From an uncultured bacterium (GTDB lineage Bacteria > Patescibacteriota > Gracilibacteria > Absconditabacterales > Absconditicoccaceae), in contig CALMTC010000011.1 of NCBI GenBank assembly GCA_937872535.1, positions 124,001 through 188,000 of the forward strand: 64,000 bases of DNA, given 5' to 3'. Below are positions 1 to 64,000 of the stretch, piece by piece (within the stretch, counting starts at the first letter, position 1; the number at the start of each line of letters is the position of its first letter). The position numbers and the translations under genes are program-made. The notes below the pieces were generated by a model. It did no database searches and was not told where the DNA came from. It saw only the letters and a list, made by a program, of their open reading frames with translations.

Positions 1-53
1 TAACAATACTCCTCAAATCATGAATCGTATCAGAAATACATAAACGAAACTAT

Positions 54-209
54 ATGAAAAACTACCAACTTATCAACAAAAAAATAGAAGTACAACAAAA
101 AATAGGATTACTAATAAAAATAGATGAAATCAACCTAAAAAAATTCAATGAAATAGCAAAAAAAATAAACCTCCCAAATGCAGAAAATCCAATTATTTTA
201 GAAAAATAG
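54..209 (+). CDS. Short hypothetical protein, possibly C-terminal part of a longer gene
   Basis: A 51-codon reading frame from ATG to TAG, rich in Lys, Ile, Asn and Glu (starts MKNYQLINKK). With UGA read as glycine the frame stays open to the left window edge, so this may be the tail of a longer gene. A second frame ends at a TAA at 41-43, only 10 bases before this ATG, so a separate small gene following another stop is equally possible. No family recognised. It is followed by the intergenic CTGG element and then the next gene. Confidence 0.4.
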   Translation: MKNYQLINKKIEVQQKIGLLIKIDEINLKKFNEIAKKINLPNAENPIILEK

Positions 210-234
210 ACATCAATCAATAATTTATAACAAT

Positions 235-251
235 AAAATTTTTTATTCTGG
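235..251 (+). repeat. Recurrent A/T-palindrome + TTCTGG element (representative copy)
   Basis: Consensus AAAATTTWTWTTCTGG. The same element, or a one- to two-base variant, recurs between genes at 3091-3107, 9118-9132 (CCTG variant), 16855-16871, 20114-20129, 23282-23297, 28323-28339, 38402-38416, 39839-39854, 41304-41319, 42424-42439, 53762-53776, 55046-55061, 57606-57621 and 60149-60164. Inverted copies lie at 12258-12276, 24172-24187 and 48680-48697. Here it ends 11 bases before the next ATG. Its function is unknown; see findings. Confidence 0.7.
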
Positions 252-262
252 TTTTCCCAAAA

Positions 263-1615
263 ATGCGACAAAAAATAAATGAAGAAGCTGTCGAATTATG
301 AAAATTTATAGTAAGTGCAATTATAGTAACGATAGCAATCTATTTCACATTCAAATATTTAGAGTCAACTCCAGTTCTTTTACTACAAATAGAAAATCTA
401 TTAAAAACCCAAAGAATATTCGACATCAGTTTATGAGAATTAAGAAATAATCTTATTATAATTACTCTCATTATTCGGACTACTTTTTTCGTAAAAACAA
501 GATGAGTTCAAATAAGTTGTATGATGGCTTTAGTCCTTTATGGTCTTCAAAAGTTTTTTTTCATCTCAGATCGAATAATTATAAGCCTCGTAGGTAGTTT
601 TTTCATCATTGCACTACTTTCTTACATCAAAAATCGATTCACCAATCTTATTACTATCACAATAATTACAATAAATTGTATAGCAATCACAGCTTTCATA
701 CTACCGACATACACAAAGATAGTAAAACCAGACCAGTTTTACAGATTGCAAAAAAATTTCATTACCACTTATTCGAATCTTTCACCAGAAGAATTAGCAG
801 ATTCAGACGCTCAAATCATAATCACTCATTGAGAGAAAAAACAAGTTTTACAATTTTGACAAGAAAACAAAGGAGCTATAGAAGTTTTCTCATGAGACAA
901 AATCCTATTCGCATCAAAAACTGGTCTCAAAGAAACATTTGCCCAAATCACTTTTCAAGATGGTTCATTTATACTGCTTACCCCGCAGACATCGGTCATT
1001 ATTTGATTTGAAATCCAGCCAGAAAAACTCAAAAATAGAACAATAGAAACCACACTAGAAAATGGAATCATCATCGTGAGCACATTAAGATCCAAAGCCA
1101 CTCCCATCGACACCAAAGTTTCTGAGGAAAAAATCAGCCTACAAGAAGGTCGAATTTCAAAAAAATCCAACACCATCCAATACAGTAAAAACCTAACAGG
1201 CAATGAACTCTCATGAAGTATTTTTCAAAATTTTCAATCTGGTTGGTCTATAGTGACATGAGAAAATAAGTCTCGAGATTATTCAAGCATTCTCTCTATC
1301 AAAAAATCATTTGAAAACAGCTATGACACATTCATAAAAACAGAATATTGACGATTTTTTTCAGACACCATGACATTAGAAGATATAATTGTAAGTAAAA
1401 TGATAATCTGATCAATCTATAAACCAGAGATATATATTTCTCAGCTTAAAGAATTTCAGAAATCAAAATATTTCCTACCAAAAATTGAAAAAGACAAAGG
1501 AAGAGAAGAAAATCCAGTAGTAAAATTAAATAATTACCTACTCAAAAAATATAATCTCTGATGACTGATTTCGTCTGAAGAAGAAAAAGAACGAGAAATT
1601 TACAAAATAAGATAA
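263..1615 (+). CDS. Membrane protein with possible FecR-like extracytoplasmic domain
   Basis: 450 residues when UGA is Gly. The first ~165 residues hold several hydrophobic segments (VSAIIVTIAIYFTFKYLE, then about four more), so this is a multi-pass membrane region. The rest is soluble, mixed beta and charged, with a stretch near residues 215-245 (AQITFQDGSFILLTPQTSV) that resembles the FecR pattern of a beta strand, DGS, then a hydrophobic strand. That comparison is by eye. It contains a CGG codon within a hydrophobic segment, where Trp suits better than Arg. The start follows the CTGG element directly. No enzyme motif seen. Confidence 0.75.
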
Positions 1616-1647
1616 TTTTCTATTGAAATGTCAATAAAAATAACTAT

Positions 1648-1791
1648 ATGAGCAAAACCCAAAACAAAGTAAAAGAAAAGAAAATCACAAAAAACAATAA
1701 AAGTCAATACAATCAACTTGAAAAAAAGATCAGAATGGTTAGACTGACAGAACCTTGGTCAAACAAATTCGATCTTTTCACCAAGGAATAA
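1648..1791 (+). CDS. Small basic hypothetical protein
   Basis: 47 residues, strongly basic and Lys/Asn-rich (MSKTQNKVKEKKITKNN...). It ends 25 bases before tRNA-Ser. The length, lysine-rich N-terminus and a plausible leader after the previous stop favour a real small protein, but no family is recognised and chance cannot be excluded. Confidence 0.4.
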   Translation: MSKTQNKVKEKKITKNNKSQYNQLEKKIRMVRLTEPWSNKFDLFTKE

Positions 1792-1816
1792 AATAATGCG
1801 GAGGGCAGATATAGCT

Positions 1817-1906
1817 GGAGAGATGGCAGAGTGGTTGAATGCGACTGTCTTGAAAACAGTTGTGCCTTTACGGGTACCGTGGGTTCGAATCCCTCTCTCT
1901 CCGCCA
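1817..1906 (+). tRNA. tRNA-Ser(UGA)
   Basis: The acceptor stem GGAGAGA pairs with TCTCTCC, the discriminator is G, and CCA is encoded. The anticodon loop is CTTGAAA (anticodon TGA, reading UCA). There is a long variable arm as expected for tRNA-Ser and a standard T-loop GTTCGAAT. This tRNA reads UCA serine codons and has no role in UGA recoding. Confidence 0.96.
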
Positions 1907-1925
1907 TTTATAACTTCTTTTTTCT

Positions 1926-3014
1926 ATGCCATTTACAAAAGCACAAAGAAATTTTACAAAAATTACATTTGCGTTAGTTATCTTATTTGTATTTGGATAC
2001 ATAATCATTTATGCAGATCAGTTTAAATACGAAGAAAGCTACATAGCTATCAATCAAAATTTCGTAGACACTGACAGTAAAGACATAAATTCAATAGACT
2101 TAAACGATGTCACAATAGACGAAGATATACCAGGAACCCTGACATACATAGTAAAAAACTGAGACACACTTTGATCTGTTGCTCTCAAGTTTTGAACAAC
2201 AGTTTCAAACTTAAAAAAAGTAAACCAACTACAAGGAAGATCTATTAGAGTTGGTATGAAGCTAAAAATCACAGAAGAAGAATGAATAATTTATCAGTTA
2301 CCTACTGATACAAATTTATTAGTATTCGCAAATCAATACAACCTCAATGTAGAAGACCTAAAAAATCTTAACTACATCCAGAGCGATGACCAAGTATTTA
2401 AAAAAGGCGACGATTTGTTTATTCCTATATCGGAAGATGAAGCTAAAAAGCTTGGCCTCATCTATACAAAACAAAATGACTGATTCGATGATGCACCAGT
2501 GAAGCCAAAAACAGTGACAACAACGACAAAACCAACAACCAAGGCTAAGGTCACAGCAAACATTAGCAGCACAACAGTAGAAGATAAAATAATAAGCAAA
2601 CCATCAAAAGGAAACATAGTAGCAAAACGAGTTTTCAAAAAAAACATATCTAATAGCTTCTATGCTTGATTTTGTACATGGTATGCCGCCACCAAAAGAC
2701 CAGACATATTCAAATACACCAACGAAGAAAAAACAAGACAAGAAAGACCGTTTGGTTGAAATGCGAGAGAATGGTACCAAAATGCAAAAAAAGCCGGTCT
2801 AGCTGTGGGTTCTACAGCAAAAAGATGAGCTCTCATTACATTTAGAAGAGGCTGAGCAGGCTACTCTAGCGCTGGACATGTATGATATGTATTAGAAGTA
2901 GACACAGCAAACAATAGGCTTCTCATCGAAGATATGAACTACTTAGGTAAATTCATAGTAACACAGCGTTACATAGATATAAATGAAGATAACATCATTT
3001 GATACATCTACTAA
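1926..3014 (+). CDS. LysM-CHAP cell-wall hydrolase
   Basis: 362 residues. One N-terminal membrane segment (residues ~12-30, ITFALVILFVFGYIIIY) is followed by a LysM domain (~residues 73-120, starting LTYIVKNGDTLGSVA), which in this family binds peptidoglycan glycan chains. After a Lys/Thr-rich linker comes a C-terminal CHAP amidase/endopeptidase domain: the Cys is in GFCTWYAA and the His in SAGHVGYV. Many conserved glycines are UGA. It probably cleaves peptidoglycan peptides at the outer membrane face or septum. It lies upstream of the penicillin-binding protein and has its own terminator. Confidence 0.9.
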
Positions 3015-3024
3015 AAAACCAGAG

Positions 3025-3050
3025 AAAGTGCAAAAATTTGCACTTTTTTT
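3025..3050 (+). terminator. Intrinsic terminator of the LysM-CHAP gene
   Basis: Stem AAAGTGCAAA / TTTGCACTTT with a two-base loop and a continuing T run, 10 bases after the stop codon. Confidence 0.85.
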
Positions 3051-3052
3051 GT

Positions 3053-3080
3053 TTGCATTAGCAAGATAGTTGGTTATTAT
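3053..3080 (+). promoter_or_regulatory. Promoter of the penicillin-binding protein gene
   Basis: TTGCAT, a 16-base spacer, then TATTAT. The predicted transcription start is near 3087, so the leader is about 24 bases and begins with the weak hairpin CAGAAAA-AATTA-TTTTCTG (3089-3107), a copy of the CTGG element, directly before the ATG at 3111. Confidence 0.6.
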
Positions 3081-3110
3081 AAAAAAGCAGAAAAAATTAT
3101 TTTCTGGCTT

Positions 3111-6100
3111 ATGTACAAAACAAAAACCAAAGAAAAAAATTATTTTACCCTATCAATCATTATCATGGTTGCTCACAGACAAACATTCACACTTATAAAT
3201 CGCAAAAGACATAACCAGTATGAATTTTTTAAAAACATATCTGAAGCCAAAAAGAAAATACTTCTCATCGCAGGATGAGGTATTGGACTTTTAGTAGTAA
3301 TTTTACTAACACGATTTTATGTAAATATTATTGCTCAACTACCAGATATATCAAAAATTGAAAACATAGTTTTTTCTCAATCTACAAATATAGTTGATAG
3401 AAACGGCAAACTCTTATATAAGCTCTATCAAGAAAACAGAGATTATGTGACTTTGGACAAGATTTCTCCAAAAATGATCAATGCAATCATAGCAATTGAA
3501 GATAAAGATTTTTGGACAAATAAAGGAGTAGATTACATGGGTATGGCAAGAGCTGTCCGATCAGATGTCAGTAGATCAGCTCAAAGACAAGGTTGATCAA
3601 CGATCACCCAACAGCTAATCAAAAATGTCCTGCTTACAAGAGACAAAACCATCACAAGAAAATTAAAAGAAATAGTATTAGCTTTCCAAATAGACGATGT
3701 CATCAGAAAACAAGTTTTGATAAACAATAAATGATTGACTAGTCAGCAAGTAGAACGCAAAGTAAAAGAAAAAATCTTAGAAATGTATCTCAACTATATA
3801 TTTTTAGGAAATAATTCTTATTGAGTTGAAACAGCATCAAGAACATACTTTTGAACATCAGCAAACAATATTACGATATTACAATCAGCAATATTAGCGT
3901 GACTTCCTCAAGCTCCCTCGACATACGACCCATTCAAAAATAGAGCATCATTAATGGGAGAACTACAAATCATAGAAAACAATATAAAAATACAAGCTAC
4001 TGGAAGTTTAAAAGAAACTATATACAACAAAATCAAGCAAAATATAGCATCAATCAATCTAGACAACAGAAAAGACAATGAAGGTTTCATTAAATTCATA
4101 AGAGGGCTTAATTCATTTGATATAGATTTTGAATGACAAACATATAGCGTCAAATATATACCTGGAAGAAAGGACACTTCTCTCACCAGAATGTTTGAAG
4201 AAGGATATATAGATCAAAAAGAATTGAAAGAGGCCTTTATTGAAGCCTTAACATTCCAATTTCAAAAAAATTCATCATATATAAGAGCTCCCCAATTTGT
4301 TTTCTGGATTATAGAAGAATTAAAGAAAAAATACGATGAAGAATTACTCCTAAAATGAGGTCTCACAATAAAGACTTCTCTAGATTTAGGTATTCAAGAA
4401 TTAGCAGAAGAAAGTTTCAAAGAAAATGTCTCAAATCTAACAAGTTATTGAGCTGACAATACAGCGCTTTTTTATGCAGACAGTAAAAATGGAGATGTTT
4501 TAGCTTATGTTTGATCTTTGGACTACAATAATGATGAAATTGATGGAAAAGTAGATATAATTCAATCACCAAGACAGCCTTGATCCTCAATGAAACCGTT
4601 GATCTATGCACTGTGATTTATGAAATTGCCACTTACAATTGACACACCTATTTTTGATATTCCTACTAAAATAGGTAAAGACCAACCAAACAATGCAGAT
4701 TGAAAATTTGAATGATTATTACCTCTCAGAAAAGCTTTGTGATACAGTAGAAATATACCAGCCATCAAAATGTACTTTTCAGTAGGAGAAGACGAAGGAG
4801 TTAAAAGTTTTCTCAAAGATCTATGATATACAACATTCTCAGACAATGTGCGTTATGGTTATCCACTATCAATTGGAGCCTGAGAAGTAAAAATGATAGA
4901 ACATGCAAACGCTTACATGCACCTCAGTGCGATGTGAAAACCAGCAAAAATAAATCCAATTCTAGAAATTAGACTATCAGATTGATCTCTATTATATCAA
5001 AAAAAAGTAGAATATCAGACACAAACAATTCCAGCTTGAGTAGCCTATTTAATACGAAAAATACTATCAGATCTAGAAAATTTACCAGCCACTTGGGTAA
5101 GTAATTTTACTGTCTGATGACTAAAATTTGCCAGCAAAAGTGGTACAACAGACATGAAAATGCCAAATGGTCAAAAATTACCAAGAGATTGATGGCTTAT
5201 GATTTATACACCATCTAAGGTAGCAGCACTACGAGCAGGAAATACAAATTGAAAACCAATGAATGCAAATGCATACTGAGGTTGGGTAAACGGTAAAGCA
5301 CGAAAATCTTTTTTCAGAAAATTGCTTCAAAAGTGATATATCAAAAACGAAAATATTCAACCAGTAGAAGTAGCAAATGTTTCTATATCAAAAATCTCAG
5401 GAAGATTAGCGACAGAAGACACACCTGCTGATTTCGTGGTGTCTTCTATGGGTTACATCAAGACTCTACCAGGTGCCACAGATCCAAAAATGAAATTCAT
5501 AGAAATAGATAAACAATGTGGTGGATTGAGATCAGCCCTCACACCACAAAATGACATCATAAAATGATATGTAATTTCACCAGTTTCATTCATGCCAAAC
5601 GGTATGGATGTTGGAGATATCAAAAATCGATGGAAAAGATGATCAGCCATGGTATTAAGCAATGAAAATGCCACTACTGGTGACACGAAATTCCAATACA
5701 CAAATATATTTCTGGAAGAACCAAAAGAAGTATGTGAAAACAGAACAGAATCACAAGACGACAGCATAGGTATAGAAATACTAAGACCTACAGCTGGTTC
5801 AACAGTAAGTAAAAATTTTGCCATTCGATATAATGTATCGGCAAACAGCAAAATCAAATATCTCAAAGTACTACTCAATGATGTAGAAATAGCTGAAAAA
5901 AGATTAAACAATGAACAGATTACAGACATAATAAATGTCTCATCATTTGATTGAGTACAAGAATGAACAAATTATCTATCTGTGATAGCAATCGACGAAA
6001 AGTGATTTTCAAATAAACAAACTTATGATATCAACATCGTAAACTCAGACAAAGAAGCTCCATACATCATGAAAGATAAAATAAACATAACAAAAAATAG

Positions 6101-6314
6101 TGATGGAACATATAAAATAATACTATTTTTTGCAGACGAACTCTCAAATATTAAAAACTGATCTATTTCATTCCAAGGTAAAAAAATAAACTCATTCAAT
6201 AAAAATCTCACCTCATTTGAAATGGATGAATTAGGAACAATAGATATTCAAGTTGAAGATGCCTTCAATAATAAATTAGACACAAACTTAGATCTTAATG
6301 GGTACTATAACTAA
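3111..6314 (+). CDS. Class A penicillin-binding protein (glycosyltransferase 51 + transpeptidase)
   Basis: 1067 residues. A cytoplasmic N-terminus and one membrane anchor (~residues 55-75) precede the GT51 domain, with catalytic Glu130 in AIEDKDFW and the QGGSTITQQLIKN motif. The transpeptidase domain has SxxK (Ser492-Lys495, in GSSMKP), SxN (Ser546-Arg-Asn548) and KSGT (Lys676). A C-terminal beta-rich extension follows. It polymerises and cross-links peptidoglycan. CGA codons at 3558 (RAVWSD) and 5232 (AALWAGN, family VGVWVGN) occupy positions that are Trp in relatives, and UGA encodes the glycines of QGGST and PGSS. A second ATG at 3165 is an alternative start. It is longer than typical PBP1A because of the C-terminal extension. 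Confidence 0.95.
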
Positions 6315-6347
6315 CAAAAAATGAGCTACTGAGTAGCTCATTTTTTT
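6315..6347. terminator. Bidirectional terminator between PBP and mutS
   Basis: Stem ATGAGCTAC / GTAGCTCAT flanked by A run and T run, so it can end transcription from both convergent genes. Confidence 0.85.
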
Positions 6348-6370
6348 CATAAAGATAAAAATTTCAATAA

Positions 6371-8986
6371 TTACTTCAATTTTTCTTTAAGAGAAATTAA
6401 AAATTGAAAAGACTGCAAAGGAGACATCTGATTTATGTCAGCACTCTTCACAATTTCAGCAATTTCTTTATAAATCAAAGAATTTTTATCTTCAGCAATC
6501 AATGGTGAAGCAAATAAAGATTGAGCTTGGAAAGAATTATTCTTTTTTTGTTCTAATCCAAGCAAATATTCTTTAGCCTGCTGGATAACACCATCTGGCA
6601 AACCAGCAAGTTTAGCCACATCAATACCATAGCTTTTGCTAGCACCACCTGCCACAATTTTTTTCATAAAAACTACCTCCTTTTCTGTCTCATATACACC
6701 TACTGAAAAATTTTCTAATCAGGCTAATTCTCACTGAAGGCCAATCAATTCATGATAATGAGTTGCTATCAAAGTTTTAGCCTTAATACTATGAGAAATA
6801 TAAGAAACAATAGCCTTGGTAATAGCAAGACCGTCATAAGTAGAAGTCCCACGACCAAGTTCATCCAAAATAACAAAAGAATTCGCTGTTGCATTATGAA
6901 TAATACTAGAAACCTCTATCATTTCTGTCATAAAAGTAGATTGATTTTTAGCAATATTATCAGCAGATCAAATTCTAGCAAAAATACCATCAACAAGAGG
7001 AATTATAGCTTTACGAGCAGGCACAAAAAAACCACAATGAGCCAACAAAACAATAAGAGCATTTTGTCTCAGATAAGTAGATTTTCCACCCATATTTGGT
7101 CCAGTAATCACATGAAGATAACTCTGTTCATTCATCAAAAGATTATTTGCAACAAAATGAGTATGTTTATCAAGAAAAGCTTCCACGACAGGATGTCTTC
7201 AATCCTCTATCAAAAGCTCAGCTCACTGTTTTATTTCTGGTTTTACAAATCATTTACTCAAAGATAAAAGAGCTTGAGAGCTATAAATATCAAGCCATCA
7301 AAGATAAAAACAAAGTTCATTAAGAACTGGCAAATACTGATTAAGCAAAGAAACCAAGGAAACGAGAACTAATTTTTCAGCATCAATAAGTTTGTCCTTA
7401 GATTCAATGATTTTTTTCTGTATAGAAGCGAGAAAAGGAGTCGAGTACTTCTCCCCCGACTTCAGAGTCCCAATACGCATAAAATCATATTTTTCATGAT
7501 CTCTTTGAGCTTTTCTCTCGAAATCTTCAGCATCTTTTTTTGTGAGTTCCAGATAATAACCTTGATGAACAATATATTTGAGTTTAATATTTTGTACACC
7601 AGTGTATTTAACAAGATCTTGTTGATATTCCAACAAAAGAGAATCGCTATGATAAACCATTTTCTTTAGTTCATCAATCTCAGAACTATAGCCATCAGCA
7701 ATATAATTCATTTCATCAGAAACAATCACTTCAGTTAGGGTTTCATCAAGCTTCTTTGCTAAATCTTTAATAACGCGAGCATCATCAGAAGAAAATCAAA
7801 TCATCAAAAGCAGTTTTTCTACCGATAGTTCATCATTTTTAGTAAAAAGATGAAAAAAAGTAGTTTTTAACTTTTGAAACTGCAAAGCAGAAATTTTTCT
7901 ATAAAGCAAAGAAGAAACTACTCTTTGAATATCAAAACATTCCTTCAAAACCAAAGTCAAATCTTCAGTAAGCTGTGGATTTTCAATAAAAAAAGAAATA
8001 AAATGCTGGCGTTTAATCAAAGTCGAAAGATTTTTAATTGGCATCTTCAGCGTCTCTCTAAAAAGCCTCTTCCCTCAAGTCGTCACACATTTATCAAAAA
8101 CACCAAGCAAACTATGTCTCACTGTATGTTCATAACTAGACTCAAAAATTTCAAGATTTTTTAAAGTCACATCATCAAAATAAAGACGATCTTCTCAGCC
8201 AAAAAACTGCAAACCAGAAATTTTATGAAGAGCTCATTTTTGAGTACGAGACAAATACTGGAAAAGCAAAGAACAAGCATGGATCCTACCATTTTCTAAA
8301 GCTTTACCAAAACTATCAAGGCTAGAAACCTGTAATATTGATTTCACAAAATTTTCTTCCTGAGAAGCACGATGTCAAATAGTCACCAAAACATGAGGCA
8401 ACACAATTTGTAAATGATGTTGAAGTTGTTCCTTAAAATTAAGTTTAACATCAATATCAACAATGACTTCAACTGGTTTCACAATACTAATATGTTTCAA
8501 AACCAAAGCAAAATCCTCGAGAGAATAAGTATAAAATTGACCAGCAGACAAATCTCATCGAATCATATGATAAAAAACACCAGTTACAGTTTCTTGCTCT
8601 GTCAAAGCCAAAATAAACTTAAATTCTGCATCAGATTCAGCCGTATAAGTACCAGGACTCATAATAGACACGACCTCTCTTTCAACAATTTTTCCAGGTA
8701 CTGGTTGGCTAGTTTGCTCAGCTATTGCCACTTTATATCAACGACCAATCAGCTTTTGAATATATTTATCAGCTGAATGATATGGAATTCAAGCCATAGG
8801 AATAGGATTTTCAGAATTTTTATTCTTACTTGTCAAAACAATATCAAGAGTTTTACTACAAATATGAGCATCTTCCCAAAAAGTCTCATAAAAATCACCC
8901 AAACGAAAAAACAAAACACAATCAGAATATTGTTTTTTAAGATCTACATACTGTTTCATAGCAGGAGTCAAATTTTCATAGTTCAT
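6371..8986 (-). CDS. mutS: DNA mismatch repair ATPase MutS
   Basis: 871 residues, about full family length. The N-terminal mismatch-reading motif is GDFYETFW (Phe-Xaa-Glu). The C-terminal ATPase has Walker [10 protein letters not shown] near residue 629, the ARIGSADN and STFMTEM motifs, Walker [16 protein letters not shown] and the ATHYHEL switch. UGA encodes the Gly of ARIGSADN. It detects mismatches in new DNA and signals through MutL, which is not in this window. It is transcribed alone on the minus strand, convergent with the PBP gene. Confidence 0.98.
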
Positions 8987-9081
8987 GAATAATTCAAAAA
9001 TATCAAAAATATCTGAAATATCCTAAAAATACTGTTTCAAAGAAAAAAATCAAAGCTAGTTATACTTTTTAAACAGATTTT

Positions 9082-9109
9082 TTGACAAATTTTGAAAATA
9101 TAGTACAAT
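9082..9109 (+). promoter_or_regulatory. Sigma70-type promoter of the DUF11/SLH gene
   Basis: TTGACA, a 16-base spacer, then TACAAT. A CCTG variant of the recurrent element (GATAAAA/TTTTATC hairpin, 9115-9130) lies just after the predicted start site, inside the leader. Confidence 0.7.
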
Positions 9110-9144
9110 AAAACGATAAAATTTTTTATCCTGATTAAATTACA

Positions 9145-12100
9145 ATGAAACCAAAAAAAATAAAAAGGACGGAAAAAAAACTAGTGAGAAAGTGATTTCT
9201 AATAGCGTTAATTTGAGCAATAGCACTATCATTTTGAATTCAAAGTTGGGAAAATCAAAAATCACGAGCAGCTGGAGAGCCAGCATCTGATTTACAAATT
9301 ACTCAAACAGTAAATAAAACAGCCACATCAGCTGGAGATATGCTGACTTATACAATCACTTATAAAAATCAATGACCAAATAACATAAACAATGTTTCAA
9401 TAACAACGCAGCTTTGAAACCAGATGGTTTTTGCATCAGCTACTACGCCAATTTCTCAGCAATGAAATAACATTATCAGAAACATTGGTACCTTAGCAGT
9501 AAATGGAACAGGAAGTTACAAAATCTATGCAAACATAAACCAATGGTCAAATAATGGTACTGTCACAACTTTTTCTACAATCAATGGACTCGTGACAGAC
9601 ACAAATATGAATAACAATACAGCAAGTTCTCAAACTTATGTAAATAATTCAACAAATTGTATTGATCAATCTATTTCAACAACAGGTCTTCAAATTAATT
9701 TCACCTATTCATCTCCAACACAAGATGTTTTTATTCAGTCAATAAATTTCAATAACACATCATTTCCAGGTTTAATATTACCAATTCAAGCGGTTCAGCT
9801 CATTCCATTACCAAATAGTTTAAATGGTGTATGAGAAATCAGTACCGACCATTGAGATGCTGCGACCTATACATATCCAGCTCAAGAAGATCCTAGCATG
9901 TCAGAACTAGTAGAAATGCTTGGAAACAACAACATAAACAACATAATCGATTTCGAGTGAATAAGAAATGCATCAATAGACATCAAATTTGACTCGACAA
10001 TAATAGACAACTCGACATCAACAGACGGCTATTCAGAGTTACTTATTTTTGAAAGAGGAATGAATTCTGACATTATTGTACAAGCTGTAAACAATTTATG
10101 AGGAACTCCAATAGGTAATCCACTATTATTAAAAAGAGTCGATCAAAAAGCTGTATGAGTACAAATAGACACTACTGAAATTTGATCTCCTCAAAATGTC
10201 TGATATCGAAGATTAGATCTAACAGATCTTAATGTACCAGCAACTCAGATCATCAGATTGACATCATTGACATGACACAATTGACCAGATATCAAAATTA
10301 TGGGTATTAAAACAACAAAATGTGCAACATTTGAAACAGATTTAGAATTACATCAAACAGTAGACACAGCAGTAACAGTAGCAGGAGATACGATAACTTA
10401 CACTATAAATTATATAAATAATGGTCCAACAATAGCTTACGGAAGTCGAGTAGAAACAGAACTACCAAACGATATTTCTTTAGTATCTTCATCTCTCACA
10501 GGATCAATAAGTTGAAACAAAGTAATAATACCAGTTTGAAATCTAAATATATGAAGCGGTTGAATAATTATTGTAACAGGCTTAATAAGCAACACTGTTG
10601 TTTCATGAGATATATTAACAACAATTTCAACTATTTTTAGTGATACCCCTGAAACCAATACAACAAACAACACAGACAGTTCGATCACTCGCATAAGAGA
10701 CTGAGAAAAATTAAAATTAGTAGCAATATGTTCAGACAATCCATCAGTATACAAAGTTTGGAAAATTATAAATGAAAATAATGTACCAGTAAGCTATACA
10801 GCACAAATATGATCAGGATCGTACAATACACTAGGCATCATTCAATCATCATCAGAAAGTTATATTCAAACACCAACACAATCTGGTAACAACACGCTAT
10901 CGCTTTTTGTAAACAATGTGCTACAAGATACAAAAACCACAACAAATGTAAGCTGTGGAAATCAAATAGCAGATCTAGCTATACTACAATCAGTAGACAA
11001 AATAGCAACTCATGCTTGAACATATCTCTTTTTGACATTTGACTATAGCAACAATGGCCCATCAAATGTAAACAGTGTCTATATTGATGTCAACTTGTGA
11101 CCAAATCTTCAGTTCATAGAAAGTTCATTAAATTGAAATTTTTTATCTGGTAACACACGAAGATTCGACATTGGCAATATGAATGTTTTTGACAACGGTG
11201 CATTCTATATTACCGGATTTATCATGTCAGGACTTACAATTAACGATACAGTATTTGTTCAATCTCATATCGACTGAGCAGCTGATGAGCCAAATACAGG
11301 AAACAATTTCGATGACACTTTGACAATCATAGTAAAAACAGGGGTTGTTTATTCAACAACAAATGATTCATTTAGCAGCGGAACAACGGTATTACCAGAA
11401 TTAAGTTGAGAAATCCAAGACTTTGAAATTAGTTGAGAAGTAAAAATAGATTTAACAAAAGAAAATATTTTCAACATCATACCAAAAGTAATTGGAAGAT
11501 GATGTCATTATACAGATGAGCCTTACTACGATTTTGACTTTGTAGACATGAATGGACATCGATCATATAATTTTGTAAAACTATTGCGTTTAAATTGTAT
11601 AGTAAAAGGAAGATATAAAAACTATAAATGGTTTGAACCAGGTCAACCAATAACAAGAGCAGAAACGATAAAAATCTTCACAAAACTTTGGGGAATTAAA
11701 AACGAATTATTCATAAAAGGAGAAAAGTACAAATATATTGGAGATAACCCAATATCTGATGTACCAAGCAACCATCGAGCAGCGAACTATATAGATTATG
11801 CGTTTCAAGCTGGTCTTCTTGATTGACTTTATGAAATAAAAGATGGGAAAAGATATATCTATCCAGACAAATTCATTACAAGAGAAGAAGCCGTAATAAT
11901 GATGATGCAAGCATTTAGTCTTATCAACGACTATCCACTAAATAAAATACAAACACAATCAAGTTTTTCAGACATAAAAGGTAGCAAAGGAGAAAACTAT
12001 ATCAGACATGCTGAAAAATTAAAAATGATAGAAGGCAACACTGCAAATGGAAAAAAAATATTTAGGCCATCAGCACCTATCAATAGAGCTGAGCTCAGTA

Positions 12101-12168
12101 AAATAGTAGCTCAACCATTTAAAAATGTACTAACTTTATATAGAATAGTCGTCGACAAAAAAAGATAA
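9145..12168 (+). CDS. Surface protein with DUF11-type repeats and C-terminal SLH domains
   Basis: 1007 residues. A basic N-terminus and hydrophobic segment (FLIALIGAIALSFG) form a signal peptide. Repeated DUF11-like beta domains follow, each starting like DLQITQTVNKTATSAGDMLTYTI (seen near residues 48, 405 and 610), a module common in bacterial cell-surface proteins. The last ~250 residues contain SLH-type units (e.g. FEPGQPITRAETIKIF and FRPSAPINRAELSKIV) that bind pyruvylated wall polymers. It is probably a wall-anchored adhesin or stalk. The CsaB-like pyruvyl transferase at 38.9 kb could make its ligand. Confidence 0.85.
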
Positions 12169-12214
12169 AAGAGATCTAGCATAAACATTTCTAAATTTTA
12201 TCGATATAAACAAG

Positions 12215-12250
12215 AAAAAATCCTGGCAACCTCGAAAGCCAGGATTTTTT
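12215..12250. terminator. Bidirectional terminator
   Basis: Stem AAAAAATCCTGGC / GCCAGGATTTTTT around a short loop, between the convergent DUF11/SLH gene and the large minus-strand orphan. Confidence 0.9.
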
Positions 12251-12280
12251 ACATTTTCCAGAATAAAAATTTTTTTATAA

Positions 12281-15200
12281 TTAAGTAGCTTGTTTTTGTC
12301 CTGTTTTGATAGTACCAAATTGTCAACCATAACCATAAGAATTTCATCCTTCAAACTCAAAAGAATTCAATGATCAAATTTTTCTTCTGAGATTTTCTTC
12401 TTGTTGAAGGAAATATCTTTCAATAGAACTGTCTGTCATCACTTTATAATCAGAAACATAATCTTCTCCAAACACAGCACCAATCATTCTAGGATCAAGT
12501 TGAGCAGAGTTATGGTACAAAAATTCAGTAAACACAGTCAACGCATTAGTAATTTGACTAGGAAATTCTCTATTTAATTCAGCCTCTTTAAGAATTGCAT
12601 TTTCTATAAGTCTCCTCTTTTTTTCTTCAGAAAGGTTTTTTTCTCTTATAGTTGCGAGAATACTAACAAGTCTTTTAGTTTTAGAACCATCAAATAATGG
12701 TCATTTAAACCAAGTATAGAATTTTTTCATAACAAATTCCATCACTCTCTTATTTTCAACATTTTCAAGTCATTTAAAATTACTAACCACACTATCCCAA
12801 AAAGCCACCGCTGTTTCTTTTTTATCATCAGAAAAAACCGATCCTCTGACACTAAACATCTCATTATTAACTACAGAATTTGAAACATTAAATACTGCAT
12901 TTTTATAAAAATACTTATTATTTGTGTCTCATCTAAAATTATCAATATCACTTTCCAAAGATTTATCCAAAAGCTCAGTAAGAATGACCTTATCATCAAG
13001 TGCGATAGTCTCATCAGAAAGCAGATTAAACATACTAACAGGATCTTTCAAATCTTTAAAATTAAGAAAAGAAACTATTTTATTAGCATTTTTAAACTCT
13101 CTTGTAGATCAGCTCCATCGAGCATCAAAACTAGTAGCAATTTTTTGATAAGAACCAGAATAATTTAAATAAGATATTTTTTCTGGTGATCGTAAACTAT
13201 CAGGTAATGGTGAAGGTATTCAGCGTTTTTGAGCAATCAAATTAAGAATTTTTCAGACCTTTTCTGGTCAGTTTGCATCTCAAATATAATATCAAATAGG
13301 GAAACCAAACTTTCTACACATACCAATCAATTCAGTCTTTACATTAACAAGCGCTTCGTTTCTGAAAAACCCAGAAACAATTCCAGCAAGAACACATCCA
13401 TAAAACTTCACAGCTTCTTCATCACTATTAACCAAAGCTCCCATTGCTTTCAAATCTCAAGCAGTTTTTTCTATTCTCCCCTTACCAAAGTTATCCCAAA
13501 AATCTTTTTGAGCAAGCGAAAATCTTTTTAAAGCCATCTTACCATTATATTCTTTATTCACATTTTCAGAGCTACCCATATTATTATAGCTTCATTCCAA
13601 AGTATTAGCAAACTGAACAGAGTAAAGTCTCTCAAATTTCTTTTCTTCTCAAGTAGAAGTTCTCAATGTCGCTAATATAAAGTCAATTTCTGCTCTCACA
13701 ATAATATCAATAAGCTCATCATTATTTACATCTTTTGAACGACCAGCTTTAGCAGCCGCTATTTTCTGTTGCACTTCCACCAAAAATTTCTGCTGATATT
13801 GTTCTCCAAAAAGTGCCTTTACCCAAGCTCCTTTACCAGCAAATTTTCTAAGTTTTCTCTGATAAAGTCAACCATTTTCAATCGTATAAAGCAAAGCACC
13901 ACATATATCATAAGTTTTAGCCCCTGGTCAGCTGTTTTTTTCAATAAGTGATGCAATCTCACCAGAAACAGCTCCAGCATCAATAGATCAATTTTTTACA
14001 AAACTATCTTTTTCACCAGAAATTTTCTTAAATATTTTACTATCCCAATCAGACTGAAACTTACCATGAGCATCATCAAAAGCCTTTCAAACAAAGGGAA
14101 TCCAAGTAAGTCTCTTATAAAATTGGACATCCATCATCATCCAATCTTCAAAAGCCATAGCTCTTTTTTCATCTTTTTCTTTGAGATAAGATTTGGCAAT
14201 ACTCATCGCTCATCAAGCAAATTTCATTACATCTCCAAAAGTATACCATTTGAGACCTGAAGGTTTTTTTAAGTCAGGATTCATTTTTTGTGCATCAGCT
14301 TGTTCAGAAAGAGTAATTTTTTTATAGTCAGTGTGAGAAAAACCTTTTAAACCTTTATCAGAACACCAGATCATAAAACTTTCATAACTCATTTTTTTCT
14401 TGCTAGGAATATTTTTACCATGTTCTAAATCATAAACATTGGGGACATATTCAATCTGAACTCAATCAGAATAATAAGTAGTTTTATACATAATTGAGCT
14501 ATCAAACTCTTCATTTTTAGAATTAAGTTCTTTCAAAGTTTTTCATCGATAAGAAATATCATTTCATCAAAGATCTTTACAAGATCAAGCTCTCCAATCA
14601 TATCTTTTAAAATTTTCTATACCGTTTTTTATATTTTCAGATTCTAAAGAAAAATCAGAATTTTTGATATAATGGTCAAATCAAGAATTAGGTACTGAAG
14701 CAAACTTATAAATCTGACCACGAATAGTTTTTAATTTTTGAAGACTTTTTGCCGTCAAAGGCATTGTCAACAATTCTCATTCATGTCATCAGCTAAGTTT
14801 AAGATCAACTCAACGAATTTTAAAGGTAATAAGATTTTTTTCTTTGTCTACTTTGTCTACTTGAAAACTACTCCAGGTTTGTCAGCCCCCTGGAGTTTCA
14901 GAATCAGAAAAAGGAACAATCAAAACAGTTCACTTTCTAATTCATTTATCAGCTTCAGAAAATTGGTATCAAGCTATAGCATCCCATTCTTTTTCAAAAG
15001 CTTTAAAATTCTCCATTTTTTTCTGTTCATCTGTTTTATCAGTATGAACATCATTATTAAAATCTCTAAAATTGTCATTAAGTACTTCTTGATTTACCTT
15101 ATTTACGAGATCATATTTCTCAACAGAAGGAACTTCTTGCCCCTGTGGAGATTTTTGCATCACATAAGAAAATACAAAAGTAGCAAGATCATCTCCAGTA

Positions 15201-16738
15201 AGACAAAAATCTTTATTAAGGATTGTTGGTTTTAATCTTTTAAGATCAGACTCAGTAAATTCTTTTACTAATTGCCTTCCAACTTTAGTATCAAAAGGTA
15301 AATTTGCAGGATAAGAATATAAAGCATATGTTCACTTACCTGTTTCAGAAAGATATCACTCATAAAATCATCACTTAGAATCGGTTAGTTTAATTTTATA
15401 AGAAGGATGAATTTTCGTATTTTTATTGATAAAAATAAAATCATTCTTTCCGGCTAGTAAATTTTCCATATCAGAAGAACTCTCCACTTCAAAAGCAAGA
15501 GGGAAAAGAGGTTTATCAAACAAATCATCAAAAGATCACAATGGCAATGGCCCACCAAGAAGATTTTTTTTCTTAAAAGAAACCATCTGTCCATTTGGCA
15601 TAAGAACATAATTTTTCTTCAAATCAAATAAATCTTTTAAAAAAATTTTTAATTCTGCACCATCTATTCCATAAAAATTCTTCATCGATTCATGAAAATT
15701 TTCGTCATAATAACTATCAATCATTTCATCAACAATAATTTGTTGTTCATCAAGACTAAGTTTAGAAAAATCAAAATAACTATGATACCATTTAGTCAAA
15801 ACAGAACCAAGAGCAGGATAATCTCTTTCAATTAAAGCAAAATAAGTCTTAAAAAGTCTAGCATTTTTATCTTTTTCAGAAACTTTTCAATCAGCAATAA
15901 AATCAAGCAAGCTAGAATCAAAATCAGAAAGTTCTTCAATGCTATGCCCAAATTGACTAAAAAAACCTTCCAAACTAGGTAGTTTAAAAACATTTGCCAT
16001 TTCAGAAAGAGTTTTTTTTGTAACATTCCAGCTATTTTTATAAGAAGACAGAATCTGTCTAGAAATAAGTGGTTCAAAAACTCTTTGAGATTGTTCAGAC
16101 CAAAAAGAAAAAGGCTGAGATTCTATTTGAGTTTTTTCAGGAATAGAAATTAAGCCATTTTTTATAAAATTACTTAAAATTTGTGAATTTGATAAAGATA
16201 TTTTATAAAAATTTTCTTTCTGAGCATAAGAAAGATCTGAAGAAGAAAGAAATTTATCTATCGTAGTTTGAAAACTAGATATAGTGAGAGGATGCAAAGC
16301 AAACAACTTAGTAAACTCATTTTTTTGTTCAGGAGAAAACTTTTGAACATCATTAATCTGAGCATTGAGTAAAGCCATAAATTGAGATATCAAATCGCGT
16401 TCAAAAGAAGGCTCTAAAACAAAAGATTCTCATCTTCACAGAAAATCTTCAAGTGAAATAGCAAGACGATCAAAATCAGCCCATCAAACTTGAACTCAAG
16501 AATCGAGCAATCTTTTGAGAAGAGAATCTCAAGAATATCTATTTAATTTCAGTAAAAAATCATCAAAAAATTTATTTTTATCAGAAACAAGATCAGTACT
16601 GACATTTCTTTCCTTAAGATATTGTGAATAACTAGCATCTAAAATATTCATGACATCAGCAGATAAGTCACTTTTTTTAGCATTTAGATTTTTTAAATTA
16701 TTCAGATTACCTTGTTTATTAAAATTTTTTCTTGCCAT
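12281..16738 (-). CDS. Very large orphan protein (1485 residues)
   Basis: One uninterrupted frame once UGA is Gly; four long standard-code segments along it share the frame. It starts MARKNFNKQGNLNNLKN and ends ...GQFGTIKTGQKQAT. It is rich in Lys, Asp, Phe, Ser and Leu, with many aromatic residues, and I see no signal peptide, membrane segment, nucleotide-binding loop or repeat. The helix-rich N-terminal third (~residues 110-310) looks like a cytoplasmic structural or effector-type scaffold, which is only an impression. It is transcribed alone. An inverted CTGG element (12258-12276) lies just after its stop on the same strand. Function unknown. Confidence 0.85.
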
Positions 16739-16880
16739 CGTCGTGAGAATAACTAAACAAATTCAGTATAAACACAAACTAATAAAAAGCAAAAAACTAA
16801 CGAGATTCGGCAGGACCATAAACAAAAAACAACCAATGTCAAGAAATACTATGAAAAAATTTATTTTCTGGAAAATATAG

Positions 16881-17990
16881 ATGAAAATAGCTTTTGTACA
16901 CGATCGAATTATTTTCAATGGTTGAGCAGAAAAGGTTTTACAAGATCTTATTAAAAGAGAATCTTTTTCAGAAGCAACCATTTTCACGCTCTATGCAAAT
17001 CAAAAAGAAATAAAAATCAGCTGAAAATCAATAAAAATCAGTTCTGCAATACCTGTTTGGATCATAAAATCGCTACAACGACTACAAGCAACCCAATTAC
17101 CAGTCATAAAAACAATAGCTGATTACCGTAATTTTATGGTAATATATCCCATTTTAACCACAATCCTTTCTCTAAAAATTAAAAAATATCATCCTGATAA
17201 AATCACAATATCATCATTTGCAGCAGTAAAAAACTGTGAAGTAGAAAGCATCCCAACAACACTCTATTTGCATTCTCCGATGCAATATATTCGAGAAAAT
17301 TATGAAGAATACAAAGAAAAATTTTCATTCCCCATCAAACAAATTTTCATAGCGACAGCTTTTTTTCTAAGAAAACGAGATAAAAAACCAAGAAATTACG
17401 AGAAAATATTCTTCAATAGTGAATATACAGCCAAATGTGCAAAAAAGATTTACAACCTAGAATGAGCAGTATTATATCCAAAAATAGAAAAAGAAGTCGA
17501 AATAGCAGAAATAGTATCCCAACCAGAAAATTATTTTTTATTTATGGGTAGGGTTGTGAAATTTGTAAGAGAAGTAGACAAAATAATAGCTTTAGCAAAC
17601 AGATTAAACATTCCATTAGTAATCATGGGAGATTGACCAGATAAAAAAGAAATGCAAAAATGAGCATGAGCATCAGTAATTTTCACCCCACGAATAAAAA
17701 ATCGAGCAGAAAGATATCAAGTTTTAAGTAAAGCAAAAGGTCTTATTAATATAACCAAAGAAAGTTTTGGTATTAGCACAGCTGAATCTCTTTGCTGTGG
17801 AGTACCCGTATTTTGATTAAATGAATGAGCAACTCCAGAATTAGTAAATTCAGAAAATTGAGTACTTATAGACAAAAAAGACATAGACTCTCTCTCTGTC
17901 AACTTTGTCAAGTTTAGTCAAAAAAAATTCGATAGACAAGCCATCAAAGAAAATTTCATAAAAAAACTAAAAAAACATTCAAATCGATAA
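16881..17990 (+). CDS. GT4-family glycosyltransferase
   Basis: 369 residues. It begins MKIAFVHDWIIFNGGAEKVL, the typical start of a GT4 subfamily (VHDWL..GGAE), where Trp is CGA at 16905 and the first Gly is UGA. LHSPMQYIWENYEEY matches the family's conserved segment, again with CGA=Trp. The C-terminal donor-binding half has FMGRVV and the E-x7-E pair in ESFGISTAESLCCGVPV. It transfers a sugar from a nucleotide donor onto a surface glycan; acceptor unknown. It follows the CTGG element and stands alone before tRNA-Thr. Confidence 0.92.
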
Positions 17991-18047
17991 GTAAAGTAAA
18001 AGTTTTTTGTTTTGAAAAAGAAAGAAAAATTAGTAAACTGAGCCAAT

Positions 18048-18120
18048 GCCTATATAGCTCAGTAGGTAGAGCGCACCCATGGTAAGGGTGAGGTCACCGG
18101 TTCAATCCCGGTTATAGGCT
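18048..18120 (+). tRNA. tRNA-Thr(GGU)
   Basis: Acceptor GCCTATA / TATAGGC, discriminator T. Anticodon stem CACCC/GGGTG with loop ATGGTAA (anticodon GGT). CCA is not encoded. Confidence 0.96.
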
Positions 18121-18143
18121 TTTTTTACAAGAAATCACACAAA

Positions 18144-20039
18144 ATGGAAGTTTGAAAATTAAAATACTTACTTGAAAACATTAATTCTGAAGACCAAGAA
18201 GCAAAAGAAAAACAGGAAATTTGATGAAATTTTTCTTATAAAAAAACAGAAAAAAATATCGAAAAATCAAATTATCCTATAGTAAAAGGTGAAGAAAGCT
18301 TAAGAAAATTATTAAAATCAAACAACATCAAACTACCAGAAGACAATATTATTCAAGCACCAAAACTGGCTTGACCAGATTTCACACTTGCAGTAAAAGA
18401 AATATTTGATCTGAATAAAGAGCGTTATGAAGTAATAAATCAGTGTTCTGATGAACTAGAAAAAATACTCAAAAATGATCCAAATACATTTCGAGCAAAA
18501 ATCGAAAAAAAATGAATTTTCATCAATATTTTTTGTGGAGAATCTTTTTTCCAAGATTGTTCAAAATTCATCTTAGCTCATCCAGAAAACTATGGAACAA
18601 TTAAAAAAACTAATCCAAAAAACATAATTGTAGAATACTCATCGCCAAACATGGCAAAACAAATGACAATTTGACACCTCAGATCAACAATTATTTGAGA
18701 TATGATTCAAAAAACATTAAGCTATATGGGAGAAAATATTTTGAAACGAAATTATTTATGAGACCGATGAACACCATTCGGAAAACTAATTTATAGCCTA
18801 CTGTTTCACTACCAAAAAGATGGAGACACAGTTTTCAAAGAACTAGAAGCAAATCCAACTGCGACAATGGGAAAATTATATTCTGCATTTAAAGATATTG
18901 AAGACGAGGAAAAATGAGATAAAGCCAGACTTTTTTTTCAAAAACTCGAAAATGGAAATAAAAATTTATATGAAATATGGTTAATTTTAAGAGAATTGAC
19001 ACTAATAGATTTCGATCAAGTCTACAAAAGATTAGGTACCGAATTTGACACTTATCTCTGAGAAGCTTTTATTCAACAGTATTGTGATGAAATTTTCTCA
19101 GAATTAAAAGAAAAAAACTTCATCATTGAAGATCAATGAGCCAATATAATCAAACTTATCAAGCATTGACAGTGAGAAAACAGCTATTACAAAGTTCTAA
19201 AAGCTTCCGACTCGATCAGCGAAGAAGACAAAGTAGAAATTCTATTGATTAAAAAATCAGATGGAGCATCACTTTATTCGCTTAGAGACATAGCTCTCAC
19301 CAAAATAAGAACCCAAAAAATCTTAGCAGATGAAATAATTATATTCACTTGAGCAGAGCAAAACACGCATTTTGCTATGATAAAAGCAATTTGCGAAGAA
19401 ATGAACTACATAAGACATTGAGCATATCAGCATTTTTGATTTTGACTTATTCTTCTAGATGGTAAAAAAATGTCATCTCGTCAGGGAAAAATCAAAAAAC
19501 TCAGCGACCTGCTCGATACTATTCAAGAAAAAATTATAACCAGTTTTGAAGAAAAGATAGATGCAAAATGAGCAGACAAACTATGAATTTCTGCACTTAT
19601 ATTCAACGATCTCAAAAATGACAGAATAAAAGATTTCCAATTTGATCTAGAACAAATGACAAAAATCAATGGAGACACATGAATTTATCTACATTACACC
19701 AATGTCAGAATAAAAAAATTAAAAGAAAAAATAAAAGAAGTAGACATAACTTGACACACTATATCAGTTCGAAGCGAAAGCGAAAAAAAAATAATAAGAA
19801 AATGTTGAATCTTTGCCTCTATTTTAGAAAAAGTTATAGAATACAAAAAACCTCATATTTTTGCGCAATATATCTTAGACATTTGCAGAGATTGTAATGA
19901 ACGATACAGTACTACACCAAAAATAGTAGAAGCCGATCTAGAAACTCAAAAAAACAAAAAAGCAATCATAGAAACAATTCTAATCACGCTCAATCATTGA
20001 CTGAATATACTAAGAATACCTGAAGTTCAAGAAATGTAA
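18144..20039 (+). CDS. argS: Arginyl-tRNA synthetase
   Basis: 631 residues, class I enzyme. The signature EYSSPNMAKQMTIGHLRST contains the HIGH-type motif (Gly177-His178), and KKMSSRQGK (~residues 441-449) is the KMSKS loop. The C-terminal DALR anticodon-binding domain follows. It charges tRNA-Arg. In this code Arg is left with AGA, AGG, CGU and CGC, so its tRNA set should lack CGA/CGG readers. The start follows tRNA-Thr by 23 bases; no Shine-Dalgarno sequence. Confidence 0.97.
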
Positions 20040-20140
20040 AACCAAAATTTGCAATCGAAAAACTTTTTTCTATATTTCTTGTATAAACGATAAAAAACTA
20101 ATTCCCTTTAAAGAAAATTTATATTCTGGAAATCAAAAAA

Positions 20141-20695
20141 ATGGAAACAACAACAGCAAAACAACAAATGGAAAAATCTCTCCAACATTTAGAAAATGAA
20201 CTCAAAAGCTTTCAACTAGGAAGAGCAAATACAAGTTTAATAGAAAATGTAGATATTTTCATCCCATCACGAAACATGAAGCAAAAGCTGAATCAGATGG
20301 CAAATATAAGTGTAATCGATGCTCAAACATTAAAAGTAGAGTGTCGAGATAAATCTTCTTTATCAAGCGTAGAAAAAGGAATTTACGACGCAAATATTTG
20401 ATTAACTCCTCAAAATTTATGAGAATATATTATGATAAAAATTCCTCCTCTGACACAAGAAAGAAGAAAAGACCTAACAAAATTAGTATCAAAATATGCC
20501 GAAGATACCAAGATTTGAATAAGAAATATTAGGCAAGATAGCCAAAAAGAAATTAAAAAAGAATTTGATGAAAAAAAGATCTCAGAAGATCAAAAAAAAT
20601 CACTAGAAAGTGAAATTGACAGCCTAGTAAAAGATTTCAACACAAAAATCGATACTATCTCGAAAAATAAAAGTGAAGAAATCATGAAAATATAA
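20141..20695 (+). CDS. frr: Ribosome recycling factor
   Basis: 184 residues, normal length. It has the family core LNQMANISVIDAQTLKVE followed by CWDKSSLSSVEKGI, matching the family's PWDKS; that Trp is CGA at 20345-20347. The C-terminal helix ERRKDLTKLVSKYAEDTKI is typical. With EF-G it splits post-termination ribosomes. The CTGG element ends 11 bases before the ATG. Confidence 0.97.
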
Positions 20696-20721
20696 AAAAG
20701 AGACAAATTGTCTCTTTTTTT
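20694..20721 (+). terminator. Intrinsic terminator of frr
   Basis: Stem AAAGAGACAA / TTGTCTCTTT with a T run, overlapping the frr stop codon. Confidence 0.85.
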
Positions 20722-20798
20722 AGAAAAAATTTGACAAAACCTTTGGGAAAAATAGAATCTCACTAAAGAAATAAAATTATTTGAATAAAAACAAGAAA

Positions 20799-22316
20799 AT
20801 GACTACAGATGATCAAAGTAAAACACCTATAAATCCAACAAGTGAATGAACAAATTCTACTGTACCAACGAATCCAATTTCAGATAATTTAGCATTTGAA
20901 CTGAATTTTGACGAAGAGAAAAAAACAGATCAATCGCTAGAAATACCTGAAATCAAAATAAACAATGATGATTTAGCCTCAATTTTAGATGAAAGTCCAA
21001 CCCAAACCGAAACACCCGCAGAAGATACAGACATATCTTTTGAAAATCAGCAAGAAATAAATTGAACAGACTGAATCAATCTAAATTTACCAGAAGTAGA
21101 AAATCAACCAATTATTGAACAAGTAGATCTATCAGAATCAAGTAACGAACAAATAAAAGAGATTTCAGTTCCTGAAACAGATTGATATAAAGAAAATGAA
21201 CAAATTTCTATGGTAGAATGAGCTTGAAGTGAAGAAAGCATCAATTCAAGTATAGAGATAGAGCCCGAAGAAACACCAGAATATATCGAAGAAATAAATG
21301 AAAGCGAACCAGAGACAGAAATAGAAACTTCACCTAGTGAGACAAAATGAGATACAAATCGACAAGAAACTTCATTTGAACAGAAACCAGAAGAAATAGA
21401 GCTAAAAACAAATGATATATGAGTTACTATAAACGAACCAAGCGAACAACCAAATAATCAAGAAACAGAGGAAATAAGCACAGAAAATCAGAATATGGGA
21501 ATTAATATTGATTCTATGATTGCAAAGTTAGAAAAAAATGTCGAAACAAGTGTCGAAGCAACCAAAGAAGATTTAATAAAAATTCCAGAAGAAGTAAGCA
21601 GTTCTCCTTGACCATTTTCAACAATAAATCAAAGCACTTCAGTCAATAATTGACAGAAAAATGAACAATTAACAAACAACCAAGGAAAAGGGAAAAAAAC
21701 TTTTTTTCGAATCTTAATAATTTTGCTTATTTTAGCCATTTTCTTCTATCTTAAAAGTGCCTATCCTATAGAAACAAATAATCTAACAGATAATATTTCA
21801 AAATATATCAAAAACATAACACAAACAAAAAATTCAACTTGAGAAAATATCACAGAAAATAATACAAATCAAAATTTCTCATCTGGTTTAGTACAAACAG
21901 GTACACAAAACGAAACAACTCAAGAAAGTTGAACTATTTCAATACTACCAGAAGAAATAGCATTACCAACTTTAAACATAAATACAATAAAAGAAACGCT
22001 AAGATTACAGCAATCTCAAGCAAAAGACTATATGACCATAGCAAAAGAAAAGAAAAATTGATCAGCTTTAAGAAATAGTATTCTCATAGTCAGAAAAACA
22101 TCTACTTATTTGCAAACAATAGACACAGCAACAGCTGAAGACATAGAGAAAATCAATAAAGATACAAAAGTCTTTGATGAAATTCTTTCTGAGATAAAAC
22201 TAGCAATAGATGATAAATCTATACTTCTAGACTGAGAAATCACAACAACAAGCACTTGAGAAGATTCAGCAGAAAAAGAATTTGAAGAACTACTAAAAAC
22301 AGAGAATAACCCATAA
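20799..22316 (+). CDS. Acidic single-pass membrane protein
   Basis: 505 residues. Residues ~1-295 form a long, low-complexity, Glu/Asn/Thr-rich acidic region with loosely repeated acidic motifs (e.g. EPEETPEYIEEINESEPE), then a basic patch KGKKTFF and one membrane helix (RILIILLILAIFFYL, ~residues 302-318). The C-terminal ~185 residues form a small helical domain outside the membrane. The topology suggests an acidic cytoplasmic tail and an exported helical domain. No family recognised. It sits directly upstream of the Xer recombinase (9-base gap), probably in one transcript. Confidence 0.8.
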
Positions 22317-22325
22317 TAATCAAAA

Positions 22326-23222
22326 ATGCAAAAATTAAAATTATCTGATCTAATAGAAAAGTTTTTAGTTTATATAGAATTTGAGAAAAATTTAAGTAAA
22401 AAAACTCAAGAAAATTATAGCTTATGGCTAAGAAGACTTGAGGAATTTTTATGAGATATTCCGATAAAAAAAATAACTCCAATGTCTCTTTTGGATTTCA
22501 GAATGTCACTCCACAAAAAAAATATTAGCAAAAAAACTATTAATTATCATATCGTAGCCATTAGATCGTTTTTCAAATTTCTCATAAAAAATGATATTCC
22601 GGTAGTTTCTCCAGAAAAAATAGAGTTAGCAAAAATAGAACCAAGGACAGTTAATTACTTATCAGATGAAGAGATAATAAGATTATTGGCAGCTCCAAGC
22701 GAACGAGAAAAAAAAGAACTCAAAATGCAAAGAGATGAAGCGATACTTTATACTTTGTATGGAACAGGATTAAGAGTTACAGAACTATGTAATCTGAAAA
22801 AAGATGCAATAAAACAAGACACAAATCAATTTTTTGTAATTGGAAAGGGTTCTAAAATGAGAACAATTTTTTTCACCTCAAAAGCAAAAGAAAAAATAGA
22901 AAAATTCATAAAAAACAGAACAGATAATGAAGATCAAGTCTTTATATCTCTTTCTACAAATAGTTTTTGAAAAAAGCTATCAAGAAATGCGATAGAAGAA
23001 ATTGTTAAAGATTATGCAAAAAAAGCTTGAATAGGAAAAAAAGTAACTCCTCATACCCTAAGACACAGCTTTGCTACATCACTAATAAAACGCTGAGCTG
23101 ACATAAGATCGGTCCAAACACTTCTTTGACACGCATCCATCACGACCACTCAAATATATACACATGTTGATGACAAATTTTTAAAAAAAACTCACGATTT
23201 ATTAGGAATAGATGATGAATAA
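22326..23222 (+). CDS. Tyrosine recombinase of the XerC/XerD type
   Basis: 298 residues. An N-terminal SAM-like core-binding domain precedes a catalytic domain with Arg in GTGLRVTELCNL, HTLRH (His-x-x-Arg), LLGHAS (His) and the nucleophile Tyr in QIYTHV. A full-length single Xer protein in a reduced genome most likely resolves chromosome dimers at a dif site. No dif-like site was identified here. The alternative, an integrase, is less likely because there are no flanking element genes. Confidence 0.93.
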
Positions 23223-23244
23223 AAAAATTTAATTACAACAAAAA

Positions 23245-23297
23245 TTGACAAATAAAAAATATCAAATATAATAAGCCAGAAAAAATTTATATTCTGG
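23245..23297 (+). promoter_or_regulatory. Canonical promoter plus CCAGAA/TTCTGG leader hairpin
   Basis: TTGACA (23245-23250), a 16-base spacer and TATAAT (23267-23272). The predicted start is near 23279. The transcript would open with a hairpin CCAGAA (23276-23281) / TTCTGG (23292-23297), then a T run, with the ATG at 23308. This is the clearest case where the CTGG element lies downstream of a perfect promoter. Confidence 0.75.
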
Positions 23298-23307
23298 TTT
23301 TTTTAAA

Positions 23308-24048
23308 ATGAGAAAATGAATAGAGTTCATAATCTGCTTAGTAGTAATGACAAACTTCATAAGAACAAGTATTACTATGGTAAACTGAGCAAACGAAAAT
23401 GAAAAAATAATAATAATGATAGAAAAAATAGCAGATTTTTCTAATGAAAGAATAGAAGAATTAGAAGAAAAAATAGATAAAGTACTAAATAAAACATCAA
23501 ACAAAACAAATAAAAGTTATAATTTACTCAAAAAAATTAAGGTAAAAGTAAATAAAATAAGCCAAATAAACAAAAAAATAGCAGATTTTGATAATGAAAA
23601 AATAGAACAACTCTTAAAAAACACAAATCAAAATTCCACAGACATACTCACAACTATAGTAAAAAAAAGATTAACGCTCAAAAAACATGAAAATAATGAA
23701 AAAGAAAGAAGTTTATCAGAAAGTATAGAAAAGTGGGATAGTAAAGAGAATTGATGAAAAACTTTAGAAACAATTAAAAAAGAAATTTTATCAAACCCAT
23801 CACTTTCAAAAACAACCAAAGAACAATTAATACATAAAATAGAAAAAAAGCAAGAAAAGAAAAAAGAAGAAGAACAAAATAAAGAGGTAATTTTACCAAA
23901 ATTCAATGCAGCTCCTATATATTACTCCAATGGTCAGACTGTTGAAGAAGTAGACAATGACATAGCCAATGTCTCGACAGAAAATAGCAAAATTTGAGAT
24001 TTACTGGAAACGCTAGATTTATGAGAGAATTGAGAATTTTTTGAATAG
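23308..24048 (+). CDS. Exported coiled-coil protein
   Basis: 246 residues. An N-terminal hydrophobic segment (FIICLVVMTNFI) acts as a signal peptide or anchor. The body is Lys/Glu/Asn-rich and strongly helical, with an internal repeat IADFSNERIEELEEKIDKVL and IADFDNEKIEQLLKN, so it probably forms a coiled coil. A proline-containing region (VILPKFNAAPIYY) and acidic tail follow. No family recognised. Confidence 0.8.
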
Positions 24049-24195
24049 TAGCAAGAGAAAATCAAGTTTGCAATTATAAAAGCAATTAGTTATTATACAA
24101 ACAGATAAATAAATTAAAAAAACAGGAAACAATATTTTAAGATACAATACACTTACTATAACCAGAATAAAAAGTTTAGATAAAAAAGTAAAGAA

Positions 24196-25200
24196 ATGGA
24201 AGTAGAAATAAAGGTAAATGAAGCCAATCAAAGATTTGATAGATTTTTAAGAAAACGGTTCAAAAATACTCCAGAAGTTAAACTTGGAGACATTTATTCT
24301 CGATTGAGAAAATGAGCAATCACAGTCAATGGTAAAAAAAGAGAGCAAGCCTATAAGCTAACAATTTGAGACATAGTACACTTTTCAAACACGGATGTAA
24401 AAAAAGATCCAACCATTTCAAATAGAGATAAAAAAAGTAAGAAAAATAATATTTCTGTTGAAAAAATTAAAGAACAAATACTCTATGAAGATAAAAATCG
24501 AATTTTCTGGAATAAACCCTATGATATAGTTATCCATCCTGGAAATTTTCATACCAATGATTTAACTTTAAACGACTATTTAGAAGCCTATTTTTCTTAT
24601 TGAAATAAAAGTCAATCAGAAACATTTAAGCCATCTTTTGGGTTTAGACTTGATAAAGACACATCTTGAGTCATCGTATGAGCAAAAAATTATGATTCTC
24701 TGCAATACATCAATGAAATCATCAGAGAAAGAAAAACAGAAAAACATTACATAGCAATAGTAAAATGAACTTTTCCAAGCTCAATAACAATGACAGAGCC
24801 TCTCTTTAAATGATTTAATGCCAAATTCTGAAGAGCCCAAACATTTGTAAACCAAGAAAAATGACTAGAATCAAAAACCCAAGCTTTTTTAGTAGATACA
24901 TTTTCAGATCCAATGATAGGAAAAATATCGCTAGTAAAAGTAAAGTTATTTACGGGAAGAATGCATCAAATCAGAGTTCACCTTTCACATCACGGCTTTC
25001 CAATTTTAGGAGACATAATGTATTGAGATAATTCAACAAACAGTTACATCGCAAAAAAATATAAAATAACAAGACAGCTATTGCATTCTTATTCTTACTG
25101 ATTTATCGATAAAGAAACTGGAAAAAAGATAATAGTACAAGCACCTATACCAAATGATTTTCAAAAATTATTTCCAAATCAAAAAACAATTGATTTATAG
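24196..25200 (+). CDS. RluC/RluD-family pseudouridine synthase
   Basis: 334 residues. An N-terminal S4 RNA-binding domain ([12 protein letters not shown]...; Trp is CGG) precedes the synthase core with the catalytic Asp in [12 protein letters not shown] and [21 protein letters not shown]. It isomerises uridines in 23S rRNA; the exact target (RluC or RluD type) cannot be fixed from sequence. Conserved glycines are partly UGA. The inverted CTGG element at 24172-24187 precedes it. Confidence 0.95.
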
Positions 25201-25224
25201 CAGACATTTGATTATTTTATAGTA

Positions 25225-26094
25225 ATGAAATCAGAAAATTTACTGCTAGAAGCCTATGAACAAGTATCAGAAGACGACAGGTTTGTAAGAATAACGACCT
25301 CAACTACTTTTTTGCATTCAATTATTTTTCTAATAATTGTTCTGAATAACATCAATTTTTTCATCAATAACACCACTGGAAAGTGAGTAGAAATGGGAAC
25401 AATTTTCAAATATATAAACTCTCTTTTTTTAGAAAGTTGATTTACTGGTGCATTTATAATTCTTCTCATCAGTTTAGCAGTAGGATATTTTTTACTATAT
25501 CCCATAGGAGAAGCGACTTTAATTTATTATTTAGATAACGATAAAAAAGACTCTCGATGATCATTTCTTAAATGACTCAATAAATTCTTTCTAATGTTTG
25601 AATTTATAGCAATGAATGGTATGGGATTTAACCTACTTTCATTTGGATTTATTACGATGAGAATCTATACAGCATGAGTTTTAGACAATCCATTTGTAAT
25701 CACAATTCTCTGAATATGGCTTACTATAATATTGTTTCTAACTTTTTTACGACCATATACCAAATTCATAATTGTCTTAGAAAACATGGAAGTAATGCCA
25801 GCAATAGGTAGAAGCATAGAATTAACAACAAAAAACATTAGCATGACTGTCAAATTTGTCATCATTTGACTACTTCTTCAACTAAGATTTATTATTAATA
25901 CAGCAATTATTGTACTAGTTCCTATAGGAATGATTTTCGTAGCAACAAGTCTAGACATAATAGACAAAACTATTTTTAATCCAATAATTTACGGTACAAC
26001 ATTACTTTTATTTCTGATAACTGCTTATATAAACGGTATAATAGAAGCTTTTTTCATAACATATCGATACAAACTTTACAAAAAAATAAGTTAA
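25225..26094 (+). CDS. Multi-pass membrane protein of unknown function
   Basis: 289 residues with about six hydrophobic segments (e.g. SIIFLIIVLNNINFFI, GAFIILLISLAVGYFLLY, FIINTAIIVLVPIGMIFV, YGTTLLLFLITAYI). Charged loops include YYLDNDKKDSWGSF. The layout resembles general membrane proteins of the DUF4013/YIP1 kind, but I cannot confirm a family. It starts 24 bases after the pseudouridine synthase stop, so they are probably cotranscribed. Confidence 0.8.
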
Positions 26095-26145
26095 AAATCG
26101 TTGCAATTAAGTTTTTTTTCAGTATATGAAAGCCATCCCTTAAAA

Positions 26146-26222
26146 GGGCCTGTAGCTCAGTTGGTCAGAGCAAGCGGCTCATAACCGCTGGGTCGTTGGT
26201 TCAAGTCCAACCAGGCCCACCA
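26146..26222 (+). tRNA. tRNA-Met(CAU), probably elongator
   Basis: Acceptor GGGCCTG / CAGGCCC, discriminator A, encoded CCA. Anticodon stem GCGG/CCGC with loop CTCATAA. The 1-72 pair is G-C and there is no run of three G-C pairs in the anticodon stem, so initiator type is unlikely. A CAU tRNA-Ile with modified C34 remains possible. Confidence 0.92.
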
Positions 26223-26284
26223 TTTCAGAAAAAACTATTGAAAAGTAAATAGTTTTAAGTATAAGAAAAATAGCCAGAAAAAAT

Positions 26285-26358
26285 GCAGGTGTAACTCAAT
26301 TGGCTAGAGTCACTGCCTTCCAAGCAGTTGGTTGCGAGTTCGAGTCTCGTCGCCTGCT
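26285..26358 (+). tRNA. tRNA-Gly(UCC)
   Basis: Acceptor GCAGGTG / CGCCTGC, discriminator T as usual for Gly. Anticodon loop CTTCCAA (TCC) on a CTGC/GCAG stem. CCA is not encoded. It reads GGA/GGG. A separate tRNA-Gly(UCA) should exist for UGA but I did not find a well-formed one here. Confidence 0.95.
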
Positions 26359-26406
26359 AATCAACTCATAACCAGAAATCTGCTCAACAGATTTTTTTTT
26401 AAATAT

Positions 26407-27150
26407 ATGAGCAATCAAATGTTACCAGAATCAATAAAACGAAAAATAACAGAAATTAAAGAATTTATAAATACTCTCTGAATACAACTCCCAAAAAATT
26501 TAAATCCTGACTTTCTTATAACAGTTTTTATTCATAAATCGTTTTCATCAGACTTCAAAGAGCCTATTACAAATAATGAAAGATTAGAGTTTTTATGAGA
26601 TTGAATCCTTGGCTGAATCATAAATAAATTATTATATAAAGAACTACCAAACGAAGAAGAAAGTACACTTACTTTGTATAAAATAGCATTAGTGAGAGAA
26701 GAAACATTAGCAAAAGCAGGAAAAGAAATTTGAATTCAAAATTATATTTTTTTAGGAAACGGTGAAGAAAAGTCGTGAGGAAGAGAAAAAGATGTCATTA
26801 TAGCTGATGCTGTAGAAGCTCTAATTTGATATATTTTTATAGAGATATGATATGAAGAAACAGAGTTTTTCGTAAAAGAATTTATTTTTAAGTTTTTTTC
26901 AGAAATAAAAACATTAAATACAAAAAGTTATAAGACTATTCTTCAAGAAAAGATTCAAAAACTCTATAAATTATTACCAGAATATAAAGATTTTGAATAC
27001 GAAAAAGATGAAAGATGAAACTGTATTGTTTACAAATCAGAATTGCGAATAAACAATGAAAAAAAAGCAGAATGATTCTGACAAAATAAGAAAAAAGCGC
27101 AAGAAGATGTAGCAAAAATACGAGTAAATAATCAAAATCGAACAGATTAA
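26407..27150 (+). CDS. rnc: Ribonuclease III
   Basis: 247 residues. The endonuclease domain has the signature NERLEFLGDGILGGIINKLL (two of its Gly are UGA) with the catalytic Glu/Asp set and DAVEALIGYIF. The C-terminal double-stranded RNA-binding domain ends GFGQNKKKAQEDVAK. It cuts double-stranded RNA in rRNA precursors and regulatory duplexes. It stands after two tRNA genes and before secF. Confidence 0.95.
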
Positions 27151-27226
27151 AGAAAAATAGCAAACATAATTGAAAACCAAAAATTTTTCAGTATAAGATC
27201 TAAGTTTATATCGTTTTTTATGTCAA

Positions 27227-28192
27227 ATGAAATCATGGAAATTTCCAATCATTAAAAGAAGTTTTTTATGGCTTACTTTAGGTTTAGTAGCTATAATTAC
27301 ATCATTGATAGCTCTCATTAATAACTTCAGACTATCAATTCAATTCACAGGAGGTATGGAAATAAAATATACTTCCAAAGAAGTAAAAGACATAAAAGAT
27401 GATCTAAAAATATTTTTAGGAGAATTGTGATATAAAGATATTACAATAAATCAAGAAAATTATGAAAGATATCAAAATATTCTCATAAAAACTGATGTTG
27501 AAAACGACAGCAAAGTAGCAGAATTATCAAAAAGCATTCAAAAATATCTTGTTGATAAAAAAGTAGTATCAGGCGAAAGTGAAATTCTAGAATCATCAAT
27601 AATCGGACCAAGTATTTGAGCTTATATGCAATCAAATGCAATCAAAGCACTAATATATGGAATGATTTTCCTATCAGTATATATGGTTATAGCATTCATA
27701 GGAATCAAAGATGTTATTTCTCCATGAGTTTTGGCTCTCATCACTATTATTACAATGCTTTTCGATATCATTATACCATCGTGAGCATATGGAATTCTGA
27801 TGTACTTCAACCAAACAATCCAAATAGATGTAATTTTCATCACAGCCATCTTAACTGTTATGTGATATAGTATTAATGACACGATTGTTATCTTCGATAG
27901 AATAAGAGAAAACATCATAATCAACCAAAAATCTCTCGTATCAGAAAAAATTACATACGGAAAAATATTTGAAGACTCTCTACGACAAACAATGAAAAGA
28001 TCTATCCTAACAGGATGAGGGACTATCATCGTAATCGTTACAATGTTCATATTTGGAGAAGGAATGATCAAAACATTTGCATTTACTATGTTTGCTTGAA
28101 TCTTATCAGGGACTTTCTCATCAATATTTATCGCAGCTCCTTTAGCCTACATAGTTTTAGGAAAAATGAGAAAAGAAAAAAACAAGTTCTAA
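27227..28192 (+). CDS. secF: Protein-export membrane protein SecF
   Basis: 321 residues. Six membrane segments; the first is followed by LSIQFTGGMEIKYTSKEV, as in SecF/SecD periplasmic starts. The conserved NDTIVIFDRIRENI lies between membrane helices 4 and 5. With SecD it uses the proton gradient to help protein release from SecYEG. secD is not next to it in this window, which is unusual. The chosen ATG begins MKSWKFPIIKRSF; an ATG 7 bases upstream is in another frame. Confidence 0.95.
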
Positions 28193-28197
28193 TAAAG

Positions 28198-28226
28198 AAA
28201 GCTCCGATTTACTTCGGAGTTTTTTT
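28198..28226 (+). terminator. Intrinsic terminator of secF
   Basis: Stem CTCCGA / TCGGAG followed by eight T, six bases after the stop. Confidence 0.85.
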
Positions 28227-28452
28227 GAAAAAATCTTTCCACAAATTTACAAGTTTTCAACATAAGTTCCCTAAAACCAAAACATATCATTAACAAAATT
28301 TTCAACATTATTTCCTCATAAAAAAATTATTATTCTGCCAAAAACATAAGTACAAAAACACTTTCAAAACATTCAACATTTTTATAAATTTTTCTCTTTA
28401 TTACTATAATTAAATTTTTTAAATAATTAAATAATACAATAAAAAACAAATA
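28227..28452. other. AT-rich intergenic region, possible replication-origin candidate
   Basis: 226 bases without a supported gene. It contains a CTTTCCACA sequence (two mismatches to the DnaA box TTATCCACA), an A/T-palindrome element at 28323-28339 (ending CTGC) and long A/T tracts. Base composition of the plus strand shifts near here (see findings). No DnaA-box cluster is evident, so the origin idea is weak. Confidence 0.25.
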
Positions 28453-29625
28453 ATGTGAAATATAACATTTACCTTCTTCTGAAGATACGACCATGAAAAA
28501 TGAATAACTATTCTCCTTCAAGCAATTGAAGAACTTTCTTTAGAACCAAAAAGTTTTTCAAAAATGGAATTTAATTTTTTTTGAAAATGAAGCTACATAG
28601 AAAAAATTAAAGCATTATCAAAGAAATTTCCCAATATCAAAGAACATGGACGAAAAGATCGTAATCATATAATAGATTTTTTGAAGAATAAAACAGATTA
28701 TACTATTATGCCTTCAGTTTTTTTAGAAACATTTTGAAAAACTTTTCTAGAATCTTGTGAAATAGGTGTCCCAGTTATTTGACTAAAAAAAGGTTGATCT
28801 GCTTCATTCATTCATGAAAACTTAGATATAAATGCTGAAAATAACGAAAAAATAAAAGAAAGGCTTATCACTATTATAAAAAAAATTTTAAGCAATGATT
28901 GATCATATAATAGAAAAATATATCATCAACGATCTCTAAATAAGGCCAAAAATTTTTCCCAGCAAGTTCGAATAGATAATTTTTATAGTTTTTTTCCAGA
29001 ATATAATCTTTGAAAATCTAAAATACTGCTCATTTCAGATTATAATTCAAACTTAGGATGAATAGAAAAATACCTTCAAGATACACAGAAAATTTTAATA
29101 CATCAGTGAATCAATACAAAAATCTTCTGACGACCACTTCCTACAGGACGATATACGAAATTTCTAAAATGATTATATCTCTGTCTATCATGACTAAATA
29201 TTGTCTACTTTGTCCAGCTTTACATGATTTTATTAAAAGAAAAAGCTAGTCATCTATGGTTTCATAGTACTCTTAGAGTAATTGGTCGATTTCCTATTTA
29301 CTTTTTATCAAAAAAACAAAAAATTCTGGTTACTTATCACGATCTTTGATATTTCCACCCTTTCCCAAGTCTCGTTGAACAAGAATCTCAAATACCAAGC
29401 GAGTTTTCTTTAAAATCATTTTTATCAGAAGCAAAGAATAAATCTTTACTGATAAAAGGGCTTGTCATACTTAAGTTTTTTTCTCTAAAGCTCATAAAAA
29501 ATCAATTACTAAGAAAAGCTGACTACCATATCGTTCCATCTGATTTTATGGTAAAATTTTTAGAAAAACAACGAAAAGTTCCAAAAGAAAAAATTATAGT
29601 TTTTCCTCATTGTTCTATACAATAA
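28453..29625 (+). CDS. Glycosyltransferase with halves in swapped order (circularly permuted GT4-like)
   Basis: 390 residues. The N-terminal part looks like the C-terminal, nucleotide-sugar-binding half of a GT4 enzyme: FFGRYDHEKGITILLQAIEE, then FFGKGSYIEKI, then the E-x7-E motif in PSVFLETFGKTFLESC followed by GVPVIG. After ~residue 190 comes what normally stands first: KILLISDYNSNLGGIEKYLQ, FHSTLRVIGWFPIYF, ILVTYHDLGYFHPFPS and YHIVPSDFMVKFLEKQ, ending VFPHCSIQ and stop. An in-frame TAA precedes the ATG, so no front half is missing upstream. It may be a true permutation or a fusion of two partial genes. Confidence 0.8.
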
Positions 29626-29632
29626 TTATAAG

Positions 29633-29653
29633 AAAAAGACTTATTGTAAAAAA
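29633..29653 (+). repeat. 21-base direct repeat, copy 1 (copy 2 at 32865-32885)
   Basis: A5-GACTTATTGT-A6. This copy precedes the photolyase gene; the second follows the pepF stop, so the pair brackets photolyase and pepF. It could also be a promoter-type sequence. Confidence 0.6.
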
Positions 29654-29675
29654 AGATTTATCTTTTGGGTTATAA

Positions 29676-31019
29676 ATGAAAAATTTTGAGAATAGTATCT
29701 TCCGATTTCGTCAGGATTTAAGGATTTTTGATAATTTATGATTACAAAGAGCAATAGAAAATTCGAAAACAGTAACTCCTCTCTTTATTTTTGATGAAGC
29801 TATCATAGCAAAGTCTCTCAAAAAAGATCCGAGACTTTGATTTTTGATCGAAGCGGTAGAAAAACTAGCTAAGGAGCTAGAAAGTAGATGATCTCACTTG
29901 ATAGTAAAATTTTGAAATCCCAGACTTATTGTACCAGAAATTGTAAAAGATACAAAATCAGATGCTATTTTTTGTTCAAAATCCTATTGAATTAATAGTA
30001 AAACCAGGGATATTTTCATCTCAAATCGAGCAAAGGAGCACTCAGTCTATTTTGAACAGGTAGAAGATTTTTTGCTAGTTCCACTAGCCAAAGTAGAACA
30101 AAGAAAAGTTTTTACGCCCTTTTTTAACAAGTGGATTCAGCATATTCCAGAAAACTACGATTTAGTTGAAAATAAAAATATTTTATCTAAAAAAATACCA
30201 GAAGATAACTGGAAAAAACAGTTAGAAAAAGCTATTTCTCAGATTGACTCCTGAAAAAATAAATACCGATCCATGGATTTTTCAGTTCAAAGACTGAAAG
30301 AATTTGATTTTACAAACTATGAAAATACCAGAAATTTCCCTTATGAAGATGGTTCTTCTAAACTTAGTCCTTATTTGAGATTTTGACTTTTATCAGTCAG
30401 AGAACTTTATAATACAGTGAAAAATAAGAGTCAGACTTATGTAAAAGAATTAGCTCGACGCGAATTTTGGCAGCACATAAATTATTATTTTCCAGAATCA
30501 AATGTTGTAGAATTTCAGGAAAAAAGGAGAAATTTAAAACGAGAAAATAACGAAAAATTTTTTGAAGCCTGGAAAAATTGAAAAACAGGGTACCCTATTA
30601 TTGATGCTGGTATGAGACAGCTCAAAGAAGAAAATCGAATTCACAATAGAGTCAGGATGATAGTTGCATCTTTTTTGACCAAGGACTTACTCATAGACCG
30701 AAGATGGTGAGAAAAGCACTTTGCAAACTACCTTATAGATTACGATGAAAATGTGAATATCGGAAATCGGCAACGATCAGCCTCTGTAGGAGCAGATCCC
30801 AAACCCATTAGGATTTTTTCACCAATTCTTCAATCTCAAAGATTTGATCCGCAGACTCATTATATCAAAAAATATATTCCTGAATTAAAAAATATTCTTC
30901 CTGGCTTGATTCATGATCCTACTCTCCATGATTTACCCTATGAAAAACCCATCATTATTCATAAAAATCAGCTTCCAAAAGCTAAAAATATGTATTATCA
31001 AAACAATACACTTTTTTAA
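29676..31019 (+). CDS. DNA photolyase
   Basis: 447 residues, cryptochrome/photolyase family. N-terminal [12 protein letters not shown] is the Rossmann start. The FAD-binding half carries [62 protein letters not shown] and [21 protein letters not shown]. Six recoded codons fall on invariant family tryptophans: CGA at 29703, 30456, 30636, 30699 and 30774, and CGG at 30768. This is the strongest evidence in the window for CGA/CGG=Trp. It repairs UV pyrimidine dimers with light, probably the class I CPD type. Confidence 0.97.
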
Positions 31020-31147
31020 AGAATCTAGTCATACATAGACAATGTCGACAAGTTTTAGACAATCTTTCATAGCAAAAAGAGTCTTGATTTTCAAAATAAA
31101 GATAAGCATACTCTCAGCGAGTAATAATTTTATCTTTTCAGTAAAAA

Positions 31148-32860
31148 ATGAAGAAACGAGCTTTTTTATCGGATACATTTAAATTAGAGGATCGAGCTTC
31201 TATCAGTATATTTTACGAAAAATTGCTTTTACAGCAAATTACTTCAAAAGAGCAAGCAGAAGAGCGAATTCATCAGAGAGATGAATTAGATTGTTTTCTT
31301 GATGAAGATTTTGCTAAAAGATATATAAAAAATAGTCGTTTTACTGATGACGAATCAGCAAAGCAGGAGTATATATTTTTTTTAGAAGAAATTTTACCAA
31401 AACGAGATATTGTATCAAATGAGTTAGATCAAAAAATACAAGAAAACAAAATTTTTTCCCAAATAGATCGAGAATGATTTCAAACTACATTAAAAACCAT
31501 CCATAGAGCTACCGAGCTTTTTAGAAAAGAAAATGTTGATTTGCAGACAGAAGATCAAAAGCTTGGTCAGCAATATAGCGAGATTATTGGCTCACAGTCT
31601 TGTGAAATAGATTGAGAAAATATGACTTTGCAAAAGGCATCTCAGCTTTTAGAAAAAAATGATAGAAGTTTGAGAAAAAGAGCCTACGAGGCTATCCAGT
31701 TAGCTCGCTTCCAAAATAAAGAAAAAATAGACAGTATTCTTGATCAGCTTATTCAAGTAAGGACAAAAATAGCTCAAAATGCATGATTTTCTAGCTTCAA
31801 AGACTACAAGTTTCAGCAAATGTGTAGATTTGACTATACTCAAAGAGATGTAGACACATTTCGTCAATCCATAAAAAAATACATTTCTCCACTGCTCAAA
31901 AAAATAGGAGAAAAAAGAAAAAAAAGTTTATGATTTGATACTCTAAAACCTTATGATCTTGAGGTAGATGTGCTTTGAAGAGAGCCGTTAAAGACTTTTG
32001 AAAACGAGAGAGATCTGATTGAAAAAACCAAACTAGTAATGTCAAAAATCGATCCAGAATTCGCAAACTACATAGACATTATGGACAAGTGAGATTTTTT
32101 TGATCTCGACACCAGAAAAGGAAAAGCATCGTGATGATACAACTATCCTCTTATGGTCACAGGAGTTCCCTTTATTTTCATGAATGCTACCAATAATTTA
32201 CAGGGCTTGATTACTATGGTCCATGAAGCTGGTCATGCGGTTCACACTTTTTTGACGAATAATCTACCAATCAGACAGCTTAGGAGTACTCCTTCTGAAA
32301 TAGCTGAGCTTGCTTCTATGAGTATGGAACTTTTAACTATGCCGTACCGAAGCTATTTTTTACCAAACTCAGAAGATCAGCAAAGAGCAAAAGAAGAAAA
32401 AATAGAGGAAATAGTTTCTACTTTTACTCGAATAGCTGTGATTGATGAGTTTCAGGGCCGACTTTATGATCATCCTTGACACAGTAGACAAGATAGACAT
32501 GAAAAATGGACAGAAATTTATAACTCTTATATGACTAATTCAGTAGATCGATCAGAATATGAGCATTACAAAGAGATTTTTTATCAAAAACAGTCACATA
32601 TTTTTAGCGTTCCATTCTATTATATTGAATATGCTATAGCTCAACTTGGTGCAATTTGAGTACGAATTTCTTCTCAATCTGATTACCCAAATACCATCAA
32701 AAACTATAAAGAAGCACTTTCTTATTGATATACGAAATCCATGAAAGAAATATACGAAAAAGCTTGATCAAAGTGCGATTTTTCAGATGAACATATCAAA
32801 AATATAGCACTATTTCTAGAAAAAATATACTTTCTTCATAAAAAAATAATTTTCTGATAA
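31148..32860 (+). CDS. pepF: Oligoendopeptidase F-type M3 metallopeptidase
   Basis: 570 residues. The zinc site HEAGHAVH starts at His359. Around it are GVPFIFMNATNN and IAELASMSMELLT, as in the M3B family. DEFQGWLYDHPGHSR and NSVDWSEYEHY carry CGA at positions that are Trp in relatives (FQHWIY, VDWSGYE). It is cytoplasmic and probably degrades peptides. It ends KKIIFG with a UGA glycine just before TAA. It shares the plus strand with photolyase, 128 bases downstream. Confidence 0.95.
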
Positions 32861-32899
32861 CCTAAAAAAGACTTATTGTAAAAAACGATAATTTAATTT

Positions 32900-33592
32900 T
32901 TAGCTAGAATTTCTCGCTATAACGAGCCCCCATATTTTCACCTTAGGAAAAAGTTTTTTAATGGGTTTAGCAGTTTCAATTAAAGTAGAACCAGTTGTAG
33001 TTATATCGTCAATCAGAATGATATTTTTTTGACTAATAAATAAGCTTTTCTGATTAATTTCAAAAGCTTCGTTAAGATTTATGAGCCTTTGTTGTCTTTT
33101 CAAACCAGCTTGTTTTTTTGTCCACCTAACTTTTTTACATACTTTAGCAAAAGGCAAGCCCAGCAACTGAGCTACTCATTGTGCTAGTAGTTCAGATTGA
33201 TTGTATCATCTAATAAATATTTTTTTAGTTCGATGGCTAGGTACAAAGCTCAGTAAAATTGATGTGTCATGAATGTCAAAGTATGTCGAGATTAAGTAAG
33301 ACAATTTTAGAGAAAAAAAGTGTGATATATCATAAGCACTCTTATATTTCAGATTTTTAATAAGTTTTTTTATGCTAGTATCATAAGAAAAAGCTACAAT
33401 AACTCATTCTATTATGTTGTTTCACTCTCTGAGACATTTTTTGCAGGTTTTATAATCGTCGGATTGTTTATGGCAAATGAGACAGTGCTCAGGATGAGGA
33501 GATAATCACTGAGTACATTTTTTGCATAAGTAGTCACCATTTTTCTCACAAATAACACATTTTTTCTCAAATAACCAATCGAGAAATTTCAT
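32900..33592 (-). CDS. comF: ComF-family phosphoribosyltransferase-like protein
   Basis: 230 residues. N-terminal zinc-finger cysteines (CVIC...CKKC, CLIC...CKKC) are followed by VPSHWTKKIFIRGYNQSELLA and the PRPP-binding loop IILIDDITTTGSTLIETA. In ComF relatives this protein supports DNA uptake in competence. ComEC is encoded 7 kb away. Minus strand, convergent with pepF. Confidence 0.93.
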
Positions 33593-33662
33593 TTTTATCA
33601 AATAGAGTAAAAAACCTCTATACTGCTATTTTCAAAGAAAAATAGAGACAAAAATAAGAAAA

Positions 33663-33701
33663 AAATTTCAACAAAAAAAATGGACAATATAGGACTCGAA
33701 C
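33663..33701. repeat. Duplicated 3' end of tRNA-Val (remnant copy)
   Basis: 39 bases identical to 33801-33839, which covers the tRNA-Val 3' part (T arm side and acceptor strand) plus 18 bases beyond it. The two copies are 138 bases apart. The unit between contains a 7-bp hairpin (CTCCGCA/TGCGGAG on the minus strand) and a stem AATCC/GGATT with loop TTTTCAAA, giving it a tRNA-like look without a canonical fold. It resembles an attL/attR pair left by insertion at a tRNA 3' end. Confidence 0.75.
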
Positions 33702-33818
33702 TGCCAGGATGTTGAAATCCTTTGAAAAAGGATTGGGAAACAGCCTGAGCACTCCGCAGAGAGAAAACGATTGCGGAGCTATCAAATAAGAAACAAAAAA
33801 AAATTTCAACAAAAAAAA

Positions 33819-33891
33819 TGGACAATATAGGACTCGAACCTATAACCCCTCCCACGTCAAGGGAGTGCTCTCGCCATTGAGCTAATTGTCC
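33819..33891 (-). tRNA. tRNA-Val(GAC)
   Basis: Acceptor GGACAAT / ATTGTCC, discriminator A. Anticodon stem CTCCC/GGGAG with loop TTGACGT (anticodon GAC). CCA is not encoded. Its 3' end is duplicated downstream (33663-33701). Confidence 0.95.
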
Positions 33892-34414
33892 AAACAAAAA
33901 CTTTATAAGTATGTGAGTAAAAAAATCAAGCAAAAAATGGCTTTTCACCTTTATTAAAAAAAACTAACGAAATATCCATTAGTTTGATGATTATTTTTGA
34001 TAAAAATTTTATGAAAAAGGCTATTTATAGAGTAGAAAAAAATTAATTTGATATAAATGATTTTTCGAGTGAAGTTTCTATTGAGAAGTGAGAAAATTTT
34101 TAAAAAAGTAATGAAGAAAAAAACTAAAAAAAATAATACTCAGATGTTTTTTAATATTTTCCAGAAATAAAACTTTAAAAAAAATATTTTTGAGAGAAAT
34201 TTAAAATAAATAAGATTTTAAAGAATACAATAAGTTATAATTTTATAAAAATTTTTATTCTATTTTCTTTTTCAGCTATTAAATTGTCTCGTTTTTTCAG
34301 GAATTTTTCTCTTCTCAAAAAATAATAAAATAGGTAAAATACAAAAAAATCGTTCAACTTGAAATGCTTGACTTTTTCACTACGCTAGTGTCAATTTAGT
34401 CATAAATAGACAAA
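33892..34414. other. AT-rich intergenic region before murG
   Basis: 523 bases with no supported gene. A weak hairpin AAACTAA/TTAGTTT (33961-33985) may be a terminator. Close to murG there is a nested inverted repeat: TTGAC...GTCAA enclosing CACTA-CGC-TAGTG (34369-34395), a possible operator. The rest is A/T tracts. Confidence 0.4.
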
Positions 34415-35524
34415 ATGAACACTCCAAAAAAGCAAGAAATTGTCGTAGTCGGTGGAGGGACAGGTTGACACATTTTTCCTGTCAAGACACTCATAGAATA
34501 CTTAGATAAGAACTGATATTTCGACAGAGAACTAGACACGATTTTTTGGCTAGGTTTGTCAAACTCTCTCGAACAAAAAGTCTGTCAAAGTCTCTGTCTA
34601 GATCGTGTAAAGTTCGTGTCTATAGCGTCATGAAAACGAAGAAGAGAATGAACGGTCATCTCTTTTTTCAGAAATGTAAAGGATTTTGCAATGCTACTTC
34701 GGGGTGTTATAATCTGTCTAAAATTTTTTCTAACTCATCCAAAAGTGTCAAAAATTTTCTGTAAAGGTGGATTTGTTTCGTTGCCAGTTGTGCTAGCTTG
34801 ATTTATTCTAAGAAAAAAAATTATAGTTCATGAATCAGACACTGTTAGTGGTCTAGCAAATAAGATTTGTTCTCGATTTGCCACTAAAACATTCACCGGT
34901 TTTGAGGGGGTCATCAAAAACGCACAGCCCATTGGTCAGATAATTTCTCCAGAACTTTTAGCCTCTTCTGACCCCAAAATAGAAATTGATACCAATAGAC
35001 AAACCATTACAAATTTTCTTGTTGTTGGAGGTTCTCAGTGATCTCAGAAGCTCTACGAAACATTGTGAGAAATTTTTTTAGAAAATACTATGTCAGCGGT
35101 TCATTTTTACATAATTTGAGGAACTCAAAATAATCATCTCAAAAGTTTTTTTTCTCAGTTTTCTTTTGTCTCATTTCTTGATTTTGTTTCTCAAAGCCAG
35201 ATGTGACAGCTTTGCCAGCTTTGTGATGTCTGAATTACTCGCTGATGAGCTACTTCTCTCGCAGAACAAAAACTTTTTTGAATGAAATTAATTATTGTTC
35301 CATTGCCCTATACTGGCTGAAATCACCAATATTTTAATGCTCTTTATTATGAAAAAAAGTACCAAGATATTCTCATTTCTCAGAATGATAGCTTAAAAAC
35401 TAATCTTCAAAAACAAATTCTTTCTCTCCAAAATTTCAAAAAAAATTCTCTGGCTACTGCTGAAATTATGGCAGAAATTAGTAAAGCTCCAGCAGAAATT
35501 AGCAAAGCTCTTTTTTCTTCTTAA
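34415..35524 (+). CDS. murG: UDP-GlcNAc:lipid II precursor N-acetylglucosaminyltransferase MurG
   Basis: 369 residues. N-terminal VVVGGGTGGHIFPVKTLIE is the glycine-rich loop, with UGA in GTGGH. IVHESDTVSGLANKI, LVVGGSQGSQKL, TRGGATSLAEQ and PLPYTGGNHQYFNA are the donor and acceptor signatures. It adds GlcNAc to lipid I on the inner membrane face, making lipid II for the penicillin-binding protein at 3.1 kb. It stands alone rather than in a dcw cluster. Confidence 0.96.
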
Positions 35525-35661
35525 AGTAAATTTCTTACTCACTGCTATTTTTACTCTAAAATGAGCTTAAAAACTAACTTAATAGTTTTTTCTTTTTTTT
35601 GTCCGTAGTTTTCATTTTTAAAAAAACTATAAGGCGGCCGTTTATAATATCAGCCAAAAAT

Positions 35662-38322
35662 ATGAAGAAAATAGTTTTTTGTGTTATTTGTCTTTGTTTT
35701 GCTCGATGATTTTTCCAAAAAGCTCTTGCTCAGATTATTATTTCAGAAGTTTATTTTGAATGACCAAATGAGCGAATAGAGCTTACAAATACAGACCAAC
35801 AGGATTTTACTTGAGATCTTACTTTAGTTTGAGCTTCAAATAATCCGATTTATCTAAGTGGTTTTTCCTTGTCTTGATTACAGTCTATGGTATTAGTTGA
35901 TCAGTGAGTTTCTTGAATACTTTTATCTCAATCTCTCATTTTCTCGCCTGAAGCTCTTATTCTTCGTGATGATTGAGCGATTGATCTTACCTTATTGTAC
36001 AGCTGACAAATTGTAGATAATTTTATCGTCAATGTCGGTCTTGTGTTGCCATTTATCGATCTAAATAACTCTTTTGAGAAAGTTCGACACAATGGACAGC
36101 TTGTAACCACAGTTTGTACTGGTTCGAGATCAGTAAATATGCTTTCTTGATATATAGCAAATCCTTGAACTATTATGACAGTTGTAGACACTCCACTAGA
36201 CATTGAGCAAAAAATTAGCTCTTGATGACTGTTTTCTCCATCTTTAGTTATTACAGAAGTTTCTTTTGATGGAACAGATGAATGGATAGAAATAACCAAT
36301 TTTTCAGATACCAATTTTTCTGGAAATTTATTAATTTCTTGAGTAAAAGCTACTCCTCTCTTTTTTAGTGGTTTTTTTCTAGCTTCTGGAAATTCCATCG
36401 TGCTTTGAGACAGTTTGTCTATGATTGTCGATAAGTCAGTAATTTATGCTTCATGACTATGATTTAATATTTCTGATAGCCAAGCCATTACGATTTCACT
36501 TCGAAGTTGACAAGATTTGATAGACAATTTTTTCGTTTCAAGCACATCTGTTTGAGATTTGAATAATAAAGAGATTTCTTTTGAAAGACTTCCAGCTACT
36601 CTTTCACAAATTGTGCCAACAAGTTCAGGTAGAGTAGCGAATGTCTATTCTCCTCGAATAGCAAATCCAGGTTTTTCTCAGTTGATTCAGAGTTGATGAC
36701 AAAGTTGACAAGTCTCTTCATCAAATTGTCCACTACCTCAAAAATTCCAGCTTTCAGAAATACATAGAGCGGATTCGAGCTACCCTGATTATCTGGAATT
36801 CAAATTTTCCTCAACATATACAGGAAAAATTTCTTTTCAGTTTTGATCATACCAGTGACAAATTTTGCCATGAGAAATTTTTTCTGGAGATCGTTTTCTT
36901 ATATCTTCATCCAGACAGAATATTGACAAAGTTGACAAGCTTTTTATCCAGCAAGATCTTGCTATTCCTCTTTCATGAAACTATTTAATTCAGCTCGACG
37001 ATTGAAGTACTTTGTCATGAACTTATAGTTTTTGAACAGCAGTTTGATCTATTTATCCTGGATTATCAAACTGTTGAAGTGATATAGACACATTATGACA
37101 ACCATCACCTTGATTTCATGAGTCTCTTTTACCATCACCTCAGATTATTACCAGTGTAGCTTGATTATGACAATGTCAGTCTACTCCTGTCATTACAATC
37201 CAAACGGGAAATCTCTCAAGCTGAAAAAATTTCGAAGCTGACTATCTAAAAATTAAATCAGATTATGATTTACTGATGTTAGCTCTTTCCTGATCTTGTA
37301 CGAAAATAAACACAAATGGAAAATTAGTTTCAGCAATCTCGAATAAGTCACTAAATTATTGTCCAAAACCTCCATCTCCTCCCAAAGTACCAAAAATTAA
37401 ACCTATTAAACCGCCAAAAACTACCAATCCGCCAAAAGTATCATCCTGATGAATTTCTCAGGTTCAACCAGAAATAAAATTTGAAAAAGTTTTTCTTTCT
37501 TATTCAGAAAATTGATTTGAACAAGAAGTTTTTATTATTTTAGAAACAGGAGTTCAAAAGATAGATCTCAGTTCATGACGATATATTCAAATAGGTTCAA
37601 AAAGGACTTATTTAGACTGAAAAATTCAAAAATGAATCAGTCATAATCTTTCAAATAGTATTATTCTTCCTCACAAAGATTCGTGCCTCCAAATCAAGAA
37701 AAAATATAGCTCATTTATTTATGATTCATTTTGCTACGAATTTGATAAATCTTCTACGGGGAAACTTATTGAAGAAAGTGAATTGTCTGATTCTGAAAGG
37801 GATTTCTTGAAATTACTTAAACGAAAAAAAGTTGAAAATGAACGATGTGTCTACTACGATTCGAAAAAACTTTCTTGTAAATCTCTTTGAAAACCTAAGT
37901 CAAAAACCGTCACTTCATCTACAAAAAAGAAACCGTCGAAAACAGCTATAGCTAAGAAAAAAAAGATAACAAAAACCGATGCAGAGCTTAAGATCTATAA
38001 AGCTTATGTTTCAGCTGTAAACTCATTTTTTTATAAAGAATGGCCAGTTCTCTACAGAGATACAAGATACTTCAACTATTATCATTCTCTTCAATTAGGG
38101 CTGAAGGCTATTAGAAAATGAGAAGAAAAACTGACATATTTTAGTAAAAATATTGATTCTTATGACCTTAAATGAATAGAAAAAACTTTATATAATCAGG
38201 ATTCTCTTTACTATTTGCTACACTGATTTTTCGAGAAAACTAGCTGAAATATGCTTAAAAAACGATACTATCTCTATTCAAATTGGTTATTTCGTTCCAA
38301 AAAATTCTCCTGAAAAAACTAA
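35662..38322 (+). CDS. Exported protein with lamin-tail-like domains
   Basis: 886 residues. Signal peptide MKKIVFCVICLCFAWGFF...ALA. Two clear lamin-tail-domain-like starts follow: IIISEVYFEGPNEWIELTN and LVITEVSFDGTDEWIEITN, and a third, weaker one at LSEIHWADSSYPDYLEF. The Trp of the first EWIEL is CGA. The middle is Ser/Gly-rich, then a Pro/Lys hinge (PPSPPKVPKIKPIKPPK), and the last ~220 residues are basic with many Tyr and Lys. Such domains occur in secreted or surface nuclease-linked proteins, but no nuclease motif is visible. Its surface or DNA-binding role is unproven. Confidence 0.8.
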
Positions 38323-38425
38323 AAAACAAACACATCTAAGAGCTGGAAAAGAAGAAATATTATGATAAAAAAATCTAATAAACTTTCCATTTTATAATAA
38401 AAAAATTTAAATTCTGACGAAAAAA

Positions 38426-38572
38426 ATGAAAATAATTCAACCAATGTCTCCCTTCTGTCTAAAAACTAATATTCTAAAAAATTCACTATCTTCAGTAAGA
38501 AAAAATTCTAAAATGAGTAAAAAAATTTCCCAGAGTAATCTTCTTCTTTTTCATAAAATTTGTACTCAATAA
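38426..38572 (+). CDS. Short hypothetical ORF
   Basis: 48 residues starting MKIIQPMSPFCLKTNIL, directly after a copy of the CTGG element (38402-38416). Basic, no family. The position relative to the element matches real genes nearby, but the ORF is short and may be fortuitous. Confidence 0.3.
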   Translation: MKIIQPMSPFCLKTNILKNSLSSVRKNSKMSKKISQSNLLLFHKICTQ

Positions 38573-38923
38573 AATTTTTAAAAGAAAATGAAGCTTTTTA
38601 TTCTGAAAATAAAGAAAAATTTAAAAAATTATAAAAAAAGTTTACAAGAAAAAGAGAAAATAAAAATTATTTTCAAAAATAAGAGAATTTAATTTATCTT
38701 GATAACGCTTTTTGGATTGCTAAAACTAGGACACGAAGTTATTCTGAAGAAAAATATCATTGTCTACTTGAAAAGGTAAAGATTTATAAAATGTGTCAAG
38801 TTTTGTCTATATTAAAATATTGGCTTTACAGGTTGATTTTGAGTGTTATTTTTTAGATCTGTCTATAGTTGTCGAAATTCCCAAAAAAGATAATAAAAAA
38901 GTTTTAACCTCATTTATTATATC
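38573..38923. other. AT-rich intergenic stretch
   Basis: 351 bases of low-complexity A/T sequence. A short frame reading ITLFGLLKLGHEVILKKNIIVYLK (38699-38776) looks like a decayed gene fragment, but it has no start codon. Nothing else is supported. Confidence 0.35.
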
Positions 38924-39820
38924 ATGAAGGCGATTTTAAAATGTTATTATGGATATAAAAATTTTGGCGACGAGTTACTTTTTTTCTGAGTTTTAGAGTA
39001 TTTGTTCAGTCATCTAGCCATCAGCCACATAGCTGTCGAGTCTTGAAATAAAGCTCGACTAGACGAACGAATAAAGAGGAACTCAGCTTATCTCCCAGTC
39101 TGAAAAAAAGTTTCCACATACTCAAAAAGTAAGTTTTCATTCTCTTTTTCGCCAGCTCTCAAGATTTTTTGATGATGAGAAGTGCTGACTGACGAAAGAC
39201 CATTCATCCAAGATGGCCGAGGTTACTTCTTCAAGTACTTCTGGGACATCATGTTTGGGAACTTTGTTCTTTTAGGTGGAATTGGCAAACCTCGCTTTTT
39301 TCGTTCTAGACTCCTCTACAAACTTATGCTACCAAGAGCCAAGCAAATCATCGTTAGAGAAAAGGACTCATTCAAGATTGCCAAAAAATATAGTAAAAAA
39401 GTGACTTTGCACCGCGATTTTGCTTACGATTTGATTGAAAAATATCAGGAAACGCACAAAGAGACAATTTCATTACCAAATCTTCTTATAAACTTGCATC
39501 CCAAGATAAATAAGCCAGAATCTTATAGAAAAATTGATCACTTTATTAAGAAAAACTCAAATAAAGAACTTCGATATGTTTGGATGAGCCCTCAAGATCT
39601 GCCAATGTATGATAAGTTGCTTGAAATATATCCAGAAATGAAGCTTCGAAATTGGACAAGTCGTACTTTAGATGAGACTTTGGATTTTTTTCAGTCAGCA
39701 TCTTGTGGTATTTGAGCCAGATTGCATTTTCTTCTTACTTTAAAAGCCTTTAATGTTCCTCATGAAGCTATTGTCTACGAAGAAAAAATTATGAAACTCA
39801 TCGTAAACGAGAAGAAATAA
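38924..39820 (+). CDS. Polysaccharide pyruvyl transferase-family protein (CsaB-like)
   Basis: 298 residues. It begins MKAILKCYYGYKNFGDELLF, matching the family's GYYG..NFGDE start, with IFGGGEVL, VREKDSF and a C-terminal GARLHFLL (family RLH). CsaB adds pyruvate ketal to cell-wall polymer, the ligand bound by SLH domains. Two SLH proteins are in this window, which fits. Another nucleotide-independent transferase role is possible. Confidence 0.85.
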
Positions 39821-39866
39821 ACAAAAGCCACATCATAAAAAATTTATATTCTGCAAAACCAAAAAT

Positions 39867-41303
39867 ATGGCTTTGATTTTTTCTTGGTACTCAATTTTAC
39901 TGTCTGGCTTTGAAAACTATTTAATTCTGGTAGTTTGATTAATTTTTTCCTTACTGCTTTTCCCATATATAAAGAAATTTTTTTCTTTTTCTCGAAAATA
40001 TCGATTTTTAGTCAATTTCTCAGTCGCTCTTGTTTTGTTTGTGAGAATTCTTTTTCTAGAAAATAGCTATAATCAATCAGTTACCGAGTTTTCAAGCTGA
40101 GTTTTTTCGGGTGAAGTTGTAGAGATAAGGTGAAAAAACAAAATAGTTGCGAGATCACGACATTGATGACAGGTTTTAGTCATTGTAGACAAAAAAGTCG
40201 AACTTTGAGAAAAACTACTTTTTGTCGGTACTTTTAAGTGAAATGAGATTCAGAGAAAGGTCAGTTTTGACTCATTATGAGCTGTTTCGCTTATTCATTT
40301 TGGTGAATTCGACTTTTCAAAGCGACTTTTTCTTAAGTGATATGCTGGCACATTTTTCGCCAAATCTATTATCAGAGAAAAAAATTCTTGAAAAATAAAC
40401 CAGTTTCTATCCTTAAGAAAAACAGTTATAGATCGCATCACAGAAATTTTTTGACCCACCAAAGAAGCATGACTTCTAGCTGGTATGGTCGTTTGAGATG
40501 TTTCACTTATTCCAGAACCGATCTACCAAAACTTTATCAAGAGCTGAATTGTTCACATTGTTGCCGTGAGCTGAGGTAATATAGCCTTGATCGTCTCTTT
40601 TTTGTCTATAGTACTCTTCTTCTTGCCATTTTACCTGAGATTTTCTTGTATAGGACTCTTCGTTATTTGTTATGCTTTGATTTGTTGAGCTGAAGCTAGT
40701 GTTTTAAGAGCTACCATTATGGCTTCTTTGTCTTTATTTGCTATTTTTTTTGGAAGAATGGCATCCGCTCGAAGGACTTTAGAGCTAGCTTTTTGTGTTA
40801 TGCTTCTTATTCAGCCATTTTATTTGCTTTTCGACCTTGGATTTCTTCTATCATTTTCAGCAGTCTATTGAATTTTATGGCTTTCTCAAAAGATTTCTCT
40901 CTCAAAAAATAAACTACTATCAATACTCCAATCGTATTTTCTGCCAATTATCTGAGCTAGTGGAGGAGTTTTGCCATTTTTATTGATTTTTATTGGCTCT
41001 ACAAACTTATTTTCTATCCCTGCTAATCTGCTCATCGCTCCACTAGTACCATTAGTCCAGCTTTTTTCGTTTTTACTTGTTCCACTTTCTTTTGTTTTTC
41101 CTCCTTCCTGGCTTTTAATTGTCTGAAATGTGCTTACTACCATTATTTTCTGGGTATCAGATATATTCTCTCATTATTCTTTGACCTTATTTCTTCATCA
41201 AAAGTGGCTTGGATATATAGTGATTGTTCTTTACTTCCTGTTGTTTTTGCCTTCTGTGTCTAAAACAAGTCAACAAGTACAAACTCTGTCTATGTCTAAA
41301 TAA
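39867..41303 (+). CDS. comEC: ComEC/Rec2-family DNA uptake channel
   Basis: 478 residues, shorter than classic ComEC because the C-terminal metallo-beta-lactamase-like domain is absent. About ten membrane segments. The competence domain shows GLLAGMVVGDVSLIP, HIVAVSGGNIALIV, EASVLRATIMASLSL and FDLGFLLSFSAVYGI. An OB-like soluble region (GEVVEIRGKNKIVARS...) precedes it. It would carry single-stranded DNA across the inner membrane. The start follows a CTGC variant of the recurrent element. Confidence 0.93.
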
Positions 41304-41366
41304 AAAATTTTTATTCTGGTTTTTAATATCTCAAACTCAAGAAAAATATTATACATATTGTCTAGA

Positions 41367-41561
41367 ATGTCGATATTTTTCTGGTTTGTCATAGTTGTCG
41401 TCTTGGTCGTGTCCATTCTCTGTCTAGTAAGACACAGTTTGACAAAATATCTCATAATTCATTGATTTTGTAACATCAGGACTGTTAAAAAATATATCAA
41501 ACTAGTCAAAAAAAGACAGAGCCAGACAAATGTAGTCTCGAATTGACAGATTTTTAACTAG
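41367..41561 (+). CDS. Small single-pass membrane protein
   Basis: 64 residues: hydrophobic N-terminal helix (FWFVIVVVLVVSILCL), then a basic tail (KKYIKLVKKRQSQ). It lies after a CTGG element that begins in the comEC stop region. No family recognised. Confidence 0.5.
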
Positions 41562-41608
41562 TCTAGTTAGTGTCGCGACACGACTTGCCAAATTGCTTTT
41601 AAAAGCTT

Positions 41609-41631
41609 GTCATTTTAAATGACATTTTTTT
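41609..41631 (+). terminator. Intrinsic terminator
   Basis: Stem TGTCATTT / AAATGACA and a T run. About 30 bases upstream is a perfect 12-base palindrome GTGTCGCGACAC (41571-41582). Confidence 0.7.
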
Positions 41632-42304
41632 ATAGTGAGATATTTTTGTCCATTGGTTTGAACTTTTTTCCGTCAAATTGAAAACATAAAAAATAAAAGT
41701 GGCAACTTATTCTAGGAAAAATTTTTTTCCCGATGATTTTTGATTTTTTGTCGACATTGTGTCAACTATTGAGATTCTTTTTTGAGAAAGAAAATTTTTA
41801 GAAGTGAAATGTGAGTGGTAAAAGTTTATTTTTAGCTTTTGAGAAGCTGTATTCAGGCTGTTCAGTGAGATGAAAAATAAAAAGAGCTTAAAGAAAATGA
41901 ATCTTTGTAAAGTAGCTTATGAATTGGTTTATAGATTTTGTTAGTTGTGAGAAAAATGAAATTATTGATAGAAAAATTATTTTTAAAAAAAATTTTAATT
42001 AAAAAATAAGAAAAATTTTAAATCAAGATCTGAGCGATAAAAAGATAGTTTAAATACTAATTTTCTTGTTTTTCTTCTTTTTTATAAAGTGTAAAAAAAT
42101 TAAAAAACTTTAAAAATATACTATATATTAACTATTTTTAGCTATCTAGGTTTTTTTTAATTTTCTTGTTTTTGAGAAAAATCTATTTTATAGTTTGAAA
42201 AAAATATTGTAGGTAAAGATGAAAATGCTTTAAATTACAATGATTTTTAAGTTTTTAAAATATAATTCATCAGAATGAAAATTTTGAAATGTTTTTTAAA
42301 ACTT
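41632..42304. other. Long AT-rich intergenic region
   Basis: 673 bases. I found no ORF longer than about 25 codons with a plausible start and no tRNA. Mostly A/T tracts; no function visible. Confidence 0.5.
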
Positions 42305-42377
42305 CAAGAGGATCAGGAATTGAACCTGAATCTTCGGTTTCGGAAGCCGCTATTCTAACCATTAGAACTATCCTCTT
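42305..42377 (-). tRNA. tRNA with anticodon CCG, probably decoding CGG (and maybe CGA) as tryptophan
   Basis: 73 nt. Acceptor AAGAGGA / TCCTCTT with A1-U72 and discriminator G73; T stem TCAGG/CCTGA with loop TTCAATT; D stem GTTC/GAAT. The anticodon loop is TTCCGAA. The anticodon stem has three central pairs, with mismatches at 27-43 (G-A) and 31-39 (C-A), which is unusual. A1-U72 and G73 agree with bacterial tRNA-Trp identity, while the anticodon is that of Arg(CGG). Given Trp at CGG/CGA codons here, tRNA-Trp(CCG) is the likeliest call; tRNA-Arg is the alternative. CCA is not encoded. Confidence 0.75.
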
Positions 42378-42647
42378 TCATTTTAGAGCAGAATTTTATT
42401 ATATTTTTTACAACTATAGTATAAAAATTTTTATTCTGCTTTTTATTAAAGAAACTAAACATCTTCCAAAATTATAAGTTTATCTTCAAATAAAACAAAG
42501 AGAAACTGTACTATAGATAAAACTTATTGTAGTGAAATAAAAAGTGTCACAAAAAAAAATTTCTGTCGTAAACCCAACTGAACATTAAAAATAAGTCCTC
42601 GTATGATAATGTTTTTTACAAAGTCTGGTGTTTTTGTAATAAATCAC

Positions 42648-42676
42648 TTGAAATTTATAAAAGCATTAACTATACT
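42648..42676 (+). promoter_or_regulatory. Promoter of the S-layer-like gene
   Basis: TTGAAA, a 17-base spacer and TATACT. Predicted start near 42683. Confidence 0.75.
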
Positions 42677-42811
42677 GCGAGGCATATCGTGTGGAGACAC
42701 GAAACGACAAACTATGTTCATTCCATGTTAATTCGTCTGCAAGTATGCTAGGAAAGGCGACTTTGCGTGACATTGTATTATTTTTACATTTATGTACAAA
42801 CAACAAAAAAC
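42677..42811 (+). other. Long 5' leader of the S-layer-like mRNA
   Basis: About 130 bases between the promoter and the ATG, less AT-rich than most intergenic DNA. A hairpin TCGTGT-ggag-ACACGA lies at 42687-42702, near the predicted 5' end. Such leaders often stabilise abundant S-layer mRNAs; that is inference. No Shine-Dalgarno sequence before the ATG. Confidence 0.5.
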
Positions 42812-45800
42812 ATGATTACATTGAAAAAAATTGTAGCGAGCTTTGCAGCTCTTGCAATTGTAATGTCTCAAAATGTTGCTTTGGTATCTTACGCACAGTC
42901 TATACCATCTCAATATGTTGACGCTTACAATTTTGCTTACGAAAATGGTCTTACTTCTATGTCTAGCGCAGAAGCATTTATGCCTTTTGCTACTATGACA
43001 AGAGAAGCGGCTGCTAGATTTATGGTAAAATTTGCTGACCTTATTGCTGCTGCTCAGGTTGAAGGACAAGATTGTTCTTTCTCAGATCTTGGATCTGCAG
43101 ATCAGTCTCTCGTTTCTTTCATCAACGATGCATGTGCTAAATATGCTATCATGAAAGGTTCAAACGGAGCATTCATGCCAAAAGCTTCTGTAACAAGAGG
43201 TCAAATGATTACTATGCTTTCTAGAGCTTTATATGGTAATCAATATGATTCTACTTCTGCTGACTACTGGACGCTTCACGCTAACAGATTAGTGGAAGAT
43301 GGTATTATTACTGTAGTAAATGCTGATCAACTTGTGTTGAGAGGTGATGCTATGATCATGCTTATGAGAGCTTACGACATGAACGGTGGTGATGATCTTG
43401 GTGATCTTCTCGGAGGTCTTCTTGGATCAGGATCTAACGCTTCTGGATCAACTAACACTGGTGTAGTTGTTGAAGTTAAAGCTGGTAACTTAAATGTTGC
43501 TCTTTCTCCTTCTTCAGCTCAAGCTAGATCAGTTCCAGGTAATGGTGTTGTTCCTGTTGGAACTTTCAGACTTACTGCTGGATCATCTGATGTTACTGTA
43601 AGATCAATTACAGTAAGAAGAACTGGTCTTGGTAATCAAGATGAAATTAGTAGACTATTCTTTGAAATGGCTGGTATGAGAGTTTCTGGTAGACAAACTT
43701 TGGGTACAGACCAAAAAGCTATCATTAATATTTCTCCTGCTATCGTAGTAAAAGCTAACTCTTCAGAAGATCTTGATCTTAATGTTGTGTACTCAGGAGT
43801 AACTTCAAACGGTCAGCACGTGTTTGCAATTGATTCTGTAGACTCAGTTGATAGTTCAGCTGCTGCAGTTCAGGGAGCTTGGCCAGTAATGACTAATATG
43901 GTTACTACTACAAGTTACTCAGTTCTTAAATCTACATTCAATACTACTTCAGGGTCAAATACTCTTAAGGTAGGTGATATGGATTCTGAACTTGGTAGAT
44001 TTAATATTACAAACAATGACTCAAATAAAGTTGCAGTACTTAAGAGTATCACATTGAGAAATGATGGTGCAGGTGATGTAGCTATGAGTCTTTCAAATGT
44101 TGTTGTTACAAGAAACGGACAAGCAGTTTCTACAAAAGTTGTTCCAAATGGTAGATTAATGACTGTTACTTTCAATGATGAAATCAATGCAGGTGTACAG
44201 GCTAACTATATCATTAGAGCAAACGTTATTGGAGTAGAAAATGTAAACGGAGACGATTACAAATTCAGACTTCAACAAAATGACGATCTTAATGTTATCG
44301 AAAAAGATACTGCGTTCAAATCTAATGTAACATCTACTGCTACTACTATGGGTACTTACACAGTACAGGGTGGTGACATTACATTCAATAGAACAGCTGG
44401 TTCTCTTACTACTCAAACAATCTCAGCTGGTCAACAAGATCAGAAATTGCTTGATGGTCAGATTACTGTAAAACAAGCAGTTAGATTCGAAACTCTTACG
44501 GTTTCATTCCAAACAGGTGCTTATACAGGTAATTACGGTGCTTACTTCCAAAATGTTAAATTGGTAATTGGAGGTAGAATTGTATCTAATGTTAGCCCAA
44601 CTATTACAAGTGCTAATACTATTACATTTGATGGAACATTTGATGTTACATCAAATACAGATATTAAAATTCTTGGAACTGTTAGATCTAACATTCCTGC
44701 GACTACTCCATCTCCAATCTTTAAGTTGAATGATTTAAATCCAAGTCAGTTCGCTGTTAAAGAATATATTGTAAATGGAAATACTGTATCTTCTATAGCT
44801 GGTACTGTTCAAGGTATCGCTACAACTGTTGGTGCTGTGACTTTGACTGTTTCAAAAGCAGACGGTCTAGCTAACGAACAAGTTGTAAGAGGTACATCTA
44901 ACAAATTGGTATTTGCTGTAAGATTGACAGCTGGTGATGTTTCAGAAGTAAGAGTATCAAGTCTCAAATTTGGTAATCTTCTTTCTAATGGTGGAGCTTT
45001 CTTCCCAGGTTCATCTCTTGTAAGTTTGACTCTTTCTACAGGTGCTAATGGTGTTGCATTGCCAGGAGCTACTAAAAATATGGAAACTGTAGCAGGTTAC
45101 TCTAGTGGAGGTGCTGTGTTCAACTCTTTTGGAAACATTGTTGTTCCAAAAAATGGATCAGTTACTTTCTATGTAACAGCTAGTTTCGCTTCATCTATTG
45201 CGACAGGTTCTCAATTACAATTATCTTTTGGTACATCAGATATCCAAGCTACTGATGATCAAGGAAATTCAATTACTCCAAGTTTCGCAACAGTTAATGG
45301 TTCTGTTATGACAATGAGAGATGCTGGTACATTGAACCTTAGTTCAAATGGTCAAATCAACAGCAGACTCCTTCTTGGTGCGGGTGCAAACGAAAATGTT
45401 TACTCTTTCGATTTAGCTGCTCAGGATGATGATCTTAGATTGACAGATATATATGTTCAGTTTACAGGTGCAAATGCTGTAAATGGTAATGACAGAATAG
45501 CTTCTATTAAGCTTCTTTCTGGTTATACTGTAGTAGATGAAGGTATTGTATTTGCTAGTGGTGCTAGATTTAATCTTACTGATAGTTCTACAGAAACATT
45601 GAGAGCTGGAAAAACTAAGACTTATACTGTAAGAGTAGAATTAAATGCTCCTACTTCATCAGGTTCTTATATTGCTACAGGTCTTCAACTTATTCTTGGA
45701 ACAGGAGGTGTAGATGCATCTCAAGTTAATGCAGGTACTACTAATGGTATCAGAGCTCTTTCAGTAAATGCTGGATCAGCAGTTGTAGTAAATAATACTC

Positions 45801-46297
45801 CTTCAGCTGGACAACAGCACTCTGTTTCACAAGCTCATGTAACATTGGCTGCTTTGCCTTCAGCAAATAACTTTAATGGTGCTACAGTTGCATATAAATT
45901 CAAGATTACTCCATCTGCTAATACAAATGTAGTAGTTATGAGTGGTCTTACTATCAACTGTTCATACGCTGGTGCTGCAGTAAACGCTCAATTGATCGTA
46001 GGTGATACTAATACAGCTACAACAAATAATCAATTGTCAACTTCTACTGCTCTTACTACAGCTACTGATATTGCTCTTAATGTTACATTGAACACAGGTT
46101 CAGCTAGATTTAGTTCAGAAAATACATTTACTGTAGTTTTGAACTCTGCTATGGCTGCTGGTGCTAAATCTTGTACTATTAAAGATGTAAGAATCAGTGA
46201 AGAATTTAGTAATGGTTTTGTAAGAACTATCGGATCTCTTTCTCCATTCGGAAACGTTGGATTTGGAGCTGGTATGCCTACTCTTTCATTGCAATAA
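42812..46297 (+). CDS. Large SLH-domain surface protein, probable S-layer protein
   Basis: 1161 residues. Signal peptide MITLKKIVASFAALAIVMSQ...SYAQS, then SLH-type units over ~residues 40-190 (FMPFATMTREAAARFM, FMPKASVTRGQMITML). After a Gly/Ser linker comes a long Ser/Thr/Val/Asn-rich series of beta domains to the end. The frame is open even in the standard code: it uses no UGA for its many glycines, and I noticed no CGA or CGG, as expected of a highly expressed gene. A longer frame starts at 42767, but the signal peptide begins at 42812. It probably forms the main surface layer. Confidence 0.9.
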   Translation: MITLKKIVASFAALAIVMSQNVALVSYAQSIPSQYVDAYNFAYENGLTSMSSAEAFMPFATMTREAAARFMVKFADLIAAAQVEGQDCSFSDLGSADQSLVSFINDACAKYAIMKGSNGAFMPKASVTRGQMITMLSRALYGNQYDSTSADYWTLHANRLVEDGIITVVNADQLVLRGDAMIMLMRAYDMNGGDDLGDLLGGLLGSGSNASGSTNTGVVVEVKAGNLNVALSPSSAQARSVPGNGVVPVGTFRLTAGSSDVTVRSITVRRTGLGNQDEISRLFFEMAGMRVSGRQTLGTDQKAIINISPAIVVKANSSEDLDLNVVYSGVTSNGQHVFAIDSVDSVDSSAAAVQGAWPVMTNMVTTTSYSVLKSTFNTTSGSNTLKVGDMDSELGRFNITNNDSNKVAVLKSITLRNDGAGDVAMSLSNVVVTRNGQAVSTKVVPNGRLMTVTFNDEINAGVQANYIIRANVIGVENVNGDDYKFRLQQNDDLNVIEKDTAFKSNVTSTATTMGTYTVQGGDITFNRTAGSLTTQTISAGQQDQKLLDGQITVKQAVRFETLTVSFQTGAYTGNYGAYFQNVKLVIGGRIVSNVSPTITSANTITFDGTFDVTSNTDIKILGTVRSNIPATTPSPIFKLNDLNPSQFAVKEYIVNGNTVSSIAGTVQGIATTVGAVTLTVSKADGLANEQVVRGTSNKLVFAVRLTAGDVSEVRVSSLKFGNLLSNGGAFFPGSSLVSLTLSTGANGVALPGATKNMETVAGYSSGGAVFNSFGNIVVPKNGSVTFYVTASFASSIATGSQLQLSFGTSDIQATDDQGNSITPSFATVNGSVMTMRDAGTLNLSSNGQINSRLLLGAGANENVYSFDLAAQDDDLRLTDIYVQFTGANAVNGNDRIASIKLLSGYTVVDEGIVFASGARFNLTDSSTETLRAGKTKTYTVRVELNAPTSSGSYIATGLQLILGTGGVDASQVNAGTTNGIRALSVNAGSAVVVNNTPSAGQQHSVSQAHVTLAALPSANNFNGATVAYKFKITPSANTNVVVMSGLTINCSYAGAAVNAQLIVGDTNTATTNNQLSTSTALTTATDIALNVTLNTGSARFSSENTFTVVLNSAMAAGAKSCTIKDVRISEEFSNGFVRTIGSLSPFGNVGFGAGMPTLSLQ

Positions 46298-46317
46298 TAT
46301 CTAACTTGTGTTAGAAA

Positions 46318-46347
46318 GAAAACTCTCTCCTTGTGGGGGAGTTTTTC
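46318..46347 (+). terminator. Intrinsic terminator of the S-layer-like gene
   Basis: Stem AAACTCTCTCC / GGGGGAGTTTTT (one mismatch) with loop TTGTG, 20 bases after the stop. Confidence 0.8.
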
Positions 46348-46405
46348 TTGTAAAAAAAGAAAAAAAAGATAGAAAAGGAGAAGCTTTTATATCGCATATA
46401 AAAAA

Positions 46406-47215
46406 ATGAAAAAAATATTCTTAGTATTTACGCTTTTCTTCGTATCAATTACACAAGTAAACGCCCTCTATACGCCTACTCCAAACATCCAAAATCTTTG
46501 GCTACAGATACAAAATATAATCAACAGCAAACCACAAGGCGAAAGAGTAGTTTTTGCAAACCAGTTACATGAAAAAATTGAAGCCATCTTGCCAAGATAC
46601 GAATCCAAACATTCAATTTATAATCCACTTAGTTATTTCTCAGCTCAACTTGTAAAAAATTATTCTCTGGTTGACACATGATCAAACCCTATAGCTACAG
46701 GTACTTCAGCTACGACTTGAACAGTGAATCAGCCAGTAACTATATCGCTCACTGGGACAAAATTACAGTCAGGAAACTGTTTTTCAGGAGTTTTTATGAA
46801 TAATTTAGGTATATTTAATAACTCTGGCTGGTTGTTTTCAGGAGAATTAAATTCAGTAGAAGTAATTGAAGATATGGGTTCTTGTTATGTTGTGGGGCTT
46901 TCTCTTGATATTCCCAAAAACGAAATAAGATGATATTTGCTAGGGAGCAATTTCGCTATTCTGAGACAAAAAATAAGTTCTTTTTACTCACTCAATAGAG
47001 TATCTGGTGTTTTTAGTGACTATTTTGTATTTCAGTTCAATGTTTCAGAGCTATTACAGTTTGGTACTGGTAATTTCTACACTATAGTAAGTCCTTCTGG
47101 AGACATAGCTATCAAGCCAGGTCCATACTCTTACATCACCAACTTAGGTAATGGAATATTTGAAGTACAAGTCAGTCCATCAGGAACTCGTATGCAAATA
47201 GATTCTAACAACTAA
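46406..47215 (+). CDS. Secreted protein of unknown function
   Basis: 269 residues. Signal peptide MKKIFLVFTLFFVSITQVNA. Residues ~20-90 are helical, followed by a Thr/Gly-rich linker and a beta-rich domain with two cysteines (SGNCFSGVF, GSCYVVGL) that may form a disulfide. It lies just downstream of the S-layer-like gene and could be a partner, but has its own terminator on each side. No family recognised. Confidence 0.75.
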
Positions 47216-47222
47216 TTCCCAG

Positions 47223-47246
47223 TAAACCCCTTCGGGGGTTTTTTTC
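47223..47246 (+). terminator. Intrinsic terminator
   Basis: Stem AAACCCC / GGGGTTT with a TTCG loop and T run. Confidence 0.9.
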
Positions 47247-47352
47247 ATACATTTTTCCTAAATTTCTAATTGTAAAAAAATATAATAAATATATGATGAG
47301 AAAAAGGTGAGTTATATATTGAAAATCCACTTTATGATTTTATTGTGAGAAT

Positions 47353-47571
47353 ATGAAAAAATATCAAATTGAGATAGAAAAAGATGAAAATGGTATGTAT
47401 ATTGGCGAAGTTATTTGATTGCCAGCTTGTTATACTCAAGCTAGTTCTATTCCCGAGCTTTTAAATAGATTAGTTGAAGTAAGTGAAGGTAGTCTTGAGC
47501 TTCTCAGAGAATTATCTTCTCAAAAAACTACTTTTAAAGTCAGTTTGAATGTAGAATATGCCAAAGCTTAA
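47353..47571 (+). CDS. hicB: HicB-type antitoxin (locus 1)
   Basis: 72 residues: KYQIEIEKDENGMYIGEVIGLPACYTQASSIPELL matches the partial RNase H-like HicB fold. UGA encodes the Gly in EVIGLPAC. There is no obvious C-terminal DNA-binding domain, so it is a short HicB. It overlaps hicA by 14 bases, antitoxin first. In-frame ATGs at 47293 and 47296 are alternative starts, but the family begins near this one. Confidence 0.85.
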
Positions 47572-47782
47572 TCCAATAGCTCCAAGACAATTTATAAAAA
47601 TACTGAGCCAGCTTTGATTTAGTTTGCTAAGAATCAAGGGGAGTCATCACTTTTTTTCTCACCCAGACTGAAGAACAACAGTTATCCCAATTCATTGAAA
47701 TGAAGAACTTTCTATCTGAATATTAAAAAAAATCCTAAGAGATATATCTTTATCGGCATGAGATTTCCAAGAAAAAAGATAG
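47558..47782 (+). CDS. hicA: HicA-type mRNA interferase toxin (locus 1)
   Basis: 74 residues. IKGSHHFFSHPDGRTTVIPIHGNEELSIGILKKIL carries the dsRBD-like HicA pattern with the catalytic His in GSHHFF. Several Gly are UGA, so the toxin exists only in the recoded reading. It cleaves mRNA when free of HicB. Confidence 0.88.
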
Positions 47783-47789
47783 AAGCTCT

Positions 47790-47817
47790 AAACCTATCCC
47801 TGCGGGGGTTTTTTTCT
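47790..47817 (+). terminator. Intrinsic terminator of hicBA locus 1
   Basis: Stem AACC..CCC / GGGGGTT with loop TGC and T run; similar to the terminator at 47223 upstream of the module. Confidence 0.75.
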
Positions 47818-47878
47818 TATTTGCTTTCTATCTCACTTTTTTTATACTGACATCACTATTTACTCACCAACTTTCCCT

Positions 47879-48658
47879 ATGTCCACTTATCTCGGTCAAA
47901 ATTTTCTCTCTGATGACGAAATAATCTCCTATATAGCCAGTAAAATAGCATCTCTTTGCCAAGAAAAAAAATCTGAGGCGATTTTTGAAATCGGACCTGG
48001 TAAATGAGCGATCACGAGAGAAATTCGCTCGATTTCAAAAGATTTTTGGTGTTTCGAGAAAGACGAGACGATGAAGAATCATCTTAAGCCCCTCGTCGGC
48101 GACAAAATCATCTGGTGAGATATTCTAGATCTCGATATCGAGCACTTTATCAAAGAAAAAAATCTCAGCCCAGAAAAAATTTTCATAGTTTGAAACTTGC
48201 CATACTATATCACTTCACCGATTCTAAGAAAGTTTTTCTCCAGCTCTTTAAGCCATTTTTCTGGCTGATTTTTCATGATCCAGAAAGAAGTCGGCGACAA
48301 AATCAAAGTAGATGCCTCCAAAAAGTCCTATCTTCGACGACTTCTCAATTTTTTCTACGAAGTCACCTACTGTAAAACCGTTCCACCTAGCGCATTTTCC
48401 CCTGCTCCAAAGGTTCACAGCTGTCTCATATCTCTGACTCCAAAACCAACTCTCTGAAAATTTTTTACTCTGGTTTCTTATGAAAAGATGCTGGTTTTTC
48501 TGGATGCATTCTCCCCTTATAAAAGAAAAACTCTTTGAAAAATACAAAAAATGCTCTCCAAAAGTGAAGAGCAACCTACTTATTCCATCCCCGAGCACCT
48601 CGCTACTAAAAGGCTCGAAGAACTCACCCGATCAGATCTAGAAAGTATCTTAGGATAA
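47879..48658 (+). CDS. rsmA: 16S rRNA dimethyladenosine transferase
   Basis: 259 residues. QNFLSDDEII, SAM-binding EIGPGKGAITREI, catalytic GNLPYYITSPILR (NLPY motif) and VPPSAFSPAPKVHS are all family signatures. Gly of PGKG and VGNLPYY is UGA. It dimethylates two adenosines in the 3' hairpin of 16S rRNA. Also called ksgA. Convergent with tyrS. Confidence 0.96.
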
Positions 48659-48698
48659 GGAAATTGAAATTATGTGATTCCAGAAATAAAAATTTTTA

Positions 48699-49981
48699 TT
48701 ATTTTTTGAGGATAAGTTTAAAAGATTTTTTCCCTTTTTTAAGTAATCCAGCCTGTCAGCCAATCAGATCGCTAGCTTCCAAGACGCTGTCAAGCTTGTC
48801 AATTTTCTTGTCATTGAGCGAAACACCGCCAGCAGCCACGAGTTTTTAGCTTCGCTCTTCGAGGTAGTGAGTCCTGTCTCGACAATGAGATCCAGCAGAG
48901 GAGTTCAGAGAGCAGCACTAGCTCCTCAGAGTTCAGTCTTTATTGACTCGAGAGTTTGACTATCTAGTCATGCCAAAGCCGTCGAGCTATCATCTCCAAA
49001 CATCAGTCCAGAAATAGTATTTGCAAGTTTTGCAGCATTTTCTCCAAAAATTGTCTCGACAACATAGTTAGCGAGTTGTTGCTGTCCATATCTGAGCTCA
49101 GTTTTTTCTTGGTGTTTTTTGACGATATTGTCTACTTCGTCTATATTCAAAAGTGTCAAAATGAGTAAAAATCTGCGAACATCTTCATCAGCTGTATTCA
49201 AAAAATACTGGTACATTGAGTACGGAGTAGTCATCTCAGGATCGAGCCAGAGAGCATTTCCAGCGGATTTTCAGAATTTTTTTCCAGCAGAGTCGACGAG
49301 CAGAGGAGAGGTCATACCATAGACTTCTTTATCAAGTTTTTTTCTGACAAGTTCGACACCTGTCACGATATTTCATCGCTGGTCCGAGCCAGAAATTTCG
49401 AGAGTTACCCCGTGATCTTGGTAAAGCTTGAGAAAATCATAACCCTGCATCAGCATATAGCTAAACTCTGTAAAAGAGATAGATTTTTCAGGATCTTCAA
49501 TCCTTTTTTTCACAGTTTCCTTATTCATCATCTGATTGACCGTGATATATTTTCCTACCTCCCTCAAAAAACTTAGCCACTCCAAGCCTTTATAAAAGTC
49601 ATAGTTGTTGATCACTTGTACTTCAGCATCGAGCCCAGTCAGTTTTTTCAGATGAGTCATGATCGTATGCATCTGTTGTTCAATGGCTTTCACATTAGTC
49701 TCGAGAGTCTCGTTGTCCAAAAAATTTCTTTCGCTGTCTCTTCCACCTGGATCACCAATCATTCCAGTAGCTCCACCGACTATCAAGATCAGTTTATTTC
49801 ACTTTTTCAAATAATTCACAGCGGTCATAAAAACCACAAAATTTCCAAGATGCATCGAACGAGCTGTAGGATCTACACCAAAATACAAAGTTTGACCACC
49901 TTTATCAAACGAATCAAAAAAAGTGTCGCCTGTAGACTGGTAGAGAAGTCAGCGCTGTTCAAGTTCAGTTTTTAAATGCAT
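48699..49981 (-). CDS. tyrS: Tyrosyl-tRNA synthetase, with a frameshift near the 3' end
   Basis: About 427 residues. [20 protein letters not shown] carries the HIGH-type motif, [14 protein letters not shown] the tyrosine-binding signature, and KFGKSAGNAL the KMSKS loop. In GSDQWGN the Trp is CGA and the Gly UGA, side by side at 49373-49378. The C-terminal S4 domain ([19 protein letters not shown]) is in the -1 frame: at 48843-48847 there are five A where six would keep frame. This is a sequencing or assembly error, a real mutation, or a -1 slip at TAAAAAC. Confidence 0.93.
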
Positions 49982-50123
49982 CACGAATTCAAAAAAAATA
50001 AAAAAATAGTTGGTAACAAGCTAATCAAGAATCTCTTATTCACTAAAAGTTATAATCCTGATTATTTACTTTGTCTATACTTTTTATGAGCTTAGTTTCA
50101 ATCTTTCTTAGTTTTCTCGTTTG

Positions 50124-50663
50124 TCACGAAAGTAAATTTTGTTTATTGTGAAACTTTTTCCTACCTTGCACAAAGTTTTTATTGGAAATGCTCGTCAAAT
50201 TATCACTTTCCAAGCAATTTTTGATTGTATCTAAGAAGGCTGTAATATTGAAAAAATCACAATAATGTGACTCCCCTACAAGTTTTTCACACTTCTCAAG
50301 GAGATTTTTTTTATCAAAAGTATCGATTTTTTGAGTTTCAATTTTCTTTGAAATAATTTCGAGGAAAAAAAATAAATCATTTTGAAATTCAGAACTTTCT
50401 TCCTGTTTTTTATAGTCTTTTCTCAGTGTTTTATAGGCAATAAATTCATGCACCAGTTTTTCAATAAAACTATTTTCTATTTTTACTTTGTTTTCCTCGT
50501 TATCAAACTTCAGAGCAAAAAGGTCTTTTAGTCCTTCAGGATCCCAAATTTTAAATCTCTTTTTCTCATCTAAAAAAAGTGCAAAAAGATCTCCCTGAGC
50601 TAAAGAAATGATCGCTTCACTTTCAGATAAAAATGTATTACATGTTGTAGTTAAATTTTCCAT
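50124..50663 (-). CDS. Hypothetical protein, last gene of a minus-strand operon
   Basis: 179 residues, mixed charge, Phe/Lys/Glu/Leu-rich and mostly helical, with no signal peptide. No known motif. Its ATG lies one base after the stop of the M20 peptidase gene (TAAcATG), so translation is probably coupled. It ends with a basic tail (GRKKFHNKQNLLS). Function unknown; its context suggests work with the peptidase and ligase. Confidence 0.75.
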   Translation of the reverse strand: MENLTTTCNTFLSESEAIISLAQGDLFALFLDEKKRFKIWDPEGLKDLFALKFDNEENKVKIENSFIEKLVHEFIAYKTLRKDYKKQEESSEFQNDLFFFLEIISKKIETQKIDTFDKKNLLEKCEKLVGESHYCDFFNITAFLDTIKNCLESDNLTSISNKNFVQGRKKFHNKQNLLS

Positions 50664-50664
50664 G

Positions 50665-51780
50665 TTAATTGGATCTACTATAATTCAAGATAAAATTTTT
50701 ATAAATGCTATAAAGCTTTTCAAAATCATTTGTATCTACTCGTTCCTCTTGGCCGTGCGTGTTTCAAGATGTTGGTTTTTGTAATATCACTTTTCATCCT
50801 GCTTCAGAGAAAAATCTACCATCGGATCCTCAATGTTCTTGAGAAAAAAAACAATAATCTCCAAGTATTTCTTTTGAGATTTGAAGGTATTTTTGTAGTT
50901 GTGGATCATTCTCATCTGTAAAAAGCATTTCAGCTTCAAGAGATCAAATGATTTCACATTCACATTCAATAGCTACTTTTTCAACTATTTTTTTTACATG
51001 GTTTAAATTTTTATGTTCTTCTGTAAATCTAATGTCAATTTTCGCTTGAGCAGCAGCAGGTAGCGTATTTAATGCAGTTCCTCATTCTATAACATTGAGA
51101 TTTACGCTTGTAGATCGGTGATTTTCTGTTTGGAAAAGTTTGTCATCATTTTGAAGCAGTTTTTTAATTTTATGATAGAATGTCAAAATTTTTTCTATAG
51201 CATTTTTTCCTTCTCGGGGTCTGGAAGAGTGACAAGCAATTCAGACAGCAGAAACAGTAAGTCATAAAATACCCTTTTCTTTTAAAATAATTTCATTAAT
51301 CGGAGTCCCAGAGTCAGGTATCAAGATATAATCTCAGCGATATCACATTTTTATCAGCTGTTCTGTCCCATCAAATCATCAAATTTCTTCATCTGTCGTA
51401 AGTATCAAAGAGACTTTTTGAGAAATTTTCATATCTCCAAGTTCTTTCATAAGGTACATCATGATAGCCACTCCACTCTTCATATCTCCAGCTCCTCTTC
51501 AAAAAATTTTATTTTCTGCTAAAATTCCCAAAAATTGATCATCTCCAGCAGGTACTACATCTAAGTGTCAACTCATGACAACATCGTTTTCTAGTCAATC
51601 ATGGTTTGATATTATTATTGAAGGTTTATTATTGAAGATAAACTGTTTGATAGTCAGTCAATGAGAATCAGAAAAATAATCTGATACAAAATCAATAATT
51701 TGATTAAGTTCTTCTATACGAGATGAAATTGACTTTATCTTAACAAGATCTTGTGTGAGTTTAATAAGCTTTTTTTTCAT
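50665..51780 (-). CDS. M20-family metallopeptidase (ArgE/DapE-like)
   Basis: 371 residues. Zinc ligands in SGHLDVVPAG, GRGAGDMKSGVAIMM and TTDEEIGG; dimerisation domain with CHSSRPWEGKNAIE (Trp is CGA at 51214-51216, family SRPW.G.NA) and SVNLNVIEGGTALN. It hydrolyses an amide bond in a small peptide or N-acyl amino acid; substrate unknown. Its start overlaps the upstream ligase gene by 20 bases. Lysine-biosynthesis neighbours are absent, so a DapE role is unlikely. Confidence 0.92.
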
Positions 51781-52717
51781 ACTGAACATTATTTTCTAAA
51801 ACCTCCATAATAAGAGAGTTATTATGATTGACGAATTGTGATATTTTATTAATATCGTTTCAAGGTCAGTCAGATAGCCTTGCTTCGAGAGTATATATTC
51901 AGTTTGCAGGTTGTTTTATAGAAAATCATCGATGATCTCTATTGGGTTGAAGATTATGTCAAAAGTCACTAGGATTTAAAATAATTCCATTCTTTTTGAA
52001 AAAACGCTCCATCACAAACTGTCTCTTATCTCACTTTATCTCTATGGGTTCTTTTAGACTAGATACGACATCTCACACTAGTTTTTTTCTTGTTTCAACC
52101 AGTTTTGATCGATTTTTGAAGCGCTCTTTTGACATGTTGTATTTTAAGTACCATTCTGGATTATCTTGCATTTCTTGCGATATCTTTATAGCTATTTCTG
52201 GTCGTAGATCAAATGTAGTATTGTTGTCTCATCAAAAAAAGTGCATATGGAGAGATGTTGTGCCAGCGCAGTATCACAAATATTCTTCACAGTCTTCTAA
52301 GGTATTGATAAGATTGTTCACATAATCAGAAAACTCAGATCATCAGTAATTTTTAGAAACTCGATCTTTTTGAGGATTTGTAGGAACTGGGCGGCTATAG
52401 TTTTGAGGGAATGGAGGTTGTTTATCGCTAATTACCAATCATAGTGATTTTGCAATTTCTTCTGTGATTTGATGTAAGACAGTAGTATGTTCAATCACAT
52501 CATTGAGTTTTCATGGTTTCGTATTAAATTCTACCATATTTGCAAGTCATTCAGGGACAAATTTACCGTGTTCTTTGAGTTCCTTATAGAGAGGTTTTCT
52601 AGTTTCATCAATAAACCTATTGAAGACTTGTTCTCAATCTAATTCCATACAGGGATCTCAAGATTTATCAACAAATCCATATTCACACTCTACTCAATAA
52701 GAATAATTCTTTTCCAT
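51761..52717 (-). CDS. GCS2/amidoligase-like carboxylate-amine ligase
   Basis: 318 residues. N-terminal YGVECEYGFVDKSG resembles the G-x-E-x-E start of glutamine-synthetase-fold ligases (GCS2 and amidoligase families). VPEGLANMVEFNTKPGKLND, TTSLHMHF and GIYTLEARLSDGP agree with the later acidic and His positions (vE..T.P, HmH, EaRl). It may join an amino acid or amine to a carboxylate using ATP. Assignment is by eye and moderate. First gene of a three-gene operon with an M20 peptidase and an orphan. Confidence 0.6.
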
Positions 52718-53061
52718 TTTCTATTATCAAGATATAAAAAACCCTCCAGCGATGAGCAGGGGGGATTTATTTGACAGCTTATGATTTTAGAAACTAATCA
52801 CTTTTTATTGTCAACAAAACTCCCCTTCTTTCCATGTAGAGGTTTCGAATCATATAAATCAAGTGAACTGTTAGTTTCATTTCGATAGTTGACAATTAAA
52901 GTACTTTCTGAATAAGAATGTTTTTTTATTTTTCAAGAGGAAATAGATTATTTTCTTTATTCTTCAAAGAAAACCTGAAAACTAGCTTTTTGATAGTAAA
53001 TAGATATAGTCAGAGAAGAAAAATTTGACATTAAATTTGTTTTTAGTTATCGACTTCCCAA
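52718..53061. other. Intergenic region between divergent genes
   Basis: 344 bases. A GC-rich inverted repeat CCCTCC / GGGGGG (52743-52764) sits just upstream of the ligase gene. TTGACA motifs lie at 52895 and 53028. No gene supported. It should hold the promoters of the minus-strand operon and of trmD. Confidence 0.4.
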
Positions 53062-53757
53062 ATGAATATTTTCTGTGTCTCTATTTTGCCAGATATTTAC
53101 GACAGTTTCAAGAATCTCTCTCTCGTCAAAAGAGCTCAAGAAAACGAGCTTATTACTTTTGAAGTCGTCAATCCTAGAGATTTTTGTCTCGACAAACATA
53201 GACAAGTAGACGACGATATTTACGGCTGATGACCAGGTCTTTTGATTAAAGCGAAACCAGTTGTCGATGCTGTCGAGCATATTTTTGCTACCAAGATTTC
53301 GTCAAAAACTAAAAAATCTGACACAGCTATCATCTATTGTGCTCCATCTGAGATGGAATTTACTCAGCACACAGCTTACGAACTTGTCGGCAAAAAAAAC
53401 ATAATTTTTATTGTAGGGAGATACGAGTGAATAGATCATCGTTTTGAACTTTATCTTCAAAAAAAATATAAAAAAAATTTTATGAGAATTTCACTTGGCA
53501 AGTTTGTCACTATGGGCTGAGAAACACCGAGCATGGTCATGATCGAAGCTATTACCAGACTTATTCCATGAGTCTTGCACGATGAGACGAGCGTGGACGA
53601 TGAGAGCTACTCACCTTCCGACAATCTCCAGACGCTCGAGTATCCTCAGTACACTAGGCCAGAGGAGCTTCGAGGTATGGAAGTTCCTGAGGTTTTGCTC
53701 TCTTGAAATCATCAAAAAATAGCCAAACGAAAAGCTGAAAATAAAAAAAGTCAATAA
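53062..53757 (+). CDS. trmD: tRNA (guanine-N1)-methyltransferase TrmD
   Basis: 231 residues. YGGGPGLLIK (two of its three Gly in a row are UGA), [31 protein letters not shown] and [11 protein letters not shown] are the knot-fold SAM-site signatures. VPEVLLSGNHQKIAKWK ends with Trp as CGA (53728-53730), invariant in relatives. It methylates G37 of tRNAs reading CNN, including Pro and Leu, and prevents frameshifts. It stands alone, not in the usual rpsP-rimM-trmD-rplS operon. Confidence 0.97.
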
Positions 53758-53782
53758 ATAAAAAATAATTTTCTGGTTTATG

Positions 53783-53812
53783 GTCTGTCTTGATTTGACA
53801 GATTTTTTTTTG
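53783..53812 (+). terminator. Intrinsic terminator of trmD
   Basis: Stem TCTGTC / GACAGA with loop TTGATTT and a run of nine T. A CTGG element (53762-53776) lies between the stop and this hairpin. Confidence 0.85.
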
Positions 53813-54091
53813 TGATTAAAATAAGACCGTACGACAAAAGATTATGAATTTAATTTGCACGGGTCCGGAGAACAAAGCAAACCATATCTTGAGTCACTAA
53901 CAAAACATAAAATGCGAAGTGAAAATGCTAGTTGACCCTTATTATTCATCTGACGCAAGCAGTGTATGAGTGAAAACCACTTTAATATTCTGTGCCCTTG
54001 TAAAAAGTCCTAGTAAAGCTCTAAAAGAAACGACCTGTGTCCATACTGTCAAAGTGTGTCCAGAGAAAAAATTTATTTTGTGTAAAAGATT
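53813..54091 (+). other. Unexplained, possibly structured non-coding region
   Basis: 279 bases, less AT-rich than other intergenic DNA. It contains a GGTCCGG core, short complementary pairs (GCAC near 53858 and GTGC near 53993) and a hairpin GTG-AAAAC-CAC (53970-53980). No conserved protein frame and no match by eye to tmRNA, RNase P RNA or SRP RNA. It could be an unknown small RNA or a long leader of the next gene. Confidence 0.3.
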
Positions 54092-54421
54092 ATGTTCCAA
54101 ACACAAACAGCTATTCTTGATTTTAAAAAAATGTCCTACGATGACAAATTGAAAAAAGTAAAAGAAGCTCTTGAATTGGTGAAAAACAAATCTTCACAGT
54201 TTCAAGATTTACATGCTCTTTGTAATTTGACTCCCCAGCCGATGGAAAGTATTCTCGACATGACCTACGAAACTATTATGCAAACAGTCCAAAGTAATGA
54301 AGAAAAAAACTACCAAGATTCTATAGTAGTGATGAAGGAAAAACAGAAAAAACTAGAAGAACAGTATCAAAAAGAAAAACAAGAAGCTCTATGAGCAGAA
54401 GATTTATTGGGCAGAATTTAA
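54092..54421 (+). CDS. Small helical hypothetical protein
   Basis: 109 residues. Charged, Lys/Glu/Gln-rich; the C-terminal half (MKEKQKKLEEQYQKEKQEAL) is a probable coiled coil. No family recognised. It precedes another orphan by 19 bases, probably in one transcript. Confidence 0.7.
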
Positions 54422-54440
54422 TTGTTTATCAAATTTTATT

Positions 54441-54965
54441 ATGAGTTGACCAGAAAAAGAACTTTCGAAAATTGATATGAAAGATACTCGAAAATTGAAA
54501 TGAGCAGAATTGAGAGCTCTAAAGAGTATTGATAATCCAGAAACAGAAAATCAAAAAAAAGAGATTAATAAAATTATTGACGAAAAATTTCGTATGAAAG
54601 ATGTTCTTTCTAGAATGTACGGCCTCAAGTTCGACAAACAACTTCTTGATTATGGGAAAGACAAAGCCGCAGGTAATCCAACGAAGTCTGAAGTGAAATT
54701 CCTTTATGAAGTAATTCTTAACGCAGGAGAATTTAATAAAATTGGAATACTGAAAAAAGAAAGAATCGCAGAAATGATAGAAGATAAAGTAGATATTGTC
54801 GGTGTCATGCAACTATACCTCAAAAATGCCTGATATTTCGACTGAGAAATAGACTGAAGAACAAGTATTCAGCTTATGAAGGCTTTTATGAAATACAGAA
54901 ACGACACTATGAGTACAGAAATAACTCAGCAAAAAATGCCAGAAAAAATAGAACAAGAAAAATAA
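54441..54965 (+). CDS. Hypothetical protein
   Basis: 174 residues, Lys/Glu-rich and helical (NKIIDEKFRMKDVLSRMYGL...), with UGA glycines. No signal peptide or membrane segment. No family recognised. Confidence 0.7.
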
Positions 54966-55210
54966 AATGAAAGGGCAGAGAAGGGAATTTTTTGTGCCGG
55001 CAAACAATTACTCCTCTATCAAGGTCGCGCTACCCTCTTTTTCATAAAATTAAAATTCTGGTAAAATAAAAAGCCGCAGTTTTCTGCTCCTCAAAACAGT
55101 TTACAATAAATATTTTTTCTCTGATAAATTCGTAAGAATTCCTAAAGATCAAAGAAAAAGTGTTTATGCAATAACTCTATATTTTTTTGAATTTTTTACC
55201 AAAAATTACA
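54966..55210. other. Intergenic region with a GC-rich patch
   Basis: 245 bases. 54967-55045 is clearly richer in G+C than its surroundings, with an 8-base palindrome TGCCGGCA and a short GGT/ACC hairpin. A 26-codon frame (starting MKGQRREFFV) fills it but lacks support. The CTGG element at 55046-55061 follows. Confidence 0.4.
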
Positions 55211-56107
55211 ATGTCAGAAACGTACTATGAAGGAGAATATCCTAAAACACAAATTCCTAAAACCTCTAAAACACAAATATTAGAAAGGTTTCAGGACAAA
55301 GAGTTCAGAAGCAGACTTATGGACCCAGAAAAAAAAGCTGAGCTAGAAAAAGAATTAGAGGATCTAAAGGGAGATATAAATAAAGAGCTAGGTGATTTTT
55401 TGCAAGAAGAAATTAATAAAAAGATTGAAAATCTCACTCCTACTCAAAAAGAAGAATTAAAAAATGCTTCTGCTCCACAAGCTGTCACGGACCAATCACT
55501 AAAGGCTCTATTTGGAGCTATGTATTTTCTAGAAAGAAAAAAAGATGAAACAGTTAATCTTTCATTCGAAAAAGTAAAAGAAAATATCTTATCAAAGATA
55601 TGAGAAAATAAAAACTGAGGAATAGAAGTAGACTCTACTACTTGGTGACGAAAAATGCCATCTATTGTGAAGTCTGATACACTACCAGCTGATATCAAGT
55701 CAAACACTCCATGAGAAACTGAAGAAGTTGATCCTTATGCTTGAGACAAATATGAATCTATGATCGAAGAAATAAAATGAAAAAGTTATTCTCTGGTAGA
55801 TCTATTTTGAAATGATGAGAAAGCGAAAGAAAAATACAGTAAGTTTTTCGATGGATTTAAGTCATATATACCTTTACCTCGAAATACTTCAAATCCTTGA
55901 GAGATAGGTTTCGAAGCCTCAACAATGAAAACTATAGATCAGAACTGAGAGAAGTTTTTGCAGTTCACTCTTGATGAAAGAGGAAAAAATAGGGAATCAT
56001 TTAAAGATATAAAAATAAAACTTGCAGACATAATGACAGATAAATCTTTTGATGAAGCTAAATTTAAAGAAAAATTGAAAGCAATAGTTGAAAATTTAGT
56101 AGTATAA
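55211..56107 (+). CDS. Hypothetical helical protein
   Basis: 298 residues from the ATG; an upstream TTG at 55187 is an alternative start. Lys/Glu/Asp-rich with a probable coiled-coil (EKKAELEKELEDLKGDINKE). No signal peptide. No family recognised. Its 3' side carries a copied end of the reductase gene (next feature). Confidence 0.7.
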
Positions 56108-56108
56108 A

Positions 56109-56157
56109 AATTTCTAATATTTTTAGAAAAAATCATCTCTTTAGGGTGATTTTTTTT
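56109..56157 (+). repeat. Duplicated 3' end of the downstream reductase gene, also a terminator
   Basis: 49 bases matching 56826-56874 at all but about four positions. At the second site this sequence encodes the last residues of the minus-strand reductase (KEMIFFEKY). Here it no longer codes but forms the stem AATCATC / GGTGATT with a T run, ending the plus-strand gene before it. The two copies flank the hicBA module. Confidence 0.8.
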
Positions 56158-56311
56158 GATGAAAAATTTGAACTATGAGTTGAAAAATCTATTAGTGGTT
56201 TTCAAAAACCAAATTTCTCCCAGCTTTTCTTATGTATTTCCCAACATTATTCTTGTTTTTTCGGGATTTTTTTTTATATTTACGAAGTTTTAGATTTTCT
56301 CATTAATATTA

Positions 56312-56530
56312 ATGTTTTCAAAAGTAGACCCAGATACGACGATAAGCTCATTTTTGTTATCCATTCTTAGGAGAACAGATTTTGAATTTGATAAATCTGT
56401 AAACCAGCGGGTTGCAACGATCAGTGGTCTTGCATGATACTACTGACAATGAGATACAAAAAACCAAGCTTTTAGTAACTTGATAGAAATTTATCTCGAT
56501 ACATTTGATCTACAAAATGTGAAATCCTAA
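56312..56530 (+). CDS. hicB: HicB-type antitoxin (locus 2)
   Basis: 72 residues. VNQWVATISGLAGYYGQGDTKNQAFSNLIEIYLDTF fits the HicB pattern (WVA.. L.G....G.T..EA..NL.E). The Trp of QWVA is CGG (56408-56410), a typical Trp position. It overlaps hicA by 14 bases, exactly as at locus 1. Confidence 0.87.
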
Positions 56531-56738
56531 TCCCTTGAAAAGAAAGGATTTCATTGAGAAATTAAAGGCACTTTGATTTTCTGGTCCACTCTCCTGAGGT
56601 AATCATCAAGTAATGTTCAAAAATGGCGTCAAGATAGCCATACCAAATCCACATTGAAACAAAGATATATGAGTCATCATAATAAGCAAGGTTTGTAAAA
56701 CTATTTGAATAGAGATCAAAGAGTTCATGGATATATAA
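56517..56738 (+). CDS. hicA: HicA-type mRNA interferase toxin (locus 2)
   Basis: 73 residues. KRKDFIEKLKALGFSGPLSGGNHQVMFKNGVKIAIPNPHGNKDIG is a clear HicA sequence with catalytic His in GGNHQ. Five or more Gly are UGA. It differs strongly from locus 1, so the two modules are not recent duplicates. Confidence 0.92.
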
Positions 56739-56830
56739 TATTTCTCAAATTTAACTATCAAATATTAACGGTAAATGGTTAACAATCAAAAAAATACCAG
56801 AAATTATAGAAAATAGATTATCCAGTATTT

Positions 56831-57541
56831 CTAATATTTTTCGAAGAAAATCATCTCTTTAGGGTGGTTTTTTTCTTTGAGTTTTTCTCTTATATTATCG
56901 ACCATTTCTGGTTTTCCACAGATATAGACCACGAAATTCTCACCAAGCCAGTCGATCGCTTCATTGAAACTTTCTTGAATGCGTCATGGTTTTCGATTAG
57001 CAGGTAGATTTTTTTCTTGAGAGAGATGTAAAAAGTTTTTGAAATGAGGAGTAGTCAGAGAAAAAATTTTTTCAGTTTCAGAAAGGAGATGTTCAGCATA
57101 CCTTTCACCATAGAGATTGACAATCTTCCCAGTATGTCAACTTTCCAAAAGATGAGAAAGGTGGGAATAAATAGGAGAAAGTCAGCTTCCAGTTGAAATA
57201 AAAAAATAATTTATAGACAGCTTTTTATCAGTAAAGTGTCAGACGGGAGTGCTAATTTTTGCTTTATCGCCATTGTTGACAAGATGTGTCAAGAAATAAG
57301 ACATTCAGTCTTCAGAAGCTCTTTTAACGATAAATCATATCTGTCTAGTTTGTCTAAAATAGTCGTAAGAAGTAGCTATGCTATAAGGTTTTTTCACCTT
57401 TTTTCCCAAAAATTCCGCCTCTAACATGACAAATTGTCATTCCTTGAAAAGAAAATCTCAGTCTACTTCAAAAAAAACGAAACTAACTTCGCCAGAGGGT
57501 GAAAGTAATTTTTTTGCTAAGGTAATACTATAAAAAATCAT
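56831..57541 (-). CDS. FAD/NAD(P)H-dependent oxidoreductase (ferredoxin reductase-like)
   Basis: 236 residues. FAD-binding domain with GQFVMLE and KKPYSIATS; NAD(P)-binding domain with FISTGSGLSPIYSHL and YICGKPEMVDNIREKL, as in the ferredoxin-NADP reductase family. It moves electrons between NAD(P)H and a carrier; partner unknown. The gene end was duplicated on the far side of hicBA locus 2. Confidence 0.92.
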
Positions 57542-57694
57542 TCAAAATGAAAAAATAAATATAACTCATAATATAAAAAAAACTAGTATATCCAAGACTA
57601 TTTAAAAAATTTATTTTCTGGTTTTTAAATATTTTTACTGAATCCTATTAGTTTTCCCCAAATAAACTTAAAGAAAGAAAACTATAAAAAGTAC

Positions 57695-57722
57695 TTGCAT
57701 TTTATTTTCTAATATCTATAAG
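57695..57722 (+). promoter_or_regulatory. Possible promoter of the tRNA cluster
   Basis: TTGCAT, a 16-base spacer and TATAAG, about 150 bases before tRNA-Phe. Confidence 0.4.
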
Positions 57723-57871
57723 TCAATATAAACAGAAGATATTGTATTGGAATAAAAAGCATAATGTCTAGGATAAGAATGATTTTCTTTTGAGAAAATT
57801 TATTAACTGTCCCAAGATGTCCATTAGCACATTTTTTATTTTACCGCAATCATCAGTTGTTTTGTTTGAGA

Positions 57872-57943
57872 GCCAGGGTAGCTCAGTGGTAGAGCAGGGG
57901 CCTGAAAAGCCCTGTGTCGGCAGTTCAATCCTGCCCCCTGGCA
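57872..57943 (+). tRNA. tRNA-Phe(GAA)
   Basis: Acceptor GCCAGGG / CCCTGGC, discriminator A. Anticodon stem GGGGC/GCCCT with loop CTGAAAA. CCA is not encoded. Confidence 0.95.
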
Positions 57944-57963
57944 ACTTGTTGACTTTAAGTTAT

Positions 57964-58036
57964 GGGCATATAGCTCAGTTGGTTAGAGCGGTCCGATAAA
58001 TATCGGACAGGTCGATGGTTTAGTCTGTCTGATGAG
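57964..58036 (+). pseudogene. Degenerate tRNA-Ile copy
   Basis: The first 27 bases are identical to the intact tRNA-Ile at 58304, and AGGTCGATGGTT (58009-58020) matches its variable/T-arm region. The anticodon arm is replaced by a perfect 7-bp inverted repeat GTCCGAT-AAAT-ATCGGAC with a 4-base loop, and the 3' acceptor strand is lost. It cannot be a working tRNA-Ile. Confidence 0.85.
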
Positions 58037-58070
58037 TTCTCCTTCTAGTTTGTCATTGTATAGTTGAAGT

Positions 58071-58313
58071 ATGAATTGATTTGTTTATGTTCTTGAGTGT
58101 TTTAATTGAAGATGGTATGTCTGAAGCACAAACAATCTCGAAAGAAGATTTGAAGAGCATCAATGAGGTAAAGTTAGTTCAACGAAAAATGTGAGACCGT
58201 TGGTACTTGTTGGAAAGAAAGAGTTTGGGACATTGCTTGAAGCTAGAAGGTATGAATTGTTCTTGAAGTCAAAAAAGAGTAAAGAGAAGGTTAAATATTT
58301 TATGGGCATATAG
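58071..58313 (+). CDS. GIY-YIG nuclease-domain protein ending inside tRNA-Ile
   Basis: 80 residues, visible only with UGA=Gly. MNGFVYVLECFNGRWYVGSTNNLERRFEEHQGG is a full GIY-YIG N-terminus: VYVL and YVG strands, catalytic Arg in LERR, His in EEH. STKNVRPLVLV and a Glu in LLEARRYELFLKSKK complete the single-domain family. The stop codon TAG is bases 8-10 of tRNA-Ile, so gene and tRNA overlap by 10 bases. It sits between a degenerate and an intact tRNA-Ile. An in-frame ATG at 58032 is an alternative start. Its relatives include housekeeping UPF0213-type proteins and homing endonucleases. Confidence 0.9.
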
Positions 58314-58380
58314 CTCAGTTGGTTAGAGCGCGTCTCTGATAAGGACGAGGTCGATGGTTCGAGTCCATCTATGCCCACCA
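58304..58380 (+). tRNA. tRNA-Ile(GAU)
   Basis: Acceptor GGGCATA / TATGCCC, discriminator A, CCA encoded. Anticodon stem CGTCT/GGACG with loop CTGATAA. Confidence 0.96.
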
Positions 58381-58427
58381 TTGATATGAAATTTGAGATT
58401 TAAGTTGTTTGTGAGAGTAAATATTGC

Positions 58428-58501
58428 CGGGGATTAGCTCAGATGGCTAGAGCGCTTGGTTTGGGACCAAGAGGCCGCGAGTTCGAGTCCCGCATCCCCG
58501 A
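58428..58501 (+). tRNA. tRNA-Pro(UGG)
   Basis: Acceptor CGGGGAT / ATCCCCG, discriminator A. Anticodon stem CTTGG/CCAAG with loop TTTGGGA. CCA is not encoded. Confidence 0.96.
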
Positions 58502-58538
58502 GATTGAATATTGAAATTGCATATTGTATCATAAACAC

Positions 58539-58566
58539 TTGAAATCGCAATGTAAATAGTTACAAA
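58539..58566 (+). promoter_or_regulatory. Promoter of tuf / S10 operon
   Basis: TTGAAA, a 16-base spacer and TACAAA, about 45 bases before the tuf ATG. Confidence 0.6.
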
Positions 58567-58611
58567 AAACAGAATGTAGTAAATTTATTTATTCCACTTA
58601 TAAACAATAAA

Positions 58612-59784
58612 ATGGCAAAAATTCATGTTAATGTAGGTACTGTTGGACATGTAGATCATGGAAAAACTACTCTTACAGCTGCTATTACTATGGTATCTGC
58701 AGCAAGAGGTCTTGCAAAAGCTCAGGATTATGGTTCTATCGATAAAGCTCCTGAAGAAAGAGCGAGAGGTATTACTATTAATACAGCTCATGTTGAATAT
58801 GAAACTGAAGCTAGACACTATGCTCATATTGATTGTCCTGGACATGCCGACTATATCAAAAACATGATCGTTGGTGCTGCTCAGATGGACGGAGCTATCT
58901 TGGTAGTTGCTGCTACTGATGGTCCTATGGCTCAGACAAAAGAACATGTTCTTTTGGCTAGACAAGTTAATGTGCCACATATTCTTGTTTTCTTAAATAA
59001 ATGTGATATGGCTGATCCTGAAATGGTTGAGCTTGTAGAAGAAGAAATTAGAGATCTTTTGAATAAAAATGGTTATCCTGGAGATTCTACTCCAATTATT
59101 AGAGGTTCTGCTCTTAAAGCTGTAGAAAATCCTGGAGATTCTGAAGGTGCTGCTAAGCCAATTTTAGAATTGTTGAATGCTCTTGATACATTCATTCCAG
59201 ATCCAGTGAGAGATACTGCTAAACCTTTCGCTATGCCAGTAGAAGATGTATTCTCTATTAAAGGTAGAGGTACAGTTGTTACAGGTAGAATTGAAAGAGG
59301 AACTATTTCTATCAATGATGAAATTGAAATTGTTGGTCTTACTGATGAACCAAAGAAAACAGTTGTTACTGGAATCGAAATGTTCCACAAACAATTTACT
59401 ACAGCAGAAGCTGGTATGAACTGTGGACTTTTGTTGAGAGGTATTGAAAAAGATCAAGTAGAAAGAGGACAGTTGCTTGCAAAAACAGGTACTGTAAAAC
59501 CTCACCACAAATTTGAAGCTGAAATATATGTATTGAAAAAAGAAGAAGGTGGAAGACATACTCCATTTATGGGAGGATATAAGCCTCAGTTCTTTTTGAG
59601 AACTACAGATGTTACAGGTGCTGTTAGCCTTCAAGCTGGTAGAGAAATGATTATGCCTGGAGACAATGCTAAAATTGATGTAGAATTGATCTACAAAGTT
59701 GCTATGGAAGAAGGTCTAAGATTTGCTATTAGAGAAGGAGGTAGAACTGTTGGAGCTGGAGTTATTACTAAAATTTATGAATAA
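58612..59784 (+). CDS. tuf: Elongation factor Tu
   Basis: 390 residues. [17 protein letters not shown] (P-loop), [25 protein letters not shown] and NKCDMAD are the GTPase motifs, followed by beta-barrel domains 2 and 3 with ...GVITKIYE at the end. It delivers aminoacyl-tRNA to the ribosome. No UGA, CGA or CGG was noticed; Gly is GGN and Arg is AGA. It heads the S10 operon, with rpsG and fusA absent upstream. Confidence 0.99.
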
Positions 59785-59823
59785 TTATTGACCATTATTT
59801 ACTGTTAATGAACCTTCAAACGA

Positions 59824-60150
59824 ATGACTGCAAAAGTAAATGAAACAACTAAATTGAGAATTAAGCTAAAAAGCTACGATCTTAAGATGCTTGAAAGCTC
59901 TGTTAGTAAAATTGTTGCGTTGATGATAAAATCTTGAGCTGAAATTAAGTGACCAATTCCTCTTCCTATGAAGAAAAAGTTGTACACTGTTTTGAGATCA
60001 AACTTTGTCCACAAAAATGCAAGAGAACAGTTTGAAAGAAGAACTTATTCAAGAATAGTTGATGTTGTTCAGACTGGTTCAAAAACGGTAGAGTATCTAC
60101 AGAATCTTGCGATACCTGTGGGTGTGGCTGTTGATATTAAAATTTATTAA
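59824..60150 (+). CDS. rpsJ: 30S ribosomal protein S10
   Basis: 108 residues: LRIKLKSYDLKMLESSVSKIV and GPIPLPMKKKLYTVLRS are typical. Gly at GAEIKGP is UGA. It starts 39 bases after tuf. Confidence 0.97.
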
Positions 60151-60183
60151 AATTTATATACTGGTTCTCAAAAATTGCTGTAT

Positions 60184-60213
60184 GGAGGCTCTGGTTCTCA
60201 TCGACTATCCTCC
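60184..60213 (+). promoter_or_regulatory. GGAGG/CCTCC hairpin between rpsJ and rplC
   Basis: A 5-bp G/C stem (60184-60188 with 60209-60213) around a 20-base loop in a 90-base gap that also holds a CTGG element (60149-60164). It might act in operon regulation or processing; no test of this from sequence. Confidence 0.35.
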
Positions 60214-60240
60214 GTTTATCTAATTCAAAGACTATAAAAG

Positions 60241-60852
60241 ATGAATGCTAGAAAATGATGAGTTGTGTTAGTGAAAAATCAGATGACAAGAATTTGGTCA
60301 TGAGATAAATTGGTTCCAGTAACTCTTATGAGATTCCCTCATCAGCAAGTTCTCAAGTATAGAACTATGGAGAAAGATGGTTATGATGCTGTTGTTGTGT
60401 GAATTCATAAAAAAGATGCAAATGCTGCAAATGAAAATAAAAAAGCAGATTATGATCTTGTTACGGAATTTAGGTTATCAGCTCCGTCAAATGTTTTGGG
60501 TGATGCTGGGGTGATTTTGTCTAGTGATATTATTAAAGAAGGAGACTTAATGCATCTTACATCTACTTCAAAAGGTAAAGGTTATCAGGGAGCGATGAAG
60601 AGATTTCATCTTAAGGGATGACCAAAAACTCATGGATCGAAATTTCATAGACATGTTGGTTCTATGGGAAATAGAAAGCCAAGAAGAACAATGAAATGAC
60701 ATCCTCATGCTGGACATATGTGAAGTGAAACTGTAAGTATTAAAAATATTAGAGTTCACGATATTGTTGCTATTGATGGTGTAAATTATGTTGCTCTCCA
60801 TGGTTCTGTCCCTGGTGCTCTAAACTCATTTGTAAAAGTATTCTTCTCATAA
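60241..60852 (+). CDS. rplC: 50S ribosomal protein L3
   Basis: 203 residues. [30 protein letters not shown] is the conserved core (Gly of KGGPK partly UGA), then RKPRRTMKGHPHAGHMG. It binds 23S rRNA near the peptidyl transferase centre. Confidence 0.97.
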
Positions 60853-60882
60853 TATCTTAAATCTTATTATTAAGAAACATCC

Positions 60883-61515
60883 ATGACATATTCTGTAGAT
60901 TATTTTGATACTAAAGGTAAAAAAACAAGAACTGAGGAACTTGACCAGAATATTTTTTCTGAAGAGAGTGTTTCTGATGATGTTCTTCAGCAGTATGTGG
61001 TAGCTTATCGTGCTAATCAGCGCGCAAATATAGCTCACACTAAGACAAGAGCTGAAGTAAATTATTCAGGTAAAAAACTCTATAAGCAAAAAGGTACTGG
61101 TAATGCTAGAACGGGTGATGTGGGTTCTCCTATCAGAAAACACTGATGAGTGGCTTTTTGACCAAGAAACACACAAAACTTCTCAAAAGATATGAATAGA
61201 AAAATGAAAAAAGTAGCTTTGAGAACGGCGATTACTCTAAAAGCGAAGGCTGGTTCTCTTCTTGGACTAGAAAATGCTATGGATATTCAAAAGACAAAAG
61301 AAGGTTTTACTGTTCTTGCGAAATTAGGACTTGTAGGACACAGAATGCTTTTTGTTGCTCCAAAAGAAAATCAAGCTCTTTATAAAGCAGTAAGAAATAT
61401 TCCTGGAGTTGATTATGTTACTATCAATACTCTTTCTCCTTATGATATAGTAAGGGCTTCAAAGTTGGTTTTTCTTGATGATGTGTTGATGAACATTGTT
61501 GATAAATGTAAATAG
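60883..61515 (+). CDS. rplD: 50S ribosomal protein L4
   Basis: 210 residues. QRANIAHTKTRAEVNYSGKK, KQKGTGNARTGDVGSPIR and HGGVAFGPRN are the conserved loop; three Gly in the last motif are UGA. Lines the peptide exit tunnel. Confidence 0.97.
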
Positions 61516-61541
61516 TTTTATTTTTTGATCATTGTGAATCC

Positions 61542-61883
61542 ATGACATTGAGGACTATAATGCAACAGAGAGCAAAGAAAAATATTGCTCCTAAAGCGAT
61601 AAAAAGATTTTGAGTGTACGATATTATTCAGGCGCCTGTGATGACAGAAAAATCTTATCAAGCTTCTTCTCAAGCTAATAAATACTCTTTCAAAGTTCAT
61701 CCAGATGCAAACAAGATTGATGTTAAGCTTGCTGTTCAGGAAATATATAAAGTGGATCCAGAAGCAATTAATGTTGTCAATGCTAAAGAGAAAGGAAGAG
61801 CAAATAGAAAGTTAGTAAAAAAGAGCTATAAAAAAGCTATTGTTACGCTTAAAAAGTGAGACAAGATTGACTTTATCGCATAG
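61542..61883 (+). CDS. rplW: 50S ribosomal protein L23
   Basis: 113 residues from the first ATG; a second in-frame ATG at 61560 is possible. IIQAPVMTEKSYQASSQANKYSF and AVQEIYKVDPEAINVV are typical. The last residues include one UGA glycine before TAG. Confidence 0.96.
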
Positions 61884-61913
61884 TAATTTACTTATCAGTT
61901 TATAGTATCAAAT

Positions 61914-62759
61914 ATGCTTATCAAAGAATATAAACCTTATACTCCATCAAGGCGTTTTATGACTGGGTATGACTTCTCAGAAATTACAACAACGAAGCCA
62001 CACAAGCCATTGACTAAAATGTTGGGGTCTACTGGTGGAAGAAATAGTGCGGGTAGAGTAACATCGAGATTTAGATGATGAGGACACAAAAAACTCTACA
62101 GAATAGTTGATTTTAGAGGATATGATAAATTGAATATTCCTGCTAAAATTTCTACTATAGAGTATGATCCGTACAGAAATGTAAGAATTGCATTGGCAAC
62201 ATTTGCTGATGGTGAAAAAAGATATGTTCTAGCTCGAAAAGGAATTAAAGTTGGTGATGCTATTATGACTTGAGATGCTGCTATTATTCAGTCAGGAAAT
62301 AGAAAACAACTAAAAAATATTCCAGAATGAGTAAATGTATATAATCTCGAAGTTACTCCATTCACAAAGGGTAAGTTGATTAAGTGAGCTGGTAACTACG
62401 GTGTGATTATGGGTAGAGACGAAGCTCTATGAGTTACATTTGTAAAATTACCATCTGGTCAATTGAGAAAATTTAATGATAATTGCTGGGCTACAATTGG
62501 TGAGCTTGGTAACGAAATTCATAAAAATATCGTAATTGGTAAAGCTGGTAGACAAAGATGGTTAGGAAAAAAACCTCATGTATTGGGGCTTTCTATGAAC
62601 CCTGTTGATCATCCACATGGTTGATGAGAATGACATACTGGAAGTGGTCTCAAACATCGTAAAGCTTTCAATGGTAGAGTTGTTGATCCAGGTAAGAAAA
62701 CAAGAAGATCAGGAAAATGGTCAGATAGATTTATTGTTCAGTCTATGAATAAAATCTAA
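61914..62759 (+). CDS. rplB: 50S ribosomal protein L2
   Basis: 281 residues. [46 protein letters not shown] and the basic tail are conserved. UGA encodes Gly in RGGGHK and HGGGEG. A CGA at YVLAWKGIKVGD falls on a position often Pro, so it is not informative. It contacts the peptidyl transferase centre. Confidence 0.97.
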
Positions 62760-62792
62760 GATATCAATTTAATTACTTACAATATAGCTTCT

Positions 62793-63050
62793 ATGGCTAG
62801 ATCTCTCAAAAAAGGATTTTATGTACATCCAAAACTTCTCAAGAAATTAGATAAAATGTCTGAAACAGGAGAAAAGAAAACAATAAAAACTTGGGCAAGA
62901 TCGTCACACATCATTCCAGAGATGATAGGGCTTACAATGGCTGTCTACAATGGTAAACAGTTTATTAGTGTCTATGTAACTGAAGAAATGATTGGTCACA
63001 GACTTTGAGAATTTGCTCAAACAAGATCTTTCAGAGGACATCCATTCTAG
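62793..63050 (+). CDS. rpsS: 30S ribosomal protein S19
   Basis: 85 residues: [59 protein letters not shown]. The G of RLGEF is UGA. Binds 16S rRNA in the head. Confidence 0.97.
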
Positions 63051-63104
63051 TAAAAAATTAAGTTTAAGGACAATTAGCTTTTATATTAGAGCCTACACTA
63101 TCAA

Positions 63105-63443
63105 ATGAATAATTCTATGACGGCCACTCTTAAATATGCGACGACATCATATAAAAAAATGTTGTTAATGGCAAAATTAATTAATGGTGAAAAAGTTGGT
63201 TCAGCTTTGACACAACTATCTCATATGCCAAAAACAGCAGCAAAAATTCTTTACAAAGTTGTTCATTCTGCTGCAGCAAATGCAACAAATAATGCATGAG
63301 CTCAGATGGAGAACCTTTTCATTACTAAGATTGATATAGGGAGAGGACCAAAACTCAAGAGAATGAGATTTGTTGCAAGATCAAGAGTTCATGGTTATGT
63401 GAAACATAGAGCATTTGTAAGAGTAATTTTAGATACTAAATAA
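63105..63443 (+). CDS. rplV: 50S ribosomal protein L22
   Basis: 112 residues: ATTSYKKMLLMAKLINGEKV, AAKILYKVVHSAAANATNNAG and KRMRFVARSRVHGYVKHR are typical. Lines the exit tunnel with L4. An in-frame internal Met (MTATLKY) is an alternative start. Confidence 0.96.
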
Positions 63444-63453
63444 TTCCTTCACT

Positions 63454-64000
63454 ATGGGACAGAAAGTCGATCCTAGATGATTAAGAGCATGAGTTACGAA
63501 ATCTTGGGCTTCTGAGTGGTTTGCAAAGACAAAAGCTCAGAGCTCAGAGTTTTTCGTTCAGGATATTAAAATGAGAAATTTTGTGGAAAAAGAATTTGTA
63601 AGAGTATGAATTTCAAAAGTTGTTGTAAGAAAAACCCACAACGAATGAGAAGTAATAATCTTCACATCTAAAACTGCACAGATTCTTGGTAAGGATTGAG
63701 AAAAACTCAAAGCTTTTGAAACTAAGTTTGCTAAAAAGTTCGGTCCAGGTTATAAAATTACTCTCAAGGAAATAAGAGTACCAGAGCTTTCAGCTAAAAT
63801 TATTGCAGAATTCGCTGCTTCTCAGATAGAAGCCAGAATGCCATATAGAAAAGTTGGAAAATCAGTGCTCGAGAAAGTTATGCAAAAGTGAGCGACAGGA
63901 GTAAAAATTATGATCGCTGGAAGACTTTGATGAACTGATATTGCTAGAAGCGAAAAATTTATCGAAGGAAGAGTATCTCTCCAGACTTTTAGAGCGGACA
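63454..64000 (+). CDS. rpsC: 30S ribosomal protein S3 (3' end beyond window)
   Basis: 182 residues seen, running off the right edge. MGQKVDPRGLRAGVTKSWASEWF is the N-terminus; the KH domain has VRKTHNEGEVIIFTSKTAQILGKDGEKL and the C-terminal domain GVKIMIAGRLGGTDIARSE. Several Gly are UGA. Next expected gene is rplP. Confidence 0.97.

What the first reader, a model, noticed from the sequence alone, without database searches (positions are those of the whole stretch)
42305..42377. Candidate tRNA-Trp(CCG) with an odd anticodon stem
A 73-nt tRNA carries anticodon CCG but has A1-U72 and G73, which suit bacterial TrpRS. Its anticodon stem has only three clean pairs (mismatches 27-43 and 31-39), as if it changed identity recently. 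CCG should read CGG; CGA would need a UCG tRNA elsewhere or an unusual C34 modification.
Basis: partly seen in the sequence, partly recalled or inferred. Interest (0 to 1): 0.8.

Follow-up and report, generated by a model that had tools for sequence, protein, structure and literature searches.

The report
Tryptophan tRNA for reassigned arginine codon
This bacterium belongs to a group already known to read two arginine codons (CGA and CGG) as tryptophan, and this gene is one of the two tRNAs that do it; the only unusual part is a weakly paired anticodon stem.

Summary
The tRNA is real: window 42305-42377, minus strand, Rfam tRNA 52.6 bits, anticodon CCG, A1-U72, G73. Its anticodon stem has only three standard pairs (G27·A43 and C31·A39 mismatched). 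The genome is an Absconditabacterales (SR1)-type bacterium: UGA is glycine and CGA/CGG are tryptophan, a code published in 2021 (PMC8629427). I confirmed Trp here. CGA aligns to E. coli Trp 28 times and Arg 6 times. Photolyase has seven CGA/CGG codons on conserved Trp columns, one of them CGG. CGG, CGA and TGG interchange between this genome and three family relatives. The 'missing' UCG tRNA exists (contig C4), also has Trp identity elements and a sound stem, and is widespread in the family. CCG tRNAs were found in only 3 of 49 family genomes. So CCG is an accessory Trp isoacceptor for the rare CGG codon, and no unusual C34 chemistry is needed. The one unusual point is the stem. A 2026 paper (PMC13092985) states that all Absconditabacterales CCG tRNAs have a 5-bp stem; this gene is an exception. 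Its genome's 4% contamination exceeds that study's 1% filter. Relaxed stem decay, or a superwobble role helping CGA, cannot be told apart from sequence. New member of a known kind.

The parts
42305..42377 (-). tRNA gene, anticodon CCG, read as tRNA-Trp; 73 nt including G73, no encoded CCA
   Evidence: ARAGORN, Rfam RF00005 52.6 bits, single copy in the genome
42341..42343 (-). anticodon CCG (positions 34-36)
   Evidence: sequence
42346..42350 (-). anticodon stem 5' strand GCGGC (27-31); G27 and C31 do not pair
42334..42338 (-). anticodon stem 3' strand ACCGA (39-43), as in the Arg-CCG tRNA of class relative G160, where it pairs with TCGGT
42398..42425 (-). possible promoter TTTATA-16-TATAAT, about 20 nt upstream of the tRNA 5' end
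   Evidence: consensus match 10 of 12; not evidence of function, the region has a high chance background
29676..31019 (+). photolyase gene whose CGA/CGG codons fall on conserved Trp columns
   Evidence: alignment to PDB photolyases
48650..49984 (-). tyrosyl-tRNA synthetase with CGA in the motif SGSDQ[W]GN
   Evidence: codon listing, family hit to PF00579; motif from general knowledge
18144..20039 (+). arginyl-tRNA synthetase with CGA at GD[W]GT, Trp in E. coli ArgS

Best explanation
The gene encodes an accessory tryptophan isoacceptor. In this Absconditabacterales-type genome, where UGA is Gly and CGA and CGG are Trp, TrpRS charges two extra tRNAs besides tRNA-Trp(CCA): a main one with anticodon UCG, which reads CGA and by wobble CGG, and this one with CCG, which reads CGG. 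Shown: the gene, its Trp identity elements, the presence of the UCG tRNA, a single TrpRS gene, and Trp conservation at CGA and CGG codons. Inferred: charging by TrpRS, expression, and that the loose stem is tolerated because CGG is rare and UCG covers it. The stem most simply arose from a U27-A43/U31-A39 ancestor by two changes on the 5' strand.
For: Trp identity elements G73, A1-U72, U20 instead of A20, against A20 in all Arg tRNAs of the genome. CGA aligned to E. coli residues: W 28, R 6; in conserved contexts W 18 and R not among the top eight; control AGA gives R 441, TGA gives G 263. Photolyase: six CGA and one CGG on conserved Trp columns. Own CGA to family relative G042: TGG 95, CGA 48, Arg codons 5; own TGG to CGA 23 in G042 and 25 in G006; own TGG to CGG 4 in G006. 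UCG tRNA with 5-bp stem in this genome and confirmed by ARAGORN in 31 of 49 family genomes; CCG in 3 of 49. One TrpRS, best named relatives SR1/Gracilibacteria. Same code published for Absconditabacteria (PMC8629427).
Against: CGG is rare (about 3-5 per 10,000 codons), so its meaning in this one genome rests on few columns. One CGG sits on the conserved Arg of an adenylate kinase, though that gene has no in-frame TGA and looks like a standard-code import; a second adenylate kinase uses AGA there. No charging or expression data. The naked transcript folds better into a non-cloverleaf form (-19.4 against -15.1 kcal/mol).
Confidence: 0.82

Rival explanations
1. Extended superwobble: the weakened anticodon stem lets C34 pair with A, so this tRNA reads CGA as well as CGG as Trp, and the stem is selected for this.
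For: 4-bp-stem tRNA-Trp(CCA) reads UGA in E. coli, and the hypothesis predicts that loose-stem CCG tRNAs are tolerated where CGA and CGG share a meaning (PMC13092985). Own stem lacks 27-43 and 31-39. CGA is about as common as TGG.
Against: A cognate UCG tRNA with a 5-bp stem is present, so there is no need. The two other family CCG tRNAs have intact 5-bp stems although their genomes also use CGA. Two mismatches, one next to the loop, go beyond the studied single unpinning.
Confidence: 0.1
2. A decaying tRNA gene: redundant with UCG, it is on its way to loss and is poorly or not functional.
For: CCG tRNAs are absent from most of the family, so loss or lack is easily tolerated; lowest Rfam score in the window; stem broken; unfavourable folding.
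Against: All other stems are intact (acceptor 7 of 7, T 5 of 5, D 4 of 4), anticodon loop and conserved positions kept. Only the anticodon stem is affected. A promoter-like site lies just upstream.
Confidence: 0.15
3. It is an ordinary tRNA-Arg(CCG) and CGG means Arg here.
For: ARAGORN names it Arg by anticodon. Body outside the acceptor stem is closest to Arg-CCG tRNAs of class relatives. C35, G36 and G73 are compatible with ArgRS. One adenylate kinase CGG on a conserved Arg.
Against: A20, the main ArgRS element, is absent. CGG at a conserved photolyase Trp where relative G042 has CGA; further CGG/TGG and CGG/CGA exchanges with relatives. A Trp-type UCG tRNA would read CGG as Trp as well.
Confidence: 0.03
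4. The two stem mismatches are assembly or consensus errors of the draft genome.
For: Draft genome in 23 contigs; single copy, no second strain available to compare; relatives' CCG tRNAs have full stems.
Against: Both mismatches are substitutions in otherwise clean sequence of a 227-kb contig, without indels nearby; no sign of low quality.
Confidence: 0.07

Closest known systems
CGA/CGG-to-Trp reassignment of Absconditabacteria with Trp-type tRNA-UCG and tRNA-CCG (Shulgina and Eddy 2021, PMC8629427)
   Same: UGA=Gly, CGA and CGG=Trp, tRNA-GCG(Arg), Trp-type UCG and CCG tRNAs, low GC, CGG rare
   Different: This CCG tRNA has a 3-bp anticodon stem. CGA is about as frequent as TGG here (57 against 61 per 10,000 in my ORF set; 38 against 43 in conserved regions); their survey reports CGA under 37 in all species
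4-bp anticodon-stem tRNAs and the extended superwobble hypothesis (Fakih et al. 2026, PMC13092985)
   Same: C34 tRNA with the top anticodon pair (27-43) unpaired in a genome where NNA and NNG have the same meaning
   Different: A second mismatch at 31-39 leaves three pairs; a cognate UCG tRNA is present; the paper reports only 5-bp stems for Absconditabacterales CCG tRNAs
CGG-to-Trp reassignment in Anaerococcus and Onthovivens (PMC8629427, PMC13092985)
   Same: tRNA-CCG with Trp identity, some with a 4-bp stem
   Different: There CGA stays Arg and UCG tRNA is missing; here both codons are Trp and UCG is present

Membership tests
tRNA | cloverleaf covariance model above the family cut-off | tested here: met
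   RF00005, 52.6 bits against 29
Absconditabacterales CGA/CGG=Trp code | UGA read as sense (Gly) | tested here: met
   TGA aligns to E. coli Gly 263 times, next Ala 37; ORF coverage 0.84 against 0.10 on contig C11; UCA tRNA with G1-C72 and U73
Absconditabacterales CGA/CGG=Trp code | CGA at conserved Trp columns | tested here: met
   W 28, R 6 against E. coli; photolyase columns; exchange with TGG in relatives
Absconditabacterales CGA/CGG=Trp code | CGG at conserved Trp columns | tested here: met
   few cases: photolyase IGN[CGG]QW; own CGG opposite TGG or CGA, and relatives' CGG opposite own TGG or CGA; one contrary case in an adenylate kinase
Absconditabacterales CGA/CGG=Trp code | tRNA-UCG and tRNA-CCG with G73 and without A20, A/G1:U72 as support | tested here: met
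   criteria from PMC8629427
Absconditabacterales CGA/CGG=Trp code | charging of both tRNAs by TrpRS | not testable with these tools
   needs aminoacylation; only one TrpRS gene found
Absconditabacterales | phylogenetic placement | tested here: inconclusive
   TrpRS best named hits are candidate division SR1 and Gracilibacteria at 55-59% identity; no marker tree was built
4-bp anticodon-stem superwobble tRNA | exactly one terminal anticodon-stem pair unpinned, four paired | tested here: not met
   both terminal pairs are mismatched, three remain
4-bp anticodon-stem superwobble tRNA | decodes the A-ending codon through C34:A3 | not testable with these tools
   needs reporter or ribosome assay

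The most novel reading that the evidence does not exclude
The doubly unpinned anticodon stem is an adaptation that lets a C34 tRNA read CGA as well as CGG as tryptophan, making this the first Absconditabacterales example of the extended superwobble, in the one setting where both codons share a meaning.
Probability: 0.1. Interest if true: 0.6.

Novelty: new member of a known kind. Interest (0 to 1): 0.3.

Why it matters
It independently confirms a published sense-codon reassignment. It corrects one statement: not all CCG tRNAs of this order have a 5-bp anticodon stem. It also shows a family in which tRNA-UCG carries the reassigned code while tRNA-CCG is sporadic, and in which the 27-43 pair of the reassigned Trp tRNAs is often lost (10 of 26 UCG tRNAs). 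That makes a small natural set for testing whether stem loosening affects decoding of A-ending codons.

Tried and rejected
A need for C34 modification or lysidine-like chemistry to read CGA: rejected as unnecessary, because UCG is present. G012 first seemed to have CCG but no UCG by the strict pattern; a looser pattern found its UCG. My first CCG pattern used a wrong spacing and found nothing, not even the query; it was repeated correctly. A phage origin was checked with a pattern scan of viral contigs; the two matches are one protein-coding stretch, not a tRNA. Synteny of the CCG locus with G006 and G012: none found in the stretches read. Three apparent CGG=Arg columns against E. coli: at least two lie in ORFs that look antisense to rRNA, as one E. 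coli partner frame overlaps the rRNA operon, so I do not count them.

Full report
Observation. The tRNA is at window 42305-42377 on the minus strand. Its sequence is AAGAGGA-TA-GTTC-TAATGGTTA-GAAT-A-GCGGC-TTCCGAA-ACCGA-AGAT-TCAGG-TTCAATT-CCTGA-TCCTCTT-G. The acceptor, D and T stems are intact. Of 39 distinct tRNAs in the genome it is the only one with this pattern. It is single copy.

What genome this is. G000 has 1.25 Mb in 23 contigs, 98.8% complete and 4.0% contaminated, with GC about 0.33. Frames stay open only if TGA is sense: coverage by ORFs of 200 codons or more is 0.10 under table 11 and 0.84 with TGA as sense on contig C11, and similar on 13 other contigs. TGA aligns with Gly in E. 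coli proteins (263, next best Ala 37). A tRNA with anticodon UCA and Gly-type ends is present. The best named TrpRS relatives are candidate division SR1 and Gracilibacteria at 55-59%. This fits Absconditabacterales; I did not build a marker tree.

Meaning of CGA and CGG. With CGA, CGG and TGA masked, ORFs from about 710 kb were aligned to E. coli K-12 proteins. CGA falls on W 28 times, A 10, K 8, Y 7, F 6, R 6; in conserved contexts W 18 and R not among the top eight. Controls behave: AGA gives R 441, CGT gives R 43. Examples are IleRS, LeuRS, PheRS, ThrRS and L19-like motifs. ArgRS has GD[CGA]GT where E. coli has GDWGT. In the window's photolyase, CGA or CGG lies opposite Trp of PDB photolyases at seven codons, including CGG in IGN[CGG]Q[CGA]SAS, where the template reads GGWQWSAS. 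Against relatives of the same family, own CGA lies opposite TGG 95 times, CGA 48 times and Arg codons 5 times in G042. Own TGG lies opposite CGA 23 times in G042 and 25 in G006, and opposite CGG four times in G006. Own CGG lies opposite TGG or CGA in photolyase and in two weaker alignments. One CGG lies on the conserved Arg of an adenylate kinase. That gene has no in-frame TGA in 216 codons although its neighbours have many, and the genome has a second adenylate kinase that uses AGA there. I read it as a gene of standard-code origin, but it remains the one contrary case.

tRNA set. The genome has Trp(CCA), Arg(GCG), Arg(CCU), Arg(UCU), Gly-type UCA, UCG and CCG. The UCG tRNA (G000:C4:49851-49922) has A1-U72, G73, no A20 and a full stem ACGGT/ACCGT. 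The CCG tRNA also has A1-U72, G73 and U20. All three Arg tRNAs have A20. By the criteria of Shulgina and Eddy both CGR tRNAs are Trp-type. There is one TrpRS.

Family comparison. In 49 genomes of the family, tRNA-CCG was found in three: this one, G006 and G012. The patterns require a TTCCGAA/TTCCGGA loop and a standard T arm, so this is a lower bound. tRNA-UCG was confirmed by ARAGORN in 31 genomes and matched by pattern in several more. The G006 and G012 CCG tRNAs also have A1-U72 and G73 but full stems. Ten of 26 family UCG tRNAs lack the 27-43 pair, some of them likely by common descent. The 3' stem strand ACCGA is the same in the Arg-CCG tRNA of class relative G160, where it pairs with TCGGT, so two changes on the 5' strand (27 and 31) explain the mismatches. 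Outside the acceptor stem the closest matches are Arg-CCG tRNAs of class relatives (78%), which suggests an old Arg-to-Trp switch by acceptor and A20 changes. With 73 nt this is a lead, not a test.

How it most likely works. TrpRS charges CCA, UCG and CCG tRNAs (inferred). UCG reads CGA and CGG; CCG is a helper for the rare CGG. The stem is loose because little depends on it. The naked transcript prefers another fold (-19.4 against -15.1 kcal/mol); modification or tertiary contacts may correct this.

Against the literature. The reassignment is published (PMC8629427). PMC13092985 proposes that C34 tRNAs with 4-bp anticodon stems read A-ending codons and states that all Absconditabacterales CCG tRNAs have 5-bp stems. 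This gene is an exception; their filter of at most 1% contamination would exclude this genome. It does not show superwobble, since a cognate UCG tRNA is present. In line with their third prediction, the Trp(CCA) tRNA here has five pairs.

Verdict. Real and correctly read in the main, but a known kind. Interest 0.3.

Noticed in passing
L127:15109-15756 (G000:C8:55108-55755): Adenylate kinase ORF with no in-frame TGA among TGA-rich neighbours, CGG at the conserved Arg of the DG[FI]PRT motif; looks like a standard-code gene carried in a reassigned genome. A second, native-looking adenylate kinase is on C18 (14760-15218).
   Followed up: partly
L040 (G000:C6:1-2000): About eleven tRNA genes within 2 kb at the end of a 15.8-kb contig, two of them weak (33-35 bits), one called with a four-base anticodon (caaa) resembling the Met-CAU tRNA next to it; the rest of the contig encodes two proteins of about 1,900 aa. 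Not determined whether chromosomal or mobile.
   Followed up: no
family genomes, L082, L091, L092, L102-L107, L110: The reassigned tRNA-UCG lacks the 27-43 pair in 10 of 26 family genomes checked.
   Followed up: partly
window 42767-46297: A 1,176-aa S-layer-like secreted protein next to the tRNA has no TGA, CGA or CGG codon at all, and EF-Tu and L3/L4 have no CGR codon, as if highly expressed genes avoid reassigned codons.
   Followed up: no
L126:17112-17999 (G000:C8): Protein with a Por secretion-tail (type IX secretion sorting) domain, unusual for this group; possibly imported or contaminant.
   Followed up: no

Follow-up and report, generated by a model that had tools for sequence, protein, structure and literature searches.

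Introduction

Among the sites at which integrases dock, tRNA genes are the best known. Integrative elements that target them (tyrosine integrase islands, ICEs, and prophages) carry a partial and a complete tRNA at their ends and restore the target gene (PMC9897764). Nuclease genes adjoining tRNA genes are known from T4 SegB and other free-standing GIY-YIG homing endonucleases; segB lies between tRNA-Arg and tRNA-Ile and acts on the tRNA region, with evidence of mobility (PMC2988022). GIY-YIG genes also occur in non-intron insertions of structural RNA genes, namely the rRNA genes of CPR bacteria, although the authors of that survey doubted GIY-YIG homing (PMC11270868). Group I introns in tRNA anticodon loops combine insertion in the anticodon region with a nuclease gene, and REP/RAYT systems consist of short, GC-rich palindromes that track a small nuclease gene and have nuclease-free copies elsewhere.

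How does the locus described here compare with these systems? It lies in a 64-kb stretch of bacterial DNA (the window), and the cassette that it represents behaves both like a homing element and like an integrative element that restores its tRNA, but it lacks the features by which integrase islands, RAYT/REP systems, and introns are defined. T4 segB sits between tRNA genes none of which is split, and it shows neither the half-tRNA restoration nor the anticodon-arm palindrome of the cassette, whose protein, moreover, is a catalytic domain only and which is chromosomal in many phyla. Integrative elements span 9–23 kb, whereas the cassette measures about 0.3 kb, has no integrase, duplicates either half of the tRNA, and inserts, together with a foreign palindrome, at the foot of the anticodon stem. 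Its nuclease is of the GIY-YIG rather than the HUH/Y1 type found in REP/RAYT, and its palindromes are concentrated in tRNA genes. Unlike the CPR insertions, for which a restored copy is not reported (PMC11270868), it occupies tRNA and not rRNA genes, and in contrast to group I introns it keeps a full tRNA copy, involves no splicing, and lacks an intron structure. We consider it likely that the cassette is a mobile element of small size, which breaks tRNA genes where the anticodon stem begins and provides a functional tRNA in return. We group it with the nuclease-driven mobile elements, and there is a fair chance that it forms a class by itself; we found no prior description of a tRNA-splitting, tRNA-restoring, nuclease-only cassette in the open-access literature that we searched.

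A Small Gene between a Broken and an Intact tRNA-Ile

Between positions 57872 and 58501, all on the forward strand, the window carries tRNA-Phe(GAA) (57872–57943), a broken copy of tRNA-Ile, a short ORF, the intact tRNA-Ile(GAT) (58304–58380, identified by tRNA calling and Rfam), and tRNA-Pro(TGG) (58428–58501), with tuf next. The outer two, called by ARAGORN, are the upstream and downstream neighbors in a Phe/Ile/Pro cluster that is conserved in the family. A prior reading of the window from its sequence alone (the sequence-only reading) had described the broken copy as sharing the first 27 bases of the tRNA, and positions 57964–57990 are indeed identical to tRNA-Ile bases 1–27. With four leader bases, TTAT, the exact direct repeat extends to 31 nt (57960–57990 and 58300–58330, both on the forward strand), its first copy holding the 5′ half and its second restoring it. 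In the broken copy, the 17-nt anticodon arm is replaced, at its exact place, by an unstranded 18-nt palindrome, GTCCGATAAATATCGGAC (57991–58008), the proposed end of the element. The palindrome pairs either as an 8-bp perfect stem with a 2-nt loop (GTCCGATA-AA-TATCGGAC) or as 7 bp with 4 nt, the latter being the 7-bp inverted repeat that had been noted before. The next 12 nt on the forward strand (AGGTCGATGGTT, 58009–58020) match tRNA bases 45–56; beyond them the T-arm has decayed and the likeness fades. Against Rfam, the broken copy retains a tRNA score of 17.8 bits, which is below threshold.

The palindrome is not a product of chance, because the motif YCCGAY-N2..5-RTCGGR has this single match in the 64-kb window and none in 10 dinucleotide shuffles. 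The only ORF between the two tRNA-Ile copies is the GIY-YIG gene. A cmscan search of the locus against Rfam returned tRNAs and one sub-threshold hit, with no intron fold, and a group I intron or other known RNA was rejected because Rfam gives tRNA only. A CTGATGA motif resembling a hammerhead core had no Rfam match.

A Catalytic Domain with UPF0213 and SLX1 Relatives

The gene (58071–58313, forward strand, code 25) is open only if TGA encodes a residue; with TGA as Gly at its four in-frame occurrences (58077, 58107, 58122, and 58164) it yields 80 amino acids. The sequence-only reading had placed an 80-residue GIY-YIG protein between the degenerate and the complete tRNA-Ile, and the product matches Pfam PF01541 at E 7.8e-13 (49 bits against a curated cut-off of 22.6), with the catalytic residues of the superfamily present. 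Its stop codon, TAG, does lie inside the intact tRNA (58311–58313, tRNA positions 8–10), but the view of this overlap as a design feature is not supported, for at several sister loci the ORF ends before the tRNA begins. The suggested link to a recoded genome also fell away: most occurrences are in standard-code bacteria, and recoding is irrelevant to the cassette because such genomes carry it too.

The GIY-YIG domain covers residues 3–73 of the 80, leaving a catalytic domain only, and no DNA-binding region of homing endonucleases was recognized in the protein. Y6, Y16, R26, H30, and E62 are invariant, and the conserved Tyr, Tyr, Arg, His, and Glu are common to UPF0213 (YazA/YhbQ) and SLX1. The nearest solved relatives are UPF0213 structures (1zg2 and 1ywl), followed by the SLX1 entries 7cq2, 6seh, and 4xlg, with 7cq2 reaching E 1.8e-7 against a broad-alignment profile. 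SLX1 has extra domains and a partner, SLX4, whereas the window protein is the catalytic domain alone. A match to TIGR01453 (28.5 bits, under the 56.05 cut-off) points to a weak likeness to group I intron endonucleases. Unlike the cassette nucleases, the UPF0213-like chromosomal copies in these genomes (the KYTK.RRPV clade) hardly ever have a tRNA link.

Related Copies in the Same Genome

The whole genome (1.25 Mb) contains six PF01541 matches: one is uvrC, one has no adjoining tRNA, and four are linked to tRNA genes. At each of the four (Ile, Met, Glu, and His) the nuclease gene separates a complete tRNA from its own broken copy. At the Met and Glu loci the half kept beside the nuclease is the 3′ half, and at Glu there are broken copies on both sides, the outer left being a 5′ half and the outer right a 3′ half. 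Nuclease-free broken copies also flank Lys, Tyr, Leu(CAA), Val(GAC), and Gly. The palindrome reads GTCCGAT-N4-ATCGGAC at Ile, Met, and Tyr, TCCCGAT-TTG-ATCGGGA at Glu, CCCCGCTTAAGCGGGG at Lys, and, with one mismatch, CCaCGCA-GTCC-TGCGgGG at His; palindromes of the same type occur at 17 sites outside tRNAs, compared with 5 for a reversed control. The tRNA-unlinked gene (L001 1390–1850, G000:C3), a member of an unlinked clade, is flanked by palindromes CCCGATATAAATCGGG and CCTGCGGCAAGCAGG and has a REP-like CCCTGAGCCTGTCGAAGG inside its 3′ end.

The window itself holds a second, nuclease-free (solo) case on the reverse strand, at tRNA-Val(GAC) (33818–33892). A hairpin with a CTCCGCA/TGCGGAG stem and a 13-nt loop (33752–33778, reverse strand) adjoins the broken tRNA-Val copy, a duplicate of the 3′ half (bases 54–75 with the trailer) at 33680–33701 (reverse strand). 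In full, this hairpin (within 33680–33892) is CTCCGCA-ATCGTTTTCTCTC-TGCGGAG, and tRNA-Leu(CAA) on contig C9 (L011) has the stem CTCCGAT with an identical 13-nt loop, which suggests that the Val and Leu(CAA) hairpins form a sub-family with a conserved loop.

Linkage to tRNA Genes across Bacterial Groups

How widespread is the association with tRNA genes? We scanned the contigs of ∼85,000 genomes for the protein pattern NG[RK][YW]Y[VI]GST, blind to tRNAs, and obtained 35 loci. A same-strand tRNA lay within 155 bp at 34 of them, against a chance expectation that we estimate at about 0.6% per locus, and about 30 of the ORFs adjoin broken copies of the neighboring tRNA. By their record titles, the loci belong to Patescibacteria, Elusimicrobia, Omnitrophota, Margulisbacteria/Saganbacteria, Verrucomicrobia, Kiritimatiellales, Chloroflexi, and Bacteroidetes. 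Most of the data come from metagenome bins, in which repeats may be misassembled, but the isolates Maribellus and Draconibacterium show the cassette too. When our sets were pooled, 82 genes were linked to a tRNA on the same strand and 1 to a tRNA on the opposite strand, which is not the picture of homologs unconnected with tRNA genes that the sequence-only reading had named as evidence against itself. A broken tRNA copy stands beside 64 of the 82 linked genes (18 are without one).

Among 240 sampled Patescibacteria genomes, 146 (about 60%) had a match at E ≤ 1e-10, a count that takes in some clades unlinked to tRNAs; 21 of the 29 distinct ORFs in the loci fetched from this search were tRNA-linked. 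Standalone GIY-YIG genes in 59 relatives fall into several clades on the protein tree, where the tRNA-linked nucleases group together (5 label changes vs. 21.9 in shuffles). All 13 members of the window protein's clade are linked, and members of the KYTK.RRPV (UPF0213-like) and GFT.KY clades almost never are. Some nuclease subclades hold to one isotype (Leu or Gln), and one lineage occupies many isotypes, with Met and Ile sisters within a single genome. A narrower-profile search of IMG/VR found GIY-YIG genes on phage contigs, none of them tRNA-linked, so a viral carrier is not supported.

Palindromes are not confined to the linked genes. Genes of the GFT.KY clade at L040, L149, L151, and L155 are unlinked to tRNAs and have palindromes of another type nearby (ATTCCTGC and ATCCCCGC), and palindrome density around unlinked genes is 0.60/kb near vs. 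0.26/kb far. It may be that small GIY-YIG genes are generally accompanied by palindromes.

Break Points and the Palindrome

Where in the tRNA do the breaks fall? They concentrate at the foot of the anticodon stem. Copies of the 5′ half end at tRNA position 25–29 in 31 of 50 cases, with a second peak at 15–20, in the D-loop; copies of the 3′ half begin mainly 29–35 nt from the end (base 43–46) or in the T-arm. We found 46 copies with a perfect stem of at least 6 bp at the anticodon-arm boundary; they came from 30 loci and represented 18 tRNA species. Some cassettes instead occupy the D-loop (Leu) or the T-loop (Gly). In an alignment of 25 palindrome copies CCG/CGG is invariant, and the four other stem positions co-vary on both sides (40 compensatory cells, none one-sided); these copies were chosen for perfect stems, so that strict pairing is partly an effect of ascertainment, an explanation that does not extend to the conserved core or to the variety of compensating pairs. 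The core, YCCGA...TCGGR, is kept across phyla.

The palindrome also follows the nuclease. Up to 330 bp from linked genes its density reaches 2.11/kb, vs. 0.32/kb at 800–1,500 bp, and between genomes its similarity tracks protein identity (r 0.225, 0 of 5,000 permutations), more closely than it tracks tRNA isotype (r 0.125, 27 of 5,000), both values being uncorrected for phylogeny. A Leu-specific nuclease subclade has the palindrome CCTGCCTGCCGGCAGGCAGG in the D-loop (L045 1430–1460 and L066 1410–1450). In a Gottesmanbacteria bin (L161 2235–2307), the anticodon stem of an intact tRNA-Val(CAC) is GTCCG/CGGAC, identical to that of the palindrome; it looks as though the palindrome had given rise to it by conversion or had come to mimic it. 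Tandem arrays (L157 2355–2700, L150 1734–1972, L040 2970–3142, and L145) repeat units of 82–110 bp made of a broken tRNA half, a palindrome, and a leader or terminator, and were probably amplified through recombination.

Occupied and Empty Sites

The sequence-only reading had proposed a minimal mobile cassette that uses the tRNA as its target and restores it, had pointed to empty sites in relatives as the check, and had held that a layout fixed in all relatives would speak against mobility. Both occupied and empty orthologous alleles were found, across the family for tRNA-Ile and within genus g13 for tRNA-Tyr. In nearly all of the 28 other genomes examined, tRNA-Ile is single and without a nuclease; one relative (G027) has an empty site with a single tRNA-Ile that is 100% identical to the complete tRNA-Ile of the window, and another (G029) has right-type broken Ile copies in tandem. 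At the orthologous tRNA-Tyr in the SeC-Ala-Tyr-Arg-Glu cluster of g13, five species are empty, one has a solo left copy, and two carry a nuclease, one with a right copy and the other with a left and a right copy. Together with the linkage to tRNA genes, this presence and absence bears out the proposed cassette, and its mobility is well supported by sequence comparison. ARAGORN labels one gene of the Tyr cluster “tRNA-SeC(tca)” (L013 898–971 and the g13 loci); it is presumably the UCA tRNA with which this code-25 lineage decodes TGA as Gly.

Which copy is the original? At the occupied Tyr loci, the leader (z 13.4 and 12.6) or the trailer (z 15.7) known from the empty species is found on the outer broken copy and is absent from the intact one (z 1.4, −0.5, and −0.8). 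Where there is a left copy only, the intact copy keeps the ancestral trailer (z 33.8); the Tyr trailer comparison in G022 gave z of about 3 for both copies and did not tell them apart. These flanks come from one locus in three genomes, none of which is the window genome. Because the ancestral leader or trailer belongs to the outer broken copy and not to the intact one, they indicate that the host tRNA-Tyr was split at the base of the anticodon stem and that the missing half was brought by the element. For tRNA-Ile of the window no relative is close enough for a direct comparison, but the analogy with tRNA-Tyr makes it probable that the host's original tRNA is the broken copy and that the intact one is a restored hybrid; the 20-bp spacing between tRNA-Phe and the broken tRNA-Ile agrees with the Tyr polarity.

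Alternative Explanations

A classical free-standing homing endonuclease, making a sequence-specific cut in the empty tRNA allele of a co-resident genome, is the alternative that we take most seriously, doubtful as it is; the same doubt attaches to its corollary that the cassette is copied by gene conversion between orthologous loci, with the palindrome a scar that blocks re-cutting. The GIY-YIG family, the sub-threshold TIGR01453 similarity, the precedent of T4 SegB, a GIY-YIG homing enzyme whose gene lies between tRNA genes (PMC2988022), the occupied and empty orthologous sites, and the subclades that keep to Leu or Gln would all suit homing. They have to be set against a protein without a DNA-binding domain, an intact target that is still present, a single nuclease lineage spread over many isotypes (the Met and Ile sisters of one genome), and a palindrome whose cross-phylum core and nuclease tracking go beyond a random scar. 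The cassette could also be the remnant of an island, its partial tRNA an att site left by a tyrosine recombinase, and partial and complete tRNA copies around inserted DNA are an island hallmark (PMC9897764). Such tRNA ends were found, but no integrase gene; in the sequences read, cassettes of about 300 bp encode a nuclease but no recombinase, duplication affects 5′ as well as 3′ halves, a conserved palindrome replaces the anticodon arm, and the anatomy is identical in many phyla, all of which makes an island origin extremely improbable.

The 17 palindrome sites outside tRNAs in this genome (5 in the reversed control) might suggest that a RAYT (Y1 transposase) disperses REP palindromes and that the GIY-YIG gene has no part in this. 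A search of this genome for Y1_Tnp gave no match, control genomes being positive, and RAYT dispersal was rejected on that ground; the similarity of the palindromes to one another tracks the nuclease, their density drops sharply away from it, and we regard this origin as highly improbable. The idea of dispersed REPs is further weakened by the presence of just one such palindrome in the 64 kb, though some lie elsewhere in the genome. A palindrome copy that works as a tRNA-like RNA, whether decoy, processing signal, or regulator of the nuclease mRNA, and does so without mobility, would account for the same-strand orientation, the shared tRNA promoter or leader, and the exchange of the arm for a stem of near-equal length. 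It is nonetheless very unlikely, given that half of each cloverleaf is kept while the other half decays, that the palindromes pair strictly by Watson–Crick rules (in part an ascertainment effect), and that sites are polymorphic within a genus. Ordinary tandem duplication and decay of a tRNA, with a nuclease gene there by chance, finds some encouragement in the arrays of broken copies at L040, L150, and L157; the exact break points, the palindrome core common to several phyla, and the 34-of-35 linkage in the tRNA-blind scan bring its probability close to nil, and the linkage statistics refute it as the sole cause.

A Proposed Mechanism

We return to the mobile element that splits and restores tRNA genes. 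Its anatomy, the tRNA link, the conserved palindrome, the presence/absence polymorphism, and the ancestral flank at one locus are established at the level of sequence; we infer that the nuclease drives movement and makes the break. One end of the element would be a 16- to 18-nt palindrome with the core YCCGA...TCGGR, its middle the co-oriented single-domain nuclease gene, and its other end one half of a tRNA, accompanied by a leader (left type) or a trailer (right type) of its own. The left type, as at tRNA-Ile of the window, would insert at 27|28 and the right type at 43|44, leaving the host's outer half to end in the palindrome and the element's half to form a complete gene with the remaining host tRNA. 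Nuclease-free copies (solo broken tRNAs and tandem arrays) may be remnants or passengers.

The most likely mechanism, in our view, is that the nuclease cuts at the base of extruded hairpins, recognizing both the tRNA anticodon arm as target and its own palindrome as element end, and that repair of the break through short tRNA homology installs the element. Hairpin-base cutting is suggested by the solved relatives, UPF0213 and the branch-cutting SLX1, and by junctions that fall at both feet of a hairpin. An independent hint in line with it is that CPR rRNA-gene insertions, including GIY-YIG-coding non-introns, mostly sit at the top or base of stem-loops (PMC11270868). Counting against the mechanism, the restored intact tRNA remains a potential target, and a nuclease that is only a catalytic domain may not be capable of sequence-specific targeting by itself. 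In its most general form, one hairpin is exchanged for another, an SLX1/UPF0213-like nuclease cutting the anticodon-arm base of any tRNA and the base of its own palindrome and joining the two; we put this forward tentatively, as somewhat less than an even bet. With similar reserve we suggest that such an exchange would define a new class of mobile element, which splits and restores a tRNA and leaves the host dependent on the element's half. The cassette itself is present in many tRNA isotypes and in no fewer than eight bacterial groups.

If correct, the proposal would give a function to a GIY-YIG lineage that is matched in about 60% of the 240 Patescibacteria genomes (some unlinked clades included) and would make structure-directed gene insertion accessible to experiment in a system of very small size, for which Draconibacterium and Maribellus are cultured carriers. 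It would also explain a large class of broken tRNA copies able to mislead annotation. Palindrome-bearing broken copies do contaminate tRNA annotation: ARAGORN called a broken tRNA-Met with its palindrome (G000:C6:375–446, L002) “tRNA-??? (caaa)”.
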